32,579 nt of DNA, from IMG/VR virus record IMGVR_UViG_3300036801_000282, positions 1 to 32,579 of that record. One strand, given 5' to 3'. This document shows, in pieces, positions 1-32,579 of this stretch. Position numbers and translations under genes: made by a program. The notes below the pieces were generated by a model. The model was not told the origin of the DNA and did not search any database. It saw only the letters and a program-made list of their open reading frames with translations. This DNA comes from a virus. The stretch's first letter is position 1. Each line of letters opens with the position of its first letter.

Positions 1-13
1 CCGGAAACGTTTG

Positions 14-301
14 TCAATCGGGTTTTTTATTCGCCCCAGCAACGGCCTCCGCCGCCTTCGCCGCGTCGGGATCGCGCAGCGCCAGAAGAGAGCCTATCAC
101 CACCCCGCGCGGATCGGCGTCGATCGTGTGCGCGGACGTGACCACCAGCCGCGACGGCTTAACCTCGGGCTGGCCTTTGCTCATCCCGGTCACAATGCCG
201 CCCTCGGCTATCTCTGTGACTCTGCCGAAGATAAGAGGCCGGTCAAGACTCAGCGCCACCAGGTCGCCCACCTTCAATTCGTTGCCCATTGCATCCTTCA
301 T
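14..301 (-). CDS. Small hypothetical protein with SH3-like N-terminus
   Basis: A 95-aa product beginning MKDAMGNELKVGDLV. The first 40 residues (VGDLVALSLDRPLIFGRVTEI) look like a small beta-barrel of the SH3/KOW type, in which a 'vGDlV' strand is followed by a 'GrVtei' strand. The C-terminus is charged and rich in Ala and Lys. I chose the ATG at 301 because GGGAGAGGGACGGAG lies just upstream on the minus strand. A start at 334 would extend the overlap with the preceding gene, and 289 is also possible. It is the last of three minus-strand genes and overlaps the end of the upstream gene by about 59 nt, so the three are probably co-transcribed. I do not recognise the family, and the fold is inferred from the sequence pattern only. 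Confidence 0.6.
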   Translation of the reverse strand: MKDAMGNELKVGDLVALSLDRPLIFGRVTEIAEGGIVTGMSKGQPEVKPSRLVVTSAHTIDADPRGVVIGSLLALRDPDAAKAAEAVAGANKKPD

Positions 302-476
302 CAGCTCCGTCCCTCTCCCAAAGTATGGTCGCACCCACCAACATTTCTAGCTTAGACATATAGCATCCATCTCTCTGACATATGTAAGACCTATCCCCAA
401 ACAATGTCATGCCATAACCGCGCCAGTGGTGCAGGCCCACCCGGCAGAGCCATGACTTGTTAATCGCCGTCACCAT
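243..476 (-). CDS. Small zinc-finger-like phage protein
   Basis: A 77-aa product. Residues 10-40 contain C-x4-HHW followed about 16 residues later by C-x4-C. This resembles the small phage/prophage zinc-binding proteins of the 'C..lGH.W......C.rCg' type (DUF1660-like), in which Cys and His residues would hold one zinc ion. The ATG overlaps the stop of the upstream 329-aa gene (shared bases ATGGTGA at 470-476), implying translational coupling. The C-terminal third is low-complexity and Gly/Arg-rich, and it overlaps the next gene in another frame, so the conserved part is probably only the first 50 residues. The molecular role is unknown. The family assignment is a pattern match and not certain. 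Confidence 0.6.
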   Translation of the reverse strand: MVTAINKSWLCRVGLHHWRGYGMTLFGDRSYICQRDGCYMSKLEMLVGATILWERDGADEGCNGQRIEGGRPGGAES

Positions 477-1459
477 TGGCGCACCGGCTTGAACGGCTTG
501 CGGTAGCGATCGAGCGGACCATCCAGGTACTCCATCAAATGAGCCAGCCAGTGACGCGGCAGCTCGGACGGATTGACCTCCGAAGCGGCCCGGTTGCGCA
601 GGCAGTTCTGGAAGTCCTCAAACGTCACGCTGGGACTGCCTTCGAGGAACTGCGCCAGAGCCCGGCTATCGCCCCGCAGCCAGGGACATTCGGAATGGCT
701 CTGATTTTGCCCCGCCCAATACCTCAAAACCTCCGCCCGAAATTGCTCGAATCGTCCCGTTTTGCCCGAAATCGCCTGTTCGCCATCTGACTTTGCGTTA
801 AACGCCCCGGCCCGCGCATTTCTGGCCGGGCTGGCGGCCCCGATCCGACCAGCGCCGCGTGTTTCATCGTCGCCCCCTCCCGCGAGCGCGCCACGGTCAA
901 ATATCGGGGGTTTCTCTTTTCCTTCGCTTATCCCCATGATTCCCCGCAGGATCGAGACGGCCGACTGGAGCCGGGTTTCTCGTTCGTGGGGGGGTAGGGG
1001 GGGAAAGAAAGTATTAGCACTAGTGTGTATTCCCGTAGGGGGGTTTGGGGGGGCATCAGCCCCACCAAGGCCGGTCGCGGCGGCGATGCTTGGAGGATGC
1101 TCGGTTTTGCTCCATCTGATCCGCGCGGCCTTGCGCGCTTTCTCTATTCTTTTCGGTGAGTTGGCTATCCACCGCTGGGCAGAGTCGTACTGATTTCTAA
1201 ATTGCTTGAAAATGCTAGGACTATCGCCAAGCATGGGCGCGATGCTTGGTAGTTCCCCCCGTTTTCGCGCCCATCGGACGCGGGCCGCCCAGCTGGCTTT
1301 AGCGTGGGCTCGCATTCGCTTTTCAAGCCATTGAGTGAAAGAGGATTCGATGTAGTTCTGTGATTTTTCTGGACCTAGAGCCGCATTTTGGAGGTACAAA
1401 CCAACATTAAGCGGCATCCAAAGATCATGACGGGGTACTGGTAAGGCGTACGCACCCAT
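470..1459 (-). CDS. Hypothetical 329-aa protein, possibly replication-related
   Basis: The start at 1459 is supported by AGAGGA eight bases upstream on the minus strand. The N-terminal region holds two similar basic helical segments, about residues 52-78 (KASWAARVRWARK...PSIAPML) and 106-131 (KARKAARIRWSK...PSIAAAT). The 'KAA.aRWsk...PSIa.a' pattern is common in phage replication-initiation-like proteins, in the linker after the DNA-binding part. Residues 130-235 are low-complexity, Pro/Gly/Ala-rich, with two proline clusters (PPNPP, PPLPP) written in C homopolymers. The C-terminal 90 residues (FEQFRAEVLRYW...PWLRGDSRALAQFL) look like a compact helical domain. It heads the leftward operon. 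The replication role is inferred from this resemblance only. It could also be a regulator. Confidence 0.55.
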   Translation of the reverse strand: MGAYALPVPRHDLWMPLNVGLYLQNAALGPEKSQNYIESSFTQWLEKRMRAHAKASWAARVRWARKRGELPSIAPMLGDSPSIFKQFRNQYDSAQRWIANSPKRIEKARKAARIRWSKTEHPPSIAAATGLGGADAPPNPPTGIHTSANTFFPPLPPHERETRLQSAVSILRGIMGISEGKEKPPIFDRGALAGGGDDETRGAGRIGAASPARNARAGAFNAKSDGEQAISGKTGRFEQFRAEVLRYWAGQNQSHSECPWLRGDSRALAQFLEGSPSVTFEDFQNCLRNRAASEVNPSELPRHWLAHLMEYLDGPLDRYRKPFKPVRQW

Positions 1460-1793
1460 GAGCAGATTCCTCTACTTGTTTTTTCTGCTTGGGGCATCGG
1501 TCGAGAACCAATGTTCTACCGGGGCCAAAACGCCCCAAAAAATCCGCTCGATGCACGGGTGATGGATTCGACTTGCTTTGACTCGGCGCTTTATCGGGGA
1601 TGAGTATCAGCGTCCGGGATCAAAACTATAAAACTAACCACAGCAGAGAATTCCACTTACCGACCCCGCCGCCCGTCAAGATCGAAAAAAAAGCGAAAAT
1701 AATTTGTTTTAGTTTCTCCTTTGGGTGGAACCTAACAGCAATGCCCTTGTCCGATTCAGAGGGCAGACCTTCCTGAATAGGAGAACTTCGACA
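1460..1793. promoter_or_regulatory. Divergent intergenic region between left and right operons
   Basis: These 334 bases separate the leftward operon from the rightward late genes and hold no convincing gene. Visible elements are an AGAAC-caat-GTTCT palindrome at 1504-1517, a GGGGC/GCCCC hairpin at 1521-1536 followed by six A, and TTGACT at 1578-1583, which could be a -35 box but lacks a good -10 at the right distance. There is also AAAACTATAAAACTAACC at 1622-1639 and an AT-rich block at 1681-1715 containing TTTTAGTT. Promoters for both directions must lie here, but I cannot place them with confidence. The ATG at 1725 in frame with the next gene lacks a ribosome binding site as good as the one at 1794. 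Confidence 0.5.
1504..1517. promoter_or_regulatory. Candidate repressor operator (GAAC-N4-GTTC)
   Basis: The perfect inverted repeat AGAAC-caat-GTTCT lies about 45 bp upstream of the leftward operon start. Its core GAAC-N4-GTTC equals the LexA (DinR) box known from Firmicutes. A phage repressor could use the same geometry. Only one copy was noticed in this region, so function is speculative. Confidence 0.3.
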
Positions 1794-2372
1794 ATGAGCA
1801 GCGCTGCAATCCGGCGAGCCCCGCCCGCCCTTCCCATCAATGCCAGCCTGGCCACCGCGCAAATTTTCCCTCTGGCCTCCAACTCTCTACTCGCTTGCGC
1901 CATCTCCGCGCCCGGCAAGCTGGCCCTTGAAGCCAAGCGCTTCACGGTGCGCGCCGAAGGTAACGCCCAAACTTCCGGCGCGTTCACCGTCAAGGCCTCA
2001 ATCTATGGCATCGTCAACACCCTGCCCACCGCGCCATTGACGCCGGGCAGCTGGACACTGCTGGGTTCCGGCACCGCGCGCACCGTCTCGACGGCGTGGT
2101 CACCCTGGTGGATTCAATGCGATCTGATTTACGACTCGAATAGCGGGCTGTTGCAGGGAATTTTCAGCCAGATGCTTAATAACCTGTTCGACACTGGAGC
2201 CGCGATCACCAACCAACTCACCGGCATCAATGGCAGCAACATACCGATTCTCCAGGGCGCGACAACCGTACAACCATTCGACCCGACTGTTTGGTTTGCG
2301 GCAGCTCTCACCTTTGGCACCGCCAGCGCCACCAACGTGGGCAACCTCTCTAACTTTGAGATTGCTTTCTAA
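1794..2372 (+). CDS. Putative small virion structural protein
   Basis: A 192-aa product. The start is set by AGGAG at 1779-1783, ten bases before the ATG; an in-frame ATG at 1725 lacks such a site. The sequence is rich in Ala, Ser, Thr and short beta strands (KLALEAKRFTVRAEG, GAFTVKASIYGIV, WWIQCDLIYDSNSG) and ends in a phenylalanine-rich strand (FEIAF), as jelly-roll or decoration-type capsid proteins do. No signal peptide is visible. It is the first gene of the rightward late block and precedes the terminase, which fits a virion role such as head decoration or a minor structural part. I do not recognise a specific family, so the role is inferred from position and composition. Confidence 0.5.
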   Translation: MSSAAIRRAPPALPINASLATAQIFPLASNSLLACAISAPGKLALEAKRFTVRAEGNAQTSGAFTVKASIYGIVNTLPTAPLTPGSWTLLGSGTARTVSTAWSPWWIQCDLIYDSNSGLLQGIFSQMLNNLFDTGAAITNQLTGINGSNIPILQGATTVQPFDPTVWFAAALTFGTASATNVGNLSNFEIAF

Positions 2373-2419
2373 AAAAACTAAAACGGCGGAGCCCCCGCGA
2401 CGCCTTGGAGAAAACGCAA

Positions 2420-2755
2420 ATGGCGAAGCATGACGTGCATCACGCGCTGGACGGCAAGCGCAAATCGACTAAAGAAAAACTCCATTCCCATGCCGTGCGC
2501 TACGAGCGCGCCGACAATGGCGGCCTCCACGCCCATGTGGAACGCCACACCAAGGGCGGCCATCACCACGACGAACATCATGTGCTATCCAGCCCCGAAG
2601 ATGCCGCCGCGCATTTGCAGGAACACCTGGGCGACCAGCCCCCGATTGGCGGCGCAGCTCCACCAGCAGAAGCCGAGATGCAGCAGGCACCGGACGCGGG
2701 CGCGGGCGCTGAGGCGGGCGCAGCTCCCCCAGCCGCCGCCGCGATGGGGATGTAA
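2420..2755 (+). CDS. Histidine-rich hypothetical phage protein
   Basis: A 111-aa product starting at the ATG with GGAG nine bases upstream (2407-2410). The first 75 residues are charged and very rich in histidine (VHHALDG, LHSHAVRYERADNGGLHAHV, GGHHHDEHH), followed by a helical SSPEDAAAHLQEHLGD segment. The last 40 residues are Ala/Pro/Gly low-complexity and end at AAAMGM. Proteins with 'adNGG...H' and 'sspeela.HlqeHlgd' patterns occur near terminase and portal genes in podoviruses with N4-gp56-type capsids, but their role is not known to me. The position immediately before the large terminase is that of a small terminase subunit. However, no DNA-binding helix-turn-helix is evident, so I do not assign that role. 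Metal binding is plausible from the composition. Confidence 0.6.
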   Translation: MAKHDVHHALDGKRKSTKEKLHSHAVRYERADNGGLHAHVERHTKGGHHHDEHHVLSSPEDAAAHLQEHLGDQPPIGGAAPPAEAEMQQAPDAGAGAEAGAAPPAAAAMGM

Positions 2756-2762
2756 CCAGCGA

Positions 2763-4418
2763 ATGCAAACCAGCATCGACATGGCCCGCTTGCAGGAAGA
2801 TGAAGACTATCGCCTGCTCATGCGCGCGCGAATGCAGACTGATTTGCTGTGGCTCGCCAAGGATGTTTTGGGCTACTCGCGGATCAGCGAGGAATGGCAC
2901 CGCGAGGTAGCCAACATCTTTGTGCATAAAGATCCCGCGCAGCCCTTCGAGCGCCAGACCAACAAGCGGCGGCGCATCATTCTGCTCCCCCGCAAAACCT
3001 ATAAAACCACGTTCAACATATGCGACACGGTGCAGTGGATTTTAGATTTTCCCGACATTGCCATCATGGTCATGACCGCATCGAACAGCATGGATTCGCC
3101 GCTGGCCGATGCCTTCGTTGCCGAAGTGGCCAGCCATTTCTACCACCCACACGGAACGCCGTTAAAGCCGCTCCATATCTGCTTTCCCGAACACGTCTTA
3201 GAAAAAATCCCCAAGGCTGGAGAATTCACCACGCCCGCGCGGGTTAACTTCCATCGCCATCCCACGGTGAAAGGCGTCAGCATCGAGCAGTCGCTTTCCG
3301 GTTGGCATCCCGACATCATCAAGAGCGAAGACGTGCAGGACAATCGCAACTCGCAAACCGCTTCGATGCTGCGCAAGGTGCGGCAGAATTTTTATATCAA
3401 TCTGAAAATGCTGGGCGAGGAAGGATTGCTCGACATTACCGGCACCAGGTACGGCCCCATGGACCTGTATGGCGACATGATCCAGAAGGCGGGCGAGGAA
3501 ACCCTATTGCTGTGGAAGCCCGCTTACATTCGCAAGCCCCACGCGCTCAAGTATGACGACAATGAGCTAGACGAATCCGATGTGATTCTGCAATTCCCCA
3601 ATCAGATCAGCTGGGGTTTTCTGCGCGAAGAAAAAGCCCTCGATGAGCCGAGTTATTGGACGCAGTATATGAACATCGCGGAGGGAAGTTTCAAGGCCAC
3701 TTTCCCCATGGAGCGGCTTAACGCGGCCAAGGTCAGCGAGGACGTAAACGAGCGCGAAGGCAAAATCCATATCTGCTGGCGCTTCGAGTATGCAGAGTGC
3801 AAACATGCGGCCTGCGCCGTGGGCATCGAGCGCGACGGCCGTATCACCATTGTCGAAGTTGTGCGCGGCCAGTACGCACCTACCGCGCTGGCGCGCCGCG
3901 TGGTCAGTGTGGCCAAGAAATGGGAGGCGCGGCGCGTCGAAATTGAGGACACCCCCGGTGCGCGGTCCATGCAACCGCACATTCGCAATGAAGCGCTGGA
4001 GGCCGATTGGCGCTTAGAAACCAGCTGGGGAGAATTCCTGCAAGATCCCACCGCCCGCGCCCTGGCCATCAAGAGCGCGGAGCCCCATTTGCTCGCGGGC
4101 CGGTTGCTGTTTGCCGATGGCATCTCCAACGTGCAGGAAGTTTTTCGCCAGCTCTACCACTTCGGCCTGGTCGAAGAGTTTGAAATTGCCAGCGTGGTCA
4201 GCCGCGTGGCGCAGAAGCTACCCCCGTCGATCGCCGCGCTGGGCTTCGAGCCCGAGGACGACGAAGCTTTCAAGCTCTACATGGAGCAGGACGCCTACAA
4301 CCGCGTCTATGCGCGCGCTCAGTACGCGCCCCCCGAGCCCTTCGAGGAACCGGAGCCGGAATGGGAGTTACCGCAGAATGAAGAATTGAGCGACTTTATG
4401 CCGGGGCTTAGCGGATAA
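2763..4418 (+). CDS. Terminase large subunit (DNA-packaging ATPase/nuclease)
   Basis: A 551-aa product, which is normal for the family. It pumps genomic DNA into the prohead through the portal and cuts the concatemer. The N-terminal ATPase domain shows RIILLPRKTYKTT (residues 71-83), a Walker A-like P-loop, and an acidic motif at WHPDIIKSEDVQDN (181-194) in the Walker B/catalytic position. DITGTRYGPMDLYGDM (224-239) fits the coupling motif. The C-terminal half has the RNase H-like nuclease pattern FEYAECKHAACAVGIERDG followed by IVEVVRGQY and VEIEDTPGARSM (341-402). The usual first Asp of the nuclease is a Glu or is displaced here. I start at 2763, just after the His-rich gene. An upstream extension to 2430 merely reads that gene out of frame. 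Confidence 0.9.
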   Translation: MQTSIDMARLQEDEDYRLLMRARMQTDLLWLAKDVLGYSRISEEWHREVANIFVHKDPAQPFERQTNKRRRIILLPRKTYKTTFNICDTVQWILDFPDIAIMVMTASNSMDSPLADAFVAEVASHFYHPHGTPLKPLHICFPEHVLEKIPKAGEFTTPARVNFHRHPTVKGVSIEQSLSGWHPDIIKSEDVQDNRNSQTASMLRKVRQNFYINLKMLGEEGLLDITGTRYGPMDLYGDMIQKAGEETLLLWKPAYIRKPHALKYDDNELDESDVILQFPNQISWGFLREEKALDEPSYWTQYMNIAEGSFKATFPMERLNAAKVSEDVNEREGKIHICWRFEYAECKHAACAVGIERDGRITIVEVVRGQYAPTALARRVVSVAKKWEARRVEIEDTPGARSMQPHIRNEALEADWRLETSWGEFLQDPTARALAIKSAEPHLLAGRLLFADGISNVQEVFRQLYHFGLVEEFEIASVVSRVAQKLPPSIAALGFEPEDDEAFKLYMEQDAYNRVYARAQYAPPEPFEEPEPEWELPQNEELSDFMPGLSG

Positions 4419-4456
4419 TATGCAATCCATATAGACTGGCGCGGAGGCGCATAGCT

Positions 4457-4696
4457 GTGAAAGTCACCATCGAAAGCACGAAGAAGGTCGTAAAATTTCA
4501 CGCCCGGCGCGGCGCGGCCCCGGTCGAGTGCCGGGTGTGGGAAGGCAAGACGGAAAGCGGAATCGAGATTCAATGCCTGATTCCCATGATTGCGGTGCGT
4601 GAGGAAGCGCGCCAGCAAGAGTTTGAAGCGGAACTAAAAACCCATCGCGGTCCCCAAATTGAGCCGCAAGCATTTCCAGCGAGGTTAATCGTCTGA
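4457..4696 (+). CDS. Conserved small phage hypothetical protein
   Basis: A 79-aa product with a GTG start and GGAGG nine bases upstream (4443-4447). The sequence (KVTIESTKKVV..., VECRVWEGKTESGIEIQCLIPMIAV, FEAELK) looks like a small alpha/beta protein of a type repeatedly seen in phages beside terminase or portal genes, with the 'vrvWeGkTesGi' core being the recognisable part. Its stop overlaps the portal ATG by one base (TGATG at 4694-4698), implying coupled translation with the portal gene. No catalytic motif is visible and the function is unknown. Confidence 0.65.
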   Translation: MKVTIESTKKVVKFHARRGAAPVECRVWEGKTESGIEIQCLIPMIAVREEARQQEFEAELKTHRGPQIEPQAFPARLIV

Positions 4697-6846
4697 TGGC
4701 CACATTGCCGGGAGTTGTTTCGGGATCAAAAACTATAACCGAGAGCGACATAGTTTTTACGGGCGCTCCGCTTCTCGATCCGCGCTACACCGACGATGGC
4801 GCGGTGCAACTGGTGATTCAGGACGCGCAGCGCGCGCGCACTTTCCTCGATCAGAAGCAGTGGAATCTGCACTGGCGCGAAAGCGATGTGCTCTACCAGT
4901 CGCCGCGCACCAACGCGATATTCGAGGGCTCGACCGTCGCCCGCGCCAATGTGAGCCGCTTTACCGTGGCCAAGCACGTCAACACCCTGGTACCGACCAT
5001 GAAAGGCGGCGTGTTTTATGAGATGCCGCCTTTTCTGATTCGCCCGCGACCGGCCACCAGCCAGACCACGGCGCGCGCCAAGACCGTCCTCTATGGCACC
5101 CTGTTTGAAAAATGCAAATTCGAGCAGATCAGCGAACAGGCCATGGAAAGCCAGGTGAATTTTGGGACCGTGATCGTAAAGGCCGGCTGGATTAAAGAAA
5201 CTAAAATTAAGAAAGTTCGCACCCCTAAAGATTCCCCCCTCAAGTACAAGCTGCCTTTCGGCGGGTCGCTCACCGTGCACACCAAAGAGAGCGATGAAAT
5301 GGTGGTCACCGATACCGAAGTGACTACGCAGGGATTGACCTTCGAGCTTTGCGAGCTGGGCTCTGTGCTGGTCGATCCAACCTGGAAAGAGCCGAACGCG
5401 CTGCATACCGGCGCGAAGTACGTTATTCACGTCACCTATCCCACGTTCAAGGATTTGGAGAAGCTGAATCAGCAAAAGGTGTACGACAAGAAAGGCAAGC
5501 AGGTTGGAGGCTACGACATACCCGGCGAAGAGTCCTTGCGCGCTTACTTCTTCGCCAAGCAGGACGGCAGCGCCGCCGCGCCCAGCCAGGTGCAGCTGAA
5601 TTTAGGCGGTCAGAACTGGTCGATTCATCACGCGCAGAACGAAGAGGAACCGGCCAGCGTGGACCCGACCGAGCGGCCCATTCAAATGCTGGAGCGCTGG
5701 GATGGGCAGAACGTGCAAACCATCCTCTGCCCCGATGGCGGCGACCGTGGGGTTTTAATTCGCAACGAAGAACACAGCTTGCCATTCCTGCCGTTTTTTT
5801 CTTCCAACTTCTGGAACATTCCCAACGCCGGTTATGGTATCGGCGTGGGCCGTCTGGCGGGATCTGACCAGCGCATAGAAAAGGGCATGACCGATGCAGT
5901 TCTGGACTTGCTGAGCTATGCGATCAATCCCATGTACGCGCGCGATCGCGGGGCCAACGCGCCGACCCAGCAGATTCGGATGCGTCTCGGCGGAATCGTG
6001 GACGTGGACACGCGCGGCAATCAGGGCGTCAAAGATGTGTTCGGAATCATCGAGCCGCCCAAGGTTCCCGCCGAATCGTTCGCGGTGCTGCAATCGGCGG
6101 CGCAGAGTGCGCAATCGACAACCGGCGCAGATGAGGCTTTCACCCAGGGCTCGCTGCCGGGCCGGGGCGGCAGCTCTGCCGCGCGCACCGCCACCGGAGC
6201 GGGCGGAATCATAGCCGCCAACGCCGGGCGCATCCAGGGGCCTGTGGGGCATTTTGTGAACGGCATCCTCATCCCCCTCGTGGAGCTGACCGATTACTTT
6301 GTCAAGGAGCGCATGGACCCCGCCGAGATTCGCAAGACGCTGGGCGACGAGCTGGGCGCGGCCTTCGAGCTTGACGCGCACAACTTCTATGCCAGCGAAG
6401 ATCGTTTTGAATGTCTCGCGGGCGCGCATCTGGCGGCCAAAAAGGCCATGGCCCAGGCCTTGCCTTTGATGGTGCAGATTTTTGAAAACGCGCCGCTGGT
6501 GCAGCAGTTGAACGCCATCGGTTACGTGGTCGATGTGAAGATGCTGCTCGAAATGTTCATGGAAGTCAGCGAATGGAAGAACGCCCGCGAGCTGATTCGG
6601 CCCATGACGCCCGACGAGCAACAGAAGTATCAGCAGAACAATCCCGGCGTGCAGCGCGTGCAGGGACAAATCGCCGCCATCGGCGCGCGCCATGAAGCCA
6701 AGTCAGCCGAAATTGACCAGCAGAACGAAGCCGACTTAGCCAAAAACTTAATCGGCAAGGCTTCCGACGAGGCCGCGCTTTGGGATGAACGAAAGTGGGA
6801 TCGGCAGCAGATCGAACAGAGCGTCTGGGCACCGTCGCCCGCGTAG
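4696..6846 (+). CDS. Portal protein (head-tail connector)
   Basis: A 716-aa product, in the range of podoviral portals. The dodecameric portal sits at one capsid vertex, is the DNA channel for packaging and ejection, and binds the terminase and tail adaptors. The identification rests on position directly after the terminase, on length, and on the family-like architecture. There is an N-terminal helical part (DAQRARTFLDQKQWNLHWRE), a central wing with alternating strands, and the segment SFAVLQSAAQSAQSTTGADEAFTQG followed by a flexible Gly/Ala stretch. Long channel-type helices come next (GPVGHFVNGILIPLVELTDYFVKE), then a glutamine-rich charged C-terminus that could form the barrel. The gene starts inside the stop of the upstream gene. 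Codon use and composition match the neighbours. Confidence 0.85.
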   Translation: MATLPGVVSGSKTITESDIVFTGAPLLDPRYTDDGAVQLVIQDAQRARTFLDQKQWNLHWRESDVLYQSPRTNAIFEGSTVARANVSRFTVAKHVNTLVPTMKGGVFYEMPPFLIRPRPATSQTTARAKTVLYGTLFEKCKFEQISEQAMESQVNFGTVIVKAGWIKETKIKKVRTPKDSPLKYKLPFGGSLTVHTKESDEMVVTDTEVTTQGLTFELCELGSVLVDPTWKEPNALHTGAKYVIHVTYPTFKDLEKLNQQKVYDKKGKQVGGYDIPGEESLRAYFFAKQDGSAAAPSQVQLNLGGQNWSIHHAQNEEEPASVDPTERPIQMLERWDGQNVQTILCPDGGDRGVLIRNEEHSLPFLPFFSSNFWNIPNAGYGIGVGRLAGSDQRIEKGMTDAVLDLLSYAINPMYARDRGANAPTQQIRMRLGGIVDVDTRGNQGVKDVFGIIEPPKVPAESFAVLQSAAQSAQSTTGADEAFTQGSLPGRGGSSAARTATGAGGIIAANAGRIQGPVGHFVNGILIPLVELTDYFVKERMDPAEIRKTLGDELGAAFELDAHNFYASEDRFECLAGAHLAAKKAMAQALPLMVQIFENAPLVQQLNAIGYVVDVKMLLEMFMEVSEWKNARELIRPMTPDEQQKYQQNNPGVQRVQGQIAAIGARHEAKSAEIDQQNEADLAKNLIGKASDEAALWDERKWDRQQIEQSVWAPSPA

Positions 6847-6857
6847 GAGCAGAAACT

Positions 6858-7100
6858 ATGCCCGAAACTAAAACTGAATTCGCGCTTAATTTCAGCTTGA
6901 CCCGCGAGCAATTCGACATGCTGCTTTTAGTTATGGGCATGGCTGTAGCCGGAGCCATGAAAAACAACGATGTGGATCTGGCGCTGCGAATTTTCGACTT
7001 CGCCAACCTGGTCAACAAGGACAATCCCAACTGGACGCCCTATGTATTTTTCGGCAGAGAGAAAGGAGCGGCACCCCCTCATGACCACCTTTCGACATAA
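6858..7100 (+). CDS. Small hypothetical protein after portal
   Basis: An 80-aa product. GGAG at 6846-6849 is eight bases before the ATG. The middle is helical with a hydrophobic run (FDMLLLVMGMAVAGAMKNNDVDLALRIFDFANLV), which could be an amphipathic helical bundle rather than a membrane segment. The C-terminus (YVFFGREKGAAPPHDH) overlaps the next gene by 20 nt. An upstream in-frame start at 6795 would run deep into the portal gene, so I reject it. No family recognised. It belongs to a run of four small overlapping genes between portal and scaffold. Confidence 0.6.
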   Translation: MPETKTEFALNFSLTREQFDMLLLVMGMAVAGAMKNNDVDLALRIFDFANLVNKDNPNWTPYVFFGREKGAAPPHDHLST

Positions 7101-7356
7101 AGCGCTTCCCTGCCCCGCGTGCAGCTATTCGCTCGATGCTTCGACCGCCATCACCGGCAACGGAGCCCCGGAGCCGCGCGACTTCACGATTTGCTGGCAG
7201 TGCGGAGAAATGCTTGTCTTCACCGCGACCATGGGCCTGCGCGGGGCCACGCTGACGGAGCTGGCGGAGCTGATGGGCGAGCAGCCCGAAGAATTCCAGA
7301 CGCTCATGGACGCCTGCCATGGGATTCAGAAAGCGAAGTCCCTCACATGGAATTAA
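7081..7356 (+). CDS. Small zinc-ribbon-like protein
   Basis: A 91-aa product. Two CxxC knuckles, CPAC near residue 12 and CWQC near residue 40, are separated by about 25 residues and followed by GEMLVF, the pattern of a zinc ribbon. The C-terminal half (LTELAELMGEQPEEFQTLMDACHGI) is helical. The start overlaps the previous gene, and AAGGAG lies 12 bases upstream. Small zinc-ribbon proteins of this kind are frequent in phage genomes and may bind nucleic acid or protein. The specific role is unknown. Confidence 0.6.
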   Translation: MTTFRHKALPCPACSYSLDASTAITGNGAPEPRDFTICWQCGEMLVFTATMGLRGATLTELAELMGEQPEEFQTLMDACHGIQKAKSLTWN

Positions 7357-7688
7357 AACTGCGCAGCACGCGGACCCTCAAAGTGACCGAGGCCAGGCCC
7401 ACGCCCGAAGAGTTTGAATTGCTGGCCCAGCTGTCCATGGACCCGCGCTATGACGCGCTTGTGAATGTGATGGAGCGCGCCTGCATCGAGCTGGATACCG
7501 GGCTGGTCAACGTCTCGACGGCGGAGCCCGAGGCGGTGCTTGGGGCTCACTGCGTCTCTAAAGCAGCCTGGCTGTTTTTTATTTATGTTCAAAAGCAGGT
7601 GTTGAATGCTTACCATACACGGCAAGGGGAAAGCGGCGAGCCAGTAGAGCAGCCGAGTTTGAACGATCTACTTCAAGGGGTTGGCTAA
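7347..7688 (+). CDS. Hypothetical protein, 113 aa
   Basis: The start at 7347 overlaps the previous gene by 10 nt. An upstream extension to 7119 would only be the out-of-frame reading of the zinc-ribbon gene. The product has a basic beta N-terminus (MELKLRSTRTLKVTEARP) followed by helices (TPEEFELLAQLSMDPRYDALVNVMERACIELDTG and KAAWLFFIYVQKQVLNAYHTRQ). The pattern 'hppW..l...m...ia.l..aCie' resembles small head-assembly proteins encoded near portal genes. The stop overlaps the next ATG by one base (TAATG at 7686-7690). I do not recognise a named family. Confidence 0.6.
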   Translation: MELKLRSTRTLKVTEARPTPEEFELLAQLSMDPRYDALVNVMERACIELDTGLVNVSTAEPEAVLGAHCVSKAAWLFFIYVQKQVLNAYHTRQGESGEPVEQPSLNDLLQGVG

Positions 7689-8509
7689 TGAAGCGTTGGC
7701 AGGAAATTGAAGATAACAAATGGAAACTCACGATCACCCCGGACGATCCCGCCGACGATTCGCCGCCTAGCGTTTATCGCGGAACCAAGGAACAGATTGC
7801 CGAGATGCTGGCCGATTCCCAGGCCAACGCCAATCGCCGCATCTCCGAACTAAAACGCAATGGCCAGCCCGGCAACGGGAGCGCTGCAAATCTCAAGCCC
7901 TTGAGCCCAGCAGACCGGCTCCAGACCGTTGCCGAGCTGACCAACCCCGCTACCGTGGACACGGCCATCACCCGTGTTATGGAGAGCGTTGTAGGTCCGA
8001 TCGAGGACGAACGCGATCGACGGCAGCGGGACGATCAGGAAAGAAAAGCGGCCGCCAATATCGAAGCGGCATCGGCCTTCGCGGAAAGCACGCCGGAATG
8101 GTGGCCTTCCGAACACAACAAATTAACTCTTGTTCGCTTCATGCAAGCGCAGGGCATGGACCCCGCGAATCAGGCGAACTACTCTCAGGCATTCGAGCGA
8201 CTGACTGCGGCAGAATTGCTGCAACCGAAGCCGGATACTGACGACATTAACCAACCCCCGGCAGACGAGCCCGAGCGGAATGCTCCCGCGCCCGTGCCTG
8301 CTCCGAGGGCAACAAGGATCTCGACAGGCGTCACCCGGCACGACATATCGGGGACGCCTCCGAGGCCCACCACGAGGCTGAAATACACGCGGGAGCAGCT
8401 TGCAGAGATGAGCCGGGAAACTTACAAACATCTGTTGCTAACCGACGCTCAGGAATTGGCGCGGTGCGAGGATTACTACGCGAAGAATCCGGTACGACGA
8501 GCAGGTTAA
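7688..8509 (+). CDS. Putative capsid scaffolding protein
   Basis: A 273-aa product encoded immediately before the major capsid gene, the classic scaffold position. Scaffolds template prohead assembly and leave before DNA filling. The sequence fits. It is highly charged, and largely helical or disordered (EQIAEMLADSQANANRRISELKRN, VVGPIEDERDRRQRDDQERKAAANIEAASAFAE). A helical segment with STPEWWPSEHNKLTLVRFMQAQGMDPANQANYSQAFERL is followed by a Pro-rich linker. A basic helical C-terminus follows (LKYTREQLAEMSRETYKHLLLTDAQELARCEDYY), as scaffolds use to bind capsid protein. The 'anyaqAFe.l' segment also occurs in head proteins of related phages. The start overlaps the previous stop. The role is inferred from position and composition. 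Confidence 0.6.
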   Translation: MKRWQEIEDNKWKLTITPDDPADDSPPSVYRGTKEQIAEMLADSQANANRRISELKRNGQPGNGSAANLKPLSPADRLQTVAELTNPATVDTAITRVMESVVGPIEDERDRRQRDDQERKAAANIEAASAFAESTPEWWPSEHNKLTLVRFMQAQGMDPANQANYSQAFERLTAAELLQPKPDTDDINQPPADEPERNAPAPVPAPRATRISTGVTRHDISGTPPRPTTRLKYTREQLAEMSRETYKHLLLTDAQELARCEDYYAKNPVRRAG

Positions 8510-8514
8510 ACACC

Positions 8515-8543
8515 CGCGCGCAGCCCGTAACCGGGAGCGTGCG
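8515..8543 (+). promoter_or_regulatory. Hairpin covering the major capsid ribosome binding site
   Basis: The 36-nt gap before the capsid gene is almost entirely a stem-loop. CGCGCGC (8515-8521) pairs with GCGTGCG (8537-8543, one G-U pair). A small bulge or mismatch follows, and CCCG (8524-8527) pairs with CGGG (8532-8535) around a TAAC loop. The Shine-Dalgarno GGGAG (8533-8537) lies in the right arm and the ATG follows three bases later. This could damp or time capsid translation, or serve as an RNA processing site. The pairing is seen; the role is inferred. Confidence 0.5.
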
Positions 8544-8545
8544 CG

Positions 8546-9721
8546 ATGCGGATCACTATCAACCGCGACCATGCGTTTTATGAGCGGAGAAATTGGGTTG
8601 TCGATCGTATTCTGAGGCCCATTCTCTACGTGCTGGCCCTGATGGGCTCAGCGATTGCATTTCAGATTAAGCAGGAAGGCGAAGCGCTGGCGGCGGAGGC
8701 GCGCTTTGGCGCGGGCTACTCGCCAGCATCGAACCTGACCAACAATCTGACGCAGACGCAAGTCAATTACTACGATAAAAATTTTGTCGAAAATCTGAAA
8801 GCGGAGACGCCGCATTTGCGCTGCACCGAGCGCCGCCCGCTGCCCGAGAACTCAGGCAACACACTGAACCTTTTCGAATACGTTTCGTTTGGTCCTGATC
8901 TAAGCCAGGCTCCAGAGGGAACGGTAGACACGGGCGAGACGATCAACATTTTGACCGACAAAATTGTGATCGGTAACTATGCCGATTACTTGAACTACAG
9001 CCGCTTTTCTATGCAGCTGGCCATCGACCCCGCTTTGGAAAATGGCGGCAAGGAGCTGGCCTATCAGGCCGCGCTCACCATCGCCTACCTCGTCAAGAAC
9101 ACCACCGATGGCTTGACCAACGTCGATTCCAGCGTGCTGGTGCAGAACGCATTTAATGTTCCCTTCAACAAAAACAACATCACCAGCGCCGTGGCCAGCC
9201 TTCGCCAGCGCAACGTGAAGCCCATGGAAGACGGTTTTTTCTGTGGTCTGATTTGCCCCTTTGCCTGGGGCGATGCTCTCAACGACGCGGCCAACAATTC
9301 ATTCACGGATGTGCTGAAACGCAGCGTGGAAGGCACCCAAATCCTCAAGGAGCTGCCCAGCGGCAAAGGCGACTATGTGCAGGTAATGGAGTGGGCCGGG
9401 GTCCGGTTCTACGAAACCAGCATTGTCACGCAGACGCCGAACTATAAGGGCAACACCGGATTATTCGCTTTTCGCACCTACATCTACGGCAAGGACGGAA
9501 TCATAACCGTCTCGATGGGCGCGAAGGAGAACACACAAATCGGAGATGGCGACTGGAGAAATCTAAAAGTTATAACCAAGCGCTATGACGATGCATCAGT
9601 GTCCGATCCGGCCATGATGATTGGCGGCTCGACGGCCTACAACTTCAACTTTGCAACTGGCGTCGTCCCCGATACCACCGGGCGCGTGCGCATGATCGAC
9701 GCGCCGACGCTTATCTCTTAG
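8546..9721 (+). CDS. Major capsid protein, N4-gp56-like, with hydrophobic N-terminus
   Basis: A 391-aa product forming the icosahedral shell. From about residue 65 it matches the N4-gp56 family (HK97 fold) pattern: QTQVNYYDKNFVENLKAETPHLRCT, then GNTLNLFEYVSF, APEGTVDTGETINI and an ITDKIVIGNYADYLNYSRF-type strand. Later come VASLRQRNVKPMEDGFFCGLICPFAW and a beta-rich C-terminus. GGGAG at 8533-8537 supports the start. Unusually, the first 60 residues contain a basic region followed by a 20-residue hydrophobic stretch (RPILYVLALMGSAIAF) and LAAEA, resembling a signal anchor. No alternative start with a ribosome binding site would remove it. Hairpins flank the gene on both sides. Confidence 0.85.
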   Translation: MRITINRDHAFYERRNWVVDRILRPILYVLALMGSAIAFQIKQEGEALAAEARFGAGYSPASNLTNNLTQTQVNYYDKNFVENLKAETPHLRCTERRPLPENSGNTLNLFEYVSFGPDLSQAPEGTVDTGETINILTDKIVIGNYADYLNYSRFSMQLAIDPALENGGKELAYQAALTIAYLVKNTTDGLTNVDSSVLVQNAFNVPFNKNNITSAVASLRQRNVKPMEDGFFCGLICPFAWGDALNDAANNSFTDVLKRSVEGTQILKELPSGKGDYVQVMEWAGVRFYETSIVTQTPNYKGNTGLFAFRTYIYGKDGIITVSMGAKENTQIGDGDWRNLKVITKRYDDASVSDPAMMIGGSTAYNFNFATGVVPDTTGRVRMIDAPTLIS

Positions 9722-9752
9722 GGCGGGGGCCAAGAGATAACACAGGCACGGA

Positions 9753-9774
9753 GGCCGGGTTTAATCGCCCGGCC
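9753..9774 (+). terminator. Stem-loop downstream of the major capsid gene
   Basis: GGCCGGG (9753-9759) and CCCGGCC (9768-9774) are perfectly complementary around an 8-nt loop, 31 bases after the capsid stop. There is no T-run after it, so it is not a standard intrinsic terminator. It may be a leaky terminator, an RNA-stabilising 3' hairpin or a processing site that keeps capsid mRNA abundant. Confidence 0.5.
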
Positions 9775-9805
9775 CCGCGCCTGGGATCACAGGAGGAACG
9801 AAACG

Positions 9806-10264
9806 ATGGCCGAGGCGAAACGCACCACGGTGAACGAAGCCGAAGAAATCGAGCTTGAATTCAAGCGGCTCCAGATTGAGCAGATGAGGGAAAGCCTCAA
9901 CGAAACCAAGGAGCGCAAAGCGCGGCGCGCATCAGAGCGCGAGCGCAACGTTGTCGAATGGAAGAAGGGCGAAGAAATCAAGGCCCACCGGCAGCGCATC
10001 TGCAAACACCGCAAGGGCGGCAAGGACAACAAATTTGCGGCAGGCAACGATAACAATCACTCCATTATCCAGAACACCTACCCGGACGGAACGATTGTGA
10101 TTATGTGCACGCGCTGCTTCCATGAGGTTCCCAAGCCCAGCCAGAAACTAAAAAAGGAAAACCCCAAGCTCTACGCGGAGATGTGGGAAGAGTGGCGCAT
10201 CTGGTCGCAGATGCCCACCGATAACACGCCATCGGGGAGCAAAATCTTCGAGATTGTGGCATGA
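9806..10264 (+). CDS. Coiled-coil protein with possible zinc site
   Basis: A 152-aa product. AGGAGG at 9791-9796, nine bases before the ATG, is the strongest ribosome binding site in the window. Residues 10-60 are a charged coiled coil (EEIELEFKRLQIEQMRESLNETKERKARRASERERNVVEWKK). After it comes C-K-H-R near residue 67 and C-T-R-C-F-H near 101-106, a possible zinc-binding knuckle pair. The C-terminus (KENPKLYAEMWEEWRIW) is amphipathic. The stop overlaps the next possible ATG by 4 nt. The abundance implied by the RBS and the position after the capsid gene suggest a virion or head-completion role. No family recognised. Confidence 0.6.
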   Translation: MAEAKRTTVNEAEEIELEFKRLQIEQMRESLNETKERKARRASERERNVVEWKKGEEIKAHRQRICKHRKGGKDNKFAAGNDNNHSIIQNTYPDGTIVIMCTRCFHEVPKPSQKLKKENPKLYAEMWEEWRIWSQMPTDNTPSGSKIFEIVA

Positions 10265-10332
10265 CCCTGAAACCCAAACCCAAGAAACGCCGACCGGCCC
10301 GCAAAGCCACGCCGCCAAGGAGAACCCCACCC

Positions 10333-10572
10333 ATGACCAACACCCGCGAAGAGGAACAGCGCCGCCACACAGCCCAGCAGCAGCCGACGGGTATGCAGAA
10401 GCAGCAGCAGGCCACAGAAACCGTGCAAGAGGCTGAGGAACCCAAGCGCGAGCCCGTTGCGCCGGTCGGCATGAAGCCTAACCAGCTCGTGCACCTTCCG
10501 CCCATCAAACAGGCCACTTCGAAGGAAGAAGAAGCGGCGGCAGAAGCAGAAGCACAGAAGCAAGACGAATAG
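10333..10572 (+). CDS. Small disordered Gln/Glu-rich protein
   Basis: The reading frame opens at 10261, where an ATGA overlap with the previous gene gives a 103-aa product. A much better ribosome binding site (AAGGAG at 10318-10323) precedes the ATG at 10333, giving 79 aa. I annotate the latter, but both may be made. The 24-residue extension is Lys/Arg/Pro-rich (TLKPKPKKRRPARKATPP). The rest is low-complexity (EEEQRRHTAQQQ, MQKQQQATETVQEAEEP, SKEEEAAAEAEAQKQDE) and presumably disordered, with a small conserved-looking core (VGMKPNQLVHLPPIKQA). Function unknown. It sits between head and connector genes. Confidence 0.5.
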   Translation: MTNTREEEQRRHTAQQQPTGMQKQQQATETVQEAEEPKREPVAPVGMKPNQLVHLPPIKQATSKEEEAAAEAEAQKQDE

Positions 10573-10586
10573 CGCGAGGCTGACCC

Positions 10587-11585
10587 ATGGGCTCTAGTAC
10601 CACGTCAATTCAGAGTGTGGTGGATTACACCAGTTCGCTTGGCGAGCTGACGCCGGTATTGCCCACGGGCGGCTACAGCGTGAACACCGCGCTGACCATG
10701 GCCACCGATGTGATGGCGGATTTAATCTCTCAGCGGTTTAACTGGAAATGGAACCGCGAAAAGATTCCGCCGTTCTACACCAACAGCTGGCAACAGGATT
10801 ACGCGGGCATAGGTTCTAAATATCCCGCGCCTATAGGCTGGCTGGAGACTGCATATTGGGTGGACATTAACAACACCGCTTTGCCGAAGCCGACTTATGG
10901 CATCGAAGTAGTGCGCGATTTGCCCGTGACTTCGATAAGCGGAAACCCCACGGTAAAAATTTGCTGGTACCCGAACGACCAGCTCATGCAGGGCACCTGG
11001 CCGGGTCCGAATCAGGCTTACACCCAGCCGCTTGGCGCGACCAACACGCCGACCAATCCGCCCATCAACATCCTTGACGCCAACGGCAACATTTTAGTTT
11101 TGACCACCTATGGAACAACCGGCGCGACCGCGCCCCAGCTGCCCGCAGAAACCGCCGAAGGCCAGACGGTGAACGATGGCAGTTGTATCTGGACAGTGGC
11201 CAGCCCCAATTCGCAGGGCTTTCGTCTCGTGCCCCTGCCTCCGCAGCAGGGCGTCGTCTACCAAATCAACGTGGTTGCGCAGAGGCAAGCGCCGCCGCCA
11301 TTCACGTCCATGAGCGCTCGCATTAACCCGGTACCGGACGACTATGCGAACTGGTTTCGCAACGGCTATTCGGTCTACTGCTACAAGCTCAGCCCCAACC
11401 CGCAGATGCGCGCGCTATTCCCGCAGATGCATGGCCACTGGCTCGCATCCATGGAAGCGGCCACCAAGCAGGGCGACCGCGAGCCGGATAATTGCGGCTT
11501 CATTCCCGATCGCGCCGTGATGGCTTCGCAGGGCGGGGCCGAAGTCGGACCCGCAGACCCCTATAACTACTGGTCAGGAAGGTAA
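10587..11585 (+). CDS. Head-tail adaptor-like protein carrying an inserted beta module
   Basis: A 332-aa product with GAGG eight bases upstream. Residues 31-75 (SVNTALTMATDVMADLISQRFNWKWNREK...NSWQQDYAG) and 245-300 (INPVPDDYANWFRNGYSVYCYKLSPNPQM) align by eye with the N- and C-terminal parts of the protein encoded at 11728-12429, so the two are paralogues. Between them, residues about 150-206 hold an extra module (ILDANGNILVLTTYGTTGATAP...GQTVNDGSCIWT). This has the same layout as modules in the 1116-aa tail protein. Position between capsid and nozzle genes, and the short helical core, suggest a ring protein joining portal and tail. I infer that role from context and do not recognise a named family. 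Confidence 0.6.
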   Translation: MGSSTTSIQSVVDYTSSLGELTPVLPTGGYSVNTALTMATDVMADLISQRFNWKWNREKIPPFYTNSWQQDYAGIGSKYPAPIGWLETAYWVDINNTALPKPTYGIEVVRDLPVTSISGNPTVKICWYPNDQLMQGTWPGPNQAYTQPLGATNTPTNPPINILDANGNILVLTTYGTTGATAPQLPAETAEGQTVNDGSCIWTVASPNSQGFRLVPLPPQQGVVYQINVVAQRQAPPPFTSMSARINPVPDDYANWFRNGYSVYCYKLSPNPQMRALFPQMHGHWLASMEAATKQGDREPDNCGFIPDRAVMASQGGAEVGPADPYNYWSGR

Positions 11586-11589
11586 TCGA

Positions 11590-11727
11590 ATGCCGGTAAA
11601 ACTAGAACGCAAACTAAGACGCGCGGCGAAGAAGAAAGGCCTCGGCAAAAAGAGGACCAACGCGCTGGTGTACGGAACCATGCGCAAGCAGGGATGGAAG
11701 CCAAAGAAGAAGAAGGCCAAAAAGTAG
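11590..11727 (+). CDS. 45-aa highly basic protein
   Basis: A short ORF of 45 codons with AGGAAGG seven bases before its ATG, ending one base before the next gene's ATG. The product has about 20 Lys/Arg residues, a basic helix (LERKLRRAAKKKGLGKKR), the core TNALVYGTMRKQGWKP, and a Lys tail. The 'YGTmrk.GWkP' pattern recurs in small basic phage proteins, so it is likely real. It fills the gap between two adaptor paralogues exactly. It might bind nucleic acid or the acidic face of a virion protein. Role unknown. Confidence 0.7.
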   Translation: MPVKLERKLRRAAKKKGLGKKRTNALVYGTMRKQGWKPKKKKAKK

Positions 11728-12429
11728 ATGGCGGCCACAATCACAATTCAGGCGACGGTGAACTGGTCGAAGGCCTTTCTCGAACAGCAGCCCGTCGAAA
11801 TCAACGGCATGGAGCCCGCGCTCGGCTCCGCCAATCTTGTGTTGCAAACCATCCTTGGGCCGCCGTTCTCCTGGCCTTTCAATCGCAGCATCATCAGCTA
11901 TGTAACCGCCGCGCAGGATTATCAAGTCACCGGCCTTTCAGACTTCGGTTTTCTGGAAGGCGGATCGGTGCAGGCGGCGGGGCAGAAACCGTGGGAAATC
12001 GCGGTAAAAAATCTTCTCTTCGCCGATCAGAGCTTAGCGCGCCCGCAGTGGTGTTCGCCGTTTCTGGATGATGGCATGGGGAATTACACCTTCCGGCTCA
12101 CGCCCGCGCCGGGCGAAAACTATACGGTTATACTTCCCTACCAACGCAAGGCACCTTTGCTGCAATCGCTCGCCGCCACCTGGTCGCCCGTGCCGGATGA
12201 AAGAAATTACATCTGTCAGTGGGGCTTTCTTGCGCTCATGAGCCTGATTGGCAACGATGCGCGATTCAACGAATACAACGCCAAATTCATAACCGCTTTA
12301 CTCGGCGCGCAGGGCGGACTTAACGACCTGGAGCGCAACATCTTTCTCGCCAACTGGACGCGCGTCATGTCGCAATTGCAATCCACACAGCTGGCCACGG
12401 CAGAGCGCTACAGGGCGAGGGAGACATAA
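11728..12429 (+). CDS. Head-tail adaptor-like protein (paralogue without insertion)
   Basis: A 233-aa product. Residues 24-70 (INGMEPALGSANLVLQTILGPPFSWPFNRSIISYV...AQDYQVTGLS) and 150-205 (TWSPVPDERNYICQWGFLALMSLIGNDARFNEYNAKFITALLGAQGG) mirror the protein encoded at 10587-11585. It lacks that protein's 55-60 residue beta insertion. The fold would be an N-terminal helical part, a beta middle and a C-terminal helical bundle, fitting a ring-forming connector. It starts at the base after the stop of the 45-aa ORF and overlaps the nozzle gene by one base (TAATG at 12427-12431). Role inferred from position and duplication. Confidence 0.6.
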   Translation: MAATITIQATVNWSKAFLEQQPVEINGMEPALGSANLVLQTILGPPFSWPFNRSIISYVTAAQDYQVTGLSDFGFLEGGSVQAAGQKPWEIAVKNLLFADQSLARPQWCSPFLDDGMGNYTFRLTPAPGENYTVILPYQRKAPLLQSLAATWSPVPDERNYICQWGFLALMSLIGNDARFNEYNAKFITALLGAQGGLNDLERNIFLANWTRVMSQLQSTQLATAERYRARET

Positions 12430-15400
12430 TGCCGGATGCTTTCGCCCTAGCTGGTGCAGCCGTCTCCCCCAGCGCCGCCGCGCCTCTGCATACCAACGAA
12501 TTTTTTACCGGACTCTGGACACAGGGCAACCCGCTGGGGCCGGGCGCGGTGTCGCACACCATGAAAGCCTATGCGCGCTATGACCGGCTGGTAGGCGGGC
12601 TCAACATCGAAATCAGCACCAGGCTGACGCCCGTGCGCAGGCCGGGATCGAGCGTTTATAACGCCGGGCCATTTCCCCCCATCAACAGATTTTTCGAGTT
12701 CCGCGGATTTTCAGCCAACGCCGAAACCATTCGCATTCTGGCCAGTTGCGACCCGGCCACCGGATCACAACAGGGCACGGTGCGCGATGTGACCGGACCC
12801 ACAACGAATTTGATTTTGTGGACGAAGGACAAAAACGCGGGGCCGACAAGTTTTGTATCGGTCGGCAATCTTCTTTATCTCGGGGACGGCATCGACACCA
12901 AGATCCTCGTGCAGTCAAACAAGAGCTGGGGCGTGGGCACGGGCGCATCGCTGGCCATCGGCACCATAACGGCAGTGCAGCTCTACCGCGTGCGCGTGGC
13001 CCCGCCGCCCAGCGCCATTCAGACCATTGCCGTTTTCACGCTCACCGCGCCGCCAGCGATAACGCTGATAGATGGCCAGAAAGTAAGCATGGCGGGGCTT
13101 ACGCTTCTCCCGCTCCTGAATGGAAAAACATCTTCATGGCTCTCCAGCTACTCAACCTTTGTGCCCGTCGCCTCCAATCAAATCGCGTTGAATGTTTCCG
13201 GCTTGGGCTATGTTTCCCCGATGCCCAACACCGCAGAAACGGGAACCCTCACCGCGCCGGGCGGGGCATTCAGCGCGGGCGATTTCATCGTGGACAGCAA
13301 CGGCAATGTCGAGGAAGCCGTAGGCGCGCAGATAGCCAACATCACCAATATCCAGATCGACGCTTACACCGTGGGCGGATCACCGGGCCGGTTGGTCACG
13401 CTGTTTTTCTCGCCCGCGACCCCGTTGAATCTTTCTTCCGGCGTGCATCTGCATCTTCTCGGACTCACCACAGTGCCCGGCCTCAATATCTCATTCAATC
13501 CAGTGACCACCGTCGAGAGCAGTGTTCAAGTGCAGTTCGCGCTGGCGGGCACTGCCCTGCCCGTGACGGCGTACTCGACAGAAACCGGCACCGCCGACAC
13601 CGGCAGCGGCGTGAGCGCAGCCATGCAGCCGACCTGGCAGACCACGCCGGGAGCGGTCACGATCGACAACGGCCAGCAGTGGGTCAACAAGGGCAGCGCC
13701 ATCGAGGATTGGGGCTTTGGCGCGCCAGCGAGCGCGCCCACGGTCACGCAGAGCGCTGCGCCATCGCTTTACCAGCACTGGACAGCGGCGACCTGGTACG
13801 CGCCTTTATTTATAGTTTTAGATTCCAACGGCAACCTCCAGCAGCTCACCACCGGAGGCACAACCGGCGCGGTTGTTCCAGTCTGGAATGTGACCGTGGG
13901 CGGCACCACGGCGGACAACACCGCCGTGTGGACGAATCTAGGCCCGAGCGCATGGATCACCGCGCACGCTTATGCGATCGGCGCGGCCATCCTTGCCACT
14001 TACAAATACTGGATTACTGTGCCGGTCACCACCTACACCTGGAACGGCTACACGCTCGTGCCCACGGTGACGCTCCAACAGGTGCAGATCACCGTCACCA
14101 GCTTGTTTCAATGCATCGCGGCAGGCACCAGCGGCGCGAATCAGCCAGCTTGGATTAACGGGCTTAACACCGTCACCCAGGACAACGGTGTGGGATGGAA
14201 AAATCTAGGCACCGCCGCCAGCTGGGCGACGATCGGAGCCACGCAGCTGGTTTCGACGGCGACGACGATCCTTGACGCCAACGGTTTTTTAGAAAAGCCC
14301 CAGCTGCTTGCCAAGACCGGGCCGGGACCGGCTGAGCCCACATGGAAGGCCAAGGGCGCAATCACCCAAGACAACACCATGCAATGGCTCAACAGCGGCC
14401 CCTACACGCCAGCCGGTACCGGCGCGCTGCTTTATGCCTTTTCCGGCAAGTCGAGCGTGACCGGCCATGTCGGCAACGCCAGCCCGGTCAGCCAGCCAAC
14501 CGTTTTGAGCGTCGGCAATCTGCCCATCGTGCAGGGCGTCGGCGTGCCCAATCCGCCCGAGGACCGGCTTATAGTTTGGCGCACCCTGCCGGGCGGCAGC
14601 ACGCTTTTCTATCTCGATGAGATTCCCAATCCCGGCGCGGGCCAGCCGTGGGTTTACACCGACACCAACACCGATGTAAACGAGCTGATTCAAGCGCCGA
14701 TCGCGGGCGAGAACAGTCCGCCGCCCATAGGCTTCATACCCCAGGCATATTACCTGGGCCGCATTTGGGGATATGTGGGGAATATATTGCGCTGGAGTGG
14801 CGGGCCGGATTCGCTAACCGGATCTGGCGACCAAAGTTTTCCATCTAAAAATAACTTTAATTTTCCGTCTCTCGGCGTGACATGCTGGCCAACCAGCATC
14901 GGGCTTATCTGTTACACCAACTCCGACATTTGGGCGGTGCTGGGCCAGGGCACCGACCAATCGCCGTTCTACGTGGTGAATTTCCAGCAGGGCGTGGGCC
15001 TTGCCAATCAGGATGCGCTGGCTATCAACGGATCGACGGCCTATGGAATGCTCACGTCCGCGCAGGTTGTGAGCATGGACCCCGGCGCGGGCGAGCTGGA
15101 GGTTGGCTTTCCGATCGGGGACAGGTTCAGCGCGCTTTACACGCCGTCGCGCACCTATTGCGCATGGCATCAGGCATCGAGCGGCGACATGGCGCTGTAT
15201 GTGGCCGATGGTTCGACGGGATGGTTTCGCATGGCCGCAGTGGCGGCCCCCGAGAGCGGCAATGTGTGGAGCCCGTTCGGCGCGATCGTGGGCGGCGTCA
15301 AGGCCATCGCATCGGTTGAAATTGTGCCGGGGCTCAAGGTGCTTTTGCTTGGACCTTCGCAGCAGGGCCAGCCGATCCTGATGCGCGACAGCTCCACCAA

Positions 15401-15779
15401 CGCCGACAATGCGCAGCCCTATGCCGCGTTCGCAGATATTGGCTCGCTGGTGCTGGCCCAGCCCGGTACCACCGTGGGCCTGCAATTCATCGTGACCGAA
15501 GAGAAAAAAATACCGGACGCGAGCCCGGTAGGCGTGGGCGTGCTGCTCGATGAAATCGCGGGCTCATTCTTGAACCTTCGCAACACCTCGCCCGATCCTC
15601 CCAACCTGAAACCTTCGCTGACCGTCAACGTGCAGCGCTTCTGGCTGGCCCAGGACGCTAACACCGTGCAGCGCTGCCGCCACATGCAGCAGCGGATAAG
15701 CTGGGCCGCCGAGAACTTCCCCAACGAGCTGTACACCAACACCATTTTCGGGCGCGTGCCCGAGAGAGCGAGGAAGTAA
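12429..15779 (+). CDS. Large tail nozzle/stabilisation-like protein with repeated beta modules
   Basis: A 1116-aa product, the largest in the window. Residues 20-160 (FFTGLWTQGNPL, YDRLVGGLNIEIS, LTPVRRPGSSVYN, PINRFFEFRGF) and about 690-1116 (GNLPIVQ, RLIVWRT, YYLGRIWGYVGNILRWSGG, SDIWAVLGQGTDQSPF, STGWFRMA) have the repeated-blade look of beta-propeller tail proteins such as podoviral nozzle or P22 gp10-type plugs. Inserted at about 270-660 are several 50-90 residue repeats with the signature 'P.W....G..T.DN...W.NlG' (around 400, 480, 575 and 640). These resemble carbohydrate-binding or Ig-like modules common in phage tails. It probably closes the tail tip and may touch surface glycans. The tail role is reasonably sure; the exact homology is not. 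Confidence 0.7.
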   Translation: MPDAFALAGAAVSPSAAAPLHTNEFFTGLWTQGNPLGPGAVSHTMKAYARYDRLVGGLNIEISTRLTPVRRPGSSVYNAGPFPPINRFFEFRGFSANAETIRILASCDPATGSQQGTVRDVTGPTTNLILWTKDKNAGPTSFVSVGNLLYLGDGIDTKILVQSNKSWGVGTGASLAIGTITAVQLYRVRVAPPPSAIQTIAVFTLTAPPAITLIDGQKVSMAGLTLLPLLNGKTSSWLSSYSTFVPVASNQIALNVSGLGYVSPMPNTAETGTLTAPGGAFSAGDFIVDSNGNVEEAVGAQIANITNIQIDAYTVGGSPGRLVTLFFSPATPLNLSSGVHLHLLGLTTVPGLNISFNPVTTVESSVQVQFALAGTALPVTAYSTETGTADTGSGVSAAMQPTWQTTPGAVTIDNGQQWVNKGSAIEDWGFGAPASAPTVTQSAAPSLYQHWTAATWYAPLFIVLDSNGNLQQLTTGGTTGAVVPVWNVTVGGTTADNTAVWTNLGPSAWITAHAYAIGAAILATYKYWITVPVTTYTWNGYTLVPTVTLQQVQITVTSLFQCIAAGTSGANQPAWINGLNTVTQDNGVGWKNLGTAASWATIGATQLVSTATTILDANGFLEKPQLLAKTGPGPAEPTWKAKGAITQDNTMQWLNSGPYTPAGTGALLYAFSGKSSVTGHVGNASPVSQPTVLSVGNLPIVQGVGVPNPPEDRLIVWRTLPGGSTLFYLDEIPNPGAGQPWVYTDTNTDVNELIQAPIAGENSPPPIGFIPQAYYLGRIWGYVGNILRWSGGPDSLTGSGDQSFPSKNNFNFPSLGVTCWPTSIGLICYTNSDIWAVLGQGTDQSPFYVVNFQQGVGLANQDALAINGSTAYGMLTSAQVVSMDPGAGELEVGFPIGDRFSALYTPSRTYCAWHQASSGDMALYVADGSTGWFRMAAVAAPESGNVWSPFGAIVGGVKAIASVEIVPGLKVLLLGPSQQGQPILMRDSSTNADNAQPYAAFADIGSLVLAQPGTTVGLQFIVTEEKKIPDASPVGVGVLLDEIAGSFLNLRNTSPDPPNLKPSLTVNVQRFWLAQDANTVQRCRHMQQRISWAAENFPNELYTNTIFGRVPERARK

Positions 15780-16022
15780 ATGCGACCGCGAGCCAATCCT
15801 GTCCGCAATCAAACGCCGCCGCTCACCGAACCGCTGGCGCCTACGCCGCACCCCCAGCCGACCCCGCAGCCAGGCGGCGGCGTCACCATCGAGGGCGGCG
15901 TTGCGCCGCTCATGGTTTCGAGTCTGCCAAACATCGCATCGGGCGCGGACGTGTACGCGCGCCAGTTCTACCGGGGCAGCAAAGTGCCGTTCCGGCGCTA
16001 CCTGCCAATCAATCGCCAATGA
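15780..16022 (+). CDS. Small proline-rich hypothetical protein
   Basis: An 80-aa product whose ATG directly follows the stop of the nozzle gene. The first 35 residues are Pro/Thr-rich and disordered (PPLTEPLAPTPHPQPTPQPGGG). The rest has a short ordered-looking part ending in DVYARQFYRGSKVPFRRYLPINRQ. The basic aromatic C-terminus could be a docking peptide for another tail protein. Translation is probably coupled to the nozzle gene, since no separate ribosome binding site is obvious beyond the GAGAGCGAGGAAG at the nozzle's 3' end. No family recognised. Confidence 0.55.
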   Translation: MRPRANPVRNQTPPLTEPLAPTPHPQPTPQPGGGVTIEGGVAPLMVSSLPNIASGADVYARQFYRGSKVPFRRYLPINRQ

Positions 16023-16031
16023 AGGGCATAT

Positions 16032-16505
16032 ATGGCCAATATCCAAGGCAAATTCGATGAATACACTCTGCGAAGCGTGGACGAGAGCGACCGCGACCAG
16101 CTGACAACGTGGATAGAAAATGACCACACCCACGCGAACATCATCGAGCCTGATTTTTTCATGGGGCTGACCCGCAACGATGCCGGGGGATTGGTAGCCG
16201 ATCCGCGCCCGACTTGCTACGCGCTCGATGATCTGGACGGAACCATTTTTTATATCCGCATCAGCCGCGCGGCGCGCGTCTACATACAGTTCAACCATGC
16301 TTACAGTCCGACCGAGCGGGCGCGGATCGCGCGCGCTCTGTCGCGGGGCATGATCTTTTTAGAAATTCCGCTGGCCAAGGCGGGCGCAGAACAGTGGGTG
16401 TTCGACACCCAATCATCGGCGCTCAAAAAAATGGGACAGTTGCGGCTTGGATTCAAACCCAGCCCTAACGAAATGGTGCGAGAGATTCCCTTGATAGGGG
16501 GGTAG
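16032..16505 (+). CDS. GNAT acetyltransferase-like phage protein
   Basis: A 157-aa product with GAAGGG upstream. The order of elements resembles the GNAT fold: YTLRSVDESDRDQLTTWIEND (strand then helix), TCYALDDLDGTIFYIRISRAARVYIQFN (central strands), SPTERARIARALSRGMIFLEIPLAKAGAEQWVFDTQSSALKK (helix, strand), and MGQLRLGFKPSPNEM (the usual 'klGF' end). The Q/RxxGxG/A acetyl-CoA loop is not clearly present, so catalytic activity is doubtful. GNAT-like proteins are found among tail and internal-protein genes of several podovirus groups, which matches this location. It may be a structural derivative. Family call moderate, activity unknown. Confidence 0.55.
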   Translation: MANIQGKFDEYTLRSVDESDRDQLTTWIENDHTHANIIEPDFFMGLTRNDAGGLVADPRPTCYALDDLDGTIFYIRISRAARVYIQFNHAYSPTERARIARALSRGMIFLEIPLAKAGAEQWVFDTQSSALKKMGQLRLGFKPSPNEMVREIPLIGG

Positions 16506-16509
16506 TGCT

Positions 16510-17142
16510 ATGTGTGGCGGGCCATCATCGACCGAAATGGAACTGCAACGCGAACAGGCTGATTTTTATCGCACGCAAGTCAGCGCCTACAACTCGGCTT
16601 ATAAGAATTTCTCCGACATTCAGAAAACTCTGAATGAGCAATTCGCGCCGATCCTTGCAGCCGGGCCGGGCCAGATGGGATTCACGCCCGAAGAACTAAG
16701 CGATTTAACTACCGTGGCCACCGAAGGCACGGCGGCGCAGTACGCGAAGGCGCAAAAGGCGATGCAGCAGGGACAGGCGGCGCGCGGCGGAGGCACCAGC
16801 AATATCAACATGACCAGCGGCGGAGCCGAAGACGAGCGCGCGCGCATGGCCGCATTCGCCGCCAGTCAGAGCGCAGCGCAGCGCTTGCAGATCAGGGCCA
16901 CCGGCTATGACGTGGGCCGCCAGCAATGGCAGCAGGCAGTTGCGGGAGAAGAGGACTTGGCGGCGGGCTGGAATCCAAATGCATTCGCCGGGTCGGCCAC
17001 CAGCGCGGGCAAAGTGGCGAGTGATACCGCTTCGAACATCACCAAGGAAAGCCAGAGCGCATGGGGCAGCGTGCTGGGCGCGCTGGGCGGCATCGCGGGT
17101 AACGTCTCGTCGCCATCTGTGGGCGGCTGGAAACTAGGTTAG
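16510..17142 (+). CDS. Putative small internal virion (ejection) protein
   Basis: A 210-aa product with a G-rich Shine-Dalgarno seven bases before the ATG. It starts MCGGPSSTEMELQREQADFYRTQVSAYNSAYKNFSDIQ, a pattern I associate with podoviral internal proteins that begin MCG followed by a long helix. The rest is Ala/Gln/Gly-rich helix (TAAQYAKAQKAMQQGQAARGGG, MAAFAASQSAAQRLQI), ending in a Gly/Ser-rich tail with VLGALGGIAGNVSSPSVGGW. This last part is glycine-zipper-like and could insert in membrane. It is the first of three consecutive genes of ejection-protein type. Such proteins line the capsid core and form a channel through the envelope at infection. Role inferred from order and composition. 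Confidence 0.6.
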   Translation: MCGGPSSTEMELQREQADFYRTQVSAYNSAYKNFSDIQKTLNEQFAPILAAGPGQMGFTPEELSDLTTVATEGTAAQYAKAQKAMQQGQAARGGGTSNINMTSGGAEDERARMAAFAASQSAAQRLQIRATGYDVGRQQWQQAVAGEEDLAAGWNPNAFAGSATSAGKVASDTASNITKESQSAWGSVLGALGGIAGNVSSPSVGGWKLG

Positions 17143-17168
17143 AGATATTCAGGACATAGGTGGGAGAT

Positions 17169-19079
17169 ATGGGACCAACAGATAACGCCAATCCGAATTC
17201 TGGAGCAGTTGAGACATCCCCGAACCCAACCGCCCCAGACGGGGCTGGGGTGGATTCAGCGGGGATTCCACCCCAGCCCCAGCCCGGTCCTGCACCGGAG
17301 CCCCAGCCTGCTCCGAACTACGGACCTGAAAACTATGCTATTCCTCTGAATCCTCAAGAGCCGCAAAAGTTGGCCGACGATCAACTGCACCGGGAAAATT
17401 GGGGCACCAAGGTTTATCACGGGATCTTGAACGCGCTGGGCGGAACTAATGACGTTAGTTTTTCGCGCGACCCGCTCACCGGAAAAATGACAGCCAGCAC
17501 CGTGAAGCGCAGCACCGGCGACCAGTGGAAGCAGATTATTTCAGGAGCGTTTACCGGCTACGCGGCGGGCGCGGGCAGGACCGGGCCGGGATCGACGGCC
17601 GCAAAATTCGGGATGGGCATCCAGGCCGGTCAGCAGCAGGCCAAGGAAGGCCGCCAGGAAAAGATCAACGAAGCTAATCAGGATTTCGACGCGCAGCACA
17701 AAGTCGCGCTGACGAACGCCACGCTGGCCATGCAGGGCGTGCAGCTGGCCAAGGCCACTTACGACCTGGGCCGCGATAAAGTGGCCGCCGCATACACCGA
17801 TTCCGAAAGGGAATCGAATTTTGAAAAGGTACTCGCGGCGGGCGGAGAAGGCACGCAGGATTTAGGAATACTTCCCGATTTTCAAGCCGCTATGGCGGCC
17901 TTTCAGAAAGATGCCAAGCTCCACGATCACCAGGTAAACGGTCGGCTGGTTCAATCTCCGCACGTCAACGCCAGCGGAAAAATCGACGGCGTGCACGCGG
18001 CCATCGTCACGCCCAATTTCATGGATGCGCTAATACCCGACGAGCTGGCAATCACCGAACATGCATGGAAGGACGGCAAGGTTGTAGACAAGATTCGAGT
18101 CATTCCGAAAAACTCGCTGACCGGGCGGGATTTTTTCAACATGAGCATGGCGCAATCGAAGCTCTCGATGGAAGAGGCCGCGAAGAAACAAGAGGCGGAG
18201 GCCAGGACGAAAGAAGCCGACACGGCGGCCTCGATCGCCCCGGCCACCATCGCGGAGAAAAACGCCAGCGCCGCAGAATCCAACGCCAAGGCTGGCCAGT
18301 TGAATGCATTGAGTGGCGAAGGCAGCACCGGCACCCCTTTAGTCGATGCCATCGGTCGCGGGCAAGTCGTAGCGGAACGCATGGCCTACCTCTTGACGAA
18401 GAACCCCGAGTTAATGAGCGCGGTTTTGCAGAAGTATCCCGATTTCGACGGCTCCAAAGTGGGCAGTTATGCGCAGGCGTGGAAGGAATTTACTTCGACC
18501 AAACAGAACAGCGCGGGCGCAGCTTTGAACTCGGGCGCGACGGTGCTGAGTCACTTGCGCAATCTGTCGCGGCTCAACACCACAAAAAGCCACATACCGC
18601 ACACCAATGATTGGATCGCTTATCACAACCAGCTCGAAACGCTGGTGCCAGAGCTGGGCAAGTTTTACGGCAATGACACTATCCCCGGCTTGGCGGGATA
18701 CCGCGAAACGCTGGGTTCGACCTTGGTGGGAAACCGGCAAGCGGCCATCGAAACGCAGGCGCACTCCATGGGGCAGAAATTTGATTCCTATGTGCAGCAA
18801 TGGCGGAACTCAGCCCCCAGCAAGGCATATGAGGCGAAGATGCCGGGCATATCTCCCGACGCTATCGACGCGCTCAAAACGCTTGATCCGCATTACCCGC
18901 AAAGCACCCTCAGAGAGCTTGAGGGATTGCGCGCGGTGCAGGCACAGGACGAAGCACGGGGCCAGGGCGGCGGCGGAGCAGCTGGGCCGCAGGTTGTGCC
19001 GCAGGGCGCAACACCGGGCCGGGATGCGCAAGGAAAAATAGTTGGCTACCAGCTCAATGGGCAGTGGCACCAGTTTTGA
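17169..19079 (+). CDS. Putative internal virion (ejection) protein, 636 aa
   Basis: The frame opens with GTG at 17160. I prefer the ATG at 17169 because AGGTGGGAG lies just upstream. Residues 1-55 are a disordered Pro-rich leader (IPPQPQPGPAPEPQPAPNYG). A helical core follows: QWKQIISGAFTGYAAGAGRTGPG, a Gln/Lys-rich coil, an alpha/beta part (ITEHAWKDGKVVDKIRVIPK), a heptad-like Ala/Glu coil (EEAAKKQEAEARTKEADTAAS) and a helical C-terminal region. No cysteine is visible. The size, helical composition, and position between a small MCG-type protein and a 970-aa protein fit an ejection-complex component. No enzyme motif is seen. The leader contains a strong inverted repeat in the DNA. Confidence 0.6.
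   Translation: MGPTDNANPNSGAVETSPNPTAPDGAGVDSAGIPPQPQPGPAPEPQPAPNYGPENYAIPLNPQEPQKLADDQLHRENWGTKVYHGILNALGGTNDVSFSRDPLTGKMTASTVKRSTGDQWKQIISGAFTGYAAGAGRTGPGSTAAKFGMGIQAGQQQAKEGRQEKINEANQDFDAQHKVALTNATLAMQGVQLAKATYDLGRDKVAAAYTDSERESNFEKVLAAGGEGTQDLGILPDFQAAMAAFQKDAKLHDHQVNGRLVQSPHVNASGKIDGVHAAIVTPNFMDALIPDELAITEHAWKDGKVVDKIRVIPKNSLTGRDFFNMSMAQSKLSMEEAAKKQEAEARTKEADTAASIAPATIAEKNASAAESNAKAGQLNALSGEGSTGTPLVDAIGRGQVVAERMAYLLTKNPELMSAVLQKYPDFDGSKVGSYAQAWKEFTSTKQNSAGAALNSGATVLSHLRNLSRLNTTKSHIPHTNDWIAYHNQLETLVPELGKFYGNDTIPGLAGYRETLGSTLVGNRQAAIETQAHSMGQKFDSYVQQWRNSAPSKAYEAKMPGISPDAIDALKTLDPHYPQSTLRELEGLRAVQAQDEARGQGGGGAAGPQVVPQGATPGRDAQGKIVGYQLNGQWHQF
17241..17280 (+). repeat. Perfect 14-bp inverted repeat inside the ejection-protein gene
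   Basis: GGGGCTGGGGTGGA (17241-17254) is perfectly complementary to TCCACCCCAGCCCC (17267-17280) with a 12-nt loop. An alternative 6-bp stem, CCCCAG (17233-17238) with CTGGGG (17245-17250), competes with it. It lies 70 nt into the coding region, encoding the Pro-rich leader. An RNA hairpin of this strength could slow ribosomes or attenuate transcription. The structure is seen; the function is inferred. Confidence 0.6.
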
Positions 19080-19096
19080 AAGAGAACTAAAAAACT

Positions 19097-22009
19097 ATGG
19101 CGCAAACATCAGAAATGCCCGCAGGGGTGACGCTCGACAAGCAGCCCGCAGCTCAGGCCATGACCGTGCCCGCAGGGGTGACGCTCGACAAGCAGCCCGC
19201 AGCTGCTCCAGCTGCTCCAGCTCCACCCAAGCGGACAGGGCTGGGCGCGCTGCTTCCCGATCCCGACGCGCCCGACCCGCTGGGCATGGGCTATCAAAGA
19301 AACCTGGTCACCGGAGCGGTGAAATCTGGCGCGCAAGTGCTGGGGACAATCCTTGACCTGGTGAGCAGCCCCGGCCCGCTGGCCGATTTGGATCCAAATA
19401 AAACCAATGTGAACCCCAAGGCCACGGCGCACATAAAGGACGCTGCCGATTGGCTGCGCAGCGGAACCGAACCTAAAGGCTTTTTAGAAAATGTCGGTGC
19501 GATTGGCGAACAGGTTTTGGAATATATGGGCGGCGGGGAACTGTTGCGGTTGGTTGGCCCGGCGAGAGCTGTAGCGGGCGCAGCCCGCGCCGTCGAAACC
19601 GGCGAGCATTTGAAGCAGGCGCAGCAGGTTGCGACGGTACTAAAAAACAATCCCAAAATCGCGGGCCTCGTGTCGATCGGCTTGAAGGCGTCGAAGGATG
19701 CGCTAGTGCAGGGCGGGCAGACTTACCTGCATACCGAAGATCCAACTCAGGCCGCGATCGCGGGCGGCATCGGCGGCGGCGTGGGGGCTCTAGCCGAAGG
19801 CGCAGGCGCGGCGGGCCGCTATCTGCAAAAGATTTCTCCCAAGTCCGTCAACATCGCGGGCGAGGAAGTTCCGGCGCTGGTTTCGCAGATCGGAGAATCC
19901 GGCAGACCAACAGGCACGGGCGCGGAGGGCGCGCCGGTCATTCAGAGAGGCCAGCAGGCAGGAACACCGAAGGCGATCAGAACGCTCGCGCAACGCGCAA
20001 CTAAAAATGTTTTAGATCGGCTTAATTTGTCGCGGCCAGTTGTGCCCGAAGCCATCACCGACCCGAGCCGGATGCTGGCCGCGCCCGAAGGCGGCGCGGC
20101 GGGTTCCGCCTATGCGTATGACACCCAGGGGCGCATGAGTATAGGCGCAGCGCCGGGCGAAGCTGGCCAATCGCGGCCGTTTTTCACGATGGACATTACC
20201 CCGCCCGCCGAAGAGGCCAGCGGCCAGGTCGCGCACGAGGCGGCGAAATTCGAGCCATCAGCAACGAACGTACCCGAAGGCGGCACGGCGGGGCCGCAGA
20301 CCGGCGAGCAGCTGGGCACAACAGCGCGCACCGTCCCCGAACGGATGCAGCAGCGCACGCAGGCCTACACCGGAGCAATAGCCGAATCGCCTAGAGAGCC
20401 GGGCACAGGAAGAGAAGGGCCAAGCGGCGCAGAGCCCACGCAGACAGAACCGCGCGTAGAAAGAACCAACACCGGCCAGCTGGGCACCAACAACCCGCAG
20501 GAAGCGCAGGCCTGGCTGCGCCATCTCGAAGACATGCAGGCAACCAGCGACTATAAAAATCTAAGCGACGCGCAGCGAGCCACCATTGAAGCCCAGCGCA
20601 AGGCCCTACAGGAGCAGCTTTCGCTGTACCACGCTTCGCCTTATGTGTCGCGCTTCGCTCCGATCGACAGCGCGGGCGTCGCCGGGAATGTGGCCACCTT
20701 CGGAAATGCCGCCGATCAGATACAGGCCTCCGTGGAGCCGGTTTTTCAAACGCTCGACAAGGCCAGCAATGGCCAATTCACGGCGCTGCGCGAGACAGCC
20801 AAGAAAGCCAAGGCGGTCATGCAGAACCCCGGCAGCATGGAATCATTCGACGCCGCGAATGCGCGCTACAAGGAAGCCACCAGCACAATCAATTCTCTTA
20901 TCACCAGCCACGCCGACGCCATCAGCCGCGAGGACTATATCGCCGCCAAGCAGGCATGGAAATCCTCTGTTCGTCTCGATGAGCTGCATACCGTCTTTGA
21001 GCGCATGATGAACGGCGTCACCGCCGAAGAAACCGCGACGCAGGGGCTTCCCCGCTTCATGAAGAAGGGAAACACCGAAGCCCTTGAAAAGTGGCTTGCA
21101 GGGGGAACCAATCGCAGCCAGGCAGAGGAACTGTTAGGCAAGGAAGGCGTTGCAAATCTCAAAGACATAACCCTGCTCATGTCTAACGCCAACTCCAATC
21201 GCTCTCTGCAAACCATTTTGAAAAACGTGGCCACAGAGCTGGGCAGTCACGCGCGCCTCGGAGGCCTGGGCGGGGCCGTGGGCAGCATGATGGCCCACCA
21301 GCTTGGTTATTCATGGTTCGGCGGCGCGTGGGCGGGCGGCATGACGGCAGCGGCCATGCGCCTGATTCTCAGAGATGCGGCCACCAACCCGCGCATCGGC
21401 AACATGGTGACGTGGGCGGCAAAAAATGGACTCAGCCCGCAGCACTATGCGCCGCTGATTGCGCGCGCCATCGCCGAACCTTTGCAGGAGCAGCCCAAGC
21501 CGCAACAGGGCAACCGGCAGACGTCGCAACAGGGAAGCAACCGCGAGCAGGAAACCGACGAGGAACATGGGACGGCTTACGACACCGGCCCGCGCGCGGG
21601 AAAGCCGGTTGAGGGAATGATTCGAGGGGGAAACATCGACGTGAACCATCGGCCCGAAGTCACCAACGCGGACGGCACACACAGCACCATCTTTTCGGTG
21701 ACCGTGCCGCTCGATCGAGAGGGCAATGCGGTGAGCTGGGAGAGCCCCGCGATCGCAAACTATGCGCTGGTGCCGGGAATCGTGAACGGAAGATTTCTAA
21801 CCCCCAATGGAAAAAAGCCAGTGGGCAAGGACGCCAACGGCGCGCTTGAGGACAGGGCCGCCGAGAACTATCAACACACCCGCCAACACCTGGGCATTTT
21901 CAAATCGGCGGAAGCCGCAAGCAAATACGCGGGCGAGACACACGCCTACATGCCCGATGGCACGGCGCGAAAAGTGTTCACGCCCAGCGGAGAGCAGGGA
22001 ACTAAATGA
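19097..22009 (+). CDS. Large internal virion protein, 970 aa
   Basis: The ATG follows a weak GAAAGAG site. The N-terminus carries a 17-residue tandem repeat with PAGVTLDKQPAA twice. Residues 45-260 are amphipathic and Gly-rich helical (GAVKSGAQVLGTILDLV, AAIAGGIGGGVGALAEGAGAAG). The middle is long, disordered and Pro/Gln/Gly-rich. Residues about 560-800 are helical, with GGLGGAVGSMMAHQLGYSWFGGAWAGGMTAAAMRLI as a possible membrane-active helix. The last 150 residues (GNIDVNHRPEVTNADGTHSTIFSVTVPLD...YQHTRQHLGIFKSAEAASKYAGETH) match a domain widespread at the ends of large phage virion proteins. No lytic transglycosylase motif is visible and no cysteine. It is probably the main ejection or channel protein. 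Confidence 0.65.
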   Translation: MAQTSEMPAGVTLDKQPAAQAMTVPAGVTLDKQPAAAPAAPAPPKRTGLGALLPDPDAPDPLGMGYQRNLVTGAVKSGAQVLGTILDLVSSPGPLADLDPNKTNVNPKATAHIKDAADWLRSGTEPKGFLENVGAIGEQVLEYMGGGELLRLVGPARAVAGAARAVETGEHLKQAQQVATVLKNNPKIAGLVSIGLKASKDALVQGGQTYLHTEDPTQAAIAGGIGGGVGALAEGAGAAGRYLQKISPKSVNIAGEEVPALVSQIGESGRPTGTGAEGAPVIQRGQQAGTPKAIRTLAQRATKNVLDRLNLSRPVVPEAITDPSRMLAAPEGGAAGSAYAYDTQGRMSIGAAPGEAGQSRPFFTMDITPPAEEASGQVAHEAAKFEPSATNVPEGGTAGPQTGEQLGTTARTVPERMQQRTQAYTGAIAESPREPGTGREGPSGAEPTQTEPRVERTNTGQLGTNNPQEAQAWLRHLEDMQATSDYKNLSDAQRATIEAQRKALQEQLSLYHASPYVSRFAPIDSAGVAGNVATFGNAADQIQASVEPVFQTLDKASNGQFTALRETAKKAKAVMQNPGSMESFDAANARYKEATSTINSLITSHADAISREDYIAAKQAWKSSVRLDELHTVFERMMNGVTAEETATQGLPRFMKKGNTEALEKWLAGGTNRSQAEELLGKEGVANLKDITLLMSNANSNRSLQTILKNVATELGSHARLGGLGGAVGSMMAHQLGYSWFGGAWAGGMTAAAMRLILRDAATNPRIGNMVTWAAKNGLSPQHYAPLIARAIAEPLQEQPKPQQGNRQTSQQGSNREQETDEEHGTAYDTGPRAGKPVEGMIRGGNIDVNHRPEVTNADGTHSTIFSVTVPLDREGNAVSWESPAIANYALVPGIVNGRFLTPNGKKPVGKDANGALEDRAAENYQHTRQHLGIFKSAEAASKYAGETHAYMPDGTARKVFTPSGEQGTK
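19116..19204 (+). repeat. Tandem 51-nt repeat (38 nt identical)
   Basis: Bases 19116-19153 recur exactly at 19167-19204, an offset of 51 nt, or 17 codons. They encode PAGVTLDKQPA twice at the N-terminus of the 970-aa virion protein. The reading frame is kept, so the unit expanded as a peptide repeat, presumably through slippage or recombination. Confidence 0.85.
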
Positions 22010-22722
22010 CCTTAGATTCTTTAGACCGCGAGCTGGACGCGCCAGGCCATCATGATCCCGGCGTCGAGCAGCTGCGCCGGATCGACGCCAACCCTGATGG
22101 CTGGGTGGAAGAGAATTTAGAACTTTTCGAATCCAACTGCGCGAAAGCTGAAAGGTATAAATTGCCCGGTCAGGAGCGATGGGAGGGCCGGGAGAAAGAA
22201 GAAGAACGCACGGTGCGAATCCTGCACCCCAGCGCGGTCATGCGCAGGCTTCGCACGGCGGGCGTGGACGCGCGCAACGGCGAACATGCGAACGCGCGGC
22301 TGTGGCTGAATGACTGGACCCGCGCGGGCCTGGTGGGCGTCAATGCGTGGGTCGCTCCCGAAGAGATGGACGAAGACGGTTACCTCTTGGAGCTGGAGAC
22401 GGCGAGCAGCCAGGAGAAGCGCGACCTCATCACCCAAAATTTCTATGCCTGCCGCGAAGGCCGCAAGGTGCGGCGCACGCTCACCAGCCTGCAAGAGCCA
22501 TGCGGCCCCGAGTGGAGCGTGATGCATTTTGACGATCACGGCATTGCGACGCGGGAGAAGTATCGCGGCTGGCGCACCGCCATGCTGGTTTTGATTGTGG
22601 CCGGCCTTTTGACCGAGGCCGAAGTAGACCGGGCTTTCGGCCCGCCGCTGGGTGAAGCCGGGGCGTGGTACCGCGAGCAGTTGCAGTGCTGGCGGCAAAT
22701 CAAGATGGGCAGGCCGATATGA
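22006..22722 (+). CDS. Hypothetical protein, 238 aa, with WxxE-like conserved region
   Basis: The start overlaps the previous stop (ATGA at 22006-22009). The N-terminus is acidic. Residues 20-85 (IDANPDGWVEENLELFESNCAKAERYKLPG, EERTVRILHPSAVMRRLRTAGVD) and the C-terminal region (EWSVMHFDDHGIATREKYRGWRTAMLVLIVAGLLTEAEVDRAFG) look well ordered and conserved in style. The 'eWsvM.fD.yGi...eKyrGWRT.ll.Li..g.ltE..a...FG' pattern is one I associate with hypothetical proteins next to hydrolase genes in podovirus-like prophages. The hydrophobic run TAMLVLIVAGLL is short and probably a buried helix. Its stop overlaps the hydrolase start (ATGA at 22719-22722). Function unknown. Confidence 0.65.
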   Translation: MTLDSLDRELDAPGHHDPGVEQLRRIDANPDGWVEENLELFESNCAKAERYKLPGQERWEGREKEEERTVRILHPSAVMRRLRTAGVDARNGEHANARLWLNDWTRAGLVGVNAWVAPEEMDEDGYLLELETASSQEKRDLITQNFYACREGRKVRRTLTSLQEPCGPEWSVMHFDDHGIATREKYRGWRTAMLVLIVAGLLTEAEVDRAFGPPLGEAGAWYREQLQCWRQIKMGRPI

Positions 22723-23123
22723 ATCTTGAAACCTATGCACGCGCACAGATGGCGCGCTTTGCCGTCGAGGAAGGCGCGCGCCACGGCGGCATAAACAACA
22801 TGCTGGCGGTCCTTCATGTGCTGCGCAATCGCGTATTCGCGGGCTGGGGCGATTGGATGGAAGTGGTACAGCGCGCACCGGAGAAAAGGGGCGTCATATA
22901 TCCGCCCGAGATGCCCAACATACGCACCAACAATGTGCGGATCATCTTGAACCGCGTCGATGAAATCTATACGCGGGCTGACCTTTTAGATTTGACCGGC
23001 GGCGCGCTGTTTTACTTCGAGCCTGGCTATCCGCTGACGGAGTGGTTTGAAAAGGAAGTGCTGGGCCAGCCCGACGATCACAAGCGCGTGGCGCACATCG
23101 GCCCGGTTTGGTTTTACAAGTGA
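22719..23123 (+). CDS. SleB/CwlJ-like cell-wall hydrolase
   Basis: A 134-aa product, compact for this family's catalytic domain. Residues 8-38 (ARAQMARFAVEEGARHGGINNMLAVLHVLRNRVFAG) match the hydrolase_2 pattern 'ar.iygEArge...g..AVa.Vi.NRv', which places the presumed catalytic Glu at the second E of VEEGAR. DLTGGALFYFEP (around residues 89-100) and RVAHIGPVWFYK at the end match the conserved 'A..f' and 'i..h.Fy' parts. It would cleave peptidoglycan glycan strands during entry or lysis. There is no signal peptide, so either it is in the virion or a holin outside this window releases it. The gene is coupled by ATGA to the preceding one. The family call rests on this motif pattern. Confidence 0.6.
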   Translation: MNLETYARAQMARFAVEEGARHGGINNMLAVLHVLRNRVFAGWGDWMEVVQRAPEKRGVIYPPEMPNIRTNNVRIILNRVDEIYTRADLLDLTGGALFYFEPGYPLTEWFEKEVLGQPDDHKRVAHIGPVWFYK

Positions 23124-23129
23124 GGGACC

Positions 23130-23705
23130 ATGCCAATCACACCGGCAATCACGCTAACCGCTAATCTCGAAAGCATTCTTGGCGGCGTTGCGACGGCTGG
23201 CTATCTGCGCATTACGCTTTGCGGATTCGGCCCCGCTATGCCCTCTGTGCCGGGCGTGGGAATGCTGGCTGATGCAGGTATCCCCAAGCAGCTCGGGCCG
23301 CAGGGCGGGGCTCCGCTGTCCCAGCTGCTATGGGGCAACGATGTTATCTCCCCATCCGGCACCTTTTACGAAATCGCGGTGCTGGACATAAACGAAAACG
23401 CGGTGCAATGCGGGAACTACCAATTCAGCGGATCGGGCGCGATCGACCTCAGCATGGCCCCGCAGATTGTCGCACCCTACGGTTTCATTCTCGGCAACCT
23501 TCGCTATGTGCAATGCACGGGCGCGGTACCCGGCACGATATATACAGCGCCGGGGCAAGTCATAGCCGCCGCCTATAACGGCATCCTCATGCGGCCAGGC
23601 ATTGATTACACGGCGCTGGGCGGCACCATCACTCTGACATTCTCGACGGAGATTAAGCCAAATGGGCAACCGGATACGATCAGCGCATTTTGTGTGGTTA
23701 GTTAG
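23130..23705 (+). CDS. Tail appendage-type structural protein
   Basis: A 191-aa product with GAGGG before the ATG. Residues 70-115 (ISPSGTFYEIAVLDINENAVQCGNYQFSGSGAIDLSMAPQI) match a strand-rich unit common at the base of phage tail fibres, in which 'gtyYev.v.d..g..v...y.ftG...idls' recurs. The C-terminus is beta-rich (GGTITLTFSTEIKPNGQPDTISAFCVVS). It is the last gene before the signal-peptide cluster, and its final 44 nt overlap the next gene. It probably anchors or accompanies the spike encoded downstream. The appendage role is inferred from pattern and position. Confidence 0.6.
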   Translation: MPITPAITLTANLESILGGVATAGYLRITLCGFGPAMPSVPGVGMLADAGIPKQLGPQGGAPLSQLLWGNDVISPSGTFYEIAVLDINENAVQCGNYQFSGSGAIDLSMAPQIVAPYGFILGNLRYVQCTGAVPGTIYTAPGQVIAAAYNGILMRPGIDYTALGGTITLTFSTEIKPNGQPDTISAFCVVS

Positions 23706-26181
23706 AACGCTCGGCATTGTCGCGGGGACCGTCGCCCTTTGCGCGCTGATGGCCGCGCAGCCAGTGCCGACTATCAACCCGCATACCAATATCGCGTGGC
23801 CTCCAGGATGCGAGCTGTACAACGCGGCCACCAATGCGTGTGTGCACCCCGGAGGCACGGCGGCCAACCCTGCCGGGACGCCGGGCCAGCTGCAATACAA
23901 CGCGGGCGCTTTCATGGGCGCGAGTCCTTCGAGCATGGACGTGAATGGCAACATGCAGGCCAGCGTAAACACCCGCATCAACGTCAGGATTTACGGAGCC
24001 AAAGGGGATTGCACGAGCGACGATCACGACGCCATCATTGCGGCGCAGAGCGCGGCCTTGGCTACCCCCGGAGGCGCAACGCTCGAATTTCCCAAAGCGC
24101 CGGGCGGCTGCTACCTCACCAGCAAACTGGAATGGCAGGGCGTGCCGATCGAGGGCCAGCCGGGCGGAACCGAGGGGCTGGTAGTTATCAAGAGCAAGCC
24201 GGGGCAGGATATTTTGCACGTCGCAGATCCCGCGCTGGTTTCGTACCAGTACATAAAATCGTGGTCGATTCGCAATCTCCAGCTCACTCTGGATACCTCC
24301 GTGGGCGGCACCTTCCCGCATCGCTGGCCGGGGCGATGGTTTGATGATGGCGCTATGACCACCGGGAGCGCGGTATTCAAGACCATCACCGGAAACATCA
24401 CATGCGCGGACATTGGCCAGGCCATCAAAGTTTTCGGCGCGGGGCCGGGGGGAACGGATCTGATAACCACGGTCGCGGACGTGGCCCCGTGCTGGGCCAC
24501 TACCACCAGCGTGTTTCAAATCGTCACCCTTGCGGCGGCGGCTTCCACCACCGTCACTAATGCCCACACCTACCTGTCTTTACTGAATCTGCCAGTGACC
24601 ACCAACATCGGCGCGTGCGCGATCGCATGGGATAACTTCGACGGCGACCCATCGCACTGGAACAATCCCGCCGCCACCGGCAACTATGCAAATTTCTATG
24701 ACGTGATGAATCACGTCACCATCGCATCCACTGCGCCGACCGGCAACAATTGCGCCATCTATACGCAGGGCGTGTGGGGCTTTTACGGGCTCGATGTGCG
24801 CAACTTCGAAGTGCGCGGCCAGGTCTTCGGCGTGGTGCAAGGCTCGTCAGAGTTAGGCGCATACTTTCAAAGCAGCTCCAACGACTTTCAGAAATGGGAT
24901 CACGGCTCCATCGAACACGTTAAATATCCATGGATCGAATACAACGGCGGCTATAACTCATGGTCGGATATTGAACTAACCGCGGAATTCGGTTTCCAGC
25001 TCATCAACCTGGGCAACAGATGGTTTGACGGGCTCGCAAGCGGGTACATAAACATCTCCGAATTTGAAGGCGGAACGGGCGCGATCGGGATGCGCTTTGA
25101 AGGCACCAATATGCACATCGTCAACACCGGCCTTACTGGCGGTGCCAGTCAGAAGGCCTATCTCTACACCTTTTCCTCGATGTGCGATGGCTGTTACATG
25201 ATCGGAACCTTGCAGGCGGGCGGAGCTGGAAACCACATAAAATTCAGCGCCAATCACATTGCTCCGACAGACATAACCGATGGCGGCCTGAATAACGCTT
25301 TCACCAACAGCTATGCCTCTAATCCCTTTGCCGGAATCCAGCCTAACTACAACATCAACATCACCAAAAAGAAAGGACAGAACAACGAAATCAATCGCAT
25401 GACGGCGGACTTCATTCGAGACGGAAATTACTCAACTCCGTACTCGCTGAATGATCTTCTGATTTGGCCCAAGGATCTGCTACTGCCGGGCGGCACCCCT
25501 GGAATGTACGAGGCCAACATACAGGCAGACGCCAGCTCTCCAACAGGTTCAAACATCGTCGTCCGCACGGCGCACGCGCTCTCGCAATACATTCAGATGT
25601 TCACTTATGACCCCAACGCCTTCATCGCCATTGGAAGCGCTGTACCTGCCGCCCCGGCGACGATCGCCTTTTATGCCAAGTGCCCCGCTGGAACTACAAC
25701 GTTCACGCTGGGCGTGGGAGCCATGAACGGCGGCTACGGGTACAACCAATTTTTTAATAAAGTTTTTAGTTGCACGACCGCCTATCAGACCTACTCCACA
25801 ATCGTGGATTTCACTCCGTATCCTGGCGGCGATATTTTCTTCGTCTCGACAAACAACACTTTCTATGTGGCGTGGATTGCCATTCGTCCCAACGTGGGAG
25901 ACGTGAACGGAGTTTCGATTGCTTCGATAACTCCACTGGTCGGCACCACCGGCAGCATCGGCGGCTCAGCGCTGACCGCAGGACAGTGCACCAGCGGGAC
26001 GGTCGCGGTCGCCAGCTCTACCACCGCGATGGCGGTTGTGGCCACCCCCGTGACTTATCCCGGCGATGCGATCGGATGGCGCGGCTACGTGAGCGCGGCG
26101 GGCACCGTGACCGTGAAAATCTGCGCGACCATCGCGGGCACACCCACGGCGAGCAATTACAACGTGCGAGTCATTCCGTAA
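23662..26181 (+). CDS. Beta-helix (pectate-lyase-fold) spike-like protein with N-terminal signal peptide
   Basis: An 839-aa product starting at 23662 with GGAG ten bases upstream. The N-terminus has RIR, then a hydrophobic core (TLGIVAGTVALCALMAA) followed by QPVPT, a convincing Sec signal peptide. Residues 70-90 (GTPGQLQYNAGAFMGA) are a tail-fibre-like segment. INVRIYGAKGDCTSDDHDAIIAAQSAA...LEFPKAPGGCYLTSKL (about 107-160) is the classic start of a pectate-lyase-superfamily beta-helix, seen in tail spikes that degrade capsule or EPS. The C-terminal 250 residues are a separate beta domain with a carbohydrate-binding look. About 14 cysteines remain after the signal peptide, which is unusual for a cytoplasmic virion protein. 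A downstream Met at residue 30 would remove the signal but lacks a ribosome site. Confidence 0.7.
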   Translation: MGNRIRSAHFVWLVRTLGIVAGTVALCALMAAQPVPTINPHTNIAWPPGCELYNAATNACVHPGGTAANPAGTPGQLQYNAGAFMGASPSSMDVNGNMQASVNTRINVRIYGAKGDCTSDDHDAIIAAQSAALATPGGATLEFPKAPGGCYLTSKLEWQGVPIEGQPGGTEGLVVIKSKPGQDILHVADPALVSYQYIKSWSIRNLQLTLDTSVGGTFPHRWPGRWFDDGAMTTGSAVFKTITGNITCADIGQAIKVFGAGPGGTDLITTVADVAPCWATTTSVFQIVTLAAAASTTVTNAHTYLSLLNLPVTTNIGACAIAWDNFDGDPSHWNNPAATGNYANFYDVMNHVTIASTAPTGNNCAIYTQGVWGFYGLDVRNFEVRGQVFGVVQGSSELGAYFQSSSNDFQKWDHGSIEHVKYPWIEYNGGYNSWSDIELTAEFGFQLINLGNRWFDGLASGYINISEFEGGTGAIGMRFEGTNMHIVNTGLTGGASQKAYLYTFSSMCDGCYMIGTLQAGGAGNHIKFSANHIAPTDITDGGLNNAFTNSYASNPFAGIQPNYNINITKKKGQNNEINRMTADFIRDGNYSTPYSLNDLLIWPKDLLLPGGTPGMYEANIQADASSPTGSNIVVRTAHALSQYIQMFTYDPNAFIAIGSAVPAAPATIAFYAKCPAGTTTFTLGVGAMNGGYGYNQFFNKVFSCTTAYQTYSTIVDFTPYPGGDIFFVSTNNTFYVAWIAIRPNVGDVNGVSIASITPLVGTTGSIGGSALTAGQCTSGTVAVASSTTAMAVVATPVTYPGDAIGWRGYVSAAGTVTVKICATIAGTPTASNYNVRVIP

Positions 26182-26195
26182 CTAAGGGAGAAACT

Positions 26196-27569
26196 ATGAA
26201 ACGAGTGCTGACCCTGTCGGCTTTCTGGATTCTATTGGCGGCAGTGCTTTTCGTAATTCTGTTGCTCATCTCCGAACACAGAAGGCCGCGCACCGCGCCG
26301 CCGAATGGCATGGTGATTAACGTGGTCACCGATTTAGGAATAGACAACAGCGGCAACAGCGACGTTTCCGAGAGCATTCTAAAAGCGATTAAAAACCTCA
26401 ATCCGTCAACCCCGGCCACTCTGTTTTTTCCTCCGGGGAAATACACGATTGATGCGGGCGTGCACATCCCCGCCACCGAATCAACCTTCGGCGGGCTGCG
26501 CATTCTCGGCGCGGGAATGGGCAGCACTTACTTTTTATCCAACTGCACAAACGGATTTGCATGGTGGTACGACAATCAGGGCTCGACCGACAATCTGAGC
26601 GGCCCCGAATTTTCGAGCGCCACCATTCAGGACACGTCATACGCGGGCAGATGCCGCGACTTGCTTCGCTTCACGCAGACCGCCATGAACGTCATCAGCC
26701 GCATGAGACTGTTGAACGCGCAGGGCAACACCTACAAGGCCGGAAACGTTTCAATCAGCGGGAACACCATTACCGGGCGCGGCGTGAACTGGACAAGCGA
26801 AATGATTCCAAGCGTGCTCCAGGTCAACAATGTGATGGCTGAGATTTGCGGTTTCAAAAGCACCACTCAGCTGGTGCTGTGCGATACGGCCTGGCCGGGC
26901 GGCGCGGTAAGCAATGCGAGCTATGCGATCGCATGGGGCGGGCGCGCGCTGACCTTCGACGCGGGCAAGACGTACACCCAATACATCACCGTGAGCGATG
27001 TTTATATTTCTAATTCGCTGTTCGGGATCTTCTCCATGGGAACCAGCAAGGGCGGCAATTCTCGAATCACGGTGCAGGGCAAGGCGGGATGGATCGGCAT
27101 CAGCGGCAAGCGAATCCCCAACTCTGTCGGGATCTGGCTGGGCAAGCACTCGGACACGTTTCAAATTTCAATTCCGGTTAACAACGTGGCGCGCTGTTTC
27201 GTGATGGACTCGGCACACACCAATTTTTTCGATGGTGCGGACTGCGAGAACAATTCGAACTCGACGCCGGTTGATACCTGCAACGGCGGAGTGGCGAAAC
27301 AGGATTGCATCGCGGGCTATGAGATAAGCGCGGACGCCAACTCTACCGGCTTCGGCAATTCGATCGGCAGCCCCTATGTGTATCTGGCCGGGACCGCAGT
27401 GAAGGTGGACAACACTTACGGAGCGGCCTATCTCAGCATCATGGCCTTGCGCAGCGCCAACTTTTCCAACTTGAATTCTTATGAATTCTCTGGCGTCAAG
27501 GGATGCCCGGCCAGCGGAGTAGCAACCACGGCCACCATTGTGGATTGGGATTGCACGCACACGCACTAA
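26196..27569 (+). CDS. Second beta-helix protein with N-terminal signal anchor
   Basis: A 457-aa product. AGGGAG seven bases before the ATG fixes the start. Residues 1-28 are MKRVLTLSAFWILLAAVLFVILLLIS, a long hydrophobic helix followed by EHRRPR. This looks more like an uncleaved anchor than a cleaved signal. Residues 43-110 (VTDLGIDNSGNSDVSESILKAIKNLNPSTPATLFFPPGKYTIDAGVHI...LRILGAGMGSTYF) are the pectate_lyase_3-type entry into a right-handed beta-helix. The helix appears to continue to about residue 440, with many Asn/Gly/Ser turns. About ten cysteines are present. It probably acts on polysaccharide, but no catalytic residues can be assigned. The gene follows the first spike by 14 nt. Confidence 0.65.
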   Translation: MKRVLTLSAFWILLAAVLFVILLLISEHRRPRTAPPNGMVINVVTDLGIDNSGNSDVSESILKAIKNLNPSTPATLFFPPGKYTIDAGVHIPATESTFGGLRILGAGMGSTYFLSNCTNGFAWWYDNQGSTDNLSGPEFSSATIQDTSYAGRCRDLLRFTQTAMNVISRMRLLNAQGNTYKAGNVSISGNTITGRGVNWTSEMIPSVLQVNNVMAEICGFKSTTQLVLCDTAWPGGAVSNASYAIAWGGRALTFDAGKTYTQYITVSDVYISNSLFGIFSMGTSKGGNSRITVQGKAGWIGISGKRIPNSVGIWLGKHSDTFQISIPVNNVARCFVMDSAHTNFFDGADCENNSNSTPVDTCNGGVAKQDCIAGYEISADANSTGFGNSIGSPYVYLAGTAVKVDNTYGAAYLSIMALRSANFSNLNSYEFSGVKGCPASGVATTATIVDWDCTHTH

Positions 27570-27581
27570 AGGAGAGACGCG

Positions 27582-28439
27582 ATGAAGCACACAAAGCAAA
27601 TCATGCTGGGCCTGGTCCTGATCGTGATGGCCAGTATCACCATTGCAGCCGTGACCAACCCGCAAAAATTCGGCGCGATGTATTCGAGCGATGGCACCGG
27701 CAACCCTGGGAGCTGGGTCGCAGTGAGCGGCAGCGGCGCGGCCTACACTGGCAGCGTGACACCGGCAGGCATCATGGTTTCAAGCGATGGCACCGGCAAC
27801 CCTGGGAGCTGGGTCGCGGCGACGGCAAACACCTTTGCAAACGGAGTGACGAGCATTGACACATTGGCCGGAGCTTTCACGTTCGGCGGCTCTGGCGTCA
27901 GCCATGTAGCCAATGCGTACACGTTCAGCAATTCGCCCACGGTGACGGAGTGGCAAAATGGACCCAAGCAGGCGGTGAGTGTAGGTTTCGGCCAGAATGT
28001 TACCCGCCTCTTTTCTTTCGTGATGCCAGTCAATATGACCAACGTCACGAAGATCAGCTACAACGTCAACACCACAGCCGACAACACCGCCAACCTTTAC
28101 GACATTGGTTTCTATTCAGCCACCGGCACCCTGCTTTGTCACACCGGACCAATCGCCGGAACAACCACTTTCCCTGCTAACAATGCCTCCGTCACGCTCA
28201 CATTTCTAAGCACCGGCTGTACTCTCACGGCCGGGACGCGCTACCTGTTTGGAAACACAACTAACGCGGCGGCGAGTGGAACCATGCAAAGCATCGGATT
28301 GGGATTTATGGCCGTGGCGAACGGTGTGCCAACCGCAGGCAATACAACCACGGGCGGCACTCTTAATAACTCACTCACCCCTCCCGCCGATAGCTGGGTT
28401 TCAACCTCCACCGTTCCAGCCTTTGCGCTGCACAACTAA
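27582..28439 (+). CDS. Secreted beta-rich protein with internal repeat
   Basis: A 285-aa product with GGAG before the ATG. MKHTKQIMLGLVLIVMASITIAAVTNP is a textbook signal peptide (basic n-region, hydrophobic core, AxA-like cleavage region). The mature part opens with two copies of SSDGTGNPGSWVA, 32 residues apart. Beta-rich sequence follows (SVGFGQNVTRLFSFVMPVNMTNVTKISYNVNTTADNTANLYDIGFYSATGTLLCHTG), of the type seen in jelly-roll or carbohydrate-binding domains: 'Y.v...d.....ydiGiy...G.ll.hTG'. Two cysteines lie about 30 residues apart and may bond. It sits between the spike-like genes and the Fn3-like pair. Surface or glycan binding is a reasonable guess, but unproven. Confidence 0.6.
   Translation: MKHTKQIMLGLVLIVMASITIAAVTNPQKFGAMYSSDGTGNPGSWVAVSGSGAAYTGSVTPAGIMVSSDGTGNPGSWVAATANTFANGVTSIDTLAGAFTFGGSGVSHVANAYTFSNSPTVTEWQNGPKQAVSVGFGQNVTRLFSFVMPVNMTNVTKISYNVNTTADNTANLYDIGFYSATGTLLCHTGPIAGTTTFPANNASVTLTFLSTGCTLTAGTRYLFGNTTNAAASGTMQSIGLGFMAVANGVPTAGNTTTGGTLNNSLTPPADSWVSTSTVPAFALHN
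27687..27817 (+). repeat. Direct repeat of 35 nt, 96 nt apart
   Basis: Bases 27687-27721 recur exactly at 27783-27817. They encode the peptide around SDGTGNPGSWVA at the start of the mature secreted protein, in frame (32-codon spacing). The nucleotide identity, with no synonymous differences, points to recent duplication or gene conversion. Confidence 0.85.
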
Positions 28440-28461
28440 AAACTTTTAGAAAGGGAGACAC

Positions 28462-28983
28462 ATGAAGCCAACCATGCTGCTGCTCTTACTGGCCGCGATC
28501 GCGCTCAGCCAGGCCACCGCGCAGGCACCGCCCGCACCCAGCACGCAACAGGGCCCGCCGCCCCCAGCTGCTCCGCCGCCGCCCGATTCCAATCTCAAGC
28601 AGGCCGGTCACCAGGCTGACCTGGCTTACTCAAACCCGGCGTGCACCACAACCAATCAGTGCACGCTGCAAATCTTTCGCGCGCAGTGTGACAACGCGAC
28701 GACATGCCCGAACTATATTTATTCCCCGCAATCGTTCAAGACACTGAGCATGGCGGGGCTCTCGACCAATGCCACGGCCACCGGCACCAGCTGGACTTAC
28801 TCGGACACCGACACGGCGCTGCAAGACAACACCAGCTATTCGTGGGTTTCAACCGCAACGTTTGTTAACAATCCGACGATGGTGAGCGGTCCATCGAGCC
28901 CCTTTCTCGGGACGATTCCGGCACTCCCCTCACAGGTTCCGCCTCCGGCTCCGACCACGGGGACGTGCAAAATTGTCAGGTGA
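28462..28983 (+). CDS. Secreted Fn3-like cysteine-rich protein (copy 1)
   Basis: A 173-aa product with AGGGAG before the ATG. MKPTMLLLLLAAIALSQATAQAPPAP is a signal peptide with an AxA site (ATA-QA). A Pro-rich linker follows, then NPACTTTNQCTLQIFRAQCDNATTCPNY with four cysteines. The segment TGTSWTYSDTDTALQDNTSYSWVSTATFVNNPTMVSGPSSPFLGTIP has the strand pattern of a fibronectin type III domain. The C-terminus is TTGTCKIVR. The next gene encodes a paralogue with the same cysteine pattern and ending. Fn3 domains in phages usually mediate weak binding to surfaces. Here the signal peptide implies export from the host cell. The precise role is unknown. Confidence 0.65.
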   Translation: MKPTMLLLLLAAIALSQATAQAPPAPSTQQGPPPPAAPPPPDSNLKQAGHQADLAYSNPACTTTNQCTLQIFRAQCDNATTCPNYIYSPQSFKTLSMAGLSTNATATGTSWTYSDTDTALQDNTSYSWVSTATFVNNPTMVSGPSSPFLGTIPALPSQVPPPAPTTGTCKIVR

Positions 28984-28985
28984 GC

Positions 28986-29453
28986 ATGAAACTACGATTG
29001 TGTTTTTTGATTTGTTTTTTAGTATCTGTCGCGGCAAATGCGCAGACAGGTATAGCAGTTTCCTCCGATAACCCGATGTGCACGAGCGCCAATCCATGCA
29101 CCTTGCAGATATATCGGGCCGCGTGCAGCGGCGGCGGCGGGCCGATGGGCGGCGTCAGCTGCCCGCTCTATCCCGATCCCGCGTTCATCGCGCTGGCCAT
29201 CAACACCAACACGCTGGCCACCACCGCGACGCAGACCGGCACGCGCTGGATTTTCTCGGACAAAAACGGCGACTCCACGCGCCCCAACCTGGTCGCGCCC
29301 AATCTCTACACCTATGTCGAAACCGCAATCTATAACGGCGACGCCACCCGCAGCCCCAGCCTGCCGTCACAGGCGCTCACGCTGGCATTTCAGGTAGCCG
29401 CGCCCAACGCGCCGCCCTTTCCCACGATCGGCACCTGTCGCATTGTCAAGTAA
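28986..29453 (+). CDS. Secreted Fn3-like cysteine-rich protein (copy 2)
   Basis: A 155-aa product starting two bases after the previous stop, with AGGTGA upstream. I reject the in-frame start at 28965, which lies inside the previous gene. MKLRLCFLICFLVSVAANAQTG is a signal peptide with an AxA site (ANA-QT). The mature part has NPMCTSANPCTLQIYRAACSGGGG...VSCPLYPDP, then an Fn3-like strand series (TRWIFSDKNGDSTRPNLVAPNLYTYVETAIYNG...SLPSQ) and the ending IGTCRIVK. Aligned by eye with copy 1, all five mature cysteines match, but the rest has diverged. This is an old tandem duplication kept under selection for disulfides. It is the last gene before the early promoter region. Confidence 0.65.
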   Translation: MKLRLCFLICFLVSVAANAQTGIAVSSDNPMCTSANPCTLQIYRAACSGGGGPMGGVSCPLYPDPAFIALAINTNTLATTATQTGTRWIFSDKNGDSTRPNLVAPNLYTYVETAIYNGDATRSPSLPSQALTLAFQVAAPNAPPFPTIGTCRIVK

Positions 29454-29578
29454 TGGCCGCTAAATAAGCGCGGCATATTCACGGCATATTCAGGGCAGAG
29501 AATGGCGCGCGCCTAGTGACACACAAAATTTTGTGGTAAGGTATCGAGGAAGCAAATTTGTTTTGGAGGAAAGACTGA
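29454..29578 (+). promoter_or_regulatory. Promoter/operator region of the early (replication) operon
   Basis: This 125-nt non-coding gap contains two adjacent copies of CGGCATATTCA (29471-29481, 29482-29492) and a GGCGCGCGCC palindrome (29504-29513). A -35-like GTGACA (29516-29521) is followed by a perfect 14-bp palindrome CACAAAATTTTGTG (29522-29535) and then a weak -10-like TAAGGT (29537-29542). The gene's GGAGG follows nine bases before its ATG. The palindrome lies exactly where an operator would block polymerase. The direct repeats could be an activator or initiator site. The layout is seen; the function is inferred. Confidence 0.55.
29522..29535. promoter_or_regulatory. Perfect 14-bp palindrome, likely operator
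   Basis: CACAAAATTTTGTG is fully self-complementary and sits between the candidate -35 and -10 boxes of the early operon. Dimeric repressors with helix-turn-helix domains bind sites of this size. Its regulator is not encoded in an obvious way in this window. Confidence 0.5.
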
Positions 29579-30991
29579 ATGAAAATCATTGGATTCGAGG
29601 CGGAGAATTTTAAGAAGCTCCGCGTGGTACAGATCCACCCCAACGGTCGCATGGTGCAGATCACGGGCAAGAACGGCGCGGGCAAAACATCGGTGCTCGA
29701 TGCGGTGTGGTTTGGATTGAAGGGCCGCAAAGCCCTGCCGGTGCAGGCGGTGCGCAAGGGCCAGGAGAGCATGAAGGTAAAGCTCGACCTGGGCGAGTTT
29801 ACCGTGACCCGCACCCTCTCCGCCGATGGCGCAATCCCCACCATCTCCATAGAAATGGCTCCCGGCAAGACCCGCACCATGACGCCGCAGGATTTTCTGG
29901 ACGACATTTTTGGAGAGCTGACATTTGACCCGCTTGATTTTGTACACATACGGACAGGCGAGACTCCAGCCGCCCACAGCGCGCGGCAGATTGCGATGCT
30001 GCGCAAGACGGCCAAGGTGGATATGGATTTCGAGGCCATCGCGCTTGAAAACGAGAAAGATTATGAAGCGCGCAAGCTGGTCAACCGGGACGCTGAGCAG
30101 CTGGAGGCGCGAATCAATGGCATGACGGTACTCGATGGCCTGCCCAAGAACAAGCTCGATGAGGAAGCGATTCTAAAAAAACTAAACGCGGCGGGCGATG
30201 CCAACCGCCAGGCGCAGCAGGTTTTTCAGAACCGGCAAGAGCTGGGCGCGATCGCGGCCAGGCTGGGCATTGCGTGCAGCAACAATGCGCAGTTTCTTGG
30301 CGGGCAGAAGGGCAAGATTGAAAAACTCGAAGAAGATTTACGGATGGCCAAGGATGCGCTCAAGGCGGCAGAGATAGAAGACAAGCGCATCTCAAAGGAA
30401 TACGCCGAGGCCCAACGCGCTTACGAAACCGCGCCCACGGGCGAGCCCATCGACGTTACCGCGCTGGCCATAGAGCTGCAATCGGCGCAGCGCACCAATC
30501 GCGCGATCGACACCCGCGCCGAGTTTGACCAGCGCACGGCGGAGCTGAAAGCCAAGCGGGAGGAATCAAACAAGCTGACGCGGCAGATGGAAGCCCGCGA
30601 AGAGAAGAAGAAAGCGGCGCTGGCGAAGGCCAAGATTCCCGTGGAGGGGCTGACCTTTGACGAGCGCCGCGTGAGCTTCAACGGCTTGCCTCTGGAGAAC
30701 CTGGGCGAAGCCGAGCAGATTCGGATTTCGGCGCAGATCGGCATGGCCGCCAACCCGAAACTAAAAATTCTATGCGTGCGCAACGGCGAGGCCTTGGACG
30801 AAGACGGCATGAAAGTGCTGGCCGACCTGGCCGAAGAGTACGACTTTCAAATTTGGATGGCGCGCGTGGATTCGAGCGGCAAAGTGGGCATCGTGCTTGA
30901 GGACGGCATGGTGATAGCCGAGAACCCCAGCGAGCCCGCACCCGCGCCCGCTGCGAAGAAGAAGGCCAAGGGAGGCGAGACGATCCAATGA
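29579..30991 (+). CDS. SbcC/Rad50-like AAA ATPase (phage recombination/repair)
   Basis: A 470-aa product with GGAGG nine bases before the ATG. The N-terminus MKIIGFEAENFKKLRVVQI...GRMVQITGKNGAGKTSVLDAVWFGLKG has the SMC/RecF entry strand and a Walker A at GKNGAGKTS (residues 30-38). A central charged coil lies at about 160-360. The C-terminal lobe has NLGEAEQIRISAQIGMA in the signature-motif position and LKILCVRNGEALDEDGMKVLADLA in the Walker B/D-loop position, followed by a Lys/Ala/Pro tail. The signature and Walker B are degenerate compared with bacterial SbcC, as in many phage versions. Such proteins act with a nuclease on DNA ends. None is visible downstream inside the window. It heads the early operon next to the DnaC-like gene. 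Confidence 0.75.
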   Translation: MKIIGFEAENFKKLRVVQIHPNGRMVQITGKNGAGKTSVLDAVWFGLKGRKALPVQAVRKGQESMKVKLDLGEFTVTRTLSADGAIPTISIEMAPGKTRTMTPQDFLDDIFGELTFDPLDFVHIRTGETPAAHSARQIAMLRKTAKVDMDFEAIALENEKDYEARKLVNRDAEQLEARINGMTVLDGLPKNKLDEEAILKKLNAAGDANRQAQQVFQNRQELGAIAARLGIACSNNAQFLGGQKGKIEKLEEDLRMAKDALKAAEIEDKRISKEYAEAQRAYETAPTGEPIDVTALAIELQSAQRTNRAIDTRAEFDQRTAELKAKREESNKLTRQMEAREEKKKAALAKAKIPVEGLTFDERRVSFNGLPLENLGEAEQIRISAQIGMAANPKLKILCVRNGEALDEDGMKVLADLAEEYDFQIWMARVDSSGKVGIVLEDGMVIAENPSEPAPAPAAKKKAKGGETIQ

Positions 30992-31332
30992 TTGCGACTC
31001 TCATAGATCACGATGCGCGGAAGGAAAGTTTTCTCATCATCATCATTCAGCCCGACAACCTGGAACGGATGCGCAAGGCCGACCCCATCACGCTGGAGAC
31101 GAAAGAAATAAAGGGCGGTCTGTTGCCGACGCCCAAATATCCCGCGCGGCTCACGGTCGTGATTGCCTACGAGGAAGATGATTTTGAAATCAACAAGCTC
31201 GCTTTGACCGGCGAGTTTTCCGAAGTGCTTCGCTACATCATGCGCGGCTATAAATTCCACCGCGACATAGACGGCAAGGAACACGCTTTCACGTTGAATC
31301 GTTTTTCCCGACCGGAGGATAAACAGACATGA
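30988..31332 (+). CDS. Small hypothetical protein of early operon (1)
   Basis: A 114-aa product. The ATGA overlap at 30988-30991 couples it to the ATPase. The protein looks compact alpha/beta: SFLIIIIQPDNLERMRKADPITLETKE, then PARLTVVIAYEEDDFEINKLALTGEFSEVLRYIMRGYKFHRDID. The 'ada.i.le' helix and 'yeed......l...gd..elirwl.rG.kf' parts recall small phage proteins encoded near recombination genes. I cannot name a family. The next gene again overlaps by 4 nt. Confidence 0.6.
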   Translation: MIATLIDHDARKESFLIIIIQPDNLERMRKADPITLETKEIKGGLLPTPKYPARLTVVIAYEEDDFEINKLALTGEFSEVLRYIMRGYKFHRDIDGKEHAFTLNRFSRPEDKQT

Positions 31333-31673
31333 CCCTGATGATGGTCACCGAACTGTTCATGAAAACCGTGCTGCTGGGCATCGCGCTGGGATGGAAAAAT
31401 CTAAACGCGCTGCCCGCCTGCGCCGAGTACCGGCTTGATGAACACTGGTGGTTTGCGATCAACGCCCACGGCGAGGCCACCAAATGCAGCGTGGGCATGG
31501 ACGTTCCACCGCACTCGATTTACTACGAATTCAACGGCTTCCCTTTCGGAATCGCAGACGCCCACGAAGGCATGTGCGGATCGGGCGGGCTGGCCAACGA
31601 AAACGAACTCATGCGCGTGATCGACGCCAAAATTAAGTGGCTCGAAGACGCCGAGAAAGCGAGGCTGATGTGA
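31329..31673 (+). CDS. Small hypothetical protein of early operon (2)
   Basis: A 114-aa product coupled by ATGA to its neighbour; ATG codons two to ten residues later are alternative starts. The N-terminus is a moderately hydrophobic helix (MVTELFMKTVLLGIALGW). After it comes a compact part with WWFAINAHGEATKCSVGMDVPPHSIYYEFNGFPFGIADAHEGMCGSG, rich in aromatic residues and with conserved-looking Trp-Trp. The C-terminal helix is KIKWLEDAEKARL. No enzyme motif is recognised. The gene sits among other small coupled genes and is probably an early accessory protein. Confidence 0.6.
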   Translation: MTLMMVTELFMKTVLLGIALGWKNLNALPACAEYRLDEHWWFAINAHGEATKCSVGMDVPPHSIYYEFNGFPFGIADAHEGMCGSGGLANENELMRVIDAKIKWLEDAEKARLM

Positions 31674-31870
31674 GCAAGTGGCAAGTCAACATCTTCGGGG
31701 TGGTCCCCAACATGCTGGAGGTTGAGGCCGCCGACGCCGACGAAGCCGAGGAAAAAGCGCTCCAGGCAGTTTTAGACGTGCTGGATTTTGAGGCCGAAGA
31801 CCAGCCAGATTCACCCCCTCCCCCGGAGGCGAAGGAAAAGCGAAAGGTCGTTTCATGGCCAGTTTCATAA
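31670..31870 (+). CDS. Small acidic hypothetical protein
   Basis: A 66-aa product beginning at a GTG that overlaps the previous stop (GTGA at 31670-31673). Upstream in-frame codons would run inside the previous gene. The protein has KWQVNIFGVVPNMLEVEAADADEAEEKALQAVLDVLDFE, a strand-helix unit of the type found in small phage proteins with 'w.V...g......veA.deeeA...A', then a Pro/Glu linker and a basic end. Function unknown. Its 3' end overlaps the next gene by 16 nt. Confidence 0.55.
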   Translation: MSKWQVNIFGVVPNMLEVEAADADEAEEKALQAVLDVLDFEAEDQPDSPPPPEAKEKRKVVSWPVS

Positions 31871-32070
31871 TTCGCATGGCCGATGGGAGGTTCTTTGCCG
31901 ACCTGAAAGATGGGCGGATCATCACCACCAGCGATTGCAACTATGCCCAGCGGTTTAGGAACCGCTGGCTCGCCTTGCAGCAGGCAGCGGCGGGGCAAGG
32001 CTTCTCCGGTGCCTACATCCTGCCCTACGTGGCTCCAGAGCCCGAGGGCAAGGCTTCTATCGAAGGATGA
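31855..32070 (+). CDS. Small hypothetical protein of early operon (3)
   Basis: A 71-aa product. The sequence (ASFIIRMADGRFFADLKDGRIITTSDCNYAQRFRNRWLALQQ) shows three short strands and a helix, typical of a small alpha/beta phage protein. 'yvir..dG.yw...g.....d...A..f' patterns occur in many phage hypotheticals. The ATG overlaps the previous gene, and AAGCGAAAGG precedes it. The stop overlaps the next ATG (ATGA at 32067-32070). Function unknown. Confidence 0.55.
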   Translation: MASFIIRMADGRFFADLKDGRIITTSDCNYAQRFRNRWLALQQAAAGQGFSGAYILPYVAPEPEGKASIEG

Positions 32071-32579
32071 AAAAACCAATGAAGCTACTACTCACAGACC
32101 TGTTTAGGAAAATTGCGCTGCTCGCAGTCGCAGTCTGCCCCTTCTGTGATGGATTGGGCCTGATTCGAAGCGAAAGCGGCTCGCGTCCCTGCTCCTGCCA
32201 GCGGGAGGCCGAGGCCAAAGCCAGAATGAACCGGGCGCGCATTCCGCCCGGCTTCGCTCCGGCCAGCTTCTTAAATTTCAAGCGCAACACGAGCAACGCG
32301 CGGGCGCAGATGGTGACCGAAAGCTATGCGCGCGAATTTGTGCCGGGCGACAAGGAGCGCAAGCCAGCCGGGCTGCTATTGGTCGGATCGGTCGGAGTCG
32401 GCAAAACCCACCTGGCGGTGTCGATCCTGCGCGAACTAATCCAAACTAAAGGCATAGAAGGCCGGTTCGTGGATATGGTCGAGCTGCTCGACCAGCTGCG
32501 CGGCAGCTATAGCAGCACGCTCGAAGATCAGCGCGAAATTCTGCGGCCGATTTTTAACGCCGACCTGGTGGTCCTCGAT
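32067..32579 (+). CDS. DnaC-like helicase loader, 3' end beyond window
   Basis: The frame is open to the window edge (171 codons). The N-terminal region has a zinc-knuckle pattern CPFC (residues 24-27) with CSC (42-44), and then the DnaC/DnaI-type linker IPPGFAPASFLNFKRN. AGLLLVGSVGVGKTHLAVSILRELI (101-125) contains the Walker A GSVGVGKTH. ADLVVLD at the very end is the beginning of Walker B. Such proteins load the replicative helicase onto phage origin DNA. The ATGA overlap couples it to the preceding gene. The first 23 residues are hydrophobic-basic and precede the zinc motif, so an internal start at residue 5 is also possible. Confidence 0.8.
   Translation, partial: MKKPMKLLLTDLFRKIALLAVAVCPFCDGLGLIRSESGSRPCSCQREAEAKARMNRARIPPGFAPASFLNFKRNTSNARAQMVTESYAREFVPGDKERKPAGLLLVGSVGVGKTHLAVSILRELIQTKGIEGRFVDMVELLDQLRGSYSSTLEDQREILRPIFNADLVVLD

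Follow-up and report, generated by a model that had tools for sequence, protein, structure and literature searches.

A cassette of putative tailspike proteins, predicted to be exported and disulfide-bonded, in podovirus-type phages of Acidobacteriota

In the textbook view, virions of tailed phages are completed in the cytoplasm before lysis. Filamentous phages make their virion proteins pIII and pVIII with cleavable signal peptides, and their virions are assembled at the membrane. Phages of Porphyromonas gingivalis carry signal-peptide (Q-rule) genes whose products have no assigned function and have been proposed to modify the host envelope (PMC10367356). The gp40 esterase of Xanthomonas phage PBR31 has a signal peptide and is similar to tail-associated hydrolases (PMC10975493). 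The original prediction for the DNA studied here was that five consecutive genes form a module exported with disulfide formation, of a kind not exactly matched by any described system; none was found in the open-access literature that we searched.

The window, i.e., the whole stretch of DNA analysed, comprises 32,579 nt (positions 1-32,579 of IMG/VR record IMGVR_UViG_3300036801_000282) and encodes a terminase, a portal, and a major capsid protein. The five genes of the block (A through E) and the features around them are as follows (a slash marks a predicted cut).

17160..22009, + strand: two cysteine-free ejection-type proteins, upstream of the cassette; order kept in relatives L005, L008, and L009
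22719..23123, + strand: small putative cell-wall hydrolase (weak Hydrolase_2 match, E=0.025); counterpart in L005, L008, and L009
23130..23705, + strand: likely virion adaptor or anchor for the spike set (191 aa, signal-less)
23662..26181, + strand: gene A, signal peptide and beta-helix tailspike-like protein, 839 aa
23662..23757, + strand: signal peptide of A, cleavage predicted at MAA/Q33 (predictor)
23773..23811, + strand: motif INPHTNIAWPPGC directly after the A signal peptide, conserved in relatives
26196..27569, + strand: gene B, signal anchor and pectate-lyase beta-helix (PF12708), 457 aa
27582..28439, + strand: gene C, signal peptide (predictor) and SSDGTGNPGSW-repeat protein, 285 aa
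28462..28983, + strand: gene D, signal peptide (ATA/Q), Pro-rich linker, and Cys-rich domain, 173 aa
28986..29453, + strand: gene E, signal peptide (ANA/Q) and Cys-rich domain, 155 aa

Export signals and cysteines of the block

All five reading frames were found at these coordinates (E begins with ATG 28986), and a Shine-Dalgarno-like site precedes each ATG. In gene A, such a site is present at the first ATG and absent at internal Met30, and the tag is therefore probably translated. Mis-called start codons were ruled out, since the starts of A-E are supported in this way while the downstream methionines of A are not. Signals were called with a rule-based predictor and inspected by eye. The predictor recovered 9 of 10 known E. 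coli signal peptides and called 4 of 115 annotated coding sequences of phages T7, KP32, Sf6, and Tunturi 3, three of the four being spanin (Rz-type) membrane proteins. It called all five products of the block, as expected from the original prediction, and, with the same n-region limit, one of the 22 other frames of the window, a truncated, DnaC-like frame whose start is doubtful (p about 7e-5). The AxA sites anticipated in several products are perfect by eye in D and E and acceptable in A (MAA/Q) and C (IAA/V or TIA/A). The N-terminus of B consists of 20 hydrophobic residues followed by EHRRPR, a signal anchor of ambiguous topology. Thus, a cleavable-type export signal is present in A, C, D, and E, while B has an anchor and no clear cleavable signal.

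The claim of two pectate-lyase-fold beta-helices held for B, whose PF12708 match is above the cut-off; A has no Pfam match, and its low-confidence AF2 model is nearest to PDB folds of phage depolymerase tailspikes, namely KP32gp38, K2-2 TSP, CBA120 TSP4, and Sf6 TSP. An Fn3-like label given to two products was not confirmed. D is a paralogue of E, at 36% identity. No homologues of the A body, the A C-terminal domain, or B were found among annotated phages, and no relatives of E in the viral contig collection.

The mature parts of A, B, C, D, and E contain 14, 10, 2, 5, and 5 cysteines, respectively, and the two ejection proteins (639 and 970 aa) contain none; for the two beta-helices and the ejection proteins this agrees with the earlier counts. 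Pooled cysteine content is 1.95% in signal-bearing proteins versus 0.52% in other structural proteins. However, it is 2.1% both in the signal-less adaptor of the window and in the ordinary Sf6 tailspike. Because cassette members without signals and the Sf6 tailspike reach equally high cysteine levels, the enrichment was taken as supporting evidence for export, and its use as a distinguishing mark or independent proof was abandoned.

Relatives, virion-binding domains, and separate anchors

Cassettes of the same kind, positioned behind ejection proteins that lack cysteine or behind tail genes, were found in relatives from several phage lineages, as well as in cultured phages Tunturi 1 and 2, which rules out a fluke of this contig. 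Cassette content differs among relatives, and other cassettes also contain several large spike-like proteins. Relatives of gene A with signal peptides are present on 10 contigs; at 32-41% identity, all those whose start is intact have a signal peptide, each of differing sequence. Motif INPHTNIAWPPGC is kept in L005, L008, L009, L021, and L022, whose signal peptides diverge, and is a candidate docking peptide for the adaptor. In L003, A and B form a single chain with a single signal (B is 45% identical to residues 741-1155 of the L003 protein), while in the window the two are split and both carry a signal. A signal-bearing protein of L021 contains canonical tail-fibre repeats. Counterpoints to this pattern are the C homologue of L005, which lacks the signal present in its L008 counterpart, and a signal-less glycosidase that follows A in L022. 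A stricter rule, applied to 44 spike signals, placed glutamine at position +1 in 27 of them (a first count of 44 of 48 included off-site matches and was dropped).

In L070, L071, and L073, a tailspike head-binding domain lies immediately behind the signal peptide (PDB 7eeq, E=2e-9). In 10 of 10 annotated phages with a different or unknown host, this domain stands at the protein's own N-terminus with no signal, in line with the view that ordinary phage spikes are made without signal peptides. For Tunturi 2 gp12, the post-signal domain has matches in tailspikes of Serratia phage MTx as well as in a tail fibre of Klebsiella phage KA2-1. In L004, a stand-alone, signal-less tail-fibre N-domain gene (phrog_1640, E=3e-30) precedes a signal-bearing beta-helix gene. 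Products A-E of the window contain no virion-binding domain; instead, the adaptor-like gene at 23130-23705, located after the putative hydrolase gene (whose product was not called by the predictor), is probably a separate signal-less anchor too. The adaptor is 51-59% identical in three family members. No PDB relative was found by sequence search, but the viral folds nearest to its low-confidence AF2 model are tailspike N-domains and an endosialidase adaptor, and there is a weak profile match to the N-domains of Tunturi 3 gp14/gp15.

The head-binding domain was compared in 80 IMG/VR copies: nine have a signal peptide, and each of the nine also has a CxxC pair; the remaining 71 have neither. The cysteine pair was gained together with the signal. 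Of the nine Terriglobia genome copies, seven are called by the rule and two are signal-like by eye, yet CxxC is present in two and missing in seven, so the association, complete in the 80-locus set, is not a law. Parsimony indicates two gains, but a single origin is not rejected (p-AU 0.384), and repeated independent gain was not taken as proven; the association may rest on just one or two evolutionary events.

Tunturi 1 and 2 are plaque-forming phages of Tunturiibacter. In Tunturi 2, signals are present on gp12, 13, 14, 16, and 17, which are consecutive save for the small gp15; Tunturi 1 is arranged likewise. Their annotations read tail fiber, tail spike, pectin lyase, virion structural, or hypothetical protein; signal peptides go unmentioned in the paper on these phages, which gives no mass spectrometry (PMC11924767). 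All large fibre or spike candidates of the two phages bear signals, and no signal-less candidate of comparable size was found in them. Tunturi 3-5 infect the same genus (Tunturi 3 even the same strain) although their fibres have no signals; the host therefore does not require export. In Tunturi 3, which has the same core, signal-less fibres occupy a slot that the window leaves empty.

A predicted assembly step outside the cytoplasm and its alternatives

We infer, with a probability of roughly 0.6, that the block encodes Sec-exported, disulfide-bonded receptor-binding tailspikes and fibres of a podovirus-type phage of Acidobacteriota, which join virions outside the cytoplasm. The proteins would be synthesised as Sec precursors, exported by the host, and cut at AxA/Q sites, with B possibly remaining membrane-anchored; they would reach their fold in the periplasm, acquiring disulfides there, and mature spikes would dock onto virions at or after lysis. 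In the window family and L004 the docking partner would be an adaptor without a signal, present on the tail beforehand, and in L070-type phages the spike's own head-binding domain would serve. The signal-less homologue of C and glycosidase, the signal-less fibres of Tunturi 3-5, the cysteine-rich proteins that have no signal, the Terriglobia genome copies that lack CxxC, the small number of gains behind the signal/CxxC association, and the low confidence of the AF2 models weigh against this reading.

The original idea of an export module with disulfide formation is supported, its cysteine-richness argument being weaker, B being only an anchor, and one C homologue lacking the signal. Four functions had been offered for it. 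Addition to virions fits best, because signal peptides directly precede virion-binding domains in relatives, because the large fibre and spike candidates of Tunturi 1 and 2 are all signal-tagged, and because L004, and probably the window too, encodes the anchor in a gene of its own that has no signal. A secreted depolymerase set or modification of the cell envelope fits less well.

A tentative alternative is that the set is mixed: A and some others would be virion spikes, while B, D, and E would be envelope proteins of the infected cell, e.g., periplasmic helpers of assembly or lysis. The uncleaved-type anchor of B, the tandem paralogy of D and E, the lack of viral relatives of E, and the variable cassette content agree with such a division; the fusion of B to A in L003 and the several large spike-like proteins of other cassettes argue against it. 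It is less probable that the infected cell secretes or displays the whole set and that none of it ever joins the virion; the proteins would then strip or alter the polysaccharide of that cell, keep competing phages out, or release progeny from debris. Signal peptides and glycan-active folds are consistent with this possibility, as are the Porphyromonas gingivalis phage proteins, proposed modifiers of the host outer membrane (PMC10367356), and fibre-like signal-bearing proteins encoded in Acidobacteriaceae chromosomes. However, some of the best-matching chromosomal copies adjoin portal and capsid-type genes, head-binding domains stand directly behind signals in relatives, the fibre anchor of L004 precedes a signal-bearing spike, and Tunturi 1 and 2 and the window family would be left with no recognisable receptor-binding protein. 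Finally, the signal-like N-termini might not serve export at all and might instead aid trimerisation or virion attachment, with assembly in the cytoplasm as for ordinary spikes. Tailspike N-termini normally have an attachment function, and the signal-less C homologue shows that the fold can exist in the cytoplasm. This reading is very unlikely given the full n-h-c architecture with A-x-A/Q sites, the intact attachment domain behind the signal, the CxxC pair that accompanies each signal on the IMG/VR copies of this domain, and a spike +1 residue (Gln) that is also the commonest in an acidobacterial genome (9 of 34).

Should virion addition of exported spikes be correct, the final assembly step of these phages would take place outside the cytoplasm, export would account for their Cys-rich fibre genes, and soil phages would gain toughened receptor-binding proteins. 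With Tunturi 1 and 2 as cultured carriers, the claim is testable by a single virion proteome. Signal peptides in phage genes, often taken to indicate host-surface modifiers, may mark virion parts. By a narrower margin of confidence, we favour the broader view that this is a so far unrecognised assembly route of tailed phages, in which the host's signal peptidase would process secretory-precursor tailspikes, oxidation would follow in the periplasm, and attachment to the tail, as the final step of virion assembly, would take place outside the cytoplasm; the route would be common among Acidobacteriota phages and would have arisen at least once.

Comparison with known systems

Filamentous phages assemble at the membrane with neither terminase nor capsid, whereas the window phage is a terminase-packaged, tailed, icosahedral phage. 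Exported or SAR endolysins are not a match, as no peptidoglycan hydrolase domain lies behind the signal in A-E. PBR31 gp40 differs in being a single gene in the lysis region of a phage whose own tailspike has no signal peptide. The Q-rule proteins of Porphyromonas gingivalis phages share signal peptides whose cleavage exposes Gln, but belong to phages of a Bacteroidota host and are not recognised as tail spikes. The cultured podoviruses Tunturi 1 and 2 share the cassette type (gp12-gp17; PMC11924767). Podovirus tailspike depolymerases (P22/Sf6 gp9-like, KP32gp38, CBA120 TSPs) share the beta-helix fold by structure match (the model of A is of low confidence), the position after ejection proteins, and, in relatives of the window, N-terminal virion-binding domains (L070, L071, and L073) or a split anchor (L004); a beta-helix or fibre-repeat body is seen in B (PF12708), the A model, and the L021 repeats. 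Unlike ordinary tailspikes, which are cytoplasmic products without signal peptides, A-E all have export signals, and for spikes of the window type, with their Sec signal peptides and gained cysteine pairs, periplasmic folding and attachment to virions outside the cytoplasm are predicted.

Gene order and the five signal-bearing products

The 32.6 kb IMG/VR record carries the large terminase, portal and major capsid protein genes of a tailed phage. The best annotated-phage match of its capsid protein is in Tunturi 3, a phage of Tunturiibacter (44%), and a 1116-aa protein is a homologue of Tunturi 3 gp19; the gene set and the podovirus Tunturi 3 point to a podovirus. Two ejection-type proteins, cysteine-free as had been claimed, are followed by a small protein that may be a cell-wall hydrolase (weak match), the signal-bearing block, an SbcC-like ATPase and a DnaC-like loader.

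8546-9721: major capsid protein
23130-23705, + strand: 191-aa product without a signal peptide (likely adaptor)
23662-26181: A
26196-27569: B
27582-28439: C
28462-28983: D
28986-29453: E
29579-30991: SbcC-like ATPase (phrog_1499, E=5e-81; unknown function), located 3' of the spike/lysis region family-wide

All five ORFs of the original prediction are present with SD-supported ATGs, and each product starts with the basic n-region and hydrophobic core described. Clear AxA sites stood for D and E (textbook A-x-A before Q); the sites of A and C are acceptable, while B has a signal anchor instead. The rule-based predictor used recovers 9 of 10 known signal peptides and called 4 of 115 annotated control coding sequences, three of them spanins.

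The structural model of A (pLDDT 60) is closest to Klebsiella, CBA120, Acinetobacter and Sf6 spikes, and a weak model of the adaptor (pLDDT 62) to tailspike N-domains and an endosialidase adaptor. For the putatively Fn3-like D and E, no relatives were identified except one another. The last ~85 residues of A (25918-26178) are a swappable C-terminal module: they recur, at 59-72% identity, at the ends of two proteins that are unrelated elsewhere in the chain, a GDSL-lipase spike (L003:10144-11964) and a prophage-region fibre protein (L056). The capsid protein, like those of relatives L014 and L015, has a ~50-residue N-terminal extension with a strongly hydrophobic stretch, ILRPILYVLALMGSAIAF, which the Tunturi 3 capsid protein lacks.

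Conservation of the cassette and marks of the proposed export

Relatives, mostly metagenomic and with inferred hosts, were retrieved by two routes, through gene A and through the capsid protein (~80% identical). The window's gene order was recovered: capsid, ejection proteins, hydrolase, a signal-less protein of 191-213 aa, signal-bearing A, further cassette genes (some tagged), and lysis or SbcC-like genes. Homologues of A (32-41% identity) keep a signal peptide of divergent sequence, closely followed by a family-conserved motif, INPxTxIxWPxxC. Proteins of the same kind occur in phages with other cores (L002, L003, L004, L007, L011); L007 has about eight signal-bearing genes consecutively, and in L003 A and B form a single fused chain. 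The L005 homologue of C and a cassette glycosidase of L022 have no signal, so cassette membership does not always entail the tag.

These signal-bearing proteins are probably virion spikes. A 248-aa protein of L004 aligns with tail-fibre families (phrog_1640, E=3e-30) over their first 135 residues and stops at that point; the gene after it encodes a signal-bearing beta-helix. Canonical fibre repeats are present in a signal-bearing protein of L021. In L070, L071 and L073, a domain matching the solved tailspike head-binding domain 7eeq (E=2e-9) lies immediately behind the signal; in 10 annotated phages whose hosts differ or are unknown, it stands at the protein start without a signal.

Among 80 IMG/VR copies of this domain, all 9 tagged copies combine the signal with a C-x-x-C, and the remaining 71 have neither, with P-L-x-G-G at the C-x-x-C position (Fisher p=4e-12, uncorrected for kinship); signal and cysteine pair are thus linked marks of the proposed export and oxidation. 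A cysteine-masked tree of the domain has two gains, with a single origin still admissible. Of nine full copies in Terriglobia genomes, seven have signals by the rule and two are signal-like by eye; of all nine, only two contain CxxC. Gln occupies +1 in 27 of 44 spike signals scored. It is also the commonest +1 residue (9/34) at predicted signal-peptidase sites of an acidobacterial genome (L174-L193), a preference resembling the Q rule of Bacteroidetes. Pooled cysteine content was 1.95% in 33 signal-bearing proteins and 0.52% in a comparison set of 56 further structural proteins. The ordinary Sf6 spike and cassette members lacking a signal are equally rich, so cysteine enrichment is supporting evidence only.

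Hosts and cultured relatives

An acidobacterial host is most likely: matches to A in a genome-wide scan came from Acidobacteriota only, and the capsid match to Tunturi 3 points the same way. Terriglobia prophage-like regions encode signal-bearing fibre-like proteins beside portal, protease and capsid-type genes (names read from sequences). A block with such proteins and terminase-, portal- and protease-type genes recurs in L056 (8719-14307 and neighbours), L057 (7765-19946) and L058 (317-10436), L056 adding capsid and connector-type genes. The block is prophage-like or GTA-like, and an adjoining maf-like gene in L056 and L057 suggests a fixed chromosomal element. An Acidobacteriaceae genome (L027:5738-13237) encodes a 2499-aa signal-bearing protein with tail-fibre-like repeats and a pair of beta-helix-like domains, of which one is A-type; its neighbours are transposase- and ATPase-like, not obvious phage genes.

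The five reported Tunturi phages (PMC11924767) are a natural experiment on the tag. Tunturi 2 has signal peptides on gp12 (hypothetical), gp13 (tail fiber), gp14 (pectin lyase), gp16 (hypothetical) and gp17 (virion structural), with 20, 10, 21, 2 and 34 full-chain cysteines, respectively; the domain behind the gp12 signal matches Serratia and Klebsiella phage tailspikes and fibres. Tunturi 1 is near-identical across gp12-gp17, and neither genome yielded a similarly large spike without a signal. Tunturi 3 shares the window's core and encodes the signal-less fibres gp14-gp18 between gp13 and gp19; at the corresponding place the window family has no genes. Tunturi 1, 2 and 3 have one host strain in common, which shows that the host does not require the tag. 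The paper mentions neither signal peptides nor mass spectrometry. The 399-aa Tunturi 2 gp79 (L069:4010-5209), annotated as a tail protein, starts with a lipoprotein-type signal and may be a further exported component.

Proposed exported spikes and published cases

The predicted run of consecutive signal-bearing phage genes is sound and recurs across acidobacterial phages. Its best reading, to which we give a probability of about 60%, is that of exported tailspikes that would join the virion outside the cytoplasm; we infer export, cleavage, disulfides and virion incorporation. A secreted set that is not part of the virion is rather unlikely; a mixed set would fit either reading, and the confidences therefore overlap. 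The open-access literature searched contained no description of a signal peptide on a tailed-phage spike. The closest published cases to exported spikes come from phages of Porphyromonas gingivalis, whose signal-peptide proteins have no known function (PMC10367356), and from phage PBR31, with one signal-peptide esterase (PMC10975493).
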